Below are positions 1 through 64,000 of a stretch of 64,000 nt of DNA, piece by piece. The stretch comes from Fibrobacter succinogenes (GTDB lineage: Bacteria > Fibrobacterota > Fibrobacteria > Fibrobacterales > Fibrobacteraceae). Position numbers and translations under genes: made by a program. The notes below the pieces were generated by a model, which was not told the DNA's origin, searched no databases, and saw only the letters and a list, made by a program, of their open reading frames with translations. Positions within the stretch are counted from its first letter, which is position 1; each line of letters opens with the position of its first letter. The stretch lies in assembly GCA_902768715.1 (NCBI GenBank), contig CACXMH010000003.1, positions 1 to 64,000 on the forward strand, in the 5' to 3' direction.

Positions 1-228
1 GAGTTTCCGCATGCGGTAACGGGTCGGACCTGTAGTAAATGTTCTCACCTGCATAAAACTCGTAATCCGGAGCTACCGCTTGTTTTTTGACCGAGATGTG
101 TGTTTCCCGAGAGAACAGTCGAACAAAGTGAATCTGTTCTCAAGGGAAAATACACATCGAGGGAAAGATTTGTTAAAAGAATTCCCCGACCGAGATGATA
201 GCAGATCCCCGACCAAGTCGGGGATGAC
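1..228 (+). repeat. Dispersed repeat R1, copy 1 (left end cut by window)
   Basis: This stretch is about 85% alike by eye to 2006-2230, and its last part is like 48029-48076. It contains a long imperfect stem: left arm 95-118, right arm 134-158, loop of about 15 nt. It ends in a GATCCCCGAC...GTCGGGGATGAC hairpin at 204-228. Small ORFs read through it on both strands, but they exist in each copy only because the DNA is repeated; I do not treat them as genes. Confidence 0.8.
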
Positions 229-292
229 GAGGGTGGGCGCGGGGATGACGAGGGTGGGCGCGGGGATGACGAGGGTGGGCGCGGGGATGACG
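220..292 (+). repeat. 21-bp tandem repeat, three and a half units
   Basis: Units GGGGATGACGAGGGTGGGCGC lie at 220-240, 241-261 and 262-282, followed by a partial unit to 292. The unit begins with the right arm of the hairpin at 204-228, so the array looks like an expansion of that arm plus its downstream flank. Confidence 0.9.
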
Positions 293-371
293 AAGAAGGA
301 TTTGCTTTTGTACAAACTAATTCTATTGATTCCGGGTATGCACGGTTGTGGTTACCGAGTGCATTTTGGAC

Positions 372-409
372 AAAAAAATTTCGGGTCGGCTATGCCGACC
401 CGTTTTTTT
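372..409. terminator. Bidirectional rho-independent terminator
   Basis: A perfect 9-bp stem (CGGGTCGGC at 82-90 of the 301-400 block, i.e. 382-390, with GCCGACCCG at 394-402) has a TAT loop, T7 on the right and A7 on the left. It can end transcripts from either side. The evident client is the minus-strand FISUMP gene, which stops about 60 nt away. Confidence 0.8.
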
Positions 410-445
410 GACACTAGGTCCAAGGACGTGTCTTGTAACCTGCGG

Positions 446-472
446 ACCTAATACCTACAACCTATAACCTAG
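446..472. repeat. CCTA-rich low-complexity repeat
   Basis: A short run of ACCTA-type words directly beyond the stop of the FISUMP gene. It resembles 5108-5142 and belongs with the TAGG/CCTA words at 8385-8447, 30932-30964 and 36203-36272. Confidence 0.6.
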
Positions 473-1824
473 TCCTTTAGGCAACGAACAGAAAAAGCCT
501 TGTACTTATCGTTTTCACCTACCCACGCTTCATCGGTAGCGTGGCTCAGTCCCATGTGGTACGCAAGGACACCATCGGACTCCGTAGAACTCCAGAAATA
601 TGCGAGAAGCCCCTCATAGTCGTACGCACTTTCCATTCCATAGGCAACCCTGAAACCGACAGCGAGCGCCGTAAAGGAATAGTCGTCAAAGCCATTACCA
701 CTACCACTCCAGCCCGTGGAGGATTTAAGCTCAATGCCCGCCGTTGATGAGCCTCCTACAACCGTAAGCAAGGCATTCCATTCCGCTTGGCTGGGCAGAT
801 GCCAGCCCTTGGGGCATACTCCACGGATATCACCAGTACCCAGGTCGCATTCATATCCGTAACCACATTCATCCTCAGATTTTCCAACCGCCGCAGCCCA
901 CTTGTACAGGCGACCATAGGAGTCACAATTTTCCGATTCATCACCGTAACACCAGCTGCTATCCGTCTCAAGGTTCAAGTTCTCCGCCATCCACACCTGG
1001 TCGCCGATTTTCACGGTTTTGTAGGTCTGTCCGTCGCGCAGGTCCGTCAGGGTGTTGGCCATGGCGTCGTAAACGCTGGAGTCGCTAGTGGAAGCGGTAC
1101 AGCCTGCCCCCAGCGTTCCACCAAATACGCTCTCACAAAGCTCTGTCAATTGCGCAGCCTCGTCGCTTCCGACAGGGTATTCCACGCATTCACCCATGAC
1201 GCCAGGGATATCGCAAGAAACCATTTCTCCAGAGACGCTTGCGGATGAACCCTCCACGCCTTCGGAGCCGCTGGAGTCCGGCTCTTCGGAAGCGCTGGAC
1301 TTGCCTTCGTCAGTTTCGTCAGAGCTCGACGAGCCGTCCGAGCCTTCGGACGCATCAACCCACTCGCCATCTTCGCAGACCATGGTGGCCTCGGTTTCCT
1401 CGACAAATACAACCGTGCCCTCTTTCCTCTTGGTGCACCTGGGAAGGTCCTCTTCCGTATCGTAACCCGAGATTTCCTTGGCCCATTCACCATCGACGCA
1501 AACGAAATTGCCATCTACTGTCTTGGCCTTTTCACCTTCGCGTTTTTTGCTGCACCTGGGGAGGTCTTCCTCGGAGTCGTAAACCGGCTCTTCTGCGGTC
1601 CACCTGCCGCCCGTGCACACGAAATTGCCCTCATCCAAGGTTGCCTTTAGTCCTTCGCGGTTCTTGGTGCAGTTGGGCAGGTCTTCCTTGGTTTCGGCGA
1701 CAATCCCCTCTTCGGTCTCGGTGTATGTCGGTGTATTGGCGGCATTGCCAGAAGATTCGCCGCAGGCGGACAGCAGCGCGGCGCACAGGGCCGCGAACGA
1801 AAGTTCAAGGAAAAGCTTTTTCAT
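469..1824 (-). CDS. FISUMP-domain surface lipoprotein
   Basis: Predicted lipoprotein of about 451 residues. The start is the ATG at 1824, preceded by AGGA at 6-nt spacing; an upstream in-frame TTG at 1830 is less likely. The signal peptide ends in a lipobox (LLSAC). Three repeats of about 45 residues follow, each with EEDLPxC, KxREG and a FVCxDGEW-type end. A Ser/Glu-rich linker then leads to a C-terminal FISUMP domain (motifs TDLRDGQTYKTVKIG, WMAENLNL, GWHLPSQAEW, ending FSVRCLKD). FISUMP proteins are abundant surface proteins in Fibrobacter with no settled biochemical role; the repeats plus linker suggest presentation of the C-terminal domain away from the membrane. Single gene, flanked on both sides by R1 repeats. 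Confidence 0.88.
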   Translation of the reverse strand: MKKLFLELSFAALCAALLSACGESSGNAANTPTYTETEEGIVAETKEDLPNCTKNREGLKATLDEGNFVCTGGRWTAEEPVYDSEEDLPRCSKKREGEKAKTVDGNFVCVDGEWAKEISGYDTEEDLPRCTKRKEGTVVFVEETEATMVCEDGEWVDASEGSDGSSSSDETDEGKSSASEEPDSSGSEGVEGSSASVSGEMVSCDIPGVMGECVEYPVGSDEAAQLTELCESVFGGTLGAGCTASTSDSSVYDAMANTLTDLRDGQTYKTVKIGDQVWMAENLNLETDSSWCYGDESENCDSYGRLYKWAAAVGKSEDECGYGYECDLGTGDIRGVCPKGWHLPSQAEWNALLTVVGGSSTAGIELKSSTGWSGSGNGFDDYSFTALAVGFRVAYGMESAYDYEGLLAYFWSSTESDGVLAYHMGLSHATDEAWVGENDKYKAFSVRCLKD

Positions 1825-1923
1825 GTCCAATCCTTTTTTTCGAGAAGGTTGTTTGTCTGTAATCTATATAAAATTTTCGGAAATGCCAAATGAAGGGGCT
1901 GCGAAATGCGGGGAAAAAGGGGA

Positions 1924-1948
1924 GATCCCCGACCAAGTCGGGGATGAC
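1924..1948. repeat. GATCC-type hairpin repeat
   Basis: GATCCCCGAC, short loop, GTCGGGGATGAC: the same hairpin as at 204-228, followed by an AAGGAAGGATGCGGGG tail also seen after 2253. It lies just upstream of R1 copy 2. Confidence 0.75.
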
Positions 1949-1970
1949 AAGGAAGGATGCGGGGAAGACA

Positions 1971-2253
1971 TCTCGGAGGAAACTCGCAGGGACTAACAGT
2001 CACAAGAGTTTCCGCCAGCAATAACAGGTCGGACCTGTAGTAAATTTTCGCACCTGCAAAAATTCGTAGTCCAGAACCACCGCTTGTTTTTTGACCGAGA
2101 TGTGTGCTTCCCGAGAGAACAGTCGAACGAAATGATTCTGTTCTCGAGGGAAGATACACATCGAGGGAAAGATTTGTTAAAAGAGTTCCCCGACAAGATG
2201 ATAGTGGATCCTCGCCTACGCGAGGATGACGAAGAAGGAGGCGCGAGGATGAC
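1971..2253 (+). repeat. Dispersed repeat R1, copy 2 (most complete)
   Basis: Begins TCTCGGAGGAAACTCGCAGG and runs through the large stem (2099-2122 with 2138-2162) to a terminal hairpin at 2207-2230, then a tandem copy of the hairpin's right arm (to 2253). Compared with copy 1, the stem carries a paired change: C2107 with G2153-side here, T with A in copy 1. It fills most of the 450-bp gap between the FISUMP gene and miaA, where I see no gene. Confidence 0.8.
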
Positions 2254-2277
2254 AAGGAAGGATGCGGGGAGGACAAG

Positions 2278-3162
2278 CTAAGGTGCAGTGATGACATGCA
2301 AAGCGTCTTCGGAGTCAAGGTTAATTTGTGTAGAATCAACCTGTCTAGAAAACCAGGTGATTTGACGTTTGGCGTAGTTTCGGGTCTGCCGCTTTACTTT
2401 GTCCAAAACAATCTGAATCTCGGAGTCGTCTTTTGCGGCAAGGAGTTCGCAGTAGCCCAGACTTTGCCACGCCGGAGCCGCAAGCGGAACCCTTTGCGCC
2501 AGCGAATGGATTTCTTGCAGCCAGCCGTCGCGGACCATCTGATTAACACGTTCGTTTATGCGGGCGTAGAGATTCTCGCGGCTACGGTTGAGAAAATAGA
2601 CGGGAATATTCCCGATGCCGCCGGAGCGTTCCAGCTTCCACTCCGAAAGCTTGCGGCCCGTGCCATGGTAAACCTCCAGAATCCGGACAATGCGGTGCCT
2701 GTTGTTTTCGTCGGCACATTCCATAGATTCGGGATCCACCTTCCGGGCCTCGTCGCAGAGCCACGGGAGTCCGAATTTTTCGCATTCCGCCTCCAAGGAC
2801 TCCCGTACGCAACCGTCAATGGCGGGAATTTTCGGAAGCCCAAGCATCAACGCCTGCAGGTAAAGCCCTGTGCCACCCACCAAGATGTAATTCTTCTGCG
2901 GGTTCGCCTCAAGAAGTGCCCGGACATCGTTACAGAAATCCCCGGCGGAATAGACCCGGCTAGGTTCGCAGAAGTTTATCAGGTGGTGGTTTACCCTCTG
3001 CATCTCGAGCACCGACGGCTGTGCCGTGCCAATAGCGAAGCCCCGGTATATCTGGCGGGAATCCACACCGATGATTTCGGCACGGTAACGCTCCGCAAGT
3101 TCAAGGGAAAGTTTTGACTTTCCGACTCCAGTGGGGCCACAGAGGGCAAAGAGAACAGGCAT
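2278..3162 (-). CDS. miaA: tRNA dimethylallyltransferase
   Basis: MiaA transfers a dimethylallyl group to N6 of A37 in tRNAs reading UNN codons. At 294 aa it has normal family length. It opens with the P-loop GPTGVGKS (residues 9-16), followed by the substrate motif DSRQIYRG and GTAQP, then GGTGLYLQAL, the usual order in this family. A C-terminal region with QTRNYAKRQITWFSRQ fits the tRNA-binding end. The ATG at 3162 is only 31 nt from the divergent deacetylase gene at 3194, so the two share a promoter region. The 3' end abuts the R1 repeat. Confidence 0.95.
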   Translation of the reverse strand: MPVLFALCGPTGVGKSKLSLELAERYRAEIIGVDSRQIYRGFAIGTAQPSVLEMQRVNHHLINFCEPSRVYSAGDFCNDVRALLEANPQKNYILVGGTGLYLQALMLGLPKIPAIDGCVRESLEAECEKFGLPWLCDEARKVDPESMECADENNRHRIVRILEVYHGTGRKLSEWKLERSGGIGNIPVYFLNRSRENLYARINERVNQMVRDGWLQEIHSLAQRVPLAAPAWQSLGYCELLAAKDDSEIQIVLDKVKRQTRNYAKRQITWFSRQVDSTQINLDSEDALHVITAP

Positions 3163-3193
3163 ACGGTTTTAATTTAGCTATCTTTCCCAAGCG

Positions 3194-4291
3194 ATGAAAA
3201 AGCTGAAGCACGTTCTTGCCATCTTTATTGTCCTTGGGATTATCTCCGGGGCAGCATTCGTGCTGCAAGAAACCAGCATTGGCGAAAAACTTTTCAACTG
3301 GGATTCCGCCGCTGTCGCCACCCCGGACACTACCGCCGCCGTGCAGGACACCACACCCTTCGTAGAAAAACTAAAGAACCACCTGGAAGTGGTGCAGACA
3401 CAAAAGTCCAGAAAGAAACGAGAAATCTGGGTGCTGGGGAACGGACGGACCATCACCCACTACCTGCTGCAGGCACAAAGGTTCTTGCGGAAAAACGGCG
3501 GCGAAGTGCTGTACATGGAAGAGCTCCACGGAGACCCCACGGTTTTCCAGTCGGCCAATCTAGATGCCCTGACCCCAGAAGGCGACACGCTGAAACTCAC
3601 CCTGAACGTTTCGGACAACATTTTCAAGAACAACGCCTCTTACCTGTCCATCGCGTTCCAAGTGACAGGACTTACGCCCGAGCTGATCGTGGCCCTGAAT
3701 GAACTCACCTTCCCCTACGACCTGATGGTCACGCCCTTCGGCATGGCGGAAACATTTTTCCCCGACCTGGACCGCGTAAAGAACAAGGAACTGGTCATCT
3801 GGCTTTTGATGGAATCTACCAGTCTGGATTCCAGACACAACCGCTACCGTCCGGTGCGCATCCACCACACGGAACAGCAGATCGAGTCCGTTATCCAGGA
3901 GGCAAAGACCCTGGTGCCAAACGCCAAGGGAATCGCCACCCGCTTTGCAGAACAGGCAGTAGAACACCGGCAGCTTTTGCAAGCCACCCTGGAACCCGCC
4001 AAAGAAAACGGGCTCTGGTTCCTGGACCTGTCCATGAACGCAAAATCCAAGGTGCGGGAGACCTGCAAGGATTTGTCCATGGCCTGCAAGACGGCAACCC
4101 CCTACAACCCCTCCAACAGCGCCCTGGACGACTACATCAAGCGTAAACTGAAGGCGGCCGCCAAGAGCGGCATGTCCACCATCATCATCCCGCTGAGCGA
4201 AGCCAACATCGCCAAGGTGAAGTCCATCGACGCAAAAGCGGCGGCCCAGGGCACCACCATCGTAAATTTATCTACCTTTATGAAGTATTGA
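3194..4291 (+). CDS. Divergent polysaccharide deacetylase family protein
   Basis: 365 aa. A hydrophobic N-terminal segment (residues 4-26) suggests a signal anchor; residues 27-60 are a low-complexity linker. The rest resembles the divergent polysaccharide deacetylase (YibQ-like, Pfam Polysacc_deac_2) family: LTFPYDLMVTPFG, GIATRFAEQAVEHRQLLQ, GLWFLDLSMNAKSKV, SALDDYIKRKLKAAAKSG and STIIIPLSEANIAKV fall in the family order. Its enzymatic activity is unproven, and I do not see a classic NodB metal triad. It lies 13 nt upstream of pdxJ and is probably co-transcribed with it. Confidence 0.75.
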   Translation: MKKLKHVLAIFIVLGIISGAAFVLQETSIGEKLFNWDSAAVATPDTTAAVQDTTPFVEKLKNHLEVVQTQKSRKKREIWVLGNGRTITHYLLQAQRFLRKNGGEVLYMEELHGDPTVFQSANLDALTPEGDTLKLTLNVSDNIFKNNASYLSIAFQVTGLTPELIVALNELTFPYDLMVTPFGMAETFFPDLDRVKNKELVIWLLMESTSLDSRHNRYRPVRIHHTEQQIESVIQEAKTLVPNAKGIATRFAEQAVEHRQLLQATLEPAKENGLWFLDLSMNAKSKVRETCKDLSMACKTATPYNPSNSALDDYIKRKLKAAAKSGMSTIIIPLSEANIAKVKSIDAKAAAQGTTIVNLSTFMKY

Positions 4292-4304
4292 CAAGGAGAA
4301 CGCC

Positions 4305-5033
4305 ATGACCGTAAAACTGGGTGTGAACATCGACCATATCGCCACCATCCGCGAAGCCCGCAAGATCAGGGAACCGGACCCCGTCACGGCGGCACTGGTC
4401 GCAGAACTCGCCGGCTGCATGGGCATTACCGCCCACCTGCGCGAAGACAAGCGCCACATCCAGGACCGCGACGTTCGCCTGTTGCGCGGCATGGTCACCA
4501 CCAAGTTGAACCTGAAAATCTCCCCCACGGCCGAAATGTTGCAGTTTGCCACCAACGTGCAGCCCGACATGGTGACCCTGGTCCAGGAGAACCACCAGGA
4601 AATCACCATCGAAGGTGGTTTGAACGTGGCCGCCAAGGTAGATGAACTTGCAAAGTACGTGATGACCCTGAAAAACAACGACATTGCCGTAAGCCTGTTC
4701 ATCGACCCGGAAACGGACCAGGTGAAGGCCGCCAAGAAAGTCGGCGCCGACTTCGTGGAGTTCAACACCGGCAAGTACGCCACCGCCTGCGAACTGGGCA
4801 GCCTCCAAGAAGTGGACCGTGAAATTTCGGCCATCGAGGACATGACCATGCTGGCCCGCAAGTACGGACTCCGGGTGCTGGCAGGTCACGGGCTGAACTA
4901 CCGCAACGTGGCATCCATCGCCGCCATCGAAGGAATCGAAGAGGTGAACATCGGCCACAGCATCGTGGCCCGCAGCGTGTTCGTGGGCATGGAAAAAGCC
5001 GTCAAGGAAATGCTTGACCTGCTTCGCGGCTAG
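4305..5033 (+). CDS. pdxJ: Pyridoxine 5'-phosphate synthase
   Basis: PdxJ condenses 3-amino-1-hydroxyacetone phosphate with deoxyxylulose 5-phosphate to give pyridoxine 5'-phosphate, the last ring-forming step of DXP-dependent vitamin B6 synthesis. 242 aa, normal length. Hallmarks: LGVNIDHIATIREAR at the N-terminus, GITAHLREDKRHIQDRDV, the TVEGG-like ITIEGGLNV, VEFNTGKYA and LAGHGLNYRNV. AAGGAGA lies just before the ATG. It follows the deacetylase gene by 13 nt. Confidence 0.96.
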   Translation: MTVKLGVNIDHIATIREARKIREPDPVTAALVAELAGCMGITAHLREDKRHIQDRDVRLLRGMVTTKLNLKISPTAEMLQFATNVQPDMVTLVQENHQEITIEGGLNVAAKVDELAKYVMTLKNNDIAVSLFIDPETDQVKAAKKVGADFVEFNTGKYATACELGSLQEVDREISAIEDMTMLARKYGLRVLAGHGLNYRNVASIAAIEGIEEVNIGHSIVARSVFVGMEKAVKEMLDLLRG

Positions 5034-5107
5034 GCCGCAGTGTCTAGTGGTTAGGCCGTAAGGTCGTGGTCAGTGTCTTGACGAGGATGGACATCTTGTC
5101 CAGCGCC

Positions 5108-5142
5108 CCTAAAACCTACTACCTAATACCTACAACCTAGTA
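5108..5142. repeat. CCTA-rich low-complexity repeat
   Basis: Words CCTACTACCTAATACCTAC lie between the convergent pdxJ and truA genes and run into the last codons of truA. Same type as 446-472. Confidence 0.6.
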
Positions 5143-5889
5143 ATCCCTATACTTCACGTCGTGAAGGACCAGTCCCTGCGGCGGGGCCCAGGTGCGTTCG
5201 CCCTTAAAATTTTTCTCAAAGATGGCTTGAACCGTGCCTGCGGGGTAACGGCCCCGACCTACATCAAAGAGCGTGCCTACCATGGCGCGAACCTGACGGT
5301 GCAAGAACCGGTTCCCCTTGATGTGAAAAATCACGGTCCAGTCGTTCACCCGCTCCAGGCGGAATTCGGTCAGCGTGCAGAGCGTGGACTTGCCGTCATT
5401 ACGGGGAATGCAAAAGTCGATAAAGTCGTGCTCGCCCAGGAAAGATGCTGCCTCCCGCTCCATCAAGTCCAGATCCAAATTCAGGGACCCGCATTCCCAG
5501 CCGTATTCCCGCATGAGCGCCACCGGCCTCGTGAAGATGGTGTACTGGTAATAGCGGTAAAGGGCGTCGTAGCGGGCGTTGAAATCGTCGCCACATGGTT
5601 GCAAATCGCGAATGCGGATAAGCCTCTTGGTGAGTCCATTCACCGAACGCTCCGTCTTGCGCAAGTCCAGCTCGCCATCAAAATCAAAATGGACGCACTG
5701 GCCTCGGGCATGGACACCCGTGTCGGTACGTCCAGAACCTACGATACGTATGGGCGAGCGGAGCACTATGGTAAGCGCCTCTTCCAAGGCGGACTGAACG
5801 GTTACGAATTTCTGCTTGCCGGCCTCGTTCTGCACCTGCCAGCCATAAAAGGCACTGCCCAGGTATTCACAGCGGAACCGATAACGCAT
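5137..5889 (-). CDS. truA: tRNA pseudouridine(38-40) synthase
   Basis: TruA isomerises uridines 38-40 in the anticodon arm of tRNA. 250 aa, typical length. It starts MRYRFRCEYLGSAFYGWQVQ, the usual FxYxGxxFxGWQ opening, and has the catalytic-Asp motif GSGRTDTGVHARGQ. Later motifs YRYYQYTI, DFIDFC and GNRFLHRQVRAMVGTL are family-typical. It sits 14 nt after the gene at 5904-6821 and probably belongs to the same minus-strand operon. Confidence 0.96.
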   Translation of the reverse strand: MRYRFRCEYLGSAFYGWQVQNEAGKQKFVTVQSALEEALTIVLRSPIRIVGSGRTDTGVHARGQCVHFDFDGELDLRKTERSVNGLTKRLIRIRDLQPCGDDFNARYDALYRYYQYTIFTRPVALMREYGWECGSLNLDLDLMEREAASFLGEHDFIDFCIPRNDGKSTLCTLTEFRLERVNDWTVIFHIKGNRFLHRQVRAMVGTLFDVGRGRYPAGTVQAIFEKNFKGERTWAPPQGLVLHDVKYRDY

Positions 5890-5903
5890 AGGCCAAGAGC
5901 CCC

Positions 5904-6821
5904 TTATTCCATGGCGCTCTTGATAATGGCTTCCACCTGTTCCTGCGGGATTTTCAGCTGGGTCGCGATGGCAGAGGCAGGGAACCCGCGGCGGGACATC
6001 TGCAGGATCTTGCTCTTTTCGGTAAGTTCCTTGTCGAAACGGCTGGTTTCCAAGGGGTTACTGCCCTGCAGGTTCGGATTGCCGGTCACGTTGTGGCTCT
6101 GGGCCCTAAGTTTCATGGTCCTGTCGCGGGAAAGGCCGCGGGGAGCCCGCAGAACATCGGACAGGGACTGGATGGCGGAGGTAATCCGCTCCTTGGCGGT
6201 AGGCCTAAGCTGCGGCCGCTTGCCCAAATCCGGAATCAAAACCTTGTTCTCGGGATTGCCGTTTTCGTCTTCGAAAGAAACCTTTGTCTCCTTGGCCTCC
6301 GCAAACTCGTCGGCCTCGTCGATGATGGAGTGCTTCGGTGCACGGGGGCGCGGCGCGATGGTGGGGTCGTTCTCGAACCCGTTCTTGGGCTCACGGAACC
6401 GGTTTTCGGCCTTCAGGGCTTCCATCCTCTGGGTCAAGACCTTCTTGCGGTGGCTGAGAGCCGCAAGCAATATAATGCAGACCAGAATAGCGGCAACACC
6501 GCCTACCACCCACATGAGGGCGGACTTGGAAATCCCGCCTACCGTCTTTTCATCTTGTTCCGTCTCGCCGGCCGGAGTCTTTTGCCTGAGGGCGTTCAAG
6601 TCCTGCCAGGCGACGTCCAAGTCATTCCGGATGGCGAGCTGGGCATCGGCATCGCCCTGCTTTTCCCACAGGGCCACTTCCAGGGAGTCAATCTTTGCGC
6701 GGGCCTGAAGGTAGGCGTCGGCATCGAAAGAGGACCGTCCGGCGGAAAAGTCCGAAAGCAGGTACAGGAGCACTCCGGCGCACAGGAACAGAAGGACGAT
6801 GGGGACGATAATTTTTTTCAT
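5904..6821 (-). CDS. Membrane-anchored coiled-coil protein with C-terminal HTH-like segment
   Basis: 305 aa, no confident family. A first hydrophobic segment is at residues 4-24, then a charged, probably helical stretch (about 30-90), a second membrane segment (about 105-127), and a long charged cytoplasmic part. The last 45 residues (ILQMSRRGFPASAIATQL then IPQEQVEAII) look like the short helix-turn-helix found at the C-terminus of DUF6115/DUF2802-type proteins. This supports a cytoplasmic C-terminus. It sits between a degenerate GGDEF gene and truA. Confidence 0.6.
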   Translation of the reverse strand: MKKIIVPIVLLFLCAGVLLYLLSDFSAGRSSFDADAYLQARAKIDSLEVALWEKQGDADAQLAIRNDLDVAWQDLNALRQKTPAGETEQDEKTVGGISKSALMWVVGGVAAILVCIILLAALSHRKKVLTQRMEALKAENRFREPKNGFENDPTIAPRPRAPKHSIIDEADEFAEAKETKVSFEDENGNPENKVLIPDLGKRPQLRPTAKERITSAIQSLSDVLRAPRGLSRDRTMKLRAQSHNVTGNPNLQGSNPLETSRFDKELTEKSKILQMSRRGFPASAIATQLKIPQEQVEAIIKSAME

Positions 6822-6839
6822 GTGACAAATTTAAGAAAT

Positions 6840-8201
6840 TTAAAGCCCCTTGTTCAAAGCTTCGGCCATGACCACACGGTTTCCTCCGTTAGCAGAGGCA
6901 AGTTGCATGGACGCCTCGGCGGTGGCAATCAGGGTCTTTGCATCTACGGCATGGATGGGCATCACCGAAACACCGATGCTCAAAGAGGTCTTGAGAATCC
7001 CGTCGCCGTAAGCCACCTGGAGTTCCGAAATTTCGTGACGGATTTTTTCGGCACGATCCTTGGTAATCTTGTAATCGGCACCAGGCAGAATCACGCAGAA
7101 AACATCGCCGTTGTAGCGGCAGGGAATGTCCTCGTTCCGGATATAGCCCGGCAGGCGCTGGCCCACTTCCCAGAGCATCTGCTCCACCGCATGACGGCCC
7201 CGCTTTTCCTGGAGCTGGGGAATTTCGTCGGGGTAGAGCATGATGATTCCGATAGGCGTCTTGTGGCGGGAAGCGGAGAAGATTTCACGACGGAGGGACT
7301 CTTCCATGTAGCGCTTGTTGAAAAGCCCCGTCAGGTTGTCACGGATGCTGTGCTGCTGGAAACGGATATTCAGGTTCTGGTTTGCCACATACAGGCCGAA
7401 TGTGGCCGACACGATGCTCACCTTTGCCTTCCAGAAATCGATATCTTCGCCGTCGGGCAACTTGTCCACCTGAATGCACAACGTGCCGAAATGTTCCTCC
7501 AGCCCCTCGATAGGCGCACAGAAGGCAACACCCTGGCTGTGGTAATGGAGGTGGGTGCAGCCAGCCGTCACCTTGTCTGCATTGTAGTCGTTCACCACGA
7601 TGCTTCCCAGGTTGAAACTCGCGCATTCCGCAGGCATCATGGTATCGCCGCTAATCACGTAATCGCCAAAGGAGAAGACCTTGTGCATCTCGGACTGGGC
7701 ATCGCCATACATGTAAAGCACGCCTGCCGCACCGGGGAACAGCTTGGGTAAGACCTTTTCAAGAGCGCCCACCACTTCGGAAAACGGCCTGTTCCTGAGG
7801 ATTTCCTTGCAGAAATCATCCCAGTCCGAAAGAGGGAAAATCTCCCGCGCCGATTCCAGCGTAGGAACGGTCTCGGGCAAAGCCGTTTCCTCGGATTGCG
7901 ACTCTGGAACAGTCCCTTCAGCAGGAACATCGCCCTGTTCCGCGCCTTCGGCAACATCCGACGGCACCACCGGCACAAGCTCTGTCACCGGGCGGGAATC
8001 CGGCGTCTCTGTCTCCCCCGCCTCGCTATCCTGGACGGCCCTTTTGGCCACGATAAAAAAGATGAATCCGAGGACCGCGCCCCAGACTCCCACAAAAATA
8101 AACTTGACCCCCACCGACAACGCGTTTTCGGGAGCCGCAAACGATAAAACGACGCCTGCCACAAAAGCGACAAGCCACACCAGATAATAAAGAACACTCA
8201 T
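6840..8201 (-). CDS. Membrane GGDEF-family protein with degenerate active site
   Basis: About 453 aa from the ATG at 8201; a TTG nine bases upstream is an alternative. Two membrane segments (about residues 5-24 and 30-52) are followed by an acidic linker, a GAF-like region (about 140-280) and a C-terminal GGDEF fold (RDNLTGLFNKRYME ... SLSIGVS). The signature reads YNGDVF instead of (R)YGGDEF, so the first Gly and the catalytic Glu are replaced. Diguanylate cyclase activity is therefore unlikely; a c-di-GMP or GTP sensing, or purely structural, role is more probable. The first gene of a likely operon with 5904-6821 and truA. Confidence 0.8.
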   Translation of the reverse strand: MSVLYYLVWLVAFVAGVVLSFAAPENALSVGVKFIFVGVWGAVLGFIFFIVAKRAVQDSEAGETETPDSRPVTELVPVVPSDVAEGAEQGDVPAEGTVPESQSEETALPETVPTLESAREIFPLSDWDDFCKEILRNRPFSEVVGALEKVLPKLFPGAAGVLYMYGDAQSEMHKVFSFGDYVISGDTMMPAECASFNLGSIVVNDYNADKVTAGCTHLHYHSQGVAFCAPIEGLEEHFGTLCIQVDKLPDGEDIDFWKAKVSIVSATFGLYVANQNLNIRFQQHSIRDNLTGLFNKRYMEESLRREIFSASRHKTPIGIIMLYPDEIPQLQEKRGRHAVEQMLWEVGQRLPGYIRNEDIPCRYNGDVFCVILPGADYKITKDRAEKIRHEISELQVAYGDGILKTSLSIGVSVMPIHAVDAKTLIATAEASMQLASANGGNRVVMAEALNKGL

Positions 8202-8272
8202 ATTCCACAATTTATGAAAAGTCTGAGACCTTGGACAAACATTTTTTCAAAAAAAAGCAAAATCAACATATT

Positions 8273-8380
8273 TGGGCGTTCCCCCGGTCTCTTAGCTGTA
8301 CCTGCGGAGGGGTCGGGCCATACTCGCTCCGCTCGCCGAGCCTGTAGTCTCGGCCCCAAGGGGTCACTGTCCCTAACGCG
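8273..8380 (-). ncRNA. Candidate structured element GCGTTAGGGA...GGAACGCCCA
   Basis: On the minus strand this reads GCGTTAGGGA at one end and GGGGGAACGCCCA at the other, so the ends can pair (GCGTT/AACGC). Inside are further complementary runs: GACCCCTTGGGG, GGCTCGGCGAGC and GGCCCGACCCC. It lies about 70 nt upstream of the GGDEF gene on the same strand. From memory, unchecked, elements with the same GCGTTAGGGA and AACGCCC ends occur dispersed in Bacteroidetes genomes. It may be a leader RNA or a non-coding repeat. Confidence 0.45.
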
Positions 8381-8384
8381 GAAG

Positions 8385-8447
8385 TTAGGTGGTAGGTAGT
8401 AGGTAGTAGGTTGTAGGGGTTAGGATTTAGGGGTTAGGATTTAGGGA
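8385..8447. repeat. TAGG repeat with two perfect 14-bp units
   Basis: TTAGGTGGTAGGTAGTAGG-type words are followed by two copies of GGGGTTAGGATTTA at 8416-8429 and 8430-8443. The same 14-bp unit, with C/T changes, recurs at 30939-30952 and five times at 36203-36272. Confidence 0.85.
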
Positions 8448-8464
8448 TGCGGGACACAAGAGTT

Positions 8465-8516
8465 GTCATCCCCGACCCATTCGACAAGCTCAGGGCAGGC
8501 TCCGGTCGGGGATCCG
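8465..8516. repeat. Hairpin repeat carrying a second hairpin-type repeat in its loop
   Basis: Arms ATCCCCGACC (8468-8477) and GGTCGGGGAT (8504-8513) form the outer stem. The loop holds TTCGACAAGCTCAGGG (8480-8495), a sequence word that recurs in other bacterial genomes as CCCTGAGCTTGTCGAAGGG. Compare the plain versions of the outer hairpin at 204-228 and 1924-1948, where the loop is only a few bases. Confidence 0.75.
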
Positions 8517-8566
8517 CTGGAGGAGTGATGCTCGAGATAAACGGGTGGACGCTAGAAATGCAAACA

Positions 8567-8590
8567 GATCCTCACTTTCGTGAGGATGAC
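8567..8590. repeat. GATCC-type hairpin repeat
   Basis: GATCCTCAC, loop TTTC, GTGAGGATGAC. Same family as 204-228 but with a different, still self-complementary stem. The 8202-8650 gap holds only this, the nested hairpin before it, the TAGG repeat and the structured element; no gene is visible. Confidence 0.75.
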
Positions 8591-8650
8591 GAAGCTTGTA
8601 GCTTTGTGGTTCACGGCGTAACAGGCGGGGGATTTGCTAAATTGATAGTG

Positions 8651-11224
8651 ATGACAATTCTTGAGAAAATAGCCCTTGCTCTGCCCGCTGTAGAAAGCCC
8701 CGCTCGTTACATGGGCGGCGAAGCCAACAGCGTGGTGAAGGACCACAGTGAGATGCTTTGCCGCATGGCCTTCGTGTTCCCGGACACTTACGAAATCGGC
8801 ATGAGCAACAACGGCATCCGCATCTTGTACCACGTGATTAACCGGGAGAGCGACCTGCTGTGCGAAGTTTCCTTCGCCCCCTGGGACGACATGGCCGCCG
8901 AGATGAAAAGGCTGGACATTCCGCTGTACAGCTATGCGACCTACACGCCGGTGCGAGATTTCGAAGTGGTGGGCATGACGCTCCAGACGGAGCTGAACTT
9001 TACCAACGTGCCCTACGTGCTGGAACTGGCCCGCATTCCCGCATGGCAGAAGGATCGGCAGGAAAACGACCCCATCGTGGTGGCGGGTGGGCCTTCCATG
9101 GCGAACCCCGAACCCGTCGCCGACTTTTTCGACGCCTTCATGATAGGCGACGGGGAAAAAGTCATGATTGACTTTTTGCGGTGCGTAGGTGAGGGCCGCA
9201 AGGCGGGCCTCAGTCGCGCCGAAATCCTCAAGAATCTTTCGAAAATTGACGGCGTTTACGTGCCCAGTTTACGGCCCGTGGTAAAGAACGAATTCGGCGC
9301 GATTGTGCCGGCGGAGCCAGCCGCCGGCGCCTACGCCACCACCAACGGGGTTCGCCGCCTGTTCATCCCCAAGATGGACCCGAAGGACTACCCCGTCAAG
9401 AACCTGATTGCCAACATGCAGCTGGTGCACAACCGCTTCAGCGTAGAGGTCATGCGGGGTTGCGCCCAGGGTTGCCGTTTCTGCCAGGCGGGCATCTGGT
9501 ACCGCCCGTGTCGCGAGTTGGATCCCGACGATGTTTTGGACATCGCGAAAGCGGGACTCCTTGCCACCGGTGAACGGGAACTGGGTCTCTTGAGTCTTTC
9601 TACCGCCGACTACAAACCGGTAGAGGCCCTTACCGATTCCATTATCGACGACCCCTTCTACGACCACGTAGATGTGAGCCTCCCCAGCATCCGGGTGAAC
9701 AGTTTCGGGCAGACGCTTGCCGGCAAGATTGCTGCCCTCAAAGGTGGCCGTAGCGCCACCTTCGCCCCGGAAACCGGCTCCGAACGCATCCGCAAGATGA
9801 TCAACAAGACCATCAGCGACCAGGACATGTACGACGCCGCCGAACACGCCTTCAGTAGCGGGTTCAATAAGATTAAGTTATACACGATGATCGGGTTCCC
9901 TACCGAAAACGAAGAGGACATGCAGGCCTTCTGCGACCTCATCTTCAATCTGGTGAAAATCGGACGCAAGTACAATCGGGGAATCCAGATTGCGGTAAGC
10001 ATAGGCATCCTCATTCCCAAGTCCTTTACCGCCCTCCAGTGGGCGCCCTTCATGGACAAGGAAACGGCCCTGGGGCACATCCGCTTTGTGCGGGAAAAGT
10101 TCTTCAAGCACCCCAACGTGAAAATCAACTGGGCCGCATGGGAAACCAGTTTCTTGGAAGCCATCTACAGCCGTGGCGACCGAAGCCTCGCTCCCGTCAT
10201 CTACGAGGCCTACAAGCAGGGAATCATCTTCGAAAGCGATTCTTACCGGTTCAACTTTTCCAAGTGGGAACAGGTCTGGCAAAAGACAGGCTACGACACC
10301 AGCTGGGTGTATCGTGAACGGGACAAGAACGAAGTGTTCCCCTGGGACTTTATCCACGCCGGTACCACCAAGCAGTACCTGAGGCGGGAATGGGAAAAGG
10401 CCTTTGACCCGAACAGTGCCCCCGTGCCCAACTGCAAGTGGGGCGACTGCCAGAAGTGCGGCATTCCCGGATTCGGCGACGAAATCAGGCTGGCCGACAA
10501 TCCCGTGCGCCACAAGGCGCCTAGCCGCACTCCCGAAGAAATCAAGAAACTGGTGGCCGACCGCAGGCCCAGCCAGAAGGTGAGCTACAGCTACAAGATC
10601 ACCTTCAAGAAGACCGGACTCAGCAGGTTCCTGCCCCACCACAACATGCTCAGTTTCTTTGAGCGGACCTTCCTTTGCGCGGGTAATCCTGTGAAATTCA
10701 GCGAAGGGTTCAGCCCCAAGCCGTAAATCGTGAACATGGGGGCGCTCCCTCTCGGCATGGAGACTTACTGCGAACTCATTAGCGTGGAACTGCTGAAACC
10801 CCTGGACCTCGCCCCCGAGAACCTGCCAAACCTGATGAAGGAACTGAGCAGGCCTTTCCCCCGGGGCATGGAAATCGTGAACATCGAGCCCCTGAAGGAA
10901 AAGCTCAGCAAGCATTTCCCCAAGGCCATGGTGTACCGCTACACGCCGGAGGCTATCCCCGCAGACCTGATGGAGCGGTTCAACAGCAAGACCTTCCCCA
11001 CCGTCACGAACCACCGGGGCCAAGAAATCGACCTGAACCAGCATGTCCTGTCCATCGAGAACCGGGAGGGGACATTGTACCTCAAGGTAAAATGCAACGA
11101 CCAGGGCACCACGGCCAGTCCTTTCGTGATTTTTGCAGGAATTCTGGGAATTTCTATCGATCCAGCCAAGCTGGACGAGGTTTCCAGGAGGTTTCTGGTG
11201 GCGAAAATGACGATGGAATGGTAA
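8651..11224 (+). pseudogene. Radical SAM / DUF2344 protein interrupted by one in-frame stop
   Basis: From the ATG at 8651 the frame encodes a TIGR03960-type radical SAM protein. It begins with PARYMGGEANSVVKD and FPDTYEIGMSNNG. The cluster motif CAQGCRFC marks the 4Fe-4S site. A DUF2344 (TIGR03936) domain starts near YSYKITFKKTGLSRFLPHHN. At 10724-10726 a TAA follows GFSPKP; the same frame continues at once with IVNMGALPLGMETYCEL to 11224, exactly as an intact DUF2344 would. AAA to TAA is a one-base change. This is a recent nonsense mutation, a sequencing error, or readthrough. Without it the product would be 857 aa. Codons upstream of 8651 are repeat DNA, not coding. Confidence 0.8.
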
Positions 11225-11228
11225 CTTA

Positions 11229-11258
11229 TTCGGAATTCGGAGTTCAGATTTCGAAATT
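11229..11258. repeat. TTCGGAATTC-type low-complexity repeat
   Basis: Words ATTCGGAATTCGGAGTTCAG after the radical SAM gene. The same wording occurs at 21763-21800 and 29479-29517, each at a gene boundary. Confidence 0.6.
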
Positions 11259-11280
11259 AATTGCATAGAATGGTGGATTA

Positions 11281-11309
11281 TTGACACTTTTGTGAACAAT
11301 TTTTATAAT
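11281..11309 (+). promoter_or_regulatory. Perfect sigma70 consensus promoter
   Basis: TTGACA at 11281-11286 and TATAAT at 11304-11309 with a 17-nt spacer, all matching the consensus. It serves the envelope protein gene at 11355 and predicts strong constitutive expression. Confidence 0.85.
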
Positions 11310-11354
11310 TAGGTATGAATTAACATCAAAAACTCTCACTTAAGGAGAAACCCA

Positions 11355-12059
11355 ATGAAGAAGATATTCCTTTCTGCCGTCATTGCTCTGGCTCTTTGCA
11401 GCTACGGCTATGCCCAGGACGAAGAAGAATACGAAGAAGAAGAAGCCCCGGCCAAGGTGACCAAGGCCCCCGCCTACGAAGAAGAAGAAGAGGAAGAAGA
11501 AGCTGCTCCCGCTCCCAAGAAGGCTGAAAAGAAGGAAAAGAAGTCTTCTGGCGGTGCATTCTTCGGTGCTGGCGTTGACGTTGGCGGTCTGTTGAACAAC
11601 GCGGGTAACATTCGCCTAGTGTTCAAGCTGAACAAGAATATGGAATTGGCCGCGATTCTCGGCATGTATCATCATGGTGAATCCTCCTATACTCCCAACG
11701 GCGGACAAGAACAAAGTGCAAAGGACAACTATACTGAGCTGAGCATCGGTGCTGGTTTCGACTTCTTTGTCAAGAAGGATTTCTTGCCTGTATCAATCGG
11801 CGGTGAATTCATTTACACAAGCCCCCGCTCCCTTGTTGCTGGAGGACAGGAATTCGTTGCTAGCAACGACATCGACCTGATGCTTCTCCAGATTAACGTG
11901 CTGCTCGGTGCTCACGCTGAAATTGTCAATAACCTTTACATTACCGGAAAGATCGGTCTTGGCATGAGCTACTACTCCGAAAGCGACCCTGCCGGCGAAG
12001 GATCCTTCCTCGACTTCGCACTTGCAACCAAGGTCTATCTGACCTGGTTCATGTTCTAG
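11355..12059 (+). CDS. Outer-membrane beta-barrel-like protein with acidic N-terminal region
   Basis: 234 aa. A signal peptide of about 20 residues ends in GYAQ. It is followed by a Glu/Asp-rich then Lys-rich stretch (residues 21-62), and then about 170 residues of alternating hydrophobic/polar segments such as GVDVGGLLNN, MELAAILGMY and LSIGAGFDFFV. The C-terminal KVYLTWFMF ends in Phe, as in outer membrane barrels. AAGGAGA precedes the ATG. The perfect promoter upstream and strong terminator downstream suggest a highly expressed single-gene unit. No specific function can be assigned. Confidence 0.7.
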   Translation: MKKIFLSAVIALALCSYGYAQDEEEYEEEEAPAKVTKAPAYEEEEEEEEAAPAPKKAEKKEKKSSGGAFFGAGVDVGGLLNNAGNIRLVFKLNKNMELAAILGMYHHGESSYTPNGGQEQSAKDNYTELSIGAGFDFFVKKDFLPVSIGGEFIYTSPRSLVAGGQEFVASNDIDLMLLQINVLLGAHAEIVNNLYITGKIGLGMSYYSESDPAGEGSFLDFALATKVYLTWFMF

Positions 12060-12082
12060 TCTAAGCTAGCACAAAGACAATT

Positions 12083-12112
12083 AAAGGACCTCCCTTATGG
12101 GAGGTCTTTTTG
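12083..12112 (+). terminator. Rho-independent terminator
   Basis: Stem GACCTCCC (12087-12094) with GGGAGGTC (12099-12106), loop TTAT, extended by A/T pairs, then a T run. It ends the gene at 11355-12059. Confidence 0.9.
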
Positions 12113-12145
12113 TTGGCAACAGATACATTAACTACCTTTCAACTG

Positions 12146-12796
12146 ATGTTCCCCTTCGCCAAACACTTTGCCGAATGCGCGCTAGTCTGCCTATGTTTAG
12201 CTCTATGTAGCTGCACGTTCCCTGTGCGTACTGGCTACGACAGAAGTATTGGTGGCTACAAGTCTGCTCAAAATCAGACAACATCTGCAGAAGGGTCTGG
12301 TTCGGTTTCAAAACAGTCTCAATCCAGTCGCGAGCCAAAAAGCGCAACAGCAAAGCACACCACCGCAGGGGCAACCAAACAGGCCGCCGCAAACAAGATG
12401 GCTCACGAAAATGCCACAAGACAACCTTCGAGTTCTTCGTTGGAACAGCTGGCCAAGTCCTGGATTGGAACGCCTTACGTTTACGGAGGCAGTTCCAAGT
12501 CCGGTACGGATTGTTCCGGCTACGTGATGCAGCTTTACAAGAGTCATTACGGAATAAGCCTGCCCCATAACGCAGGCCAGATGTACGACGATAGCCGAGG
12601 GAGTTCCGTGAGCCGGGGTAGCCTGCAGGAAGGCGACCTTGTGTTCTTTGGCAGTTTCTGGAAAATCGACCACGTGGGAATTTATCTGAAAGGGGACCGA
12701 TTTACCCACGCAAGCTCCAGCAAGGGCGTGATGATTTCCCCCATGAGCGACAACTACTGGCGTCCCAAATACCAAGGGGCGAGACGGTTTAGGTAG
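12146..12796 (+). CDS. NlpC/P60 cysteine peptidase, predicted lipoprotein
   Basis: About 216 aa from the ATG at 12146; the open frame extends to a TTG inside the upstream terminator, which I rejected. The N-terminus is hydrophobic and ends in a Cys-rich LALCSC that could act as a lipobox. A Ser/Gln/Lys-rich linker (about residues 30-100) precedes the C-terminal NlpC/P60 domain. Catalytic Cys is in GTDCSGYVMQLY, His in DHVGIYLKGD, and a third polar residue in FTHASSSKGV; GDLVFFG is also typical. Such enzymes cleave D-Glu to diamino acid bonds in peptidoglycan stem peptides. Followed 24 nt later by pheA. Confidence 0.88.
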   Translation: MFPFAKHFAECALVCLCLALCSCTFPVRTGYDRSIGGYKSAQNQTTSAEGSGSVSKQSQSSREPKSATAKHTTAGATKQAAANKMAHENATRQPSSSSLEQLAKSWIGTPYVYGGSSKSGTDCSGYVMQLYKSHYGISLPHNAGQMYDDSRGSSVSRGSLQEGDLVFFGSFWKIDHVGIYLKGDRFTHASSSKGVMISPMSDNYWRPKYQGARRFR

Positions 12797-12820
12797 CAAC
12801 CAATTACTATCTTTACCTCC

Positions 12821-13684
12821 ATGAAAAAGATTGCATTCCAGGGTCGTCGCGGAGCCTATAGCGAAAGTGCCGCTTATCATTTGTTCGGAACAGACATCGA
12901 AGTGGTGCCTATGGACACCTTCGGTGAGATTTTCCAGAGCATCGAGACCGGCGCCGTAGATGGCGGTGCAATTCCTATCGAAAATTCTACGGCAGGATCC
13001 ATCTACGAAAATTACGACCTGCTCTACAAGTGGCGCCTGCCCATCGTGGCAGAGGTAAAGCTCCAGATTTCCCATGCCCTGTGTGCCCTGTCCGGAGTGA
13101 AACTCGGGGACCTGAAAAAAGTGCTGAGCCACCCCCAGGGACTTGCCCAGTGTAGCCGATTCTTCGGTCGCAATCCCGGTATCGAAAGTGTGGCCTTCTA
13201 CGACACCGCAGGCAGCGCCGAAGAGGTAGCCAAGCGTGGAGACAAGACTCTCGGTGCCATCGCCAGCGCCTATGCCGCCAAGTTCTACGGCCTGGACATT
13301 TTGGCCGAAGGAATCGAGAACCTGAAGGGCGTGAACTTCACCCGCTTTTACGCCATCCAGAAGGTGGCCGTAGATTTGCCCGAAGTCGGGTCCGGCGACA
13401 CCCCCATCAAGACCACCCTGCTCTTTATGCTGAACGATTCCGGAAAATCCGGAGCGCTCCATGCGGCCCTGGGCTGTTTTGCCAAGCGGGACCTGAACCT
13501 GACCCGCATCGAAAGCAGGCCCCATCCGGACAGGCCCTGGGAATACATCTTCCACCTGTCCTTCGAAGGAAACCCCAAGGATCCGCTGGTGGTAGAAGCC
13601 CTGAAGGAACTGCAGACCTACTGCGATTTCGTCTATCGCCTGGGCAGCTTCAAGGAAGGCACTACCGAAAAACTGAGCTACTAG
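12821..13684 (+). CDS. pheA: Prephenate dehydratase
   Basis: Converts prephenate to phenylpyruvate in phenylalanine synthesis. 287 aa, a stand-alone enzyme without chorismate mutase. The N-terminal two thirds show FQGRRGAYSE, DGGAIPIENSTAGSI, SHPQGLAQC and NFTRFYAI with the conserved Thr-Arg-Phe. A C-terminal ACT domain (about residues 195-275, LTRIESRPHPDRPWEYIFH) is the expected phenylalanine feedback site. No clear ribosome binding site. Confidence 0.95.
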   Translation: MKKIAFQGRRGAYSESAAYHLFGTDIEVVPMDTFGEIFQSIETGAVDGGAIPIENSTAGSIYENYDLLYKWRLPIVAEVKLQISHALCALSGVKLGDLKKVLSHPQGLAQCSRFFGRNPGIESVAFYDTAGSAEEVAKRGDKTLGAIASAYAAKFYGLDILAEGIENLKGVNFTRFYAIQKVAVDLPEVGSGDTPIKTTLLFMLNDSGKSGALHAALGCFAKRDLNLTRIESRPHPDRPWEYIFHLSFEGNPKDPLVVEALKELQTYCDFVYRLGSFKEGTTEKLSY

Positions 13685-13696
13685 AGGTGTGAGTTC

Positions 13697-13720
13697 GCCC
13701 GCCATGGCGGGCTTTTCTTT
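13697..13720 (+). terminator. Rho-independent terminator
   Basis: GCCCGC, loop CATG, GCGGGC, then TTTTCTTT. It ends pheA and overlaps the stop end of the convergent maeB gene. Confidence 0.85.
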
Positions 13721-16043
13721 ACCAGATTTTATCGAACCGCTTGCGGTCCTTTTCTTCGTCCTTCTTCTCCTGCACAATGGCGTCGATAACGGCTGCCACC
13801 GTCAGGTTGAAGATGTCGTGGACCGAAGCGTCGGAGTCGGTGAAGTGCACCGGCTTGTTCAAGCCCATCTGCACGGGACCGATAGATTCGCCTACGCCCA
13901 TTTCCAGGAGCATCTTGCAGGTGGTATTGGCCGAAGAAAGGCACGGGAAAATAAGGGTGTTCACCGTCTGCCCCTTCAGCTTGTTGAAGGGATACTTGGA
14001 GTCCCGCAGTTCCTTGTCCAGGGCCACGTTCACCTGCATCTCGCCGTCGAGAACATAGTCCGGGAACTGTTCGTGAATCATCTTCACCGCGTCGCGGGCC
14101 TTGTTGGCTGTTCCGCGGGCGGCTTCCTTGTCAGATCCGAAGTTCGCGTAGCTGAGCATGGCCATCACGGGGTCGTGAGCAAAGAACTTCACCGCGTCGT
14201 GAGTGAGCTTTGCGATATCCACCAGGGTTTCGGTATCGGGATCGCGGTTCACCAGGGTGTCCGCCAAGAAGAAGGTCCCCTTGCGGGTGCTCAAGATGTG
14301 CATGGCGCCGAAGTGTTTGTAGTCTTCGCGAATGCCGATAATTTCCTTGGCCAGTTCGATGGTCTCGCTATACTTGGAATAACCGCCGGTAATGAATGCA
14401 TCGGCGTCGCCCACCTTCACCATCATCATGCCAAAGTGGTTCGGCTCAAACATGTCGTCGCGGGCCTCTTCAAAGGTCACGCCGTTACGGCCGTTCTCGT
14501 CGGCATAGATTTCGGCATACTTGCGGCGGCGCTCGAACTCCTCGGGAGAGCGGGGGTTCACAATCTTGATGCCAGCCAAGTCCAGCTGTTCCTTGTGGGC
14601 AAGCATCTGGATGCGTTCGGGGTTGCCTAGCAGAATCGGATGGGCAACGCCTTCCACCTTCGCCTGCACGGCAGCCTTCAGCATATTCAGGTTTCCGCCT
14701 TCGGCAAACACCACGCGCTTGGGGTTACTGCGGGCCGTATCGCTGAACTGACGGATGAGTTTGTTGTCGTAGCCCATCATGTCGCGGAGCCTGTCGTAGT
14801 AGGCGTCCCAGTCGGTAATGGGCTTGCGGGCCACACCACTTTCTATGGCGGCCTTGGCCACGGCAATGGAAACTTCGGTGAGCAGGCGGGGGTCCAGGGG
14901 CTTCGGAATCAGGTATTCCTTGCCGAAGGTAAAGCGCTGGGCGTTGTAGGCGATGTTCACCACGTCGGGCACGGGCTCGTGGGCAAGCTTTGCAATGGCA
15001 CGCACCGCCGCATGTTTCATGTGCTCGTTGATGCAGGTAGCACGCACGTCCAGGGCCCCGCGGAAAATGTAGGGGAAACCGATGACGTTGTTCACCTGGT
15101 TCGGGTAGTCGCTACGGCCCGTGGCAAAAATCAGGTCGCCACGGCTGGCCATGGCCTCTTCGTAGCTGATTTCGGGAGTGGGGTTCGCCAGCGCAAAGAC
15201 GATGGGCTGGTCGGCCATGCTGCGGACCATCTCCCGGGTCAGAATGTTGCCCTTGGAAAGTCCCACGAACACGTCGGCACCCTTCATGGCGTCGGCGAGA
15301 GTCTCGATGTCGGTGCGGTCGGTGGCAAAGAAGGCCTTTGCCTCGGTTAAGTCCTTGCGGTCCTTGCGGATGACGCCCTTGCTGTCGCACATCACCAAGT
15401 TCTCTTTCTTGAGACCCAGTGACAGGTACAGGCGAGTGCAGGCACAGGCGGCAGCGCCGGCTCCGTTCACCACCATCTTCACGTCGCGGATGCTCTTGCC
15501 CGCCACCTCGATAGCATTCAGCAGGCCAGCAGAAGAAATGATTGCCGTACCGTGCTGGTCGTCGTGCATCACGGGAATGTCCAGCTCTGCCTTGAGGGTG
15601 TCCTCGATTTCGAAACATTCCGGAGCCTTGATATCTTCCAGGTTGATACCGCCGAAGGTGGGGGCAATACCCTTCACGATTTCGATGAACTTCTTCGGGT
15701 CCTTTTCGTTGATTTCAATGTCAAAGACGTCGATGCCCGCGTAAATCTTGAACAGGAGCGCCTTGCCTTCCATCACCGGCTTGCCCGCGAGAGCTCCGAT
15801 ATCGCCAAGACCGAGCACTGCGGTACCGTTAGAAATCACCGCCACCAGGTTGCCCTTGCCGGTGTATTCGTAGGCCAGGTTGTTGTCCTTCTCGATTTCG
15901 AGGCAGGGCACAGCCACGCCCGGAGTGTAGGCGAGGCCCAGGTCCGTCTGGGTGCTGTGGGGCTTGGTGGGCACGATTTCGATCTTGCCGGGCTTGCCCA
16001 TGGAATGGTATTCTAGCGCCTGTTCTTTCAAATCCTTGCTCAT
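13719..16043 (-). CDS. maeB: NADP-dependent malic enzyme with phosphotransacetylase-like domain
   Basis: Oxidatively decarboxylates malate to pyruvate and supplies NADPH. 774 aa from the ATG at 16043, which has AGGAGG four bases upstream; codons before that are not needed. The malic enzyme part (about residues 1-425) shows [48 protein letters not shown] and [15 protein letters not shown]. The rest (about 430-760) is a phosphotransacetylase-like domain ([33 protein letters not shown]). In MaeB proteins this second domain is thought to be regulatory (acetyl-CoA binding), not catalytic. Confidence 0.95.
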
Positions 16044-16160
16044 AAGGCCTCCTTTTTGCGGTGCGATGCGTGCAGAATACACTCCAACACGCCACCCTAT
16101 CTTTGACGGAGGCCAAATATAGAAATTGAAGCTTGGCTACAGAAAGAAGACCAGGTAAAA

Positions 16161-17261
16161 CTACATCCAGCCGCGTTCGGACGTTCCGGTAATGCCGCGA
16201 ATCTTCAGTTCGAAGTCGTCCCTGTTGGTTGCCGCGTTCAGGGCCACGTCCAGAGAAATCTTGTCTTCGTTGTAAAGTTCCAGCAGGGACTGGTCAAAGG
16301 TCTGGCTATGATACTGCATATGGCCTTCGGCAATGGCCGATTCCACCATGGCAAGCTTGTCCTTGTCCTTGATGTATTCCTTGATAGCTGCCGTGTTCAC
16401 GAGGATCTCTGCAGCGGGCACACGGCCCTTGCCGTCCTTGGTGGGCAACAGGCGGAGCGAAATAATGCCGGCCAAAACCTCGCCCAGCAGCAAGCGGATT
16501 TCGTCGTGCTGGTGAGGCGGGTACATAGAAAGCACACGCTGGATTGTTTCGGTAGCGTTGGTGGTATGGATAGTGGCGAACACCATGTGGCCTGTATCTG
16601 CTGCCGTAAGCGCAATGGCCATGGTTTCCAGGTCACGAATTTCACCCACCAGAAGTACGTCCGGGTCCTGACGGAGGGCGGCACGCAAGGCGTTTGCATA
16701 AGACAAGGTATCTACACCCAGTTCACGCTGGGAGATAATGGCCTTGTTGTCGTTGTACAGGTATTCGATAGGATCTTCTACCGTAATGATGTTCACCGAC
16801 TCCTTCTGGTTGATATAGTCCAGCATGGAAGCAAGGGTCGTTGACTTACCGGAACCCGTCGTTCCCGTTACAAGCACAAGTCCACGGCGAGTAAGGGCGA
16901 TATCCTTCACCACATCGGGAAGTCCCAATTCTTCGAAAGGAGGAATCTTCGCCTTGATATGACGAATCACCACGGCGATGGTTCCGCGCTGACGGAAGAC
17001 GTTCACACGGAAACGTCCCATGTCGCGGGCGCCGACGGCAAAGTCACATTCTTTATTAGCTTCGAAACGTTGTTTCTGATCCCGGTTCATGATATCGTCC
17101 AAGAAGGAATCCATCATGGCCGGATCGATGCGGGTATCAAAAATCTTGACTAGAGAACCATTGATACGAAAAATAGGAGGAGTTCCTACGCGAATGTGCA
17201 AGTCAGAGGCCTTGCTCTTTACCATTTCGCGCAGAAGTTGCTCTATCCTTAAATCAGCCAT
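16161..17261 (-). CDS. pilT: PilT-type twitching/retraction ATPase
   Basis: Hexameric secretion-type ATPase that powers type IV pilus retraction. 366 aa. It has ASDLHIRVGTPPIFRINGSL, Walker A GTTGSGKSTTLASML, the Asp box (ITVEDPIEYL), Walker B LLVGEIRDLETM and the His box HTTNATETIQRV, in family order. A PilU paralogue is possible, but the short C-terminus favours PilT. The start has GGAGG at 7-nt spacing; it begins 3 nt after the TPR gene's stop, so the two are co-expressed. No other pilus gene is in the window. Confidence 0.92.
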   Translation of the reverse strand: MADLRIEQLLREMVKSKASDLHIRVGTPPIFRINGSLVKIFDTRIDPAMMDSFLDDIMNRDQKQRFEANKECDFAVGARDMGRFRVNVFRQRGTIAVVIRHIKAKIPPFEELGLPDVVKDIALTRRGLVLVTGTTGSGKSTTLASMLDYINQKESVNIITVEDPIEYLYNDNKAIISQRELGVDTLSYANALRAALRQDPDVLLVGEIRDLETMAIALTAADTGHMVFATIHTTNATETIQRVLSMYPPHQHDEIRLLLGEVLAGIISLRLLPTKDGKGRVPAAEILVNTAAIKEYIKDKDKLAMVESAIAEGHMQYHSQTFDQSLLELYNEDKISLDVALNAATNRDDFELKIRGITGTSERGWM

Positions 17262-17264
17262 TTA

Positions 17265-19862
17265 CTAGCCTCCAAACTTTTCATTGTAAATCTTGCGAAC
17301 CTGTTCCAGGCGATCCTGGATTTCCTTGTTCTCCGGTTCCTTCTTGGCCAGGTCCTGATAGATTTCCAGCGCCTTGTCGCAGATTCCCTGTTCCAAATAT
17401 ATCTCGGCCATAGTACGGGTATTCTGGCTTGCTTCCAGGTCCGCATTGACACTATCCAGAGTAGCCGAAGGATCCTTCACAAGGCCCGCAGAGACCTCGT
17501 CATCGGAATCGCCGGACATCAAAAAGTCAACACCCTTGTTCGAAGGCTTTTCGACCGGCAAATCATCGTCATCACTTTCGAAGAGTCCCTTGAAAGCTCC
17601 CGATACTTCGGATTCCAGGTTGTCAAAATCCGTTTTCGGAGTAACAGCTTCGGCCTGAGGCTCGGCGGGCTTTTCTTCGACAGGAGAGTCTGCTGCTACA
17701 TCGTCGCTTTCTCCAAACAAATTATCAAAGGACTTATCCAGGCCTTCTTCCAGGGATTCTGTCGAGATGTTCTTTTCTTCGACAGCGGCTCCGGTATTTT
17801 CTTCGTCGCTACCGAACAGGCTATCGAAAGCACCGCCCATTTCTTTTTCGAAATCGCTCGCCCCTTCGGAGAAGGCTTCTGCGTTGGCGGCAGGTTCAAC
17901 AGCAGGCTGCGTTTCAGAATTCACCGAAGCCTCGGCAGCGGGCTCTTCAGCAGCAGGTTCAGCAGTTTCCCCACCAATGGCGAGATCTTCTTGCGGCAAG
18001 TCGTCGTCACTACCGAAGATAGAGCTGAAGGCGTTATCGACGCTGCTTTCCACTTCTTTGTTCTCATCGGCGGGAATTTCCAATTCGGCAGAAGGTTCTA
18101 CGGCAGGCTCTGCAGCAGGTTCTTCAACAGTCTGGGTTTCCTCTGCTGGAGTTTCTGCCATCGAAACATCGGCAGACTTCTGGAACAGACCCGATTCTTC
18201 GGGGAGATCGTCTTCCGCACCGAAGATAGAATCGATTGCACCACCGACACTGTCAGAGGAATCTTCCTTCGCCGGTTCTGCCTCTGCAGACTTTTCGAAC
18301 AGGGAATCTCCCGATGCCGGAGTTTCTTCAACAAGCTTTTCTTCGGACGACGTATCGGCAGACTTCTGGAACGGCGACCAGTCGCCTGCATCAACAGGCG
18401 TGTCGTCAAGACTCAGGGAATCATCGAGGGATTCCGCCGGCTGTTCCGCTTCTGCAGATTTCTGGAAAGCGGCAGGTTCTTCGGGCAGTTCGTCTTCGCC
18501 GAAAATATCACCGAAGGCGTCATCGATGCTCTGGGGCTTATCCGCAGCAGGGGCTGCGGAAACTGCATCCGACACCGCCGGTTCAACTCCGGCAGGAGCA
18601 TCGGCAGCCGATACATCGGCGGACTTCTGGAAAGCAGCGGGCTCTTCGGGCAGTTCGTCTTCGCCGAAAATATCACCGAACGCATCGTCGATGCTCTGGG
18701 GCTTGTCCGCAGCAGGGGCTGCGTTCGAAGCCGTCGAAGATTCTGCGGACTTCTGGAAGGCGGCCGGTTCTTCGGGCAGTTCGTCTTCGCCAAAGATAGA
18801 GCCGAAAGCGTCGTCCACGCTCTGAGGTTTGTCCTCTGCAGCAGGAGCACTGAACACCTTGTTTGCATTTTCCGCCGCGGCAGGTTCGTCATCGATGCCA
18901 GCGGAAAGATTCAAATTGGAGAAGGGAGATGCCGGAGCAGCGGGTTCCTCGGGTTCAAGATCGTCATCCACGCCAAAGAAACTGGACATGGCGGAATTCA
19001 CATCCCTTCCAGAAATATCGTCATCGGCAGGGAACACTTCCGGTGCAGAAGGCGCTTCGGCACCGATGGATTCCATGGCGGAATCCAGGGAAGCCTGCAG
19101 GTTGTCCATGGCAGCCTCGTCACCGGCATCGGAATCCGGCATCAAGGCGGAAAGGGCCGCAAAGGGATCGTCAGCATCCCCAAGAGATTCAAACGCCGTG
19201 GTTTCAGGAGCCGCAGGAGCGGATTCCGCCGACGTAGAGCCAGCATCGGAAGCCGTCTCTACAGGGGTTTCGTTCACAAACTCAAACCCGCTGCCAAACT
19301 TGGGTCCCTTCTCTTCTGCCGGGGCCATGTTCTCGGGGGATTTTTCAAGGAAGGGAGCATCATCACCAAAGGAGAAGTTCAAGGAAGAATCGGCGTCCTC
19401 CGTCTGCAGTCCGGACATGGACAAATCGGCCTCGCTCAGCTCGGCACCGGCAGCAGCCGCTGCAGCGGCAGCCATTACGTCGTACTCGTCCTTCCAGAAC
19501 TGGTCCAGAGGATCCATATCGTGGACCTTACGGTAGCACTGGTTGCGTTCGTTCGTCTTTTCTACCTTGTCGTAGGCATCGCCCATGCGTTTCTGGGCAG
19601 ACAAGCAGAAGGGGTCCATCTTGAGAACCTTGGCGCATTCCTCAATGCAGCCCTCGTAGTCGCCCTTCTCAAACAGAATCTTGGTACGAACAAGATGGGC
19701 TGCGAGGTCACCCGGGTAGAGGGTCAAGCCGCCATCTATACGCTGCAAGGAGGTATCCAGGTCACCAGCCTCTCTCTCCAGATCGGCCAGCCAGGCAAAA
19801 GCCTGGGTGTTCACTTTCTTTTTCCCGATGGTCTTTTTCAAAGTGTCCAACGTTACCGTCAT
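17265..19862 (-). CDS. Long acidic TPR protein with repeated AFxxIFG motifs
   Basis: 865 aa, very acidic, no signal peptide, so probably cytoplasmic. Residues 1-130 are TPR-like (AFAWLADLEREAGDLD, GDAYDKVEKTNERNQCY), and the last 60 residues hold one more TPR (AEIYLEQGICDKALEIYQDL). The middle 650 residues are low-complexity Glu/Ala/Ser/Pro. At least eight copies of an A-F-x-x-hydrophobic-F-G/E-x-D-x-x motif stand out: DDAFGDIFGEDELPEEPA three times nearly identical, then DNAFSSIFGSDDDLP, GGAFDSLFGSDEE, DKSFDNLFGESDD and GAFKGLFESDDDDLP. Its start overlaps the preceding gene by ATGA and has GGAGG upstream. It is followed by pilT, so a role in pilus or motility scaffolding is an inference. Confidence 0.7.
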   Translation of the reverse strand: MTVTLDTLKKTIGKKKVNTQAFAWLADLEREAGDLDTSLQRIDGGLTLYPGDLAAHLVRTKILFEKGDYEGCIEECAKVLKMDPFCLSAQKRMGDAYDKVEKTNERNQCYRKVHDMDPLDQFWKDEYDVMAAAAAAAAGAELSEADLSMSGLQTEDADSSLNFSFGDDAPFLEKSPENMAPAEEKGPKFGSGFEFVNETPVETASDAGSTSAESAPAAPETTAFESLGDADDPFAALSALMPDSDAGDEAAMDNLQASLDSAMESIGAEAPSAPEVFPADDDISGRDVNSAMSSFFGVDDDLEPEEPAAPASPFSNLNLSAGIDDEPAAAENANKVFSAPAAEDKPQSVDDAFGSIFGEDELPEEPAAFQKSAESSTASNAAPAADKPQSIDDAFGDIFGEDELPEEPAAFQKSADVSAADAPAGVEPAVSDAVSAAPAADKPQSIDDAFGDIFGEDELPEEPAAFQKSAEAEQPAESLDDSLSLDDTPVDAGDWSPFQKSADTSSEEKLVEETPASGDSLFEKSAEAEPAKEDSSDSVGGAIDSIFGAEDDLPEESGLFQKSADVSMAETPAEETQTVEEPAAEPAVEPSAELEIPADENKEVESSVDNAFSSIFGSDDDLPQEDLAIGGETAEPAAEEPAAEASVNSETQPAVEPAANAEAFSEGASDFEKEMGGAFDSLFGSDEENTGAAVEEKNISTESLEEGLDKSFDNLFGESDDVAADSPVEEKPAEPQAEAVTPKTDFDNLESEVSGAFKGLFESDDDDLPVEKPSNKGVDFLMSGDSDDEVSAGLVKDPSATLDSVNADLEASQNTRTMAEIYLEQGICDKALEIYQDLAKKEPENKEIQDRLEQVRKIYNEKFGG
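18451..18831. repeat. Intragenic repeat of about 105 bp, three copies
   Basis: Near-identical stretches at about 18451-18555, 18616-18723 and 18741-18831 inside the acidic TPR gene encode the F-Q-K-S-A / PEEPA / DDAFG(D/S)IFGEDELP module. The high DNA identity points to recent duplication or gene conversion. Confidence 0.85.
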
Positions 19863-20119
19863 TTTTCCTCCAATGAGAGCGCAATCGCCTCGTCGGTGAG
19901 CAATACAGGAATGTCTTCGCGAATGGGATACAGCCGTTTCCCGTCTTCCGAGACCAAAGCTTCTGTCAAAGGTTCTGTTACGCGCTCACCGCCGACATTC
20001 TTTACCGAACCGGCAGAAATGGCGCTATTCAGCGACGAAAGCGTGCTTTCGTCCGCCATGCTGAGTTTACCCCTAGTTTCGGGGCAACATAGGATATCTA
20101 AAAGTGACCTGTCGAACAT
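19859..20119 (-). CDS. Trm112-family small protein
   Basis: 86 aa. LLDILCCPETRGKL at the N-terminus and VTEPLTEALVSEDGKRLYPIREDIPVLL at the end (read in two parts: VTEPLTEALVSEDG and KRLYPIREDIPVLL) match the Trm112/UPF0434 (YcaR) fold. The family often binds zinc or activates methyltransferases. Here only CC plus no second Cys pair is visible, so zinc binding is doubtful. It overlaps the next gene by four bases (ATGA), so translation is probably coupled. Confidence 0.82.
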   Translation of the reverse strand: MFDRSLLDILCCPETRGKLSMADESTLSSLNSAISAGSVKNVGGERVTEPLTEALVSEDGKRLYPIREDIPVLLTDEAIALSLEEK

Positions 20120-20164
20120 AACACCTTAAAAATCAACAACTTACACATGAGTAAAAATAACTCA

Positions 20165-20185
20165 ATTTTGTGGAAAACACAAAAT
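20165..20185 (-). terminator. Possible weak terminator or operator hairpin
   Basis: Perfect inverted repeat ATTTTGTG / CACAAAAT with a 5-nt loop in the short gap downstream of the minus-strand glycosyltransferase gene. On the minus strand a broken T run follows. It could also be an operator for the Trm112-TPR-pilT operon. Confidence 0.4.
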
Positions 20186-20196
20186 ACGGTAAGATT

Positions 20197-21762
20197 TTAA
20201 TGCAGATTTTTTAGGTTAATTAGGGCAAATTCGCCGTTTTGCGGCTTTCCGATGAGCAAAAACACCCTCATCCCCAGTTTTTCCAGCCAGTGGAGGTCAA
20301 AATCCTCCCTTGTTCCCGAAAAATTGGAAACTACAAGCAGTTCATGGCAATCCGTTCTTTTGCAGATAGATTCCATCTCGGAATAACCGCCCAAAAGATG
20401 TTTTCTGTTTTCTGGAGACACAGTCCCAGGTTCACCGCTGACACAACCTAGGATTTCCATACCGGAAATCACATTGTGGGTATCAAACCATGGCTGGAGG
20501 GAATCCTCCCCACCACCCAGAAGGATTGAACGGTGGCGCTTTTTCGCAAAAATCCGATAAAAATAGAGAAACCAAAACATGAATCTCCTCCATGCCAAAA
20601 AGGCGAGAGGCACAAGAATCGTCGAAACGCAAAGGATCGCCATTGCAATGCCATCAAATTTTTCGGGATGCGTAAACCACCGATAGCCGGCAAAACTCAG
20701 TACCGGAATTAAATTGACCGGCATTTGAAACCAGTAAGAGTGTTTCCCTTCGAGACTTGAGCTGGCGTATTCTCCACGAACCGCAAAAAACAGCAGGTTT
20801 GCCACCGCGACAACCACAGCAAGTTGCCGGTCGGCAGAGACTTCCAAATCCAAAAGACATGCAGCCCACAGAAACACCACTCCCAAATCAAGAAAGATTT
20901 TCCAGAACTGTGGAACCAAGCGAGAAAACACGCCAACGCTGGCAGCAATAACAATGCCTAAGAAAATAAGGAATTTTGGAACCAGGTAATAGGACCTGTG
21001 CTTTTTCACAAAAATCCACATGGCATTGTAGAAATCGATATAGGATTTTATGCGACGGGTACGACTGCTCTGCCCCCTAAAATGGAGGACATTTGTTACA
21101 GGCGTATAATAATTCTTGCAACCGGCGACCTTTGCCCGAAAGCACAAGTCCAAGTCTTCGCCGTACATGAAAAAGTCCTCGTCAAATCCATTAAGTTGTT
21201 CGTACAAATCCCGACGGATACAAAAGAAAGATCCGCTGATGGCATCCACCTCGGTTATCTCGTCGGGGTTGGCATAAGTCATATTGTACGAAGAAAGTTT
21301 TTTGCTTTTGGGGAAAAGGCTAGCAAGGCCCAAAGTCTTGGAAATGGCCGAAAGCTCTGTCGGAAACGAGCGACGGCACGACCACTGCATGCTTCCGTCT
21401 TCGTTCAAGATACGGCATCCTACCGTACCGGAATCCGGATGCTCTTCCATGAATTGAAGAACTTCGCGAAAGGCGTTAGAAGAAACAATGGTATCCGGAT
21501 TGACAAAAAAGAGGTACGGATTTTTCGCCCGCTTTTCCGCCAGGTTACAGCCCTTGCCAAATCCGAGATTCACCGAAGAATCAATCCACTCCACCGTCGG
21601 AAAATTCGCCTTGATTTCTGGCGTAATAGGCTCTCTGGAACCGTTATCCAGAACTATCACCTGTACATCCAATCCCCGAGAGGCATCCTGGACAGACTTC
21701 AGGCATGCCGGCAAAAAGTCGCAGGAATTGTAGGCTACAATGATGACAGAACAGGAGGGCAT
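20197..21762 (-). CDS. GT2 glycosyltransferase fused to membrane and CoA-binding-like region
   Basis: 521 aa. Residues 1-240 are a family 2 glycosyltransferase (SVIIVAYNSCDFLPACL, VLDNGS, VNPDTIVSSNAF, ISGSFFCIRRDLYEQLNGFD, EDLDLCFRAK), of the rhamnosyltransferase-like type. About six hydrophobic segments follow (about 265-415). The last 110 residues (HRSILLGGGEDSLQPWF, GCVSGEPGTVS, LLGGYSEMESICKRTDCHEL) resemble the Rossmann-like CoA_binding_3 region of polyprenyl-phosphate sugar transferases, but the catalytic bacterial sugar transferase domain is absent. The last gene of a minus-strand glycosylation run. Confidence 0.72.
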   Translation of the reverse strand: MPSCSVIIVAYNSCDFLPACLKSVQDASRGLDVQVIVLDNGSREPITPEIKANFPTVEWIDSSVNLGFGKGCNLAEKRAKNPYLFFVNPDTIVSSNAFREVLQFMEEHPDSGTVGCRILNEDGSMQWSCRRSFPTELSAISKTLGLASLFPKSKKLSSYNMTYANPDEITEVDAISGSFFCIRRDLYEQLNGFDEDFFMYGEDLDLCFRAKVAGCKNYYTPVTNVLHFRGQSSRTRRIKSYIDFYNAMWIFVKKHRSYYLVPKFLIFLGIVIAASVGVFSRLVPQFWKIFLDLGVVFLWAACLLDLEVSADRQLAVVVAVANLLFFAVRGEYASSSLEGKHSYWFQMPVNLIPVLSFAGYRWFTHPEKFDGIAMAILCVSTILVPLAFLAWRRFMFWFLYFYRIFAKKRHRSILLGGGEDSLQPWFDTHNVISGMEILGCVSGEPGTVSPENRKHLLGGYSEMESICKRTDCHELLVVSNFSGTREDFDLHWLEKLGMRVFLLIGKPQNGEFALINLKNLH

Positions 21763-21800
21763 CGGAAATTCAGAATTAGGATTTCGGAATTCAGAATTGA
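21763..21800. repeat. TTCGGAATTC-type low-complexity repeat
   Basis: GGAAATTCAGAATTAGG and TTCGGAATTCAGAATTGATT fill the gap between two glycosyltransferase genes. Same wording as 11229-11258 and 29479-29517. Confidence 0.65.
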
Positions 21801-22514
21801 TTAGGCCAAGCCCAACCTGAGTTTCAGTACCAAGAAAAACGCCTCGGAAATGATACCGCCGCTCATCTTGGAGGTTCCGCGAGTGCGGTCCGTAAACACG
21901 ATGGGAATTTCCTTAACCCGAAGGCCTTTTTTCCAGATCTTGAAAGTGGTCTCTATCTGGAAACAATAGCCGTCACTCTTCATCTTGTCCAAGTTCAGCG
22001 CCTGCAGGGCCTCGCGACGGAAACACTTGAAGCCTCCGGTGGCATCGCTTACAGGGAGCCTTGTCACAAGGCGGGTATAAACATTTGCGCCATAGCTCAA
22101 AATAAGACGACGCAAGTCCCAGTTCACCACACTGATACGACGGTCCTGATAACGGCTACCCAGCACCAGGTCGGCATCTTCAGCCGTTTCCAAAAAGCGA
22201 TTCAAGTCCGTAGGAGAATGGCTAAAGTCAGCATCCATTTCAAAGACACGCTCGTAGTCCCGTTCCAAGGCCCACTTAAAGCCCGTCACGTATGCCGAAC
22301 CGAGGCCCATCTTACCCTTACGGCGAATCAAGTGAATTCTCGGGTTCTTCTCCGATTCCGCCTGCACCAGGTCACCCGTACCGTCGGGGCTTCCGTCATC
22401 TACCACCAGAATTTCCAGACAGGGATTCTGCTCCAGAATGGCCGGCATAATGAGAAGGATGTTTTCCTTTTCGTTATAGGTGGGTATAATGACCAGGCTT
22501 TTCGGGTAAGACAT
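21801..22514 (-). CDS. Polyprenyl-phosphate mannose synthase-like GT2
   Basis: 237 aa from the ATG at 22514 (AGAGGA upstream). Closest by motif to soluble Dpm1/Ppm1 enzymes that load mannose or glucose from a nucleotide sugar onto a polyprenyl phosphate: SLVIIPTYNEKENI, EILVVDDGSPDGT, KMGLGSAYVTGFKWAL, VFEMDADFSHSPTDL, and GGFKCFRREALQ. No transmembrane segment, like bacterial Ppm synthases. It belongs to the same run as the DUF2723 gene, for which it could make the lipid-linked sugar donor. Confidence 0.82.
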   Translation of the reverse strand: MSYPKSLVIIPTYNEKENILLIMPAILEQNPCLEILVVDDGSPDGTGDLVQAESEKNPRIHLIRRKGKMGLGSAYVTGFKWALERDYERVFEMDADFSHSPTDLNRFLETAEDADLVLGSRYQDRRISVVNWDLRRLILSYGANVYTRLVTRLPVSDATGGFKCFRREALQALNLDKMKSDGYCFQIETTFKIWKKGLRVKEIPIVFTDRTRGTSKMSGGIISEAFFLVLKLRLGLA

Positions 22515-22547
22515 AAATTCCTCTACATTCACTTACAATCTACAAAA

Positions 22548-23474
22548 TCATTCCTCGCCGAGAGTATCGGCTATGGGAAAAGTCTGCTTGCGGTGACCGT
22601 TTACCATCTCTCCAAGAAGTCCCAAGGAGAAAAACTGCACGCTCATGACCAGGGCAAAACCGCCTGCAAGCAGGAGCGGACGCACATGGAGCGCCCCCGT
22701 CTGAAGCCATTCGTAGCCAAAATAGCCGCAAATGCCCAGGCCCACCAGCATAAACAAGAGGCCGATCAGGCCAAAGAAATGGAGCGGCTTGGTAGAAAAG
22801 CTCCGCATGAACATCAGGGACACCAGGTCAAGAAAACCCGAAACCAAGCGAGAAATGCCGTACTTGGACACCCCATGGACGCGGGCCCTGTGAGCCACAG
22901 GCATTTCGGTAATGCGGAAACCCTGCCACTTGGCCATAACAGGAATAAAGCGATGGTAATCGCCGTAAAGCTCAATATAACGCACCACGGAACGGCGGTA
23001 AGCCTTGATTCCGCAGTTAAAGTCGTGAAGGCGCTTGCCGCAGACCATAGAAACAGTCAAATTGAAAAGCTTGGAAGGCCAAGTCTTGTGCCAAGGATCC
23101 AGACGCCGGATTTTCCAGCCGGACACCAGGTCGTAACCCTCATCCAGAATCTTGATCATCTTGGGAATTTCCAGAGGGTCGTCCTGCAGGTCGCCATCTA
23201 ATGTAGCCACATAGTTACCCTTGGCCTTCGAAAAGCCCAAGGCAAGAGCGTCGGCCTTACCGCAGTTGAACTGGAAACGGAATCCACGAATAAAGGGATA
23301 TTCCTTAGAAAGGCTTTCTACAACATCCCAGGTATTGTCCCTGCTGCCGTCATCGATGATGATGACTTCGTAACTGAAGCCCGTAGGCTCTATGGCGGCT
23401 ACGATTTCCTTGAGCAGTTCCGGAAGATTTTCACTTTCTTCCTTGACCGGAATGACCATCGATAAATCCATCAT
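22548..23474 (-). CDS. Membrane GT2, polyprenyl-phosphate sugar synthase type (ArnC/GtrB-like)
   Basis: 308 aa. The GT2 domain (residues 1-225) has VIPVKEESENLPELL, VIIIDDGSRDNTWDV, FRFQFNCGKADALALGF and ATLDGDLQDDP. It is followed by two hydrophobic segments (about 235-258 and 270-292). This matches ArnC/GtrB enzymes, which transfer a sugar to undecaprenyl phosphate at the inner membrane. A second, distinct polyprenyl-phosphate sugar synthase lies immediately downstream. Start may be the second ATG (23471), better spaced from GAGG. Confidence 0.85.
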   Translation of the reverse strand: MMDLSMVIPVKEESENLPELLKEIVAAIEPTGFSYEVIIIDDGSRDNTWDVVESLSKEYPFIRGFRFQFNCGKADALALGFSKAKGNYVATLDGDLQDDPLEIPKMIKILDEGYDLVSGWKIRRLDPWHKTWPSKLFNLTVSMVCGKRLHDFNCGIKAYRRSVVRYIELYGDYHRFIPVMAKWQGFRITEMPVAHRARVHGVSKYGISRLVSGFLDLVSLMFMRSFSTKPLHFFGLIGLLFMLVGLGICGYFGYEWLQTGALHVRPLLLAGGFALVMSVQFFSLGLLGEMVNGHRKQTFPIADTLGEE

Positions 23475-23484
23475 GACCTCAAAA

Positions 23485-26400
23485 CTATTTCGCCATCGCT
23501 ACTGTGGGCGTGGAATCAGATGTTTTAACGGTTGAATCCTGGACGCCACCTGCAGTATCGTTTGCCCCACTAGACGAATCCGTCTCGGGCAAAGGCTCCT
23601 CTATCTGCAAAGGTTCATCTGACATATGTTCAATCTGCTGCATGCTCATGGCAAGCCTCGACTTGCCCCCTTCTTCGTAGTCGGGGATAGCGACAATGCC
23701 CTTGCTCAAGACATTCAGAGCCTCCTGTTTCATGCCAGCAGCCTCAAACACGAATGCCGCAGCCCAATAGCAACGCCATTCCTTGGGGAACTGCTTCATG
23801 CCCAATTCCAGATACTTGGCGGCCTGCAAGGCAAGGCTATCTACAGCCGCTTTCTTTTCCTTGGTAAAGGGATGTTCCTGACGGAGCGCAGAAATCTTGT
23901 CGCGAACATCAAATGAAACCTGCAAATACAGGGAGATATAGCTAGAAAGGAGCCGCTCTGTTTCAGAGTTGATGTAGGCCGTACCATCGCCCAGACCACG
24001 GAACTTATACACCGTATCAATGAGGGCTGCCGTATAGGCGGCGTCAAAGGCATTGCGCTTGGGCTCCAAATCGCCCTTCACCAAATTGTAAACCATGCCT
24101 TCCTGGACCATGTACTTTTCTAGCCCCATGAAGTTGGAAGTTCCCACCGTCGTGGAAATTTCAATGGGCTTGTCCATGTTCTGCAAGGCAAGGTCAATGA
24201 CCAGCTTGTGCTGGGTGAGCATCATGCTACTACGAGTGCGGTTCGCCCATTCCACAAAGGCATCCCATACCTGGTAATGGACCTTGAACTGGAAGAGCTT
24301 CGCGGAGTCCGCAGGAGACAATTCCTGACCCTCCATCTGGTCGATACGGGACTTGAGCTGGGGCATCAGGCGGTTGGCGTTCTTGACCCAGGTAGAGACC
24401 TGATGGTTCGGGTTAGAAGCGGAGCTGTTGTCCAGCACCATATCGCTATCGATGGTCTTCTTGTCATAGCTGAGCTTCAAAACAGGCTCGTTGTCCAGCA
24501 TCTGCTTGATGTACCAGTCCGTATTGCCGAGGGACAGGTTCACCACGCGCACATCCTTGCGGATACCGGCCACTTCCTGCGCAAACCAAAGCGGGAAGGT
24601 GTCGTTGTCGCCGTTGGTAAAGAGGATGGCATTCGGGCGGCAGCTGTTCAGCAGGTTGTAGGCATAATCCCAGGGAACCCACAGGCCAGAACGGTCGTGT
24701 TCCTTGTAGTTCGAAATACAGGGAACAAGGAACGAGACCAGCACAAGCATTGCAGCGACAGGACTTGCAAAGGAGGCGTAAGCTCCCGTGGCACAGACAA
24801 ACACCAGGATTCCAGCACCGATTCCGAGAATCATGCTCATGAAGATAAAGGCCGGCGTGTAGAAGTAGTCACGCTCGCGGACTTCCATGTGGACCGCATC
24901 CGGGAAAGGCGCGCGAGCGCCCACCTGGGCAAAGCCATTTTCAATTTTCTGCCAGGCCTGCCATGCCGTTGCGTTCTGCAAAGAAGCCAACTTCTTTTCC
25001 AGTTCGGCAATTTTCGGAGCCGGAGTATTGCGCTGGCGAAGCACCTCGATGCGGATCTTGGTGCGTTCAATATCCTGCCGCAAATCAATCAGGTCGTTGG
25101 GATCGGGAACCATGGGAATTGCAGCCCCACGACTGTTCAAGTCCTGAACATTCCGGGTCATGATGCTCACCCAATAGTCGTGCTCCCGCTGTTCCATGCG
25201 GGTGCCATCGGCAAAGTTGATGTAGAACAAGAGCCCCATGCTGCAAAGCACGTACAACACAGACGTATAAATTCCCAAGCGCCGGTTACGTTTCCAGATA
25301 AATACGCAGACCATCACGATAAGGCCGTTCATGAGAACGAATATCAGGAACTGCGGAAGCACCGCATCGCCCATAAAGCTCATCTGGGTGGGGAACTTGA
25401 TGCCGAAGCGTTCCAGAGGTTCGTTTTCGGAGGCGTCAAAGGTATAGACCCCGTTGGCGTAGTTCACACCACCCACCTTGTAGGGCAAGTACTGAGCCAT
25501 CTGGTAACCACCGTAGCTCATGCTGGGGAAAGAGAACAATTGGTGAGTGATGCGAGAACGGCGGTAGAAAGCACGACTAATCATGCTTTCAGAACCGTAC
25601 TGTTTGCGTTCCACAAAGTTGTTGAAAGCCTCCCAGTTTTCACTCTTGAACAGATTGCCCAGCTGCAGGTTGCCCTGCTCGTCACGAATGTTGATTTCGG
25701 GGTCATTCTCGTCGATGATGGGGTTCAGCTCCGAGCGGATAGGCACATACAGATGGGTACTGTAACCCACCAAAGCAAAAAAGGCGAAGGCAAGGGATAG
25801 GCGGACAGCCTTGTTCACATTGGGAGCAAAGGGCTTGATTGCGGTAAGAATCGCTAGAACCACAAGGCAAACAAGAGAAATCTCGATAAATGCCGACACC
25901 ATGTAAATCACGGAACAGAGAAGCGTTCCCGTAATCCAAATGGGAATGCGTTCCACAATCTTCTTGGGCTGGGCCACCAGCAAAAGGACAAACACCGCAG
26001 GCACAGTAAGCATGGTGTAGAGGTGGGCGCCGATACCGAGAAATGCGATATAGCAGATGAAAATCAGGATCTTGTCGCTACTGTCTTCGTCCCTCTTGTT
26101 GTACCACACCAGACCAAAGTAAGATACCAGCATCAAGATGAACATGGCCACGCCATAGACTTCGGCTTCCACAGCGTTGAACCAGAAGGTATCGGAGAAA
26201 GTCAGCAGGAAACCGGCCACCAGGGCGGCCGTAGCAAGCACGATGGTGCGGACCTTAGAAGAAATCTTTTCGGCAAGGGCGTCCGTCTTGAGGACCGTCG
26301 CCAAAAGATCCCAGGCAAAGAGGGCCGTCACATAGACCGTCGCCGCAGAACTCACCACGGAGATGTAGTTCACCCGTTTCGCGATTTCTTCGACAAAGGG

Positions 26401-26604
26401 GAGCAGTACAATGACCGCACGGGCAAAGAACACGAAGAAAGGCGTTCCTGGGGGGTGCGGGATACCCAGGGTGTTTGCGCAGGCCACAAACTCGCCGCAA
26501 TCCCAGAAAGAGACCGTGGGCGCCATGGTCATGGCATAGACAATCAGGGCTACAAGGCTAGCAATCCCTGCAAAAATATGTTTCATCCACTTTTCTTTAA
26601 TCAC
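23485..26604 (-). CDS. DUF2723 (TMEM260-like) GT-C membrane protein
   Basis: 1039 aa with a GTG start at 26604 (AAGGA upstream). The N-terminus has the DUF2723 signature APTVSFWDCGEFVACANTLG and HPPGTPFFVFFARA. Many membrane helices follow in two blocks (about residues 8-300 and 420-460, 590-640), with a long non-membrane C-terminal part that ends in a Ser/Thr/Asp-rich tail. Human TMEM260, in this family, is a protein O-mannosyltransferase. The D-C-G-E near residue 36 is in the expected luminal/periplasmic loop of a GT-C enzyme. Two polyprenyl-phosphate sugar synthases lie directly downstream. Activity is inferred. Confidence 0.82.
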   Translation of the reverse strand: MIKEKWMKHIFAGIASLVALIVYAMTMAPTVSFWDCGEFVACANTLGIPHPPGTPFFVFFARAVIVLLPFVEEIAKRVNYISVVSSAATVYVTALFAWDLLATVLKTDALAEKISSKVRTIVLATAALVAGFLLTFSDTFWFNAVEAEVYGVAMFILMLVSYFGLVWYNKRDEDSSDKILIFICYIAFLGIGAHLYTMLTVPAVFVLLLVAQPKKIVERIPIWITGTLLCSVIYMVSAFIEISLVCLVVLAILTAIKPFAPNVNKAVRLSLAFAFFALVGYSTHLYVPIRSELNPIIDENDPEINIRDEQGNLQLGNLFKSENWEAFNNFVERKQYGSESMISRAFYRRSRITHQLFSFPSMSYGGYQMAQYLPYKVGGVNYANGVYTFDASENEPLERFGIKFPTQMSFMGDAVLPQFLIFVLMNGLIVMVCVFIWKRNRRLGIYTSVLYVLCSMGLLFYINFADGTRMEQREHDYWVSIMTRNVQDLNSRGAAIPMVPDPNDLIDLRQDIERTKIRIEVLRQRNTPAPKIAELEKKLASLQNATAWQAWQKIENGFAQVGARAPFPDAVHMEVRERDYFYTPAFIFMSMILGIGAGILVFVCATGAYASFASPVAAMLVLVSFLVPCISNYKEHDRSGLWVPWDYAYNLLNSCRPNAILFTNGDNDTFPLWFAQEVAGIRKDVRVVNLSLGNTDWYIKQMLDNEPVLKLSYDKKTIDSDMVLDNSSASNPNHQVSTWVKNANRLMPQLKSRIDQMEGQELSPADSAKLFQFKVHYQVWDAFVEWANRTRSSMMLTQHKLVIDLALQNMDKPIEISTTVGTSNFMGLEKYMVQEGMVYNLVKGDLEPKRNAFDAAYTAALIDTVYKFRGLGDGTAYINSETERLLSSYISLYLQVSFDVRDKISALRQEHPFTKEKKAAVDSLALQAAKYLELGMKQFPKEWRCYWAAAFVFEAAGMKQEALNVLSKGIVAIPDYEEGGKSRLAMSMQQIEHMSDEPLQIEEPLPETDSSSGANDTAGGVQDSTVKTSDSTPTVAMAK

Positions 26605-26610
26605 GACTAT

Positions 26611-27045
26611 TTATCCTTTTTTTTGAAATCCTGTGCTGATTCCGCGCTTGTTCATGAACCCCGACAAAAGCCCGTTCACAAAAGCTCCCGACGAATCGGT
26701 GCTGTACTTGGTGCTAATCTGTACGGCCTCGGACAGGGCCACCTTCACGGGAATGTCTGGCACGAACAGCAGTTCCACCATGGCGATGCGGGCCACGATG
26801 CAGTCAATCTTTGCGATGCGGTCGATTTCCCAGTGCACGGAACAGGCCTTGATGTCCTCGTCCAGTTCTTCGCGATGGGCCTGCACCAGGTCCACCAGCT
26901 TCATCCCGTATTTTTTCTGGTCGTCCTGCAGGGGCTGGGATTCCAGGACTCCCGGAAGGGCCTCCCCTGCCGTAGAGCCCGTAATCTCCATGGCATACAG
27001 GAGCTGCATGGCAAAAACTCGGGCGGGTCGGTAACTTTTATTCAT
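26611..27045 (-). CDS. nusB: Transcription antitermination factor NusB
   Basis: 144 aa from the ATG at 27045. NusB binds boxA RNA with NusE and supports rRNA antitermination. Typical motifs: RPARVFAMQLLYAMEIT, DEDIKACSVHWEIDRIAKID, IVARIAMVELLF, VPVKVALSEAVQISTKY (written IPVKVALSEAVQI then STKYSTDSS) and AFVNGLLSGFM. It follows ribH across a repeat-filled 100-nt gap and precedes the DUF2723 gene by 6 nt. The ribH-nusB neighbourhood is common in bacteria. Confidence 0.93.
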   Translation of the reverse strand: MNKSYRPARVFAMQLLYAMEITGSTAGEALPGVLESQPLQDDQKKYGMKLVDLVQAHREELDEDIKACSVHWEIDRIAKIDCIVARIAMVELLFVPDIPVKVALSEAVQISTKYSTDSSGAFVNGLLSGFMNKRGISTGFQKKG

Positions 27046-27065
27046 AAGCAAGTCTCAAGATTCAG

Positions 27066-27132
27066 GTGTGGAGTGTGAGGTGTGAAGTGAGAGATTATTC
27101 ATTACACACTACACATTCCACATTACACATTA
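27066..27132. repeat. TGTG/CACA imperfect hairpin repeat
   Basis: GTGTGGAGTGTGAGGTGTGA on the left and ATTACACACTACACATTCC on the right flank an ATTATTCATTA centre. Similar structures lie at 39269-39322 and 50944-51003; half-sites are at 31108-31147 and 36117-36153. Confidence 0.7.
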
Positions 27133-27147
27133 TCTGCTGTTCCTACC

Positions 27148-27612
27148 TTATATCACTTTATAAAGGTTTGCCATTTCCACGGCAGTGGCGGCCCAGTTAG
27201 AGCCAAGGTTTCCGGCCTTGAGGCCTGCGCGGTTCATGGCCTGGTCCACGGTATCGGTAGTGAGAATCCCGAGAATCACGGGGAGCTTACCCTCGGCAGC
27301 AATGCTTGCCACACCGCCGGTAGAAGCATTCACCACCACGTCGTAGTGACTGGTCTCGCCACGGATTACCGCACCGATGGCCATCACGGCGTCGTACTTG
27401 CCGCTGTCGGCAAGCCTGCGGCACACGCCCGGCAGTTCAAAAGCGCCCGGAACATGCACCACGGTAATGTCCTTGTCGGCAACGCCCAGCAGTTCCAGTT
27501 CACGGACAGCCCCTTCCAGGAGCTTGTCGGTGACCACCTCGTTGAAGCGGGCCACGGCTATGGCCACCTTGAGGCCAGTACCGTTCAGAGAATTCTTGAT
27601 TTCGTTCACCAT
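27148..27612 (-). CDS. ribH: 6,7-dimethyl-8-ribityllumazine synthase
   Basis: Penultimate step of riboflavin synthesis: joins 5-amino-6-ribitylaminouracil with dihydroxybutanone phosphate. 154 aa from the ATG at 27612, which has GAGGA at 7-nt spacing; earlier codons overlap ribBA. Motifs: VAIAVARFNEVVTDKLLEGA, VHVPGAFELPGVCRRL, AIGAVIRGETSHYDVV and GSNWAATAVEMANL. It follows ribBA by 16 nt in a ribE-ribBA-ribH operon. Confidence 0.95.
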   Translation of the reverse strand: MVNEIKNSLNGTGLKVAIAVARFNEVVTDKLLEGAVRELELLGVADKDITVVHVPGAFELPGVCRRLADSGKYDAVMAIGAVIRGETSHYDVVVNASTGGVASIAAEGKLPVILGILTTDTVDQAMNRAGLKAGNLGSNWAATAVEMANLYKVI

Positions 27613-27628
27613 GTTAGTATCCTCTTTT

Positions 27629-28876
27629 TTAAACCTTTTCGCTGGGCACTTCGCCGGCCGCGACGAAATCGCTGTCCACATGCAACTGATGGCCCATCTT
27701 CTTCTGCTTGGTCAGCAGGTAAAACCTGTTCTTCTCGTTGGGCTTGATTTCGATGGGCACCCGTTCCACAATCTTGAGACCGTAGGCCGAAATGCCCGAA
27801 ATCTTGCTGGGGTTGTTGGTCAAGAGACGCATCTCACGCACACCCAGGTCCGCAAGGATCTGAGCCCCCGTGCCGTACTGGCGCAAATCGGACTTGAACC
27901 CCAGGTGAAGGTTCGCTTCCACCGTGTCCATGCCCTTCTCTTGCAGTTCGTAGGCCCGAAGCTTGTTGCACAGCCCGATTCCACGGCCCTCCTGCCCACG
28001 CAGGTACAAGAGCACGCCGCCGTGTTCGCCGATGAACTTCATGGCAGAGGCCAGCTGTTCGCCGCAGTCGCAGCGCAGGCTCCCGAAAATGTCGCCGGTC
28101 AGGCACTCGCTGTGGACGCGCACGTAAACCGGCTTGCTGAAGTCCGGGTCACCGGCCACCCAGGCCACATGCTCCACGCCGTCGGTCTTGCTCCTGTAGG
28201 CATAGGCGGTAAAATCGCCATACTTGGTAGATACGTGGGGGGCGGCCACACGCTGCACCAGTTTCTCGTTACGCAAGCGGTAGTCGATCAAGTCCCGGAT
28301 GGAAATAATCTTCAGGTCGAACTTCTTGGCCACTTCCTCCAGCTGGGGCATCCGAGCCATGGTGCCGTCCTCGTTCATGATTTCGATGAGGGCGGCGGCA
28401 GGCCGAAGTCCCGCAAGTCGTGCCAGGTCAACGGCGGCTTCTGTATGGCCAGCCCTGCGGAGCACGCCTTCTTCCTGGGCATACAGGGGCGAAATGTGTC
28501 CCGGTCGGCCAAAGTCCCCGGGTTTGGAGTTCGGGTCGGCAAGGGCCTGAATGGTAGCCGCACGGTCATGGGCCGAAACACCCGTGGTGCAGCCTTCAAT
28601 CTTATCTACCATGATGGTAAAGGGTGTTCCCAGCATGGAAGTGTTCTCCGCCGTCTGGCGGGTCAAATTCAGCTCGTGGCAGCGGGAAATAGGCAGCGGT
28701 GCGCAAAGCACCCCCCTACCCTCATGAAGCATGAAATTCACCTTTTCGGGCGTAATCTTCTCGGCGGCGATAACAAAATCGCCCTCGTTCTCGCGGTCTT
28801 CGTCGTCCACCACGATAAGGAACTTGCCGTTCCTAAAATCCTCTATGGCCTCTTCAATGGTATTAAGCAAGGTCAC
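27629..28876 (-). CDS. ribBA: Bifunctional DHBP synthase / GTP cyclohydrolase II
   Basis: 415 aa, two domains. Residues 1-205 are DHBP synthase ([50 protein letters not shown]), making dihydroxybutanone phosphate from ribulose 5-phosphate. Residues about 206-400 are GTP cyclohydrolase II with its zinc-binding [18 protein letters not shown] and the [11 protein letters not shown] and [13 protein letters not shown] motifs. Both enzymes feed RibH/RibD. Its start overlaps the end of ribE by 14 nt. Confidence 0.96.
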
Positions 28877-29462
28877 GTTCCTTCAGATAATTCTCAATAT
28901 ACTTGCCCAGCATATCCACTTCTACATTCACCACAGTTCCCGCCTCCCAGTTCCGGAGGTTCGTACGGGCGAGAGTCTCCGGGATAATGCACACCCGGAT
29001 GGAATCCTCGAACTTCTCGGCCACCGTAAGGCTGATGCCGTTCAGGGAAATGGAGCCACGGCGGATAATGTAGCGTTTCAAGTCGGCAGGCATTTTCAGG
29101 TCCACCTCTACGCCGGTTTCCCGGGGCACCACCTGGATAACCTCGGTAATGCAGTCTACGTGGCCCATCACAAAATGCCCACCCATAAAACTGTCGGCAC
29201 GGCAGGGCAGTTCCAGGTTCACCAGCTTGCCGGGAGCGGCTGCCTTGAAGGCGGTGTTTTCCACCGTCTGGTGCATCAGGCAAAAAGTCGCCTCGTCTGC
29301 GGTGCAGGATTCCACCGAAAGGCACACGCCGTCGTTGGCCACGCTGTCGCCCAGCTTGCAGTCCTTGAAAAAGCCCGGAGCCCGGAGCACCATGGAAAGG
29401 GCGTCCCCGCGGGGCACAAGGGAAACAATCTCACCCGTCGCTTGAATGATACCTGTAAACAT
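28863..29462 (-). CDS. ribE: Riboflavin synthase alpha subunit
   Basis: 199 aa with two lumazine-binding half-domains. [12 protein letters not shown] and a second [16 protein letters not shown] motif are diagnostic, with [14 protein letters not shown] and [14 protein letters not shown] repeated in the two halves. It dismutates two lumazines to riboflavin. First gene of the ribE-ribBA-ribH cluster. No FMN riboswitch is recognisable upstream. Confidence 0.95.
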
Positions 29463-29478
29463 ACGGGGGCAAATGTAG

Positions 29479-29517
29479 AAATTTCGGAATTCGGAATTCA
29501 GATTTCGGAATCAATCA
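29479..29517. repeat. TTCGGAATTC-type low-complexity repeat
   Basis: TTTCGGAATTCGGAATTCAG followed by ATTTCGGAATCAATCAA upstream of ribE. Third example of this wording in the window. Confidence 0.65.
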
Positions 29518-29587
29518 AGCGGTAAAAATGATTTTTGTCAAAGGAAAACCTAAGCGAGGGGCTAGGGGGTAGGAATGTGGGGTGTGG

Positions 29588-29706
29588 GGGAAGTCTCCCC
29601 CTGATTGCAGCCCCGATTGTGTCACCCTGAGCGAAGGCGCTGTGCGCCGAAGTCGAATGGGTCTAGTCGGGGCTTCCATCACCCCCTCTCCTAGGGGCCC
29701 TGCCCC
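29588..29706. repeat. Composite repeat H, copy 1, with CCTGAGCGAAG hairpin in its loop
   Basis: Flanks CTCCCCCTGATTGCAGC and CTTCCATCACCCCCTCTCC (with CCTAGGGGCCCTGCCCCTAA after) recur, inverted, at 48092-48244. Between them a stem (GCCCCGA with TCGGGGC) encloses CCCTGAGCGAAG...AAGTCGAATGGG, which itself has a small GGCGC/GCGCC hairpin inside. The 240-bp ribD-ribE gap contains no gene. Confidence 0.75.
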
Positions 29707-30926
29707 TAAAACCCTGGGTAATATACCGTCAGCACATCGGGGCCGATGATGGCGGATTCCTTTGCCACGGCGGAATCGGGCACGCCAGGGAATGCTATTC
29801 CCTCGCAATTTTCTTGAGATAAAAAACGCTCTACGGAAGGGTCGGTAGATTTCCACAAATCCAGGCGATTCCACAGAGGCGTATTTTTTTCGCCTCGATC
29901 ACCAGAATCGCCGAAAATTTTTGCGGATAGATGAGCACCAGGTTCCACCATCAGGCGGTGCATTCCCCGGCGGGAAAGTTCCGCAATCATCTCCGTCCAG
30001 TTTTCTTCGAAGGTGTTGCCACTTAAAAGGATTGTTTCACCTTTGATGGCGGGTTGTTCAACGCAAGTGAACACCTGTCGCGGAATCGATGTTTCGCCAC
30101 CAACCTGCGAAAAGAACTTCAACGACGAAATTTCCGATTCCGTAAACTCGTGATGCCCGGCCCAGAGAATTTTTACAGGACTGTTGCCATGGGCAAAACG
30201 CACATCCAAAGAAGGATTGTCGGCAAGGAGCGTTCCCGCCCCCACTAGGATGGCGTCACTCATGGCCCGCAGTTCATGGTTCCAGCAGGCTGCTCCCTGC
30301 TTTGTGATGTTCAAAGGGGCGGGACGACCGTTACTGTCCTGCATTCCCATGAAGTCATTTTCCGAAAGGGCAATCTTGACTTCTACAAAGGTCTTCTTGT
30401 TCCGTACAAAGTAATCATAGGCTTCAAAGAACCGTTCTATTTCGGCATAGACCACCGCCCCTTCGTTTTCCGACTCGTCGGGAGAAAGAAGGGTGCAACC
30501 TTCGGCGGAGCAACGATCGTTCCAGCCGCTTTCGGCGTGGGCCCGCAAACAAGCGTCCTTGCCCTCGTAAACCTTGATGTCAGCGGCCTCCAGAATGCCG
30601 CGGCTCTTTCCGCGGACCTGTGGATTCGGGTCAGCATGGGCGTAATAGACTTCGGAGATTCCCGCCTCGATGATGGCCTTTGTGCAGGGGGGCGTGCGGC
30701 CGTAATGGCAGCAGGGTTCCAGCGTCACGAACAAGACCGCCCCGCGGGCAAGTTCGCCCGCGTCACGCAAAGCCATGACTTCGGCGTGGGCGTTCCCGGG
30801 GCTCTGCGTCGCCCCCCGCCCCACAACTAGTCCGTCTTTCACTACAACGGCACCCACCGCCGGATTCGGGCGGCTTACGCCGATGGACCCGAAGGAAAGT
30901 TCAAGTGCAAGCTGCAGGAAGTTCAT
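29706..30926 (-). CDS. ribD: Bifunctional riboflavin deaminase/reductase
   Basis: 406 aa. The N-terminal deaminase (residues 1-145) has the zinc sites GNAHAEVMAL and LEPCCHYGRTPPC, plus RPNPAVGAVVVKDG. The C-terminal reductase (about 170-400) has ELRAMSDAILVGAGTLLADNP and a later HRLMVEPGAHL. It deaminates and then reduces the pyrimidine intermediate after GTP cyclohydrolase II. It is separated from ribE-ribBA-ribH by a composite repeat, so it may be transcribed separately or through it. Confidence 0.94.
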   Translation of the reverse strand: MNFLQLALELSFGSIGVSRPNPAVGAVVVKDGLVVGRGATQSPGNAHAEVMALRDAGELARGAVLFVTLEPCCHYGRTPPCTKAIIEAGISEVYYAHADPNPQVRGKSRGILEAADIKVYEGKDACLRAHAESGWNDRCSAEGCTLLSPDESENEGAVVYAEIERFFEAYDYFVRNKKTFVEVKIALSENDFMGMQDSNGRPAPLNITKQGAACWNHELRAMSDAILVGAGTLLADNPSLDVRFAHGNSPVKILWAGHHEFTESEISSLKFFSQVGGETSIPRQVFTCVEQPAIKGETILLSGNTFEENWTEMIAELSRRGMHRLMVEPGAHLSAKIFGDSGDRGEKNTPLWNRLDLWKSTDPSVERFLSQENCEGIAFPGVPDSAVAKESAIIGPDVLTVYYPGF

Positions 30927-30931
30927 TGAGA

Positions 30932-30964
30932 GGATTTAGGGGCTAGGATCTAGGGGCTAGGGAG
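30932..30964. repeat. TAGG repeat with 14-bp units
   Basis: GGGGCTAGGATCTA at 30939-30952 plus partial units on each side. Same unit as 8416-8443 and 36203-36272. Confidence 0.75.
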
Positions 30965-31004
30965 GTTCGAGGCACGAGGCTCGGGTTTACGAGTTTCAGG
31001 ATTT

Positions 31005-31093
31005 GTCATCCTCACGAAAGTGAGGATCCGCTAGATAAAAGCAAGCAGATGTTCGCCTTCGCGAACATGACGAGAAAGGAGTGCGAACATGAC
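31005..31093. repeat. Double GATCC-type hairpin with duplicated arm
   Basis: First hairpin 31005-31028 (GTCATCCTCAC, GAAA, GTGAGGATC), second 31048-31071 (GATGTTCGC, CTTC, GCGAACATGAC). The second right arm GCGAACATGAC is repeated at 31083-31093 after a GAGAAAGGAGT spacer, the same layout as 2207-2253. The 30927-31142 gap holds only these repeats and a TGTG half-site. Confidence 0.75.
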
Positions 31094-31142
31094 GAACTCT
31101 TTTCTCTTTCCACATCCCACACCACTCACAACTCATCACTCG

Positions 31143-31613
31143 TTACTGTTTCGGGAAGGCCAGGAATCCGCCCACCACGTTGAACACCTTGTCGTATCCG
31201 TTTTCGATGAGGAAATTGGAAGCGGCCATGCTGCGCTTGCCGCTACGGCAGTAAATCAGCAGGTCCTTGTCCTTGGGAAATTCCGAAAGGCGCTGTTCAA
31301 TTTCTTGCAGCGGAATATTGATAGCGCCGGGCGCCATGCCCTCGGCCACTTCGGCAGGAGTGCGCACGTCAATGAGCACGGCACCCGCCTTGCTCATTTC
31401 TAAAGCCTTGTTCCAGTCAATATCCGTAATGGTGGCCTTAGGTGCTTCTGCCGCAGGTGCTGCTTCTACCGACTGTGCCGGCGTCGCAGGGGCTACAGCC
31501 GCCACAGCCGCCGGAGCTTTCTTCTCTACGGTTGCAGCCTCTTGCTTGGGAGTTTCGTTACAACCGGCCACAAGAAAAGCCGTACAGAAAGCAAGACCAA
31601 TCAACTTTTTCAT
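31143..31613 (-). CDS. Rhodanese-domain lipoprotein
   Basis: 156 aa. A lipoprotein signal (FLVAGC) is followed by an Ala/Pro-rich linker (residues 20-62) and a single rhodanese domain with VLIDVRTPAEVAEGMAPGA and active-site loop YCRSGKRSM; the catalytic Cys is present. Probably periplasmic sulfur transfer or thiol chemistry at the membrane. AGAGG precedes the ATG. It lies directly downstream of a PAS-domain membrane protein. Confidence 0.9.
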   Translation of the reverse strand: MKKLIGLAFCTAFLVAGCNETPKQEAATVEKKAPAAVAAVAPATPAQSVEAAPAAEAPKATITDIDWNKALEMSKAGAVLIDVRTPAEVAEGMAPGAINIPLQEIEQRLSEFPKDKDLLIYCRSGKRSMAASNFLIENGYDKVFNVVGGFLAFPKQ

Positions 31614-31614
31614 A

Positions 31615-32877
31615 TTATACCTCTTTGTTTTGAAAATCTAGTCTAATATAAGCGCACAGAGCCTGCAAGGCAACGCCGCTCTTTTCTTTCAAGGGCACCG
31701 CGTTAAAGAACATAGGACAATCCAGCTCGTCGCCCTCGGATTTCCAGGACACGCGACGGCCCGTTTCAAAAACCTCTGTCAGAACCTTATTAAAATACAA
31801 CAGGGGCTTTGAGAACGCCACACTGCTCAAGGGCTTACCCTGAATCGAAGCCAAGTCATCTACATGGAAGGCATTGGCAAAGCATTGGTTCGCCCCAAGA
31901 ATCTTGAATTCCCTATCTACCCAGAAAACCCGCAAATCAGGCAAGGACAAAGCCGCCGAGAAAAGAGCATTTTCATTATGGTCCGGATCAAAAACAAAAT
32001 TATCCATCATCAGGTCCAGGCGGTTCGCCACACCCCGGAACACCAGGTTACCCTCTTCATCAAAAGCGATCAGGCCACGAAGGTTGTACCAAAAAACGTT
32101 TCCTTTCTTGTTGAAAAGGCGAATCTTCACCGGAGGATACAACTTATTCTTTTCGATAATGCTGTTGTCCGCCTTGTATTCCAGAATGTAGCGGTTCATC
32201 AGCTTATCTAAAAGGGCGGCATCCTCTTCGGGCATAATTTTTGAAAGTTCCACGCCTCCGGCAGATCGGGGAAGTATCTGGAAGTCTTCATCCACGATGG
32301 GTGTCAAGAATGTCACCAACCGTTTTTCCACATCCAGGCTCCACAAGAAATCCCCTGTCGTTTTCAACATCAAGTCCAGGGTATCCTGCAAATTCTGGCG
32401 TTCCCTGCGGGTTTCCTGTTCCCTGGTTATATTTTTCAGAAAACACACATAATGGTATTCCGACAGGGACGCCCGATAAATGAAACACCGCAGTTCATAC
32501 CACAGAACATCCCTGTCTTCCAATTTTACCGAAAAGAGAAATGGGATATCCCTATGCTTTTCTGTTTCCTCGAAAAACAGCCGCATCCTGCCCCAATCCT
32601 TGGGGTCAAGGAGCTCTTGTAAGCTCTGTCCCTGAACTAATTTTTCTAGCAGAGGTTCTTCGGCAAAAAGAGGCATGCTGTACAGGTAATCCAGATTCTG
32701 GGACAGCACCACGATCCCTTCGTTCACGTTATTGCCAAAGCGCTTGTAGAACTTTTGTTTTTTTCGGCTATCCCTGAGCAGCATAAAGCATACCAGGCAA
32801 ACCACCACAAGCAGGACTCCGATGGCCACCGAAGCCATAGCCCAGTCAATACTTCCGATTTTGGGAATCTCCGTCAT
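31615..32877 (-). CDS. Membrane-anchored PAS-like sensor without output domain
   Basis: 420 aa from the ATG at 32877, overlapping the upstream gene by 32 nt; an earlier start at 32940 is possible. One membrane segment (about residues 13-36) is followed by three PAS-like modules: about 45-160 (GIVVLSQNLDYLYSMPLFAE), 170-300 (DFLWSLDVEKRLVTFLTP, FYWYNLRGLIAFDEEG-like) and 310-415 (FWVDREFKILGANQCFANAF). No kinase, GGDEF, EAL or HTH domain follows. Such proteins act through partners or are truncated; the partner is not visible here. Confidence 0.65.
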   Translation of the reverse strand: MTEIPKIGSIDWAMASVAIGVLLVVVCLVCFMLLRDSRKKQKFYKRFGNNVNEGIVVLSQNLDYLYSMPLFAEEPLLEKLVQGQSLQELLDPKDWGRMRLFFEETEKHRDIPFLFSVKLEDRDVLWYELRCFIYRASLSEYHYVCFLKNITREQETRRERQNLQDTLDLMLKTTGDFLWSLDVEKRLVTFLTPIVDEDFQILPRSAGGVELSKIMPEEDAALLDKLMNRYILEYKADNSIIEKNKLYPPVKIRLFNKKGNVFWYNLRGLIAFDEEGNLVFRGVANRLDLMMDNFVFDPDHNENALFSAALSLPDLRVFWVDREFKILGANQCFANAFHVDDLASIQGKPLSSVAFSKPLLYFNKVLTEVFETGRRVSWKSEGDELDCPMFFNAVPLKEKSGVALQALCAYIRLDFQNKEV

Positions 32878-33661
32878 ACTTTTGAAAATACAATTTTTTT
32901 CGGAGCCACAACCCATTCCACCCCAGATTTCCGTTGCCAAAGCCGTGAGTTTCGCCCCATTCCAGAAATTTCAGGTTCAGGACCAGTTCCACCCCCACGC
33001 TAAACCGCGGGAATGTATAAAAACTAGAAAGCGTGCCAAGCCTGAAATAGAAATCGTGGCCTACTCCCAAAGATTTGCCGTCCGATTCCACCGACAGGGA
33101 AAACACTTCGGTCGGCTTCCACAAAAGACTTCCCATTCCCGTCCAGGTTTCGTCGGTAAAGCCCATGGTCCAGAGGCTTCCGTACACGTTGCCCCATCGA
33201 AGGCCCGCACCAGCCTTTATGCGGTGGCGGACCCAACTCGCTTCCCGAGGGACATAATCCAGCAGGGTTCCGTAGCCCGCACCAAATACCGCAGGGCCTA
33301 ACCCGTAAGCCCCATCCAGTTCCCCGTAGTGTTCCCTGAAAAGGCTATCCATCTCGCTATAAGAGTAGAAGAACGCCACCCGGTAAAGCCTGCTTCCCCA
33401 TTCCCCGGCAGCGCTCATAGCCCACCGGTCATATACCTCCGGCACGTTCCAGTACGAAAACCCGAAGGCAGGCTCCCCCACCCTTGCCGGACTGGAACAC
33501 CATCCAGAAAGCCCCGATGAACCCGCCACACTTTTTTTCACAAAGGGCACTGGCGAATCCAGGCCGAAAACGAAACCCGCCAGCAGGAACACCAGCAGAA
33601 AACTACGGACGCACGACAATTCCCACCACCTTTTCAAAAGAACCCGCCGAAATCCTGACAT
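32846..33661 (-). CDS. Predicted envelope protein of unknown function
   Basis: About 271 aa. The start is uncertain: ATG at 33661 overlaps the upstream gene by 58 nt, while a TTG at 33619 has an AAGGTGG-like site and would start right at the signal peptide (FLLVFLLAGFVFG). The rest has many Gly/aromatic-alternating segments (FGFSYWNVPEVYDRW, AGAGLRWGNVYGSLW, FSVGVELVLNLKFLEWG) suggesting a beta-barrel. It is between a lamin-tail protein and a PAS sensor and translation of all three is probably coupled by overlaps. Confidence 0.6.
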   Translation of the reverse strand: MSGFRRVLLKRWWELSCVRSFLLVFLLAGFVFGLDSPVPFVKKSVAGSSGLSGWCSSPARVGEPAFGFSYWNVPEVYDRWAMSAAGEWGSRLYRVAFFYSYSEMDSLFREHYGELDGAYGLGPAVFGAGYGTLLDYVPREASWVRHRIKAGAGLRWGNVYGSLWTMGFTDETWTGMGSLLWKPTEVFSLSVESDGKSLGVGHDFYFRLGTLSSFYTFPRFSVGVELVLNLKFLEWGETHGFGNGNLGWNGLWLRKKLYFQKYDGDSQNRKY

Positions 33662-35006
33662 AGGCCGCACCCACCCCCGTATAATCCTGCACCGGCACAT
33701 TCCACCAGGCGTTGGACATGGCTGGCGCCTTCTGTTTCCAGACCACCTGGCCCGCGCTGTCCAGCAGGTTCAACATTACCTCCCGGTCGCTCTCCACCTT
33801 TACCCGCAAAGGATCTCCCCGCTTTCGCAAAACCCTTGACGATAGTTTGTATACAACCGGTTCTTCGCCATATTTTTCAGAATGCCTACCCTGAAACCCC
33901 GGAGTATTTTCAGCCACTCCAGTCTTAGGGTTAAATCCCGACGGACAGCTCACCGTGAACTTGTCCCAACCGACACTATCCAAAACGGCATCGCCATAGC
34001 AAAGCGAAAAGGAGCCCGCCGTATTGTTCAGATAACCGATGGAAGCCTGCACCATTTTCACATCCTTATACACTATCTGCTCCCGCAAGGCTGTCGTATC
34101 CCTGGACACGAGAACGCTTTCGTAAGGTCCGATGGAATCGGCATCAGCACCCCAAAAGTTTCCGCGACTGCAGTGCCTGATTTTGGACAGGGAAAGCGCC
34201 ATCTGGGAAGCATTATAGACTTCAATCCATTCGGGCATGGGCTCTTCCGGACAATGGTGCACCTCGGTGACCATCAAGGGGGAATTACCCACCTGGGCCA
34301 CCAGGGTATCAACGCTGTTGTTTACGGAGATTTCGTCGTCGGGCACATGCAAGTGCAACAGAACTGGACTCTTGACCGGAATGGCGAAAGAGAAAAATTC
34401 ATGGACATGCGCCGAATCGTTCTTGCCCGAACTCGGACGATACAAGTCCAGATACCCATAATGCAGCCAAGTGTTTTTGCAGCCCGAAACCCTGCCGGAC
34501 ACCCACCAATGGTCTTCCCTGAATTCGTACTCCACACGGGATATCCCGCAGTCGTCCAGGTCCAGTTCGTAAAGTGGATTTCCGTACCCAGGCGTAGGTT
34601 CGTCCAAAACCCACTGGTCCCCGTAGCCCTTGCGCTGAAACGACTTGCCGGCCTTCGGCTTGTCGAGATGGATTGAGTCCACGCAGGTTTTCGCCTGCAA
34701 TTTCCAGACGGACTCCCGGGAATTGGGCAGGCTGTAACTGCCCAGGTCGCCACAGGTAATTCCATCCTTGTCCGGACACAAGGCGTTCCCGTGAGAAAGA
34801 ACAAAGCGGCCACCCTCCGGATAAGGAAAACTAAGCGCCGCCTTTCCGTCCAGGAAAACAAAAAGGGACTCCGCCCGGAAAGAGGAATCCATGCGGATTT
34901 CCACGAACTCCCCCTGCTGGTCCGGCACCTCTGTCGGGTCAGGGAATATTTCCACAAACTGGGGGCAGGCCACCGCCAGGGAGGAAACGAACAAGATGTA
35001 TTTCAA
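33603..35006 (-). CDS. Secreted lamin-tail-like domain protein
   Basis: 467 aa with a TTG start at 35006 (AGGGG at 6-nt spacing). A short signal-like N-terminus is followed by two lamin-tail-like regions: residues about 14-140 (VEIFPDPTEVPDQQGEFVEI, FLDGKAALSFP) and 245-370 (VTEVHHCPEEPMPEWIEVYN, VLVSRDTTAL). The C-terminal 90 residues (SSRVLRKRGDPLRV, LLDSAGQVVWKQKA) resemble the beta-sandwich tail of secreted Fibrobacter/Bacteroidetes proteins. Cell-surface or extracellular location is likely; function unknown. Confidence 0.65.
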   Translation of the reverse strand: MKYILFVSSLAVACPQFVEIFPDPTEVPDQQGEFVEIRMDSSFRAESLFVFLDGKAALSFPYPEGGRFVLSHGNALCPDKDGITCGDLGSYSLPNSRESVWKLQAKTCVDSIHLDKPKAGKSFQRKGYGDQWVLDEPTPGYGNPLYELDLDDCGISRVEYEFREDHWWVSGRVSGCKNTWLHYGYLDLYRPSSGKNDSAHVHEFFSFAIPVKSPVLLHLHVPDDEISVNNSVDTLVAQVGNSPLMVTEVHHCPEEPMPEWIEVYNASQMALSLSKIRHCSRGNFWGADADSIGPYESVLVSRDTTALREQIVYKDVKMVQASIGYLNNTAGSFSLCYGDAVLDSVGWDKFTVSCPSGFNPKTGVAENTPGFQGRHSEKYGEEPVVYKLSSRVLRKRGDPLRVKVESDREVMLNLLDSAGQVVWKQKAPAMSNAWWNVPVQDYTGVGAAYVRISAGSFEKVVGIVVRP

Positions 35007-35009
35007 GAC

Positions 35010-35025
35010 AAACCCCTAGGGGTTT
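35010..35025. promoter_or_regulatory. Perfect 16-bp palindrome over a ribosome binding site
   Basis: AAACCCCTAGGGGTTT lies directly upstream of the TTG start at 35006. Its AGGGG is the apparent ribosome binding site, so a hairpin could hide it. It could also be part of a terminator for the M23 gene upstream. Confidence 0.5.
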
Positions 35026-35076
35026 TCCCTTACTGCTACCCCGAAGGGTGCCACCTTGCGGAACAGGTCAGGGGGC

Positions 35077-35997
35077 TCAATCCACGGCGTAGTCGCCTGG
35101 GAGCATATAGGCAAGAGGATTCACCGGGTTGTTGTTCACCCAGACTTCGTAATGAAGATGAGGACCAACGGAACGGCCAGTGTTTCCCATATAACCGATA
35201 ATCTGGTAACGGCGGACAAACTGCCCAGGATTGACCAGGGACATCTGCATGTGGCCATAGCGGGTCACAATCCCGTTGCCATGATTGATAGTCACGAAGT
35301 TTCCAAAAGTAGAGCTCATCTGGGCCACATCCACCACACCGTCGGCAGAAGCATAGATGGGAGTCCAGCGGTCATTGGCAATATCCACGCCATAATGCAT
35401 CTTGCCCACCTCGCCCGTAACCGGGTGGATACGCGGGCCAAAGGAAGAAGCGTAACGGCCCTGGGTGGGCGAAATAGAAGGCACAAAGCGCCAGGCGGAC
35501 TGTTTCTGCTTGATAAAATCGGTCAGGTTGTAGAATGCGCCGCTGTTGTTGTCCAGCTTGCCCTGCAGGCGGTTCGCCTCGTCCCTGAGGTTCGCCATCT
35601 TTTCGAACACGGGGGACGTTTCCATGAGCAACTTGGACTTGGGCTCTACGGAACCGCCAGTACCCAGGCTGCGCTCCTCTTCGTCGGGCAGGGGCAGACC
35701 GTACTTGGAATGAAGCCGCTGTTCGTCACCGAGAAAATCTGCAGACGTGCGGTTCAGGTAATCCACCGTCCCCTGAATCTGGGAGAGGTCGCGGTCCAAT
35801 TCGGCCCGGTCTTCTAGGACGTGGTTCAGCAGACCACGATAGACGGTCGTCGCCGCAAACTGGGCCAAGAAAAGCAAAAAGCCCACCACCAGCAGGAACT
35901 TCAAAATTGGAAGCCCGCGGAACACCAAAGACGGCACGTGGAGGGTCACGGACCGTGAGGAATTCTGAAAGTGTATAGTGGTCTTTGCAAAATTCAC
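35077..35997 (-). CDS. M23 (LytM-type) peptidoglycan endopeptidase
   Basis: 306 aa, GTG start at 35997. A membrane anchor (about residues 30-52) is followed by a predicted coiled coil (60-165) and a C-terminal M23 domain. The metal and active-site residues are present: MHYGVDIA (H and D), YGHMQMS and GPHLHYEVWVN. GRYASSFGPRIHPVTGEVGK precedes them as usual. It is an inner-membrane anchored peptidase acting on peptidoglycan crosslinks, or a divisome/elongation activator of the EnvC type if inactive; the intact triad favours activity. Confidence 0.92.
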   Translation of the reverse strand: MNFAKTTIHFQNSSRSVTLHVPSLVFRGLPILKFLLVVGFLLFLAQFAATTVYRGLLNHVLEDRAELDRDLSQIQGTVDYLNRTSADFLGDEQRLHSKYGLPLPDEEERSLGTGGSVEPKSKLLMETSPVFEKMANLRDEANRLQGKLDNNSGAFYNLTDFIKQKQSAWRFVPSISPTQGRYASSFGPRIHPVTGEVGKMHYGVDIANDRWTPIYASADGVVDVAQMSSTFGNFVTINHGNGIVTRYGHMQMSLVNPGQFVRRYQIIGYMGNTGRSVGPHLHYEVWVNNNPVNPLAYMLPGDYAVD

Positions 35998-36156
35998 GGC
36001 GCAAAAGATAGAAAAATGAGGGCCTTCAAAACACCCCTGGGCCCTTTTTTCCGTTTTTCCAAAAAATTTGGCGTTTTTGAGTCAAAAAGAGGGATTCCCA
36101 GCCTCGCGCCTCAAAGTTCACATTCCTCATTGCCCACTCCACACCTTCTTACTCAA

Positions 36157-36183
36157 GCGGATCCTCGCCTGTGCGAGGATGAC
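36157..36183. repeat. GATCC-type hairpin repeat
   Basis: GCGGATCCTCGC, CTGT loop, GCGAGGATGAC. It lies in the 370-bp gap before the DUF349 gene together with a TGTG half-site (36117-36153) and the 14-bp array; no gene is seen there. Confidence 0.75.
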
Positions 36184-36202
36184 ACCTCTTGAGACCGTCT
36201 GT

Positions 36203-36272
36203 CCTAGCCCCTAAATCCTAGCCCCTAGATCCTAACCCCTAGATCCTAGCCCCTAGATCCTAACCCCTAAAT
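36203..36272. repeat. Telomere-like 14-bp tandem array, five units
   Basis: Five consecutive 14-bp units CCTA(G/A)CCCCTA(A/G)AT at 36203, 36217, 36231, 36245 and 36259, differing only at two positions. The reverse complement is the GGGGYTAGGATYTA unit found at 8416-8443 and 30939-30952. Confidence 0.92.
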
Positions 36273-36367
36273 CCCCATTTTCTCAAAAAAACATATACAT
36301 TATTAAAAGTTTTTATGTAAATTACAGGAACGGGCCCTGAAAAGCCCCTTTACCCTTTGGAGATATT

Positions 36368-39259
36368 ATGAGCTTACTGGATGCATTTAAACCGAAATGG
36401 CAGAATTCCAACCCCGACAAGCGTATCGAGGCCGTCGAGGAAATGGGACCTTCCAATCAGGACACCTTTGAACGAATCGCCCTGTACGACGAGGAACCCA
36501 AAGTCCGCACGGCAGCCGTCAAGAAACTGACGGTGATTTCCGCCCTCGCACAGATTTCGAAAAACGACAAGGACGCCCATGTCCGTCGCCTGGCCGAGTC
36601 CCGCTATTTCGATGAAATTGTCCGCAAGCTCAAGGATTCCCGCGCAGCCTCCCCCGAGGCCCTGCGCTTTATCAACGAACTGAAAGACACCCGCTACGCC
36701 GAAGACCTGATCAAGAACCTGCCCTCCTCCGAGCTCCGCCTGGAGCTGGTGAAGCTGGTAAGCAAGGCGAACCTGCTCGCCATCGCCGCCACCAAGGATG
36801 CCGTCGAGAAGGTGGCCATGGAAGCGGTGAACAAGCTTTCTTCGGAAAGCCTGCTTCAAGAAGTGGCCAAGTCTTCCAAGCACACCTCCGTGCGCAAGGT
36901 GGCCGCCGACAAGGTCAAGGCCATGCAAGACGCCGCCGATGGCGGAAAGCGCGCCCAGATGCTCCTGATGAGCAAGCGGGAAGCCCTTATCCAGCAGGCC
37001 CACCACCTGGCCGCCCAGAAAGACCCCATTTCTGTAAAGGGCCAATTTGAAGAACTGATGGAGGAAGCCAAGGCCCTGGGGATGGGCCCTGCCCAAGCCA
37101 CTCTGGACGGAATCTACGCCAGCTTCGTCAAGTTCTGCGACGAGGCCGATGCCGCCCGCATTGCCGCCGAAAAGGCCGAAGCCGAAAAGCAAGCCCTTGT
37201 TGACCACCTGATGGAAACTTGCGCCGAGCTGGAAACCCTGGTAAACGAGAACAAGCTCCAGGAAAACATGGAACGGGCAGACCAGATTATCGCCGAATGG
37301 AACGAGAACAAGTCCAAGATGACTCCCGATGCCATCCGCAAGTTCAACCAGCTGTTCTTCAAGGTCCAGGACTTGAAAAAGAAGGAAGCTCCTGCCGAAG
37401 AAGGAGAAGCCACCGAAGAGAAGGAATCCAACCGCAGGGAACTTCTGGACCAGCTTCAGGCCCTCGCCGATACGGAATGCTCCGAAACCACTTCAAAGCA
37501 CCTCCACGGCATTGTCCGGGAATGGGAAAAGCTTCCCCTGCTGGAAGGCAGCGACCCCGAACTGCAAGAATACAACTCTCTCCGTAGCAAGCTGGGCGAA
37601 AAAATTGCGGCCTTCAACGCCTCCGCCCAGGAACGCTTCGAAAAGAATTCCGAAAAGCTCAAGGCCATCATCGAACGGGTCAAGGGCTTCAACGAAAACG
37701 AAGACTTCAAGGAACTGAGCCTCAAGCTCAGGGCAGCCTTCCAGGAATGGAAGGACATCGTAGGCGACCAGAAATTCAAGTACCACGAGCTGTGGCTGGA
37801 ATACAAGTCCGCCACGGAACGTTTCCAGGAAATGCGCCAGTGGCAGTCTTGGCACAACGAGAATGACAGGGCATCCATCCTCGACGAACTGGAACTGCTT
37901 TCTAAGGAAGAAGGCAGCCAAGAAGTGCTGGACAAGCTCAAGAATCTCGCCACCAAGTGGAAAAACATCGGGCCCATTTCGCCCACCAAGTTTGCGGAAT
38001 TCAAGGACCGTTTCCAGGGCCTGTTCGAAAAAATCAAGGAGAACTGCGCTCCCTTTATCGAAGAGCGCATGGCTCAAAGGGTCAAGAACCTTGCCGACAA
38101 GGAAGCCCTCTGCCAAAAGGCCGAAGAGCTTTTGAACAACGCCGAAATTTTCTGGAAGGACAAGTTCAAGGCCATGCAGGAAATCCAGGAATCCTGGAAG
38201 AACATCGGCATGGTTCCGAAAGAAAGCCTTGCCGCCCTGATGGAACGCTTCAAGAAGGTGACCGGCGAGTTCTACGCCAAGCACAAGGAAATCCTGAAAC
38301 AAGAGGACAAAACCCGCGAAGAGAACTACGAGCGCAAGCTCAAGCTCTGCGAAGAGGCCGAAGCCCTGACGGAATCTACCGACTGGAACGCCACCTCCGG
38401 CAAGCTCAAGCAGCTGCAGGAATCCTGGAAGACCATCGGTCCTGTGCCCAAGAGCAAGTCCGAAGAAATCTGGGCCCGCTTCCGCAGCGCCTGCGACGGA
38501 TTCTTCGAGAAGAAGCGTGGCCATTTCGAAGAGATGGACGCCGCCAAGCAGGAGAACCTGAAAAAGAAAGAAGACCTCTGCGCAAAGCTGGAGGCCCTGG
38601 ACCTTTCAAACATCAGCCAGGAACTGGTGGATACCGTCAAGGGTCTTGAAGCCGAATGGAAAGAAATCGGCATGGTTCCCAAAGATGCCATCGAGACAAT
38701 CAACAGCCGCTTTGCAAGCTTCGTGAACCAGTTCATGGACAAGTACGCCCAAGTGAACGAAGACATCAAGAAGCAGCTCGCCGACATCAAGGCGAAAAAG
38801 CAGGAGATGATCGAGAAGGTAAAACAGTTTGCCGAAAGCGCCGGCAGCAACCAGCTGGCCGATGCCGTCCGCGACCTCCAGAAGGAATGGCGGGAACTGG
38901 GTTCCTGCGGTCTAGACGAAGTGAACCTGCAGAAGGACTTCCGTGAAATCTGCGACGACTTCTTCAGCCGGCGCCGTGACCAGCTGGATATACAGGAACA
39001 GGCCCGTCAGAATAACCTGCAAAAGAAGATCCTGCTGTGCGAACAGGCCGAAGACCTGCTCACCGACCTGAGCGAACAGACCGTCGGCGGCGCCATGAAC
39101 AAGGTGAAGCACCTCCGCCGCCTGTGGAAAGAGGTAGGCGCCGTGCCCCGTAGCGAATCCGACAAGGTGTGGAAGCGGTTCAATTCTGCCTGCGACCAGG
39201 TGTTCGCCTTCGGCCGCAAGGACGAAGCCAAGCCCGAAGCGGAACAGCCCAATGGGTAG
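36368..39259 (+). CDS. DUF349 repeat protein
   Basis: 963 aa, no signal peptide, highly charged and helical. Residues 1-200 look like HEAT-type repeats (RIEAVEEMGPSNQDTFERIA, VRTAAVKKLTVISAL). The remainder carries successive DUF349 units, recognisable by W-K-x-I-G-x-V-P-K (ESWKTIGPVPKSKSEEIWAR, EWKEIGMVPKDAIETINSRF, LWKEVGAVPRSESDKVWKRF) and F..ACD-type ends. DUF349 proteins occur widely in Bacteroidetes and Proteobacteria with unknown function; a cytoplasmic scaffold or RNA/ribosome-associated role has been proposed for some. The gap upstream contains repeats; SD is a weak TTTGGAGATATT. Confidence 0.88.
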   Translation: MSLLDAFKPKWQNSNPDKRIEAVEEMGPSNQDTFERIALYDEEPKVRTAAVKKLTVISALAQISKNDKDAHVRRLAESRYFDEIVRKLKDSRAASPEALRFINELKDTRYAEDLIKNLPSSELRLELVKLVSKANLLAIAATKDAVEKVAMEAVNKLSSESLLQEVAKSSKHTSVRKVAADKVKAMQDAADGGKRAQMLLMSKREALIQQAHHLAAQKDPISVKGQFEELMEEAKALGMGPAQATLDGIYASFVKFCDEADAARIAAEKAEAEKQALVDHLMETCAELETLVNENKLQENMERADQIIAEWNENKSKMTPDAIRKFNQLFFKVQDLKKKEAPAEEGEATEEKESNRRELLDQLQALADTECSETTSKHLHGIVREWEKLPLLEGSDPELQEYNSLRSKLGEKIAAFNASAQERFEKNSEKLKAIIERVKGFNENEDFKELSLKLRAAFQEWKDIVGDQKFKYHELWLEYKSATERFQEMRQWQSWHNENDRASILDELELLSKEEGSQEVLDKLKNLATKWKNIGPISPTKFAEFKDRFQGLFEKIKENCAPFIEERMAQRVKNLADKEALCQKAEELLNNAEIFWKDKFKAMQEIQESWKNIGMVPKESLAALMERFKKVTGEFYAKHKEILKQEDKTREENYERKLKLCEEAEALTESTDWNATSGKLKQLQESWKTIGPVPKSKSEEIWARFRSACDGFFEKKRGHFEEMDAAKQENLKKKEDLCAKLEALDLSNISQELVDTVKGLEAEWKEIGMVPKDAIETINSRFASFVNQFMDKYAQVNEDIKKQLADIKAKKQEMIEKVKQFAESAGSNQLADAVRDLQKEWRELGSCGLDEVNLQKDFREICDDFFSRRRDQLDIQEQARQNNLQKKILLCEQAEDLLTDLSEQTVGGAMNKVKHLRRLWKEVGAVPRSESDKVWKRFNSACDQVFAFGRKDEAKPEAEQPNG

Positions 39260-39268
39260 TTTATAAAA

Positions 39269-39322
39269 ATGTGTGATGTGAAATGTGTGATGTGTAATTA
39301 CTCATTATGCACTTCACATTAC
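39269..39322. repeat. TGTG/CACA imperfect hairpin repeat
   Basis: ATGTGTGATGTGAAATGTG on the left, CACTTCACATTAC on the right, ATTACTCATTA centre. Second copy of the family at 27066-27132, between the DUF349 and tsaC genes. Confidence 0.7.
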
Positions 39323-39338
39323 CATTCTGACCGCTAAA

Positions 39339-40301
39339 ATGAAATTTCCTCCCTGGACAAGAGTTGACGAGGCTGTCCGGCTATTGCAGGACGGCCAGGT
39401 GGTGGCTATACCTACAGAAACGGTTTACGGCCTTGCAGGAAACGCGTACAATCCCGACGCCCTGGCAAAGATTTTTGCCGCAAAAGAGCGCCCCACCTTC
39501 GACCCCCTGATTGTCCATATCTGCGACATCAAGCAGCTGGCCGACGTGGCCCGGGACATTCCCGATGCCGCCTACCGGCTGGCCGAAGCCTACTGGCCCG
39601 GGCCCATGACGCTGGTGCTCCCCAAGAAGGACTGCATCCCGGACCTGGCCACCAGCGGGCTTCCGTCGGTAGCGGTGCGGTTCCCGTCGCACCCGGTAGC
39701 ACAAGAAATTATCCGGAAGTCAAACCTTCCCTTGGCCGCACCTAGCGCGAACCTTTTCAAGCATGTAAGCCCGACGACGGCTATGCATGTGGCCGAACAG
39801 CTGAGCGGACGCATCGCAGGCATTGTCGATGGCGGGCCATGCCAGGTAGGCGTAGAAAGCGCCATCATTTCCCTGTTGAACGAGACGCCCACAATCCTTC
39901 GACCGGGCGCCGTCACCGCCGAAATGGTGGAGCGGGTTCTCGGGAAGGTGGCGTTAGGCGTTTCCAGCTCCAAACCCGGCAAACCCATGGCGGCGCCCGG
40001 ACAGTTGGATACCCACTACAGGCCACAGGTTCCGCTATATTATGGGCCAATAAAAAAAGACTACAAGTTGCCGACCCGAACCGTGAGAATCGCATTCGGG
40101 ACGACAGAAGGTCCCATTCCAGAAACAGTTAATTTATCCAAAACAGGCGACCTGGTAGAAGCCACCGCCAAACTATACGCCCTGATGCACGAACTGGACA
40201 GGCCTGAATACGACCTGATTCTAGTGGACCCCATTCCGGACACGGGACTGGGGATGGCGTTGAACGACCGACTGCGGCGCGCGAGTATCAAGAAGCTTTA
40301 G
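39339..40301 (+). CDS. tsaC: L-threonylcarbamoyladenylate synthase (Sua5/YrdC type)
   Basis: Makes threonylcarbamoyl-AMP for the t6A modification of ANN-decoding tRNAs. 320 aa: the YrdC domain (residues 1-200) has VVAIPTETVYGLAGNA, KIFAAKERPTFDPLIVHI (read AKERPTFDPLIVHI), YWPGPMTLVL, SVAVRFPSHP, PLAAPSANL and ILRPGAVT. A C-terminal Sua5 domain follows (about 235-318) after the PGQLDTHYRP linker motif. The fused Sua5 form, not the short TsaC form. Confidence 0.94.
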   Translation: MKFPPWTRVDEAVRLLQDGQVVAIPTETVYGLAGNAYNPDALAKIFAAKERPTFDPLIVHICDIKQLADVARDIPDAAYRLAEAYWPGPMTLVLPKKDCIPDLATSGLPSVAVRFPSHPVAQEIIRKSNLPLAAPSANLFKHVSPTTAMHVAEQLSGRIAGIVDGGPCQVGVESAIISLLNETPTILRPGAVTAEMVERVLGKVALGVSSSKPGKPMAAPGQLDTHYRPQVPLYYGPIKKDYKLPTRTVRIAFGTTEGPIPETVNLSKTGDLVEATAKLYALMHELDRPEYDLILVDPIPDTGLGMALNDRLRRASIKKL

Positions 40302-40311
40302 TAAAGCACAT

Positions 40312-40363
40312 GGATCCTCGCCGGAGTTTACCCTGAGCGAAGTCGAAGGGCGTCGAGGATGAC
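40312..40363. repeat. Hairpin repeat carrying CCTGAGCGAAGTCGAAGGG in its loop
   Basis: Outer arms GGATCCTCG (40312-40320) and CGAGGATGAC (40354-40363) enclose CCCTGAGCGAAGTCGAAGGG (40331-40350). Plain forms of the outer hairpin, with a 4-nt loop, are at 2207-2230 and 36157-36183. Confidence 0.8.
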
Positions 40364-40376
40364 GTGAAGGAAAAGC

Positions 40377-40411
40377 AAAGGGCCTCGGTAAATACCGAAG
40401 CCCTTCGTTGT
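40377..40411 (-). terminator. Rho-independent terminator
   Basis: AAGGGCTTCGGT with ACCGAGGCCCTT (one G/T mismatch) around a short loop, then TTGCTTTT on the minus strand. It ends the DUF3332 gene 18 nt downstream of its stop. Confidence 0.8.
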
Positions 40412-40428
40412 AATCTCAAGTAGTAGAA

Positions 40429-40866
40429 TTACTTTTCGATTTCGTACTGAGCAACCAGGTTGCCTTCAGCGTCCAGAGCGCGGACAACGTTTTCGTCGCG
40501 CTGGAGGGTGAGGTTGGCCTTTTCGCCGTTGGCGGCGGTCACTTCGACGGACATGGTGCCATCGGCGTTCTTCACGGCGGCGATGGAGTTGCCCTGAGCG
40601 TCGGTTTCATGGTAGGAATCGCCAGAAGCCAGCGGGTTGGAACCGGTCCAGAATTCGATGGTGTTGAGAACCAGACCGTCCACCAGGAACAAGCAGATGC
40701 CGTACACCGGAATCCACATCATGAGGAAGTGGACGATAGAGTTGATCCACTTGTCACCCAGGGTGCCGTTCCAGTCATGGAGCTTGTTGAAGCAGGCGTT
40801 AGAGCCGTAGCAGCCGGAGAGAACGATCATGCCGGCAGCAAGAAGGGTAGCGATACCTTTTTTCAT
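40429..40866 (-). CDS. DUF3332-family lipoprotein
   Basis: 145 aa. Lipoprotein signal MIVLSGC, then a segment typical of DUF3332 (NKLHDWNGTLGDKWINSIVH, then VYGICLFLVDGLVLNTIEFW) that includes one or two hydrophobic helices. The C-terminal 55 residues are hydrophilic (YHETDAQGNSIAAV, LDAEGNLVAQYEIEK). AAGGAG at good spacing, terminator downstream and a palindrome-rich leader make it a self-contained unit. Function unknown. Confidence 0.85.
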   Translation of the reverse strand: MKKGIATLLAAGMIVLSGCYGSNACFNKLHDWNGTLGDKWINSIVHFLMMWIPVYGICLFLVDGLVLNTIEFWTGSNPLASGDSYHETDAQGNSIAAVKNADGTMSVEVTAANGEKANLTLQRDENVVRALDAEGNLVAQYEIEK

Positions 40867-40896
40867 TTTTTTATTACTCCTTAAGGATTGAGTTTA

Positions 40897-40908
40897 TCGT
40901 AATTACGA
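40897..40908. promoter_or_regulatory. 12-bp palindrome in DUF3332 leader
   Basis: TCGTAATTACGA lies about 30 nt upstream of the DUF3332 start codon, a possible operator. No T run accompanies it. Confidence 0.35.
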
Positions 40909-40990
40909 CAAAAAAAATATAACTAAAAAGGAGCAAATTTGGCTATTCCCCCTTTTTACGCTCCAATTCTTTTGATATAAATCACCTTTT

Positions 40991-41015
40991 GTTCTACGCA
41001 AAAATTGCGTAGAAC
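40991..41015. promoter_or_regulatory. Perfect 10-bp inverted repeat, possible operator
   Basis: GTTCTACGCA, AAAAT, TGCGTAGAAC, between the divergent DUF3332 and diguanylate cyclase genes. There is no U tract on either side, so a terminator is unlikely; a regulator site or RNA hairpin is possible. Confidence 0.5.
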
Positions 41016-41088
41016 ATAAAAACATCCGCTTTTCTTCTTATGTTTGTCCATACACCGCCCCTTTTTATTAAATTCATGGTTCAGCCCC

Positions 41089-42819
41089 ATGAAAGAACCT
41101 AGAGCTACAAGATTCTCACAAAGTATCATTTTCAAGAGCCTGTTGCTCCTGATCCTTTCGACCATATTGATTGCCTCCATCAGTATTTTCTTTTTCGCCA
41201 AGGGTCAAATAAAAGCCCTTACCAATTGGAGCAGCGACAATAACCGTACCCAGCTTCGGCAGATGGTCTTCGCCGCGAACAACGAAATCCGACTGTTCGC
41301 CAACCGAATCATCTTCCTCACCCACACCACCGAAATCCAAAGCCTGGATTCCGCCATTGCGGGCGCCTACATCAACAGCGACAACATCGCCTCCCTGTTC
41401 AACGACGACGAGACCATCAACCTCTATGACGACGAAAACAACCTGATTTGCGAAAGGAAAAACGACTTTGCCGATGAACAGGTTCAGCTTCATTTTGAAA
41501 TTTCTAAAATTCCCAAGCACAATTCCTATTTCAGCCCCTGGTGCATCAACGACGACCACTCCATGCCCACCCGCATTTTCTCTTCTGAAGTCATCGGAGA
41601 AGAAAAAGAAAAGGGCGTTCTTCTGGCAAACTTTTCCTTTGAACGACTTGAAAAGTACTTTGCCGACTGCAAGGTGGGCAAGAACGGTTTTGTCATTGCC
41701 ATCACCGAAAAAGGGGAAATCCTGTACCTGCCCAGTTTCAAGGAAACCGGCCGCAAACGCATGAACATAACCGAACTCGGTTTCGAAAATTTCCAGCCCC
41801 AAAGGTTTGAGACCCCGGGGCCCTACTTTGTGAAACTCAGAAACGGAAGCGAATATCTTGTCAATTATGAGTACAGCCACGCTTTCCAGTTCGGACTGCT
41901 TTCGCTGCAGCCCCGTAGAGAAATCGAAGACATGGCTTCGGCCATCAAGCAGTCCAGCATGCTATTCCTTGTTGGCACCATCATTGCCACCTGCCTCATT
42001 TCGTTCTGGATGTTCCTCTTTTTGGGCAAGCCCCTGAACAAGCTGATTGTCCACATGAAGAAAATTACCAACGACAACATCGACACCCCCGAAATCAGGT
42101 TCGGCAGGCGTGACGACGAAGTGGGCCAGCTGTCCAAGGCGTTCAACCTGATGCACGAAACCATCAGGCGGCAGTTCAAGGAATTGCAGTCCCATAGGGA
42201 GCTCCTGGAACAGGAGGTGACCGAAAGAACGCAGGAACTGGAAGAGGCCAACAAGAAACTCCGCATCATGTCCAGGACCGACGAACTGACGGGACTACCC
42301 AACCGCCGGAACATTCACGAGTGCATCGAAAACGAGGTCAGCCGCATTTCCAGGTCACACAAGCCATTCTGCTTTGTGTTTATCGATATCGACCATTTCA
42401 AGAGAATTAACGACACCTACGGACACGCCTGTGGCGACGAAGTGCTGAAATCCGTTGCACAGACCATCCGCGGAATGTTGCGGAACTACGACATCGTGGG
42501 CCGCTATGGCGGCGAAGAATTTTTGGTGCTTCTTCCCGAGACCGACTTGGACGGGGCTGCCGTTGTGGCCGAACGGTTCCGCAAGCAGGTCGAGGAACAA
42601 TCCATCAAGCACGCCGACTTTCTCATCAACGTCACCATTACCCTGGGCGTCGCCAAATACGACGGCCGCCTAGGCGCCGACCGCAGTATTCAGATGGCGG
42701 ACAAGGCCCTGTACGAGGGCAAGGAATCCGGCAGGAACAAGGTAGTGGTCTGGAGTCCTGACAGAATCTCCGAAGAGGACTACCGTGCCGCGGCCATGGA
42801 AATGGCCCGTAACAGATAA
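41089..42819 (+). CDS. Membrane diguanylate cyclase
   Basis: 576 aa from the ATG at 41089. Two membrane segments (about residues 11-36 and 285-308) bracket a periplasmic sensor region of the Cache type (GKNGFVIAITEKGEILYLP). A HAMP domain (GKPLNKLIVHMKKITNDNID) and short coiled coil lead into a GGDEF domain: TDELTGLPNRRNIHE, FVFIDIDHFKRINDTYGHAC and active-site RYGGEEF. RNYD sits five residues before GGEEF, matching the inhibitory I-site. All catalytic residues are present, unlike the GGDEF protein at 6840-8201, so c-di-GMP synthesis is expected. Confidence 0.93.
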   Translation: MKEPRATRFSQSIIFKSLLLLILSTILIASISIFFFAKGQIKALTNWSSDNNRTQLRQMVFAANNEIRLFANRIIFLTHTTEIQSLDSAIAGAYINSDNIASLFNDDETINLYDDENNLICERKNDFADEQVQLHFEISKIPKHNSYFSPWCINDDHSMPTRIFSSEVIGEEKEKGVLLANFSFERLEKYFADCKVGKNGFVIAITEKGEILYLPSFKETGRKRMNITELGFENFQPQRFETPGPYFVKLRNGSEYLVNYEYSHAFQFGLLSLQPRREIEDMASAIKQSSMLFLVGTIIATCLISFWMFLFLGKPLNKLIVHMKKITNDNIDTPEIRFGRRDDEVGQLSKAFNLMHETIRRQFKELQSHRELLEQEVTERTQELEEANKKLRIMSRTDELTGLPNRRNIHECIENEVSRISRSHKPFCFVFIDIDHFKRINDTYGHACGDEVLKSVAQTIRGMLRNYDIVGRYGGEEFLVLLPETDLDGAAVVAERFRKQVEEQSIKHADFLINVTITLGVAKYDGRLGADRSIQMADKALYEGKESGRNKVVVWSPDRISEEDYRAAAMEMARNR

Positions 42820-42820
42820 A

Positions 42821-44149
42821 CTAATGTGGAATAAGCGTCAGGTTCTGCTTAAGGACCTTCAGCTGTTGCTTTGAAAATTCCGTCATTGTTTTTTCGGAAC
42901 TTACAGGGAACATGAACAGGTGGGCGTCCGGACAGTCGCTTTCGTTAAAGGCGACCCCGTAAGCTCGCGAATCCATCATCTTGACCCCGTAATAGGGCAT
43001 CCGGTAATCTACAGACGCCTTACCTTCCCCTTTCTTATACAGACCGCTGGTCAATAGGTCCGGACAATATGGGGTGTCTTCGAAGCCATCTTCCAGAACG
43101 GACAGGTCGTGATAATTCTCTAAATCTTCCCAGGTAGAGGTGGTGTGCCGAAGCCCAAAGAAATGGCCCGTTTCGTGCACCGCCACCTTCACGATTTCTT
43201 CGGCGGAGAGGGCGCGCTCTCCTGTTGTCGTGAGAACATGACTCCCGACAATAACGGTACTCTCGTCGCCCCCTACAAGGTTGGCCGCAAAGAGACCGGC
43301 AAAGCCCAGAACGTTCAGTTCGTCGATTCGGTGCACCAGCACAATATCCAGAGCCTCCGTAACACCCTTTGCAGGCCAGTTCCCTAGTTCGGAGAGGGAC
43401 GTCCCCTTGGAGGGACTTTCTGCCCGCCAGTATCTGTCGGGAGAGTACTTGCGCCCAAGGGTCGGATGGTTTTCTGCGTAGTTGACATAAACCGTATCGA
43501 TGACAAAGGAGGTATAACTCTTGCGGAAGGCCTGCACCAAAAGCCGCGACAGGTCATCAAAGCCATCTACTCCCTCGATAGGGTCGATAAGTCCCACAGG
43601 AATCAGGTTCAGGGAAAGGTGATTGGAATACTTGCCCGAGCCTTCGAATTTTACGTTTCTGGTCTTGCCCCTGTAATAGTCGTTGTTTTCAACCAGCGTA
43701 AGCGCCCACAATGATTTTTCGTTTTCTTCGCAAACAAATGTGAAGACATATCGACCACCGACAACCTGAGGTTTCACGGTTTCCACCTTAGAAATTCCGG
43801 AGCCGCCATTTTGATTAGAATAAATGCGGAACAGTTGCATCTTGGGAGCTTCATAGGCAGAATCCACCTCGAAAGAAAGGGTGTAGAGCCCGTCCGGATG
43901 CACAATCATCAAGACTCCCGTAGAAAGGTTCGCATCGATAGAATCCCCTAGACCCGGATCATTAGGGAACATGGAAAACAACATATTATTCTGCGGGTAA
44001 ACGGTCCTTTCCGGGTCAGAATCTTCGCTACAGGACGAGAAAAAAAGGGAAAAAGAAAGAAAAGTGAAAAAAATGAACAGTGGGTAGGCTTTTTTTGCAC
44101 CAAAAAAGCGTCTTATACATAGAGGGGCAAAAAATTTTGGCCTGACCAT
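42821..44149 (-). CDS. Metzincin-type metalloprotease lipoprotein
   Basis: About 442 aa from the ATG at 44149; an upstream TTG/ATG extension would overlap comEC. The N-terminus carries a long basic part then FIFFTFLSFSLFFSSC, a lipobox. The zinc motif HETGHFFGLRH (HExxHxxGxxH) is intact near residue 340, and a later YGVKMMDSRAY could provide the metzincin Met-turn. Residues 30-220 form an N-terminal region of unknown fold. Cell-surface protease is likely. Convergent with the diguanylate cyclase gene, only one base apart. Confidence 0.8.
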   Translation of the reverse strand: MVRPKFFAPLCIRRFFGAKKAYPLFIFFTFLSFSLFFSSCSEDSDPERTVYPQNNMLFSMFPNDPGLGDSIDANLSTGVLMIVHPDGLYTLSFEVDSAYEAPKMQLFRIYSNQNGGSGISKVETVKPQVVGGRYVFTFVCEENEKSLWALTLVENNDYYRGKTRNVKFEGSGKYSNHLSLNLIPVGLIDPIEGVDGFDDLSRLLVQAFRKSYTSFVIDTVYVNYAENHPTLGRKYSPDRYWRAESPSKGTSLSELGNWPAKGVTEALDIVLVHRIDELNVLGFAGLFAANLVGGDESTVIVGSHVLTTTGERALSAEEIVKVAVHETGHFFGLRHTTSTWEDLENYHDLSVLEDGFEDTPYCPDLLTSGLYKKGEGKASVDYRMPYYGVKMMDSRAYGVAFNESDCPDAHLFMFPVSSEKTMTEFSKQQLKVLKQNLTLIPH

Positions 44150-44190
44150 GCCCCAAAGGTACAAAAACAAGTCGCAAAGGATTGTACAGA

Positions 44191-46689
44191 ATGAAGCTTT
44201 TTTCTTCTTTTCGAGATTTGACATTTCCCCTGGCGGGGAAACCCGCCCTGGTAGCTGCCTTCACGATAATGGCAGTCATAACCGCCTTTGAAAAGCCCCT
44301 TTACGGAGCAGTTCTCCTGGCCTTGTTGTGGAGCCTTGCCCATGTTTCTGGAAAATTCACCCAGCGGGTGGTGCTGGCGACGCTGCTCACGGGAATCGGG
44401 AGCATTCTGATTTCGGCACGGGTATTTTCGAGTGGGGTGACGACCGCAAATCAGGTCATAACAGAGCCAGGTTCGCAGGTCGTAACTGTGCCTGGTTCGC
44501 AGGTCGTAACTGTGCCGCCGAAGGAGGGTTGCGGCACAGTAGAGGCGGTGCTGCCTCGGAGCAACGGAGTTGCGTTTGTGGTGATGGTCAGATCCGCGCA
44601 AGTCATGACAGCCGCGAAGGTCGCAGAGGTCGATAAGAAGGTCACGACAGCGCCGAATCGTTCGGTCGCAGAATCTGCCGAAACCTACCGCGTGCGCTTT
44701 ACCGAAAAGCGCCTCCTTGCACAATTGCCGGAACCCGGAGACTCCCTCTGTTACGAGGCGTCCTGGTACCCGGTGGAACCGCCCACAGTTCCTGGAGCCT
44801 TCGATACCCGAAAGTGGCTGGACAGCCAGAATCTTGCCGCCTACGGAAAAATGCTGCACTGGAAAAGCTGGCGGGGCGGCTGGACTTTCGAGCGGAGCTT
44901 TTACCATTTCAGGAACTGGATCCGCCAAAAGCTGTCGCGGTTCTTGGACCCGGCAGAAACGGGACTGTTGATGGGGCTTTTGGCCGGAGACCGGAGCGGC
45001 ATACCCGAGGCCCTGCGGAGCGATTTCCAACGGTCGGGACTAGTACACGTTCTAGCGATTAGCGGTTTCCATGTGGTGCTGCTGGCAGGGCTCCTGATGA
45101 CGTTTCTGAAAGCGACGGGACTCCCCCACAGGATTGTGCGGGTGGTGGGAATCTTACTCCTTGCCATATACGTGCCCGTCACCGGCGGCTCCCCTGCGGT
45201 GACCCGGGCCGTCATCATGTTTGCCGTTCCGCAAGTGGGCATGCTTTTTCAGCGACCGGCAGGTGCGCTGAACAGCCTGGGAGTAGCCCTAATCTTTATA
45301 CTTTTGCCGAACCCGCAGGTGCTCTGGAATCCTGGATTCCAGCTGTCGGCGGCAGCTACCGCCGGAATCATTCTCGGGTCCAGCCACAATCCCCTGAAGG
45401 CGCTTCCCGAAGGTCTTTCGAAGAACAGGCTGTGGGGCAAGTTTCAAAGTTTTATACTGGAGCCCACCTACACCACCGTCTGCGCCACCCTAGCGACGGC
45501 ACCATTCCTGATTTACCATTTCAAGACTCTCGCCCCCCTCGCCTGGCTCGGGAATATCGTCATCGTCCCCCTGATTTCTTGGGGAATGGAAGCCGGGCTT
45601 TTTGCATTGCTTTCGCCTTTCGACTTTCTGGCAGGGACCTTCTGTAGCGCCGCTTCGGTACTGCTTAGGAGTGCCAGCCTGTTGACTCGCCTGCTTTCCG
45701 ATTCCTCGGTGGCTTCGGTAACAGTGGGGCCCTACCCACCCTTTGTGCTTTTGCTGATGGGTTTTGCGTTTGCCCTGCTTACCAGCATCCGCAAAAACAG
45801 GCTTGGCGCCATCCTTTTCGCCCTGGGCCTCCTTTTCTTTTCGGGCTTTTATTTTGCATGCAACTACCGTGATGTGGTCTGGCCCACCTGGAGCCTTACC
45901 GCCATCGACATCGGGCAGGGGGACGCCATACTGATTACCACCCCTTCGAGGAAAAACATCCTAGTCGATAGCGGGCCCAATGACCGCAGGGACTCGGGCA
46001 AGGATATCATAGTTCCCTATTTGCGACATTCCGGAATCCTAAAGCTGGACGCCCTTGTGGTGACACACGCCGACGCCGACCATTTCGGCGGGGTCCTCGG
46101 AATTGTAAAAAGTTTTCCCGTCAAGGAACTCTGGGTCAGCGAATGCGCAAGGCTGGAGCCGAAACCCGCCTGGATTAAAACGATGGCCGTGGCGCTGGAG
46201 CGGGGAATCCCCCTGCGGGATATCGGCCGAGGGTTCACCTGGTCCGAGAACTTTTTCGAGATTCGGGCCCTGCACCCTGTTTCTAGCGGCAAGTGCGCAG
46301 AGACCAACGAAGAAAGCATCACCTTCCGGGTGAAGGGCCTGGGGCATTCCGCCATCTTGACCGGAGACTTGACGGTGGCGGGCGAAAAGAAGATCCTCCG
46401 GTCTCACGCCTTCTTGAAAAGCGACGTGCTGAAGCTGGGCCATCACGGGAGCAAGACGTCTAGCAGCAGGAACTTTTTGACGGCGGTAGGCCCAAAGCTC
46501 GCCCTGGTGTCCAGCGGGCGGAAGAACAGGTTCCGTCACCCCCACAAGCAGGTGGTGGAACGACTCGATTCCTTGGGAATTCCCTACCTGAACACAGCAA
46601 AGCGCGGGACCATCACCGTGCAGTTTACCCCCGACACCATGCTGGTGGAGACGATGCTACCGAGGGATATGACTGAGAGAGGAAATTAA
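44191..46689 (+). CDS. comEC: ComEC/Rec2 DNA-uptake channel protein
   Basis: 832 aa from the ATG at 44191. Forms the inner-membrane channel for single-stranded DNA in natural transformation. Residues about 220-500 are the competence domain (GLLAGDRSGIPEALRSDFQR, SGLVHVLAISGFHVVLL, TGGSPAVTRAVIMFAV). The C-terminus (570-830) is a metallo-beta-lactamase-like domain (DIGQGDAILI, VTHADADHFGG, LKLGHHGSKTSS). Residues 93-108 come from a 24-bp tandem repeat (PGSQVVTV twice). No other competence gene is in the window, apart from a PilT ATPase. Confidence 0.94.
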   Translation: MKLFSSFRDLTFPLAGKPALVAAFTIMAVITAFEKPLYGAVLLALLWSLAHVSGKFTQRVVLATLLTGIGSILISARVFSSGVTTANQVITEPGSQVVTVPGSQVVTVPPKEGCGTVEAVLPRSNGVAFVVMVRSAQVMTAAKVAEVDKKVTTAPNRSVAESAETYRVRFTEKRLLAQLPEPGDSLCYEASWYPVEPPTVPGAFDTRKWLDSQNLAAYGKMLHWKSWRGGWTFERSFYHFRNWIRQKLSRFLDPAETGLLMGLLAGDRSGIPEALRSDFQRSGLVHVLAISGFHVVLLAGLLMTFLKATGLPHRIVRVVGILLLAIYVPVTGGSPAVTRAVIMFAVPQVGMLFQRPAGALNSLGVALIFILLPNPQVLWNPGFQLSAAATAGIILGSSHNPLKALPEGLSKNRLWGKFQSFILEPTYTTVCATLATAPFLIYHFKTLAPLAWLGNIVIVPLISWGMEAGLFALLSPFDFLAGTFCSAASVLLRSASLLTRLLSDSSVASVTVGPYPPFVLLLMGFAFALLTSIRKNRLGAILFALGLLFFSGFYFACNYRDVVWPTWSLTAIDIGQGDAILITTPSRKNILVDSGPNDRRDSGKDIIVPYLRHSGILKLDALVVTHADADHFGGVLGIVKSFPVKELWVSECARLEPKPAWIKTMAVALERGIPLRDIGRGFTWSENFFEIRALHPVSSGKCAETNEESITFRVKGLGHSAILTGDLTVAGEKKILRSHAFLKSDVLKLGHHGSKTSSSRNFLTAVGPKLALVSSGRKNRFRHPHKQVVERLDSLGIPYLNTAKRGTITVQFTPDTMLVETMLPRDMTERGN
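44443..44514 (+). repeat. 24-bp tandem repeat inside comEC
   Basis: Units at 44443-44466 (diverged), 44467-44490 and 44491-44514, the last two differing by one base. The period is a multiple of three, so the frame is kept and PGSQVVTV is duplicated in the N-terminal periplasmic part. Confidence 0.85.
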
Positions 46690-46694
46690 ACCTA

Positions 46695-46724
46695 TTGACA
46701 AAAAAAACAGTGGATATATATATT
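46695..46724 (+). promoter_or_regulatory. Promoter of the antitoxin-like gene
   Basis: TTGACA at 46695-46700 and TATATT at 46719-46724, spacer 18. The -10 box ends only four bases before the ATG at 46729, so the transcript would be leaderless or start inside the reading frame. Confidence 0.6.
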
Positions 46725-46728
46725 ATAT

Positions 46729-46963
46729 ATGAAACGCAACTATGACTTCAGCAATGCGGTAAAGAATCCGTATGCAAAAAAAATTGAAGAAAACGATTTG
46801 CATCAACATCAGCGAATCGGTCCTCGCCTATTTTAAGGAACTCGCCGAAAAAACCGGGATTCCCTACCAGACTCTAATCAACATGTTCCTTACGCAGGCC
46901 AAAGCCGAAAAGATGGAACCAAAATTTATCGCAAAACCACCTCGAAAAAAACAGGTGGCATAA
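46729..46963 (+). pseudogene. BrnA/CopG-type antitoxin gene with +1 frameshift at an A8 tract
   Basis: Frame 1 from the ATG at 46729 gives MKRNYDFSNAVKNPYAKK. Frame 2 continues, from the A run at 46776-46783, as LKKTICINISESVLAYFKEL and AEKTGIPYQTLINMFLTQA to 46963. Joined, this is a normal BrnA/CopG antitoxin (YDFSxAxxNPYAK, then a ribbon-helix-helix). The A run has eight As where seven would keep the frame. The ATG at 46772 gives a 63-aa RHH-containing product on its own. It may be a frameshift mutation, sequencing error, or slippage-regulated gene. No BrnT toxin gene is next to it. Confidence 0.7.
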
Positions 46964-47134
46964 AACAAGCGACATAAAAGTCCCGCTTTGTTATTTCCCC
47001 CGTATCGTCAGTTTACATTTTTCAACTTTTCTTCTTCAGGAGGAATCGTTATGCCGTTGACATTTTCCTTGATGGAAATCAACAAAATCCCAGAAATCCA
47101 TCTTTTTTTTCTGATTTTTTCAGCGTCAAAACGC

Positions 47135-47208
47135 TTGCGAACCTGCATAAAATAAGGTATATTCAGAAAGCAGGTCTTATAGGGGCTCTTTATGAGCAGG
47201 GATAAAAC
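47135..47208 (+). promoter_or_regulatory. MSR leader element, copy A: promoter, leader and start codon
   Basis: TTGCGA (47135-47140) and TATATT (47158-47163) with a 17-nt spacer form a good promoter. It is followed by TCTTATAGGGGCTCTTTATG, in which AGGGG is a ribosome binding site six bases before the ATG at 47192. From 47145 on it matches copy C (53721-53783), and 47174-47208 matches copy B (47858-47892) in 34 of 35 bases. GGCTC/GAGC can pair around the AUG. Confidence 0.75.
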
Positions 47209-47794
47209 TTTAATGATATCCGCAGCATTATGTTTCCTTCTAGGAAGCTGTACGCTCAATGAAGAAAACGTAAATTGTTATGAAGCAAATCTTTTTGCTA
47301 GTATTAATTTATTGACAACGACTAAAATTGATAGTACTAAACTTAGTTGCAATAATAAGGATTTTAGATTTTTTAACGAATCTTTTATTTGTATGGATAC
47401 AACCATATCAACACATTTCATTACCGACACTATTTCACAGTTGGGAAAATATACTTGTTCTAGGGACTATCCACTATGGTACGCATATCATTTTTTCAGC
47501 ACTCCTTTTAACAAGATAGAATTAGAATCAACGAAACTGAATTTGATTATTTATGGCTCGGAAATCGAACAGAAAATCGACATATCGGAATTCATCAGTG
47601 GTGGTCAGATCACCAACATAATCACAGAAAAAGATACCGTAAATTGGTTTTCACAGGACGAGAATTTTGTAGTACCTTATTTTTCCGATTATAAGTCTCC
47701 TTTGTTATCAATTCGTTTAGGTTGCCGTGACGGCTACTGTTTTGCAACCTTGCCAATAACCGAATCAGAATTTTGTTATGACCATTCTCTATGA
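47192..47794 (+). CDS. AT-rich lipoprotein of unknown function, flanked by direct repeats
   Basis: 200 aa. Starts with MSRDKTLMISAALCFLLGSC, a lipoprotein signal peptide with lipobox. The remainder has several Cys residues (CYEANLFAS, LSCNNKDFRF, FICMDTT, YTCSRDYPLWY, CRDGYCFATLP) and no family I recognise. Codon use is visibly more A/T-rich than in any neighbour, which suggests transfer. The start codon and first five codons lie within repeat copy A; copy B lies 64 nt beyond the stop, so the gene sits between 35-bp direct repeats 684 nt apart. Confidence 0.7.
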   Translation: MSRDKTLMISAALCFLLGSCTLNEENVNCYEANLFASINLLTTTKIDSTKLSCNNKDFRFFNESFICMDTTISTHFITDTISQLGKYTCSRDYPLWYAYHFFSTPFNKIELESTKLNLIIYGSEIEQKIDISEFISGGQITNIITEKDTVNWFSQDENFVVPYFSDYKSPLLSIRLGCRDGYCFATLPITESEFCYDHSL

Positions 47795-47857
47795 AGAATT
47801 TTATGCGACAAAAAAACTCAATTTGGTTCAATATCAGCAAATCAAGCTAAATTTATA

Positions 47858-47892
47858 GTCTTATAGAGGCTCTTTATGAGCAGGGATAAAAC
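47858..47892 (+). repeat. MSR leader element, copy B (direct repeat of copy A)
   Basis: 34 of 35 bases match 47174-47208, including the SD-like stretch and ATG (47876). No promoter-like TATATT precedes it. The ATG opens a 19-codon frame MSRDKTRTEKPVIIPGNCR. Confidence 0.85.
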
Positions 47893-47953
47893 CAGAACAG
47901 AAAAACCTGTTATAATTCCTGGAAATTGCCGATAATACGCAAGTGATCAGGAC

Positions 47954-48076
47954 TCTCGGCGGAATCTCGCAGGGACTAACAGTCACAAGAGTTTCCTCCT
48001 GTAGCAACGGTTCTTTCCAGTAAAATATCGAGGGAAAGATTTGTTAAAGGAGAAGCCCCGTCAAGCGGGGCATGAC
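47954..48076 (+). repeat. Dispersed repeat R1, copy 3 (internally deleted)
   Basis: The left part TCTCGGCGGAATCTCGCAGG through GAGTTTCC (to 47996) and the right part CGAGGGAAAGATTTGTTAAA (48029-48048) match copy 2; the long stem between them is missing. It ends in a GCCCCG/CGGGGCATGAC hairpin (48054-48076). It abuts composite repeat H copy 2. Confidence 0.75.
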
Positions 48077-48091
48077 ATGAGGGTGCGGGGT

Positions 48092-48244
48092 GTTAGGGGC
48101 AGAGCCCCTAGGAGAGGGGGTGATGGAAGACTTGGCGAGATCGTTGGATTGTGATTGCTTCACCCCTATTCGGGGTTCGCAATGACACTGCCGACTTCTG
48201 TCTAATCGCCAAGGCTGCAATCAGGGGGAGGCGTCCCCCTTTCA
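48092..48244. repeat. Composite repeat H, copy 2, with a different hairpin in its loop
   Basis: Inverted relative to 29588-29706. The outer flanks are conserved but the stem is CTTGGCGA/TCGCCAAG and the loop carries GATTGCTTCACCCC...GGGGTTCGCAATGAC, a hairpin unrelated to the cargo of copy 1. The 47795-48252 gap consists of copy B, R1 copy 3 and this element; I see no gene. Confidence 0.75.
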
Positions 48245-48252
48245 ATAAAAAG

Positions 48253-49068
48253 CTACCGGCCGTTCAACAGGATTCGGGCGGGGTTGTGGAGGATGCCGTT
48301 GGAGGCGATGGAGCTGTACCCCTCGTGGACAGAGGCGATGGGGTGACCCGCTTCGTCAAAGAGGTCCGACTCCCCTTCGATGGTGGTGAACTTTCCGCCC
48401 GCTTCCTGGAACAGCAGCGGATAGGCGGCGATGTCCCACAGGGAGACAACAGGGTCCACCATCACTTCGGCACGACCCGATGCCACCAGGTAATAACCGT
48501 AGCAATCGCCCCAACCGCGGTAAAGGTTTGCACTCCGGCGAAGTTTCGCGAAGCCCTCGCCAAAGCCCACCGTTTCCATGGTGTTCACCGTTCCCGAAAG
48601 CACCAGGGCGTCAGCCAGGGAATGGACTCTGGAACAGCGGACCGGATTTCCGTCCAGAAACGCGCCGCCGTCTTGAACCGCCCACACGGCACTATGCAGG
48701 GCCGGTATGCGGATAACGCTTGCCACGGGGACATTCTTGCGGTAAAGGGCGATCAGCGTACCGAACAGGGGAACGCCCCGAATAAAAGACTTGGTGCCGT
48801 CAATGGGATCCACAATCCAGCGGTATTCTTTATCCGAAAGGCCGTCGCCGAATTCTTCGCCCAAGACGCCAAAATCGGGAGTTTCCTTAAGCCAGAATTC
48901 ACGGAGAAGTTCCTCGGTGCTCTTGTCGGCGAGAGTCACGGGGGTCCTGTCCGCTTTCCATTCGATGCTCAAGTCCCGGCGGAAGTATTTCAAGATGTTC
49001 TCTTCGGCCATCTCGGAAGCCTTGAGGGCGATTTTCAGAAGATCCAGGTTTGTAGCGGTCGCCGGCAT
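48253..49068 (-). CDS. hisN: Histidinol-phosphatase, inositol monophosphatase family
   Basis: 271 aa. Metal-binding motifs GEEFGDG and WIVDPIDGTKSFIRGVPLFG, and a C-terminal WGDCYGYYLVASGRAEVMVD and VSLWDIAA, match the HisN-type branch of the IMPase fold. It dephosphorylates histidinol phosphate in histidine synthesis. Its ATG begins directly after the hisC stop codon, so the two are translated together; this linkage supports hisN over a generic inositol phosphatase. Confidence 0.9.
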   Translation of the reverse strand: MPATATNLDLLKIALKASEMAEENILKYFRRDLSIEWKADRTPVTLADKSTEELLREFWLKETPDFGVLGEEFGDGLSDKEYRWIVDPIDGTKSFIRGVPLFGTLIALYRKNVPVASVIRIPALHSAVWAVQDGGAFLDGNPVRCSRVHSLADALVLSGTVNTMETVGFGEGFAKLRRSANLYRGWGDCYGYYLVASGRAEVMVDPVVSLWDIAAYPLLFQEAGGKFTTIEGESDLFDEAGHPIASVHEGYSSIASNGILHNPARILLNGR

Positions 49069-50160
49069 CTAGGCCTCCTCTTTCCACTTTTTGACTAGGG
49101 CAATCAGAAGCTCGTTCTCTTCGGGCTTGCCCACCGTAACGCGCACGTATTCGGGCATACCGAAACTGGTAAGCCCGCGAATAATCATGCCGTTCCTTTC
49201 CAGGAAGGCCACAAGTTCCTTGGCCTTGGCGCCAATGTGCACGCAAATAAAGTTCGCCTGAGTAGGCAACACCTTGAAGCCGAGACCTTCAAAGGCCTTG
49301 CTCAAAAAGGCAATTCCGTCGGCGTTCATCTTGCGGGTGGCCTCTACGTGGTCAGTGTCGCCAAGGGCGGCGATGGCAGCTACCTGAGCGGCCTGGTTCA
49401 CGTCAAAGGGAGGCTTCACCTTCCACAAATGACGGACCACTTCGGCACTGGCCATAGCGTAACCTACGCGAAGTCCTGCCAAGCCATAAATCTTGCTGAA
49501 GGTGCGGTTGATAAACAGGTTGGGGAATTCATCGAGGGCTCCCACCAGCTTGGGGTAGTCAGGAGCCGTGGCAAATTCGGAGTAGGCCTCGTCCAAGAAG
49601 ACCAACACATTCTTCGGGACCTTCTTCAAGAAGTCGCGAATTTCGGTTTCGCTGTAATAAAGGCCCGTGGGGTTGTTGGGGTTGCAAATAAAGGCCACGC
49701 GGGTCTTGACATTTATGGCCTTGGCAAGGTCATCGAGACTGGTCTTGGACTCCCCTTCGCCTACGCCAACGAAATCCGCCCCGTTGGAAAGGGTGGTAAA
49801 CTTGTAAACGGAAAAGGTGGGCGTGATGGCGACACAGTTGTCGCCCTGACGGATGAACGCCTTCCCCACCATGTCGATGATTTCGTCGGAGCCGTTGCCC
49901 ACCACAATCTGTTCACGCTTGACGCCGAACTTTTCGGCCAGGGCGCGAATCATGGAAGGAGCGTCCCCGCGGGGGTATAGGTGCAGACTGTCCGCAATCT
50001 TGTGGAAGGCTTCCACCGCCTTGGGAGAAGCTCCCAGCGGGTTTTCGTTGGAGGCCAGCTTCACCACCTTGGTAAGGCCGTAACGTTCGCGGATTTCCTC
50101 GATGGATTTTCCGGGAACATAATCCGAAAGCTTGGACAATTCTGGACGGGGTTCAATCAT
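49069..50160 (-). CDS. hisC: Histidinol-phosphate aminotransferase
   Basis: PLP-dependent transaminase in histidine synthesis. 363 aa from the ATG at 50160 (GAGG at 5-nt spacing); the GTG two codons upstream is an alternative. Motifs: LASNENPLGASPKAVEAF, GNGSDEIIDMVGKAF, ICNPNNPTGLYYSETEI, VFLDEAYSEFA and the Lys-containing RTFSKIYGLAGLRVGY. Operon hisC-hisN. Confidence 0.95.
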   Translation of the reverse strand: MIEPRPELSKLSDYVPGKSIEEIRERYGLTKVVKLASNENPLGASPKAVEAFHKIADSLHLYPRGDAPSMIRALAEKFGVKREQIVVGNGSDEIIDMVGKAFIRQGDNCVAITPTFSVYKFTTLSNGADFVGVGEGESKTSLDDLAKAINVKTRVAFICNPNNPTGLYYSETEIRDFLKKVPKNVLVFLDEAYSEFATAPDYPKLVGALDEFPNLFINRTFSKIYGLAGLRVGYAMASAEVVRHLWKVKPPFDVNQAAQVAAIAALGDTDHVEATRKMNADGIAFLSKAFEGLGFKVLPTQANFICVHIGAKAKELVAFLERNGMIIRGLTSFGMPEYVRVTVGKPEENELLIALVKKWKEEA

Positions 50161-50223
50161 AATCACCTCTTTTTCGCAAGAGCAAATCTAGTAATTCCAT
50201 CGGATTATTTTAAATTTGGCTTC

Positions 50224-50931
50224 ATGAAACGCCTTGCCGTACTCGCCACATTCATATTGGCCCTGTTCGCCACAAGCGCTTTTGCGCTGGACCCCATCTG
50301 GGACATGCACTACACCTTCGGCCCTGAAAGCCATAGGGCTCCCAAGTTCGGCGCAGGCGTCGGGCTCCGTTCCGACTTCGATTCCCACGTGCTGTTCCCC
50401 GCCAACATCATGGGGACCATTTCCAAGGACTTTGAAATCGGCGCGAAGATTGACATCGACACCTACAACCAGATGGACAACACCCAACTGTCGCTGGACA
50501 TCGGCGGAAAATACCATCTGCAGCCTGGAAAGTTCATCGAGCTGGACGGTTACTTCGGACTGAACAGGAACAACGGCAGCGCAGTGATTCTCACCTACGG
50601 GACGGAACACTTTATCGCGAAGAACTTCTCCAACTTTTACGAGATGCGGGCGGGATTCCTGGACGGCGTGACCGGCGAAGACGGCTATGTGAAATTCGCC
50701 TTCGGTATGATCCCCACCCTGAATTTCGGCCACACGGTCCGGGTGATGATCGAAATCAACACCTCCGAAAGTGTGGGGCATATTTCCGACGACTTCATGA
50801 TCGATATCATCCCCAAGCTGGAAGTAGCCCTTGGAGCGGCCCGTGTCCGCCTGGACTTTGATATCGGCATTATGCAAGAAAAGAACAATGATCAGAAGAC
50901 CATTGCTCTTTATGTGATGACGGCGCTGTAG
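50224..50931 (+). CDS. Predicted outer-membrane/periplasmic protein of unknown function
   Basis: 235 aa from the ATG at 50224; the open frame extends upstream but through hisC and its promoter, so that start is preferred. Signal peptide ends in TSAFALDP. The rest has alternating beta-strand pattern (GAGVGLRSDFDSHVLF, IELDGYFGLNRNNGSAVILT, VRVMIEINTSESVGHI, VRLDFDIGIMQEKNN), consistent with a small barrel. Divergent from hisC with a 63-nt shared promoter region. No family recognised. Confidence 0.7.
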   Translation: MKRLAVLATFILALFATSAFALDPIWDMHYTFGPESHRAPKFGAGVGLRSDFDSHVLFPANIMGTISKDFEIGAKIDIDTYNQMDNTQLSLDIGGKYHLQPGKFIELDGYFGLNRNNGSAVILTYGTEHFIAKNFSNFYEMRAGFLDGVTGEDGYVKFAFGMIPTLNFGHTVRVMIEINTSESVGHISDDFMIDIIPKLEVALGAARVRLDFDIGIMQEKNNDQKTIALYVMTAL

Positions 50932-50943
50932 CAGCTTCGCTGC

Positions 50944-51003
50944 AGTGTGTAGTGTGGAGTGTGTAATGTGGAATGATTAATTTCACACCTCACATTACAC
51001 ATT
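50944..51003. repeat. TGTG/CACA imperfect hairpin repeat
   Basis: AGTGTGTAGTGTGGAGTGTG on the left, TTTCACACCTCACATTACAC on the right, ATGATTAAT centre. It lies between convergent genes (50224-50931 and clpB) and could act as a loose terminator. Confidence 0.7.
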
Positions 51004-51005
51004 TG

Positions 51006-53558
51006 TCACTTTACTGTAAATTTTCCACCATCATAATCAATGACTACGGGCTTTGCGGCACTTACGTCGCCAGCGAGAATGGCATGGCTCAGCGGGCGTT
51101 CCACGTTCCGTTCCAGATAACGCTGGATCGGCCGCGCGCCGAATTCCGGCTGGTAAGCACCATCGGCAATCGCTTCGAGAGCCTTGTCGGTCAGCGTGAG
51201 CTGCAAATCCTGACGGGCGGCGCGTTCAGCGAGGCCCTTGAATTTCAGTTTCACGATGTCCTTGATCTGCGGTTTCGTTAAGCTCTGGAACACCAACACT
51301 TCGTCCAAGCGGTTCAGGAATTCCGGACGGAAGAAGCCACGGAGTTCCGGCTCGATTTCCTTCAAGGTCACAGGCTTTGCATCACCCGCGCGGTTCTGGA
51401 AATGAGCGGCGCCCAGGTTCGACGTCATCAGAATCAAGGTGTTCTTGAAATTCACGGTACGGCCCTTGCCATCGGTCAAACGACCGTCGTCAAGCACCTG
51501 CAACAGCGTATTGAACACATCGGGGTGAGCCTTCTCGATTTCGTCGAGCAGAATCACGCAATACGGATGGGTACGCACGGCTTCGGTCAGCTGGCCGCCT
51601 TCTTCGTAGCCCACGTATCCCGGAGGCGCACCAATGAGTCGCGAAACACTATGCTTTTCCATGTATTCGCTCATGTCGATACGCACCAGCGCATTCTCGT
51701 CGTCAAACAGTTCCACGGCAAGCGCCTTCGCAAGTTCCGTCTTGCCTACACCCGTCGGGCCCAAGAACAAGAAACTACCAATCGGCGCATTCTCGCGGCT
51801 TAAACCGCTACGGTTACGGAGTATTGCTTCAGAAACCGCTTCCACAGCTTCGTCCTGGCCAATCACGCGGGCGTGCAGACGTTCGTCCAAGTGCAACAAC
51901 TTGGCCTTTTCGCCTTCGCAAAGCTTGGTCACCGGAATTCCGGTCCAGCGGCTCACCACGAGAGCGATGGTTTCTTCCGTCACTTCTTCGCTCAAGTCGC
52001 CGTCGCTGGCGGACTTCTTGATTTCTTCCGTCTTCGCGGCGATTTCACGCTCCAGGTTCACAATCTTGTTGTACTTGAGTTCAGCGGCGCGGTTCAAGTC
52101 GTAGCGGGCTTCGGCCTGCTCCATCTCGTCCTTCGCCTGCTGCAAGGACTTCTTGAGCCCCTGCAACTCAGCATTCTTCGCGCGTCTTTCTTGCCAACGG
52201 TCCTGCATCAGCTTGACTGCAGCATCTGTCGTCGCGAGTTCTTCACGCAACTCTTTCAGGCGCTTTACACTGGTGTCGTCGGTTTCCTTCGCCAAGGCCT
52301 GCTCCTCGATTTTCATCTGGAGTTCCTTACGCTGCAAGGTGTCCAAGGCTTCGGGCACGGTGTCCATCTGTGTCTTCACAAGGCTTGCGGCTTCATCAAT
52401 CAAGTCGATGGCCTTGTCCGGCAAGAAACGGTCACTGATGTAGCGGTTCGAAAGTTTCACCGCCGCCACAAGCGCGTTGTCGTGCAGACGCACGCCATGG
52501 TGCGCGTCAAAACCGTCCTTGATGCCACGGAGAATGGAGATAGATTCTTCTTCGCTGGGCTCGTCAACCTGCACGGGCTGGAAACGGCGTTCCAGGGCAG
52601 AATCCTTCTCGATGTACTTGCGGTATTCCTGCGTAGTGGTCGCACCGATGCAGTGCAGTTCACCACGGGCCAGTTTCGGCTTCAGCATGTTGCCCAAGTC
52701 CATGGAGCCTTCCGTCTTGCCCGCACCCACGATGGTGTGGATTTCATCGATGAACAAAAGCGTGTTGCCGTCTTCTTCAAGTGCGTCAAGCACCGCTTTC
52801 AGACGTTCCTCGAAATCGCCACGGTATTTTGCGCCCGCCATCAACGCAGACAAATCCAACGCAAACAACTTCTTGCCCTTCAAAGCGTCAGGTACATCGC
52901 CGCGGTAAATACGCTCGGCAAGGCCTTCCACAATGGCGGTCTTACCCACGCCGGGTTCACCGACCAGGCACGGGTTGTTTTTCGTCTTACGGCTCAAAAT
53001 CAAGATGACGCGGCGGATCTCTTCTTCACGGCCAATCACCGGCGAAAGCTTTCCATCGGCAGCCATTTCCACGAGTTCACGGCCGTAGAGTTTCAGCGGA
53101 GACTGTTCCTCGGCATTAGCGGCCCCCGCAAACGGGTCCGAAAGCCAAGTTTCCACGACTTCCACAGAACCGAGGGCATCTTCAAACACCTTCGCAAGGC
53201 CACGGTCGCCCGAGAATTTCATCAAGGCCACGAGCATATCGCCCGGGGTCACCATACGGTTCACCTGACGCGCCGCCTGCACGGAGGCTCGCAAAATACG
53301 ATTCAAGTCGTTATCAGGTTCCACGTCGGGGTTCACACCTTCCATACGCGGAATCTTCTGCACGAAGGGTTCCAGCTTGCCGCGGAGCTCATTCGTCTTC
53401 GCGCCCTTGGACTTATAAAGTTTCTTCAGGGTGGCATCGGGGCCTTCTACAAGCCCGACTGCCAAATGAGCCGCACCCAGGTAGGAATGCGAGCAACGGT
53501 CACGCAGGCTCTGCGCCTTCGCCAATACCTTTTCTGCATCGTTGTTAAAATCAGACAT
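51006..53558 (-). CDS. clpB: ATP-dependent disaggregase ClpB
   Basis: 850 aa, full-length. N-terminal Clp_N region, then first AAA+ module ([38 protein letters not shown]), the coiled-coil M domain (about residues 400-520, [19 protein letters not shown]), and second AAA+ module ([37 protein letters not shown]), ending in the D2-small domain ([18 protein letters not shown]). It extracts polypeptides from aggregates with DnaK. No CIRCE operator is visible upstream. Single gene. Confidence 0.96.
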
Positions 53559-53651
53559 GGTTGCCTCTTTTTCTTTTTATTTTTACCGCTTTTTAAACGC
53601 AAAACCCGTGCCAAGGGCTGCATTTGGTAAAAAAACGCCCGAAATCGGCTA

Positions 53652-53690
53652 AAAAACAAAAAATGTCGCATTTTTCAGCGGCATTTTTTC
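53652..53690 (-). terminator. Terminator after the trxA-hisF-tldD operon
   Basis: AAAAAATGTCGC (53658-53669) pairs with GCGGCATTTTTT (53678-53689) apart from one G/T position; minus-strand T tracts follow. It lies between tldD and clpB, on the side that ends tldD. Confidence 0.7.
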
Positions 53691-53720
53691 AAAATAAGAC
53701 GCACGGACGTTTAATTCCGC

Positions 53721-53783
53721 ACAAATAAAGGTATATTCCAAAAGTAGATCTTATAGGGGCTCTTTATGAGCCGAGGTAAACGT
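53721..53783 (+). repeat. MSR leader element, copy C
   Basis: Matches copy A from the -10-like TATATT (53732-53737) through TCTTATAGGGGCTCTTTATG and AGCCGAGGTAAAC; GGCTC/GAGCC around the AUG forms a slightly better stem than in A. The ATG at 53766 opens a 14-codon frame, MSRGKRNYLPPTRI, that runs into the 3' end of tldD on the opposite strand. No gene follows it. Confidence 0.8.
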
Positions 53784-53785
53784 AA

Positions 53786-55195
53786 TTACCTTCCGCCCAC
53801 AAGAATCTGATCTACCTTGATGGTGGGCTGTCCCACTGTCACGGGCACGTGACCCGAAGAGGCTCCACATACGCCTGTAGCCAGTTCCAAATCGCTCCCT
53901 ACCATGCTAATGCGGGGCATAATTTCATGGCCCTTGCCTATAAGGGTCGCCCCGCGCACGGGTTCGCAAATCTTTCCGTTGCGGACAACATAACCTTCAT
54001 CTACCGCAAAGTTGAACTCGCCGGTGGCAGGGTTCACGGAACCGCCGGCCATGCGGGCCGCGTAAAGGCCGTAGTCCATGCTTTGAATCATGGAGTCGAA
54101 GCTGTCCTTGCCGGGAGCAATGAAGGTGTTCCGCATGCGGCTCACGGGAGCATACTTGTAGCTTTCACGGCGGGCCGAACCCGTACGGGCCACACCTACT
54201 TCGGCAGCACCCACGCGGTCGCTCATGTAACTTTTCAAAATTCCGTTTTCAATCAATACAGTGCGCTGGGTAGGCATGCCCTCGTCGTCAAACTTGAGGC
54301 TACCCCACACGCCGTCCAGAGTTCCGTCGTCAATGGCGGTAAGGCAAGGCTGGCCGATAGCCTCGCTCAGCTTGCCGCAGAAGGGGCTTGCATTTCGGCG
54401 GACCGCTTCCGTTTCTAGCGGGTGTCCGCAGGCCTCGTGAAAAATCACGCCGCCAAAACCGTTCCCCATGACCACAGGCATCTGGCCACCCTTGATGTAA
54501 CCCGCGCTCAGCATGCGCACCACCCGTTCCGCCGATTCTGTCGCAAGGGATTCCGGAGAATAATTCGGGAGCAGTTCGTAACCGCCCAAAGCGCCCGGCG
54601 ACTCGTGGGTGGTCAAGCGTTCCGTACCATCCGTGGCGGTGACCGTCACGTTCACGCGAAGGCGGGAACGATCAAGCGTCAGGTTCAGACCTTCGCTGTT
54701 CAACAAGTTGATGGTGGTGCAGCAGTCCGTCACAGAAGCCGCCACCTGCACCACCTTGCCCGATACCTTTCGGGCGGCTTCGTCTGCGCGGAACAAAAAG
54801 TCCTGCTTGACCGCCTGGCCCAAGACCCGCGGGTCCTTGAAGGCGGCGGCGTTGTAGTCCGACACCCGTTTTTGCGGGGCGAACTCGAAACCTTCCGCGA
54901 CACTTGCCAAACCAGAATTTTGCGCAGAACTTGAAGCGATGCGCCCGAAGGCAAGAGTCTGCACCAACTTTACCAGGGCTTCTTCACTTTCGTCGCTGGT
55001 AAAACCGTAAAGCACCTCAGTGCCATACAGCAAGCGAATGCCAATGCCATAATCCGTGCCGGCGGTAGCCGTCTCGATCTTGCGGTCCCTGAGACCCAGG
55101 GCGGAACCGCGGGTCTCCTCTTCGAAAATTTCCACGAAATCCGCACCGGCACTGCGACCGGCCTCGAAAATTTTCACCGCAACGGAAGGATTCAC
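53786..55195 (-). CDS. tldD: TldD-family metalloprotease
   Basis: 469 aa, GTG start at 55195 within a GAGG context. TldD with TldE (PmbA) forms a metalloprotease that processes modified peptides. The metal motif FHEACGHPLE (HExxxH) is present; other family features are GNGFGGVIFHEACGH context, YMSDRVGAAEVG, and the C-terminal GHEIMPRISMVGSDLELATG and CGASSGHVPVTVGQP. No tldE/pmbA partner is in the window. Third gene of the trxA-hisF-tldD operon. Confidence 0.93.
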   Translation of the reverse strand: MNPSVAVKIFEAGRSAGADFVEIFEEETRGSALGLRDRKIETATAGTDYGIGIRLLYGTEVLYGFTSDESEEALVKLVQTLAFGRIASSSAQNSGLASVAEGFEFAPQKRVSDYNAAAFKDPRVLGQAVKQDFLFRADEAARKVSGKVVQVAASVTDCCTTINLLNSEGLNLTLDRSRLRVNVTVTATDGTERLTTHESPGALGGYELLPNYSPESLATESAERVVRMLSAGYIKGGQMPVVMGNGFGGVIFHEACGHPLETEAVRRNASPFCGKLSEAIGQPCLTAIDDGTLDGVWGSLKFDDEGMPTQRTVLIENGILKSYMSDRVGAAEVGVARTGSARRESYKYAPVSRMRNTFIAPGKDSFDSMIQSMDYGLYAARMAGGSVNPATGEFNFAVDEGYVVRNGKICEPVRGATLIGKGHEIMPRISMVGSDLELATGVCGASSGHVPVTVGQPTIKVDQILVGGR

Positions 55196-55196
55196 G

Positions 55197-55988
55197 CTAC
55201 ACCTCGCCGTTCATCTTCTTGCGGACGGGAATTCCTGCAGCAAGCATTTCTCTCTTGATTTGCGGGACGGTGTAATCGCCAAAGTGGACCATGGAGGCCA
55301 CCAGTGCCGCGTCCGCAGCAGTCTTCGCGAACAAGTCCACAATGTGGGCCGGAGTTCCAGCGCCACCGCTGGCGATAACGGGCACCTGTACCGCACGCGC
55401 CACCTGGTCGGTAATGTTCAGCTCGTAGCCGTTACGCACACCGTCAGTATCGATGGCGTTCAGGCAGATTTCGCCAATGCCCAAATCTTCGGCCTTCTTG
55501 GCCCATTCCACGGCATCGATGCCCATGGGCGTGCGGCCACCGCGAATATACACTTCGTAGCCGCTCTTGAACTTTTCAGAAACGCCCACGAACTTCGCGT
55601 CCATGCCCAGCACCACGCACTGGCGCCCAAAGGCCTTGGCTCCTTCGGCAATGATTTCGGGATGGAGCACGGCGAGGCTGTTCACGCTTACCTTCTCGGC
55701 TCCAGCCAGCAGGGCCTGGTGCATGTCGTCCAAGTTGCGGATTCCGCCGCCAACGGCGAAGGGGATAAACACCCGCTTTGCAATCTGGCGGATCATTTCC
55801 ATGTCGCAGGGTCTGTTTTCGGCACTGGCAGTAATGTCGTAAAAGACCAGCTCATCGACACCGTCGGCACTGTACTGCGCCCCCATCTCCACGGGGTCGC
55901 CGATATCGATATTGCCCTTGAACTTGACGCCCTTGGTCACCTTGCGGTTTCGGACATCGAGACAGACGATTAAGCGTTTGGTAAGCAT
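55197..55988 (-). CDS. hisF: Imidazole glycerol phosphate synthase, cyclase subunit
   Basis: 263 aa (beta/alpha) barrel. RLIVCLDVRNRKVTKGVKF, VEMGAQYSADGVDELVFYDI, IPFAVGGGIRNLDDMHQ and PVIASGGAGTPAHIVDLF are diagnostic; the catalytic Asp pair of HisF is in the first and fifth strands (CLDV and NAIDTDG). It uses ammonia from HisH to form IGP and AICAR. It follows trxA by 6 nt and precedes tldD by one base. Confidence 0.95.
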   Translation of the reverse strand: MLTKRLIVCLDVRNRKVTKGVKFKGNIDIGDPVEMGAQYSADGVDELVFYDITASAENRPCDMEMIRQIAKRVFIPFAVGGGIRNLDDMHQALLAGAEKVSVNSLAVLHPEIIAEGAKAFGRQCVVLGMDAKFVGVSEKFKSGYEVYIRGGRTPMGIDAVEWAKKAEDLGIGEICLNAIDTDGVRNGYELNITDQVARAVQVPVIASGGAGTPAHIVDLFAKTAADAALVASMVHFGDYTVPQIKREMLAAGIPVRKKMNGEV

Positions 55989-55994
55989 CTCGGA

Positions 55995-56318
55995 CTAAAG
56001 GTTCTTGTCGATGACGCCCTTAACCGTGGCCTTGGGAACGGCCCCCACCACGTTGCCCACTTCTACGCCGTTCTTGAACAGCTTCATGTTGGGAATGTTG
56101 GTGATGCCGTAGCGGGCACAAATGTCCTTGACGCCGTCGTCATCCACGTTCATCTTGGCGATGATGGCCTTGCCTTCGTAATCGGCGGCAATTTCCTCGA
56201 TGATGGGACCCATCATCATGCACGGGCGGCACCAGGTGGCCCAGAAATCCACAAATACCAGCTGACCCGAGCGGATCACCTCGTCAAACTTTGCTGCAGA
56301 AAGGTTCAAAACTGCCAT
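55995..56318 (-). CDS. trxA: Thioredoxin
   Basis: 107 aa from the ATG at 56318 (AGGAGG at 7-nt spacing; the 15 codons upstream are not used). Active site WATWCRPCMMMGP, with cis-Pro in ITNIPNMKLF. The active-site dipeptide is Arg-Pro rather than the canonical Gly-Pro of TrxA, which would tune redox potential or partner choice. Operon with hisF and tldD. Confidence 0.93.
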   Translation of the reverse strand: MAVLNLSAAKFDEVIRSGQLVFVDFWATWCRPCMMMGPIIEEIAADYEGKAIIAKMNVDDDGVKDICARYGITNIPNMKLFKNGVEVGNVVGAVPKATVKGVIDKNL

Positions 56319-56344
56319 ATAAAATCCTCCTAGTCCAAATATAG

Positions 56345-56371
56345 CAAAAGCCCCCGACACAAATCGGGGGC
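56345..56371 (-). terminator. Rho-independent terminator
   Basis: GCCCCCGA / TCGGGGGC with a 6-nt loop, then TTTTG on the minus strand. It ends the PCMD operon just upstream of trxA. Confidence 0.8.
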
Positions 56372-56394
56372 AAAACAGTCCTGAACGCCCAGTG

Positions 56395-58761
56395 CTAATA
56401 AATTAGGCGAATATCATCGACAATCAGCTTCGAATCCTTGACCCCAACATAGTGGTTCCCGTCGGCACTAGAAGCAAAGACTACGCGGATATGGGTAACG
56501 GGCTCATCTCCGGTGCCCTGAATCAAGCCATTGTTTATGGCCGACTTGTTCGAGGACCTCAACGTGGTATTAAACGTTGATGAATTTTCGATAGGAGAAC
56601 CAGAAAGGGGCTTTCCGTACTTCAATTTCAACCTAATCGTAACCATTCCGTTGGCATCTCGTTCCGATACACTGACAACATCAGGATTAGTACGGCCCGA
56701 GTTGTTGTCTGTGGTAGAGCGATACCAGGCACTGGCCACCAACTTATTCACGTCACTAGACTTTCGATTGACGTTCTTGTCTCCTGTACGATTTTCCAGG
56801 AGAATATAAGCGTCACAGCTGTCACCACTCTTGCCCACATACGACAACCTAAATTCAACATATTCAGGCCGAGCAGCAAACGGTTTGCCAAAGTCAAGGA
56901 GTTCATTTCCATCGGGCCATGTACTTGAACTTGCCATAGAAAGCGTTCCAACTCCATTCGGGTTGAAGTCTGCCGTATAAAGGCTTCCACTGGCAATTTT
57001 GCTCATAACTGAGTTTGTTGAAATCACCGCTCCGATTAAAGAACCTGAAGTATATTTTTCCGTCGTTGTGATAATTGTATTGGCGTTACCCCAAATGGAA
57101 TCAGGCTTGGACTTATCGCCATTCCAACTATTGAAGTCCCCTCCAGGTAGTTGATAGCCGGCCTTAACCCTGTAAGCGAACGACTCTCCAGAGGCATTCT
57201 TTACGACCAGTTCCTGTCCTGTTCCGAAATCATACTTACTGCCAACGGTAAAACCAGCAGCCGTGGCGCCATTGGAAAGTTTTAGCTCCGTCAGTTCCAG
57301 GGACTTCAAGTCCGTACGGAAGGCCAGAGAATCCACATGGATAGATTTTTCTACCGTGTCGATAACGGCCTGCTTGCCCGCTATCTTTAGCGACAGCACC
57401 CGCGGAGGTTCCGCCGGCACGGAGGCTGTCAATGTCCAGGTCTCAGAAGAAGCGTCCTCTGCAGTAATCGTAAACGTCATCGCGTCTCGTAGGTCCAATG
57501 TCTCCGGAAGATTATGCGACGCGGTCTCCGAAATTTCCAACGACACCTTGACTGAAGAAAGGTCCGATCCTGATTTCAGATGCAATTCAACTGTCTTCTT
57601 AGACTTGTCTACAGTCGCCGCAGATTCTTCTCCGACCGCCGAGATAGAAATCAGTTCCTTGTCGCTGGAAACTTTTTCGTCTGCGGCGGCAATTGAAAGC
57701 GAAAGTACCCAAGTTTTGACCGTACCATCTTCAGCCGTCACCTTGAAGGATTGGAAATTTTTCCAGGCCTTAATCGTATCGGGTTTAGGCGTCACAGTAG
57801 CTCCTTCGGAAACAATAACGGTATCGACGACGGCGCCTCCAACCGAAGCCCCGTTGACCAACTTGATGTATATCGTATCCTGAGTGCGATTCACCTTAAG
57901 CTGGTCTTTGAAAAGCAACTGCAAATCAGTAGCATTACTCTTGATGGAGGAGACTATTACAGTCCAAACTTTCTCCAAACCATCTTCGGCCTTTACCTTG
58001 ATTTTTTGAGGAGCCGACCAATCCTTTATTGACTTTGGATCCGGCGACACCGTTGCGTTACTGGGAACAACCACATTGGAAAGCAAAGCCGATTTGACAT
58101 TGTACCCCTGAGGATACGTCACGTAAATCGAATCCCCTTTCACCACAGTCTCCAAGGCATCCTTGAAATCCAGAGAAATGGAGTTATCCGAAGATTTGGA
58201 CGTTTCACCACCATCATTGCCAGATTCGCCTGAACCATTCTCTCCGGGATTATCTATAGAAGATCCCTCATCCGGAACAACAAATTTCAACTGCCATAGG
58301 GCCATATCCCCGTTTTCGGCAATAATCACCATATAAAGCGTCCGGCTCGCAGGTAGGCGTAATTTACTTCCGTCCTTCAGCTTCTTCTCCACATAGGCCA
58401 CCTTTTTGACAAGAGAATCCAGGGCCAAAGAGTCAGAGGGAAATTCCAGCACCTTACTTTCAACCAGATGGAGGCTCGCCATATTGCTTATGTTTATACT
58501 CCCTATCGTAACGGAATCCCACACCTGTTGAGAATCAGGAACGGCCTTCAGATTAACGACCATCCGTTGTTCATCGGGATAAACCTCAGCATCTCCTTCC
58601 TGTTCTTCAAAAACGATTTCATTAAACTTATGGTAGGGAGATGTTCCGAACTCATCGTAATCGGCAGAACAACTCATCAGCAAGGCTAAGAGGCCCGCCC
58701 ACAGGACAAACCAAAGCTTCATTGCAGGAGAATCATTTTTCTTGAATAAAATCATATTCAT
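56395..58761 (-). CDS. PCMD-domain surface lipoprotein with immunoglobulin-like repeats
   Basis: 788 aa. Lipobox ALLMSC. Residues about 200-470 hold three or four repeats of a DUF5018/Ig-like module (each ends in TVxAEDGxxKxWxxxV: KVKAEDGLEKVWTVIVSS, KVTAEDGTVKTWVLSLS, TITAEDASSETWTLTAS). The C-terminal 270 residues match the putative carbohydrate metabolism domain PCMD (GGDFNSWNG, VMSKIASGSLYTADFN, FGKPFAARPEYVEFRLSYVG, VTHIRVVFASSADGNHYVG). Such lipoproteins are thought to bind glycans at the surface. It starts 4 nt after its neighbour's stop; ATG 58755 is better spaced from AGGAG. Confidence 0.85.
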   Translation of the reverse strand: MNMILFKKNDSPAMKLWFVLWAGLLALLMSCSADYDEFGTSPYHKFNEIVFEEQEGDAEVYPDEQRMVVNLKAVPDSQQVWDSVTIGSINISNMASLHLVESKVLEFPSDSLALDSLVKKVAYVEKKLKDGSKLRLPASRTLYMVIIAENGDMALWQLKFVVPDEGSSIDNPGENGSGESGNDGGETSKSSDNSISLDFKDALETVVKGDSIYVTYPQGYNVKSALLSNVVVPSNATVSPDPKSIKDWSAPQKIKVKAEDGLEKVWTVIVSSIKSNATDLQLLFKDQLKVNRTQDTIYIKLVNGASVGGAVVDTVIVSEGATVTPKPDTIKAWKNFQSFKVTAEDGTVKTWVLSLSIAAADEKVSSDKELISISAVGEESAATVDKSKKTVELHLKSGSDLSSVKVSLEISETASHNLPETLDLRDAMTFTITAEDASSETWTLTASVPAEPPRVLSLKIAGKQAVIDTVEKSIHVDSLAFRTDLKSLELTELKLSNGATAAGFTVGSKYDFGTGQELVVKNASGESFAYRVKAGYQLPGGDFNSWNGDKSKPDSIWGNANTIITTTEKYTSGSLIGAVISTNSVMSKIASGSLYTADFNPNGVGTLSMASSSTWPDGNELLDFGKPFAARPEYVEFRLSYVGKSGDSCDAYILLENRTGDKNVNRKSSDVNKLVASAWYRSTTDNNSGRTNPDVVSVSERDANGMVTIRLKLKYGKPLSGSPIENSSTFNTTLRSSNKSAINNGLIQGTGDEPVTHIRVVFASSADGNHYVGVKDSKLIVDDIRLIY

Positions 58762-58765
58762 TCTC

Positions 58766-60394
58766 CTAGTAAATCAGCTTGAAATCATCCAGGAACAGCT
58801 GTGAATTTTCGCCACCACGGAATCTTTCATCTTTCACAAAGGCATTTCCGCCATCGGCCACATAGGCAAAAGCCGATGAGGCGAACATCACGCGGATTGA
58901 AGCCACGTCTTCATCGCCAGAGCCCACTCCCGCTAAATCAGAAAAGCCCGTGTACCCTGCAGAAAGCAACCCATTATCACTGCCGTAGTCCAGATTCACC
59001 GTCTGCGATGTCCAATCATTGACAGAGCTAGATTCCGTAATAACTCCGGAAGCGACAATCTTGTTGTCTGCACTCACCAGAACTACGTATATCAAGGCCC
59101 TTTGCGGGTAAGTTTCATTGGAATTATTCTCATGAACATACTTATATCGAATTTCAAAGGCACTAGGTCTAGCGGCAAACGGTTGTCCGTGGCTCATATA
59201 CTGGGAGAAATCGGCCGGATCGCCATCACTATCATTGGTGGCCTTATAGATGTAGCTACAATCCGTTCCCGAAAAGTACCCTGCATAATAGAAGCCACCC
59301 GCCATTTTCCATGCGAGTATACCCTTACTCACAGAAATCGTTGACAGCTCCGCATACAGGGTTTCAGATTCTGATTTGAAGACCAAATTTGCTTTTGACG
59401 AATAGCTTGTAATCAGGTTCACTTTAGCTGATGCCGCCATAGCATCGCTGGTAGTGGCCCAGAAATCATTACGAACGCTAAAGTCAGAACCGGGAAGCTG
59501 TACTCCTGCCACTACGGTATAAGTAGCCACATTTCCCTCATCATCTTCAAACTCCATTTCTACCGGCCGACGCAAGTCGTTCGTCGTATCCAATGGAATC
59601 AACTGCACTTTTGAAAGGTCTGCCCCATAAGGCATTTCCACATATATCTTGGAACCTGACAGAGACATGCTCCTTCCATTGACCACATCCAAGTCCTCAA
59701 GTTTCACCGTCTGCGGAACAGGTGTTGCGCTGCTACTGGATGAGTTTTCGGATGATTCAGCTTCAACAGAACTGCTGCTAGAACCGGCTTCAACAGACGT
59801 GGAAGATTCAGGAACAGCTTCTGAAGAGGAACCTGTTGAGGAATTCGGTGAAGAGCCCGATGAAGCGCCAGATAAATCACTCGAAGATTCCGAGTTCTCG
59901 CCACTAGACGAACTATTTTCAGAAACAGATGAACCCGGATTTGAAGCTCCAGACGAGCCATTACTGGAATTGGAAGACTTGGGCGTCTCGGGCAATTTCC
60001 ATACCACCAGCCAAACGCCAACAATCCTGTTGTAAGAATCCAGCGCCACGATAGAGACCTGATTCGTATCCGCTGTCGAAATGACCGTACCAGGCAACAG
60101 TTTTTCACCCAAGGCAGGGTCTACCATATCATCATCGGCAGCCAAATACAGGGCAGAACTTCCCGGAAGAGCAAGAGAATCAATAACCAGGGAATCTAGC
60201 CAACCCTTTGCTGATTTCACATAGATTACCTTATTCCTTTTGTCTAAGGAATCCACCGTCCACCCCGAAAGCTTCAACTCCATCTCCTCCGAAATTTTTT
60301 CTTCCGGAAACAGCGGAGTATCGGATTCCTCCGAACAGCCCACTACCAGCAGGCTGAACAAGGCAACAACACCAGCAAAAACAAGTTTTCTCAT
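58766..60394 (-). CDS. PCMD-domain surface lipoprotein with Ser-rich linker
   Basis: 542 aa. Lipobox LLVVGC. Residues about 20-145 are a small globular region (LKLSGWTVDSLDKRNKVIYV, VWLVVWKLPETP), then a 90-residue Ser/Glu linker of the type common in Fibrobacter surface proteins, then the PCMD domain (VNGRSMSLSGSKIYVEMPYG, GSDFSVRNDFWATTSDAMAA, HGQPFAARPSAFEIRYKYV, IRVMFASSAFAYVADG). AGGAGG precedes the ATG. Paired with a second PCMD gene 4 nt downstream. Confidence 0.85.
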   Translation of the reverse strand: MRKLVFAGVVALFSLLVVGCSEESDTPLFPEEKISEEMELKLSGWTVDSLDKRNKVIYVKSAKGWLDSLVIDSLALPGSSALYLAADDDMVDPALGEKLLPGTVISTADTNQVSIVALDSYNRIVGVWLVVWKLPETPKSSNSSNGSSGASNPGSSVSENSSSSGENSESSSDLSGASSGSSPNSSTGSSSEAVPESSTSVEAGSSSSSVEAESSENSSSSSATPVPQTVKLEDLDVVNGRSMSLSGSKIYVEMPYGADLSKVQLIPLDTTNDLRRPVEMEFEDDEGNVATYTVVAGVQLPGSDFSVRNDFWATTSDAMAASAKVNLITSYSSKANLVFKSESETLYAELSTISVSKGILAWKMAGGFYYAGYFSGTDCSYIYKATNDSDGDPADFSQYMSHGQPFAARPSAFEIRYKYVHENNSNETYPQRALIYVVLVSADNKIVASGVITESSSVNDWTSQTVNLDYGSDNGLLSAGYTGFSDLAGVGSGDEDVASIRVMFASSAFAYVADGGNAFVKDERFRGGENSQLFLDDFKLIY

Positions 60395-60403
60395 CGTCGC
60401 CTC

Positions 60404-61393
60404 CTAGAAGAAATAGACCAAAGAGAAATCTAGGGCCAAGAGGTTGATGGTGAAATTCACAATGTTATAGACCAGCCTGCTATGGCTTTCGCCATTTTCT
60501 TCCACATCCACGACGCTAGTACTTAGACCCAGAAGCCCCACAGAGGTTTCAAAGGCAAAACGGCTCAACACCATAATGCAGATACCAGGATTTAGGCCCG
60601 CCTTGATAGTCCAAGTCTTGTTGCGGGTCTTGTCCATCTCTTCGCCATCATCGGTCTGGGACATTCCGTAGGAATACTGGACCAATACGGAGGTTTCGTT
60701 GAAAAAGTAGAGGCTCTTAGAGTCCATGACCTTCAGGTAGTTTTTCAAGAAGGGCTGGACAAAAAATCCGTTGCTCATATACTTACGGCGCTGCTTGACA
60801 TCGGCAATATCTTCCAGCAAGGAAAAATCCACATCCAGCCAGGTACGGGAATAGCCGAAATGGGCACCAACGGCCAAGGCATCCTTGATAAAGTAGCCTC
60901 CAAAAGCCTGAACCGTAAACATATATCCATCGGCCTCATACACATCCCCGATAATGACATTCAGTGCATCGTCTTCCGTGTTCGCCTGAATCAAGGACAA
61001 GGTGGCACCACCAAGAATATGCCCGGCAGAAATCGCTTCGTCGGGGGACACAGGGTAAAGTTCGTCCAAAAGGCCGCCTGATTGTTGCTTCTGTGCAGAA
61101 TCCTGCACCACTACATCCTTGGAGGAATCCTGTGGAGCTTCATTTTCCTGGCTTGGAGCCTCTGGTTTGGGTTCTTGGGGCGTAGAAGCCAGGTTCAAAA
61201 CATCTTCTTGCTCCGTCTCCGAAACAATCGCGGATTCCTGACCAGCCGCTTCCTGAACCTGTTCCTGCAAGTTGTCACTTACCTGCTCCGACACACCCTG
61301 AACAGACTCCTGAGCAACGGTGTCCTGCTCCTGACCGTAAACCCAAACGGCACAAGCAAACAACAGTATTAACAAAATAAGCCGTTTCATCAT
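60404..61393 (-). CDS. Outer-membrane protein with Gln/Glu-rich N-terminal region
   Basis: 329 aa (or 328 from the second ATG). Signal peptide ends AVWVYGQ. Residues 22-115 are rich in Gln, Glu and Ser. The rest (about 120-329) shows alternating beta segments (GGATLSLIQANTEDDALN, GYFIKDALAVGAHFGYSRT, FNETSVLVQYSYGMSQTD) and ends in LLALDFSLVYFF, with the terminal Phe of outer-membrane barrels. Part of the five-gene surface operon; it could be the membrane partner of the two PCMD lipoproteins. No strong SD. Confidence 0.7.
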   Translation of the reverse strand: MMKRLILLILLFACAVWVYGQEQDTVAQESVQGVSEQVSDNLQEQVQEAAGQESAIVSETEQEDVLNLASTPQEPKPEAPSQENEAPQDSSKDVVVQDSAQKQQSGGLLDELYPVSPDEAISAGHILGGATLSLIQANTEDDALNVIIGDVYEADGYMFTVQAFGGYFIKDALAVGAHFGYSRTWLDVDFSLLEDIADVKQRRKYMSNGFFVQPFLKNYLKVMDSKSLYFFNETSVLVQYSYGMSQTDDGEEMDKTRNKTWTIKAGLNPGICIMVLSRFAFETSVGLLGLSTSVVDVEENGESHSRLVYNIVNFTINLLALDFSLVYFF

Positions 61394-61415
61394 TTAAAAG
61401 ATAAAAAAATTTCGC

Positions 61416-62018
61416 TTATTTTTCTTTGTATCTCAAATATAATCCCTCTACATACGAAAGAAACGCCTTAAAAAGGGACAACCCCTCAAGACTATCGGAA
61501 AAATATTCCACGTCAATGTTCCCTGGGGCAGAAACATCCGCATTCTCCATGTCGGCGGTAACCTGCACATAGTTGGAAGGGTCGGCTACTACCAGCACCA
61601 GCATCGTATAGTCGCTTGCAACAGGCACTATGAATTCCAGCACAAAATCCAGTACCAGACGGCGATTCTTCACCGAGGCCTTAAAAGAGAGGAACTTTCC
61701 TGCCTTCAAGAACTCCGAACCGCTTTGGATGTAATTGAAATAATTCGACTTGGCGGCTTCGCCCAAGACAACTGGCTTCAGCGCTTCGCTTTCGCTGGCC
61801 GACAGATTTCCATCGCCGTCCTTATCTACAGAGGCAATGGTAGCGGCGCTATAGACCTCGTCGTAAACCCAATGGTTCTGGACGCCCGAGAGCCCTTTCT
61901 CATTAAAAAGGACCTTGACCGTAGCATCAACAAACACATGAGGGTGGGCCATGGCCACAGAGGCGCACAACCCGAAAAACAAAAGAAAAAATTTAGAACG
62001 CAAGAACAAATCCCGCAA
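61416..62018 (-). CDS. DUF1007-family periplasmic protein
   Basis: 200 aa if started at the TTG at 62018; TTGs at 62009 and 62003 are alternatives. Signal peptide ends VAMAHPHVFVD, and HPHVF with WVYDEVYSAATI is the DUF1007 hallmark. A canonical 12-residue EF-hand loop (DKDGDGNLSASE) follows. In many bacteria DUF1007 genes flank a nickel/cobalt exporter (NicO/RcnA); none is here. Its start overlaps the end of the PEGA gene by up to 26 nt. Confidence 0.8.
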   Translation of the reverse strand: MRDLFLRSKFFLLFFGLCASVAMAHPHVFVDATVKVLFNEKGLSGVQNHWVYDEVYSAATIASVDKDGDGNLSASESEALKPVVLGEAAKSNYFNYIQSGSEFLKAGKFLSFKASVKNRRLVLDFVLEFIVPVASDYTMLVLVVADPSNYVQVTADMENADVSAPGNIDVEYFSDSLEGLSLFKAFLSYVEGLYLRYKEK

Positions 62019-63675
62019 CCAAAAGACCTATTCCCACAGCACCTAAACCAATGCCTATGCCAGCCTTGGTGTCGCCCTTCTTATTCAGGTCGTGGTTGTC
62101 CTTTACCATTTTCTTGGTATCAGGACTTTCGAAGGCAGACATTCCGTATGCCTTCTTTTTCTTGGCCGCGTCATCCCAATCCTTTTCGGCCAAGTACCAC
62201 ATGACGCCACCTGCAATAATGGGAACGATGGAGCTCCACAACAGGCCGCGCCCAATGCGACGCTTGCTGCGTTCGTCATTAAAGGCGTTCTGTTCTTCAA
62301 TCAAGGCAAGGTCGTCCAGAATAGGTTCCATTTCCACGTTAATCAGGTTCGGCATGAACGCCTTGATTTCGGTGACAATGGTGGTATCGCGGTAGCCAAC
62401 CTTTCTAAAGTAAAGGCTGGTCTTTGCCTGGGGGCGAATTCCATCTACCACCACATCTGTCATGTAGTGGGGCATGATATTCACCGTAGGCACCTCGTTG
62501 ATGAACACTTCTACCGCTTCGGGGTCGGTGTTCAGGGTCAACCTGGTGGAGGGACGTTCAACAGGAATTTCTATGCGGTTTAGGCTGTCGGAATTGATGC
62601 GGACCACGGCCGTTCCCCACCATTCTACGCCTTTCAGCACCTGCATCACCGAAATGGTGTACTTGCCCGGTGCAATACGCTTGATGGTATCCGGCGCCAC
62701 CTGCTTGATAGGAATGCCATTCACGAACAGGGAGCAAGCCGCAGGAACAGATGTTACAAAGAGGTTTGCGCTTCCGGGCGGGTAAAGTTCCAGATCCTCT
62801 TCGTCATCCACGTATTCGGGAACAAGGTAGTCCGAAAGGCCCAAATCTATCATCTCGTCGTCTTCCATGTTATAGAGACGGCGCAGGTCCAGACGGTATA
62901 TCTTGATGAAGGGGTTCGCGGAATCGGCGGCGATACTATCTTGGATTTCTTGCTGGCGGATTTCCTCTTCAACGCGGGCAATTTCTTCCAGCTTCATACG
63001 GGTGTCTTCTTTCTGAAGGGCAGTCTCGAAGTCGTCGTCAGCGCCGTCATCCACCTCTTCCTGGGGCTGTTCCTGGGGTTGTTCGGCAGGAGTGGTGTCC
63101 GCCACGGCAACGGGGACTACCGGTGCAGGAGTCGCCACGGAATCGGCTTCTTCATCCTCTTCCTCCTGATGCTGGCCATTGCTTTCTTCCATGGCGGCAA
63201 TGGTTTCTTCTTGCAACTTTTCCAGAGTCTTCTGTTCGTCGGCATTGGGGCGCTTTAAGTAAACCGTATCTTTTTCAATCTTTATAAAGATGGCCTCTTG
63301 CTCCACAGAATCACCCATAATCCAGTAACGAACGGGAACTTCACGGCCTACGGTTGGCTTAGGTGTCGTATCTGCTGGAACTTTTGCGCTATCCAGCTTT
63401 GCAAAGGGATCGGCAGGCTTTTCGGCAGGTTTTGCCGCAGCTTCGGCAGCTGGGGCAGTCTCAACCGCAGGAGCAGTCTCAACCGCAGGAGCGGGAGATT
63501 CTGGCTCCGACACTTCTGCGGGAGCAGGGGCTGCCTGGGTAGGCGATTCGGCAACAGCGGCAGGAGCCTCTTGGGCAGGAGTCTGCCCGGCATCATTATC
63601 CCAGTCGTCTTCGTCGGCCAAGGCGGGCAACGCCGTCACAAAGGCCAAAAAGAGCACACAAATACGATTCCACAT
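61993..63675 (-). CDS. PEGA-domain secreted/envelope protein
   Basis: 560 aa. Signal peptide ends LPALADED. Residues 22-115 are an Ala/Pro/Glu-rich low-complexity linker. A middle acidic region (115-250) includes a predicted coiled coil. Two PEGA-type beta modules lie at about 295-370 (LFVTSVPAACSLFVNGIPIK, IAPGKYTISVM) and 375-450 (LTLNTDPEAVEVFINEVPT, FRKVGYRDTTIVTEI). The C-terminus has one membrane helix (IGIGLGAVGIGLLVAGFVLAF, read in parts), so it may be anchored at both ends. Start of the five-gene operon. Confidence 0.82.
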   Translation of the reverse strand: MWNRICVLFLAFVTALPALADEDDWDNDAGQTPAQEAPAAVAESPTQAAPAPAEVSEPESPAPAVETAPAVETAPAAEAAAKPAEKPADPFAKLDSAKVPADTTPKPTVGREVPVRYWIMGDSVEQEAIFIKIEKDTVYLKRPNADEQKTLEKLQEETIAAMEESNGQHQEEEDEEADSVATPAPVVPVAVADTTPAEQPQEQPQEEVDDGADDDFETALQKEDTRMKLEEIARVEEEIRQQEIQDSIAADSANPFIKIYRLDLRRLYNMEDDEMIDLGLSDYLVPEYVDDEEDLELYPPGSANLFVTSVPAACSLFVNGIPIKQVAPDTIKRIAPGKYTISVMQVLKGVEWWGTAVVRINSDSLNRIEIPVERPSTRLTLNTDPEAVEVFINEVPTVNIMPHYMTDVVVDGIRPQAKTSLYFRKVGYRDTTIVTEIKAFMPNLINVEMEPILDDLALIEEQNAFNDERSKRRIGRGLLWSSIVPIIAGGVMWYLAEKDWDDAAKKKKAYGMSAFESPDTKKMVKDNHDLNKKGDTKAGIGIGLGAVGIGLLVAGFVLAF

Positions 63676-63692
63676 ATTTCAAAGATATATTA

Positions 63693-64000
63693 TTAAAAGC
63701 CTTCCGTTCGGGGCTTTTTTTGGATTTTTGCACAATAAATAGGCCCAGAACCGTTTGTCCTGTCGGGCAAGATGTGCACGCCCAACGACCTGCGGTCTGC
63801 ACCTTCCGGAATATCCAGGATTTCAACAGCACAAGCCTCGGGGCGTTTTTTCAGGATTCTTGAAACCACACCATCGTTTTCCAGGGGAGAAAGAGCACAA
63901 GTGCCATACACAAGAATTCCACCGGGGCGTAGCGCATCGATGGCCGAAGCCAAAAGGGAGCCCTGTTCCACCGCAAGTCTCTTGATCCGCTTCGCAGACC
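63693..64000 (-). CDS. rsmB: RsmB/NOP-family 16S rRNA m5C methyltransferase, C-terminal part
   Basis: Truncated by the right edge. The visible 101 residues (KRIKRLAVEQGSLLASAI, LRPGGILVYGTCALSPLEND, VVSRILKKRP) are the end of a RsmB-like SAM methyltransferase: TC before ALSPLEN is one of the catalytic Cys motifs. Family-level identity is safe; RsmB versus RsmF cannot be decided from this end. An internal GTG at 63971 is not a start. Confidence 0.8.
   Translation of the reverse strand, partial: SAKRIKRLAVEQGSLLASAIDALRPGGILVYGTCALSPLENDGVVSRILKKRPEACAVEILDIPEGADRRSLGVHILPDRTNGSGPIYCAKIQKKPRTEGF

Follow-up and report, generated by a model that had tools for sequence, protein, structure and literature searches.

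CRISPR-derived arrays of Fibrobacter that probably capture gene-sized DNA through a Cas9-less, type II-derived Cas1-Cas2

Our results support a model whereby a 35-bp repeat found across Fibrobacter very probably delimits CRISPR-derived gene-capture arrays, which would have been built by a cas9-less, type II-derived Cas1-Cas2 behind a leader promoter. We also consider it likely, with somewhat less assurance, that a CRISPR-integrase lineage of Fibrobacter and of one Bacteroidota rumen species has left immunity and is now a dedicated gene-capture platform that copies own-chromosome, prophage and foreign DNA without a length ruler. CRISPR adaptation is known for recording tags of ~30 bp. All the evidence is sequence, mostly from draft genomes, and the analysis started from a 64,000-nucleotide stretch of a Fibrobacter succinogenes contig (the window).

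Results

A 35-bp repeat forms arrays across Fibrobacter

A sequence-only reading of the window had proposed that three look-alike stretches (47145-47208, 47858-47892 and 53721-53783) are copies of a ~60-bp promoter, leader and start-codon element. The likeness is real and far above chance: TCTTATAGGGGCTCTTTATG occurs exactly at 47175-47194 and 53749-53768 and with one mismatch at 47859-47878, against a chance expectation of 0.02 occurrences, and three were reached in 0 of 100 shuffles. The proposed size does not hold, since the true unit is a 35-bp repeat (copies A, B and C; Table 1) with a separate upstream leader on copy A. The upstream part with TATATT, described as common to A and C, is present at A and partly at C; copy B has no leader because it is the downstream repeat of copy A's array. 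As anticipated, copy C precedes only a 14-codon frame. The reading had also staked itself on further copies in the genome, and these exist, the five strong copies being the three in the window and two on contig C18.

The unit reads R-TCTTATAGGGGCTCTTTATGAGCCGAGGTAAAAC, and its internal ATG is replaced by TTTTTGAG, TTTACGAG or TTTATAAG in many copies, so that a start codon is not a conserved property of the element. The supposed common translated head (MSR.K) is a by-product of the repeat's open frame: the ATG frame is open, both other frames contain stops, and after an ATG-bearing repeat 9 of 70 cassettes stay open for 60 codons. The GGCTC/GAGC(C) hairpin can form, but with 4-5 bp and, as DNA, -3 to -5 kcal/mol it is weak, and some copies cannot form it; with no Rfam match in 46700-48300 of the window, a structured RNA was rejected, and a leader-peptide RNA is likewise not supported.

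The repeat model matches in 70 of 80 Fibrobacter genomes (weak matches only in 4 of the 70), with up to 20 matches per genome, and copies are grouped in same-strand arrays at spacings of 0.1-3 kb. A search tolerating up to three mismatches found no repeat in 24 genomes of 13 other genera. Carriage by phages or plasmids was rejected, as a viral collection held no exact repeat and a plasmid search returned only distant Cas1 matches. The window also contains 14-bp tandem repeats (CCTAGCCCCTAGAT-like) in both orientations at three distant places (8380-8446, 30931-30966 and 36188-36275).

Table 1. Features of the two arrays in the window.
Feature	Position	Strand	Basis or remark
Leader of array A	47112..47173	+	Alignment with leaders of cas1-cas2 loci
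Predicted sigma-70-like promoter: TTGCGA (47135-47140), 17 nt, TATATT (47158-47163)	47135..47163	+	Predicted start near 47170
Repeat copy A, leader-proximal, 35 bp	47174..47208	+	Site-model E 2.1e-11
ORF of 200 aa, predicted lipoprotein (LGSC motif), starting at the repeat ATG	47192..47794	+	ORF reading
Cassette of 649 bp between repeats A and B	47209..47857	+	Interval bounded by both repeats
Repeat copy B, distal array end, 35 bp	47858..47892	+	Site-model E 7.9e-11
Trailer CCAGAACAG...GAGTTTCC... after the last repeat	47893..48024	+	Same trailer at several loci, in several genomes
Partial leader of array C, TATATT at 53732-53737	53718..53747	+	~84% identity to copy A over -28..+33
Repeat copy C, 35 bp, degenerate 3' end (GTAAACG), empty array	53748..53782	+	Site-model match

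A type II cas1-cas2 pair stands at the head of arrays in related genomes

The array order in related genomes is cas1-cas2 (where present), a 59-nt leader, the 35-bp repeat, and then any number of cassette-repeat units. In 10 genomes with intact cas1-cas2 and sufficient contig, the array begins directly after cas2; at the tenth intact cas1 locus, in G021, the end of cas2 is disrupted and the leader is the same. The distance from the cas2 stop to the first repeat is 59 nt in nine loci and 58 nt in one decayed locus, and copy A in the window shows the same 59 nt by direct reading. The Cas1 upstream of the arrays is of type II (TIGR03639, 5e-84), and Cas2 (TIGR01573, 103 codons) comes after it. 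Among the 80 Fibrobacter genomes, 11 have an intact close relative of this Cas1 and five more a decayed one. Aligned with Cas1 of S. pyogenes and E. faecalis (4zkj, 5xvn), the protein keeps the Glu, His and Glu that we take to be the active site.

Many array-bearing genomes, the window's included, are missing cas1-cas2, so that most arrays would be relics at best. A cas-less array in G014 has a leader that still includes the 3' end of cas2; together with the 59-nt leader shared by copy A, this makes it most likely, as judged from these alignments, that cas-less arrays such as those of the window descend from cas-linked ones.

The window carries probable relics of such arrays

The leader of array A opens with a TGA (47112-47114) homologous to the cas2 stop of cas-bearing relatives, and this shared leader is the window's tie to cas2. 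Its TTGCGA-17-TATATT motif, with TATATT exactly 10 nt 5' of the repeat, matches 9 of 12 consensus positions, a score that alone does not exceed the shuffle background; the motif is conserved in the leaders of both cas-bearing and cas-less arrays. The cassette between copies A and B has a 97.5% identical counterpart at another locus, in G063 (L070), and is 96-97% identical to part of cassettes in G022 and G062. The 5' end of its lipoprotein ORF, which has only a sub-threshold Pfam match, is fused to repeat A, and homologues at L040 and L086 begin MKT/MKN..MISAALC. Last repeats in arrays of the genus are often followed by a conserved trailer, and that of the window recurs after the last repeat in L006, L040, L041, L043, L045 and L054.

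In G016 and G022, other cassettes occupy the chromosomal site at which the window has copies A and B. The partial leader of copy C adjoins the 3' end of a TldD-like gene, at what is apparently the same locus that holds cas1-cas2 and cassettes in G071, G088, G018, G063 and G022. A tblastn search for cas remnants inside the window gave none that was convincing. By its sequence, the array of copy A looks like a relic that keeps the leader from the cas2 stop codon onward in a genome without cas1 and cas9, and because no cas1 was detected there, the arrays of this genome are probably inactive.

Two features around these arrays are recorded in their own right. A CopG/BrnA-type antitoxin ORF (46772-46963) lies just upstream of the array A leader, and small BrnT/BrnA-like ORFs also adjoin arrays in L006, L082 and L086. 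A dispersed element, GGAAACTC-GCAGGGACTAACAGTCACAA-GAGTTTCC, occurs at 1971-2039 and 47954-48022 of the window; in L051 its stem letters change on both sides with the loop unchanged, which suggests a structured RNA or a hairpin DNA.

Cas9 is missing beside the gene-capture loci

No cas9 was found beside the gene-capture loci. Cas9 (TIGR01865) was not found in G000, G071, G088, G063, G080, G022, G075, G021 or G036, and it is absent from eight cas1-bearing genomes and from the window's own; G095 has only a sub-cutoff fragment, and Cas9 is present elsewhere in the genomes of G018, G030, G099 and an Alloprevotella. Within 5 kb upstream of four loci, the best tracr anti-repeat match was no better than in shuffles. 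Ordinary cas9-cas1-cas2-CRISPR loci of Fibrobacter, some in the same genomes, have a 78-bp period. Outside Fibrobacter, 76 Cas1 relatives were compared, and nearly all that could be tested have a large, cas9-sized ORF upstream and a period of 65-77 bp, and cas9 with the same period is found with most Bacteroidota relatives.

One exception is an Alloprevotella locus (L147) with cas1-cas2 and no cas9 beside it, where two ~36-bp repeats 593 bp apart flank one 160-aa gene; a separate Cas9 locus lies elsewhere in its genome. L147 is a single locus on a long branch; the Cas1 tree joins it with the gene-capture Cas1 of Fibrobacter in one clade (100/98), to which Fibrobacter II-C Cas1 does not belong. 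Of 19 more Prevotellaceae relatives, those whose contig was long enough are ordinary cas9-linked loci; the exception is L291 (G261:C107), which has cas1-cas2 without cas9 upstream, shows no repeats downstream and adjoins a 1162-aa ORF.

Cassettes are gene-sized and in part copied from the host chromosome

The 89 cassettes measured span 113-3052 bp (median 577 bp); the smallest insert seen is 56 bp, and no ~30-bp spacer was seen in 53 arrays. Cassettes contain whole genes or gene fragments in either orientation, the best complete ORF being forward in 47 and reverse in 22. Their cargo comprises predicted lipoproteins, DUF7675 genes, PIN/AbrB and Fic-like genes, toxin-antitoxin parts, hypothetical genes, pieces of housekeeping genes and fragments of an apparent Mu-type prophage gene (several of these names were given by eye).

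Three cassettes match the chromosome of their own genome. The leader-proximal cassette of G080, a 244-bp internal piece of a NUDIX-like gene between identical repeats, is 100% identical to a chromosomal segment at a distance of 167 kb; the flanks on either side are unrelated, and the source has no repeat. Cassettes of 346 bp in G063 and 214 bp in G095 match their own chromosomes at 99% and 97%, and the differences that they carry argue against assembly duplicates. In these cases the chromosomal source stays in place. The 3' flanks of the three sources (GATCAAGG, GGTAAAGG and GAAAACGT) are too few for a PAM. One 597-bp piece is found in opposite orientations and with different ends in G014 and G101 (L053 and L085, 99.5% identity). 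As read from the sequences, the self-copies and two-way captures favour capture of free DNA ends over the movement of fixed circular cassettes.

Near-identical cassettes (98-99.7%) also recur from genome to genome with their ends at exactly the same repeat boundaries, in some cases at separate loci; as a counterpoint, homologous recombination between repeats is another way in which identical cassettes could come to stand at different loci. DUF7675 (PF24723)-type genes recur as cargo in both orientations (L042, L070, L075, L077, L081, L082 and L115). One prophage-like region was captured several times (L079 2698-3174, L083 2991-3248, L075 130-316, L086 4213-4400 and L039 3535-3845), with different ends and in both orientations; it contains an inverted repeat with a varying stem and is possibly a hot spot or a structured RNA. 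A leader-proximal cassette in G063 (L071 2940-3734, contig C43) has 66% G+C, far above other cassettes, and is probably from another organism.

Arrays bear the marks of leader-proximal growth

Of the 35 positions, 2.75 differ between repeats of one array, 4.59 between repeats in separate arrays of a genome and 5.59 between repeats from different genomes, and 0 of 200 within-genome permutations gave a likeness within arrays as extreme. Where an array has three repeats or more, likeness is greater in the pair next to the leader than in the pair at the far end (Wilcoxon p 0.002), and one genome, G095, has eight identical repeats. At a locus with a GNAT gene, the distal 56-bp cassette is common to several species and the leader-proximal cassettes differ; a looser test, of where shared cassettes stand across all arrays, did not reach significance. 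Taken as a whole, these patterns are those expected of leader-proximal insertion with duplication of the repeat.

Discussion

In our model, Cas1-Cas2 would perform the integration: lacking Cas9 or another spacer-sizing partner, it would attach a gene-sized dsDNA by its two ends, one at each side of the leader-proximal repeat, and the repeat would then be duplicated by repair as in CRISPR adaptation, so that new cassettes enter beside the leader. The loss of Cas9 would thus be the loss of the length ruler, a step with a biochemical parallel in S. pyogenes, in which Cas1-Cas2 with Cas9 and Csn2 gives ~30-bp products at any substrate length and Cas1-Cas2 alone integrates unprocessed substrates (PMC8034620). 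The leader promoter could transcribe forward-oriented cassettes, in the window the lipoprotein ORF; a cassette in reverse can have a promoter within itself. Selection may retain useful cassettes, with cas1-cas2 often lost later, and the window would then hold two relics, copy A-lipoprotein cassette-copy B and the empty leader-repeat of copy C. We know of no precedent for kilobase integration by Cas1-Cas2, and solved Cas1-Cas2 complexes hold short prespacers.

Two other routes to such arrays have to be weighed. An integron-like system, in which a novel tyrosine recombinase or XerC/XerD inserts circular cassettes with one 35-bp site at an attI-like leader site, would account for cassette arrays with same-strand sites, a Pc-like promoter and the exact boundaries of shared cassettes. 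We nevertheless consider it very unlikely, given that no integron integrase exceeds the TIGR02249 cut-off in the Fibrobacter genomes listed, that the same DNA was captured both ways round with different ends, that cassettes copy chromosomal segments without a site at the source and that cas1-cas2 stands at the array start. A true integron was rejected for the missing IntI, and a dedicated tyrosine recombinase because of the array-bearing G081, whose only tyrosine recombinases are XerC and XerD. An Xer/dif module (11-6-11 site) was rejected because direct comparison showed no dif-like arms in the repeat and a search with the dif consensus found only background matches. There is similarly only a slim chance that the arrays are passive, having begun as ordinary type II CRISPR arrays and, once cas9 was gone, taken up genes by homologous recombination at their repeats. 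The type II origin of Cas1, the identical cassettes at different loci and a repeat length near the recombination minimum speak for it; the lack of ~30-bp spacers, the greater likeness of leader-proximal repeats, a self-fragment whose source has no repeat, and cas1 and cas2 frames conserved without cas9 in several genomes speak against it.

We give almost no credence to the proposal that the repeat is an expression-start module or leader-peptide RNA with genes downstream by chance, attractive as the conserved promoter, the open ATG frame and the window ORF beginning in the repeat make it. The repeat is not a translation module because its ATG is unconserved, it bounds reverse-oriented and promoter-bearing cassettes, and it also closes cassettes at their 3' ends, as copy B does; the linkage to cas1-cas2 and the genus-wide arrays contradict the proposal as well. 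The sequence-only reading is thus partly supported. A promoter-bearing leader does precede captured genes, which is what survives of its mobile expression module, and its suggestion that the stretch is the end of an unknown element pointed in the right direction.

The proposed capture of genes by a cas9-less Cas1-Cas2 has close analogs among known systems. With type II-C CRISPR-Cas adaptation the Fibrobacter loci share homologous Cas1 and Cas2 (type II cas1 and cas2 adjoin the array in relatives, not in the window's own genome), the order cas1-cas2-leader-repeats, a 35-bp repeat, leader-proximal polarity and repeat duplication. They differ from it in that cas9 is absent from the locus and a tracr anti-repeat was not detected there, in that arrays are dispersed and several to a genome, and in that inserts, instead of a uniform ~30 bp, have any length between 0.1 and 3 kb and comprise genes or gene fragments that are potentially expressed. 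Like integrons, they place a gene-cassette array with short intervening sites behind a conserved predicted promoter and include decayed arrays without the enzyme; unlike integrons, they have no IntI, their repeats are homogeneous within an array, cassettes lie in both orientations, and source DNA is copied, not cut out. Where an integron site has an attC structure with GTT/AAC cores, the repeat showed only the weak 4-5 bp hairpin and no attC-type fold was seen, with cores judged by eye. As in our model, casposons use a Cas1-family integrase on long DNA, but no terminal inverted repeats or family-B polymerase were noticed in the ORF lists around cas1, and the inserted DNA does not contain cas1. 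S. pyogenes Cas1-Cas2 without Cas9 and Csn2 in vitro resembles our model in integrating unprocessed lengths with a leader-proximal preference and differs in being type II-A and cell-free, with no gene-sized substrates in the available part of that report (PMC8034620).

Our literature search, with preprints and most subscription papers outside its reach, found no earlier report of gene-sized spacers or of cas9-less gene capture. If our model is true, integron-like gene acquisition would have a second evolutionary route, from CRISPR, and the determinant of spacer length would be directly testable by comparing cas9-less and cas9-linked Cas1-Cas2 of one genus. The system could also serve as a tool to record whole genes in cells, or to collect them there. 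Finally, it would help to explain the turnover of accessory genes in Fibrobacter, a main fibre digester of the rumen.
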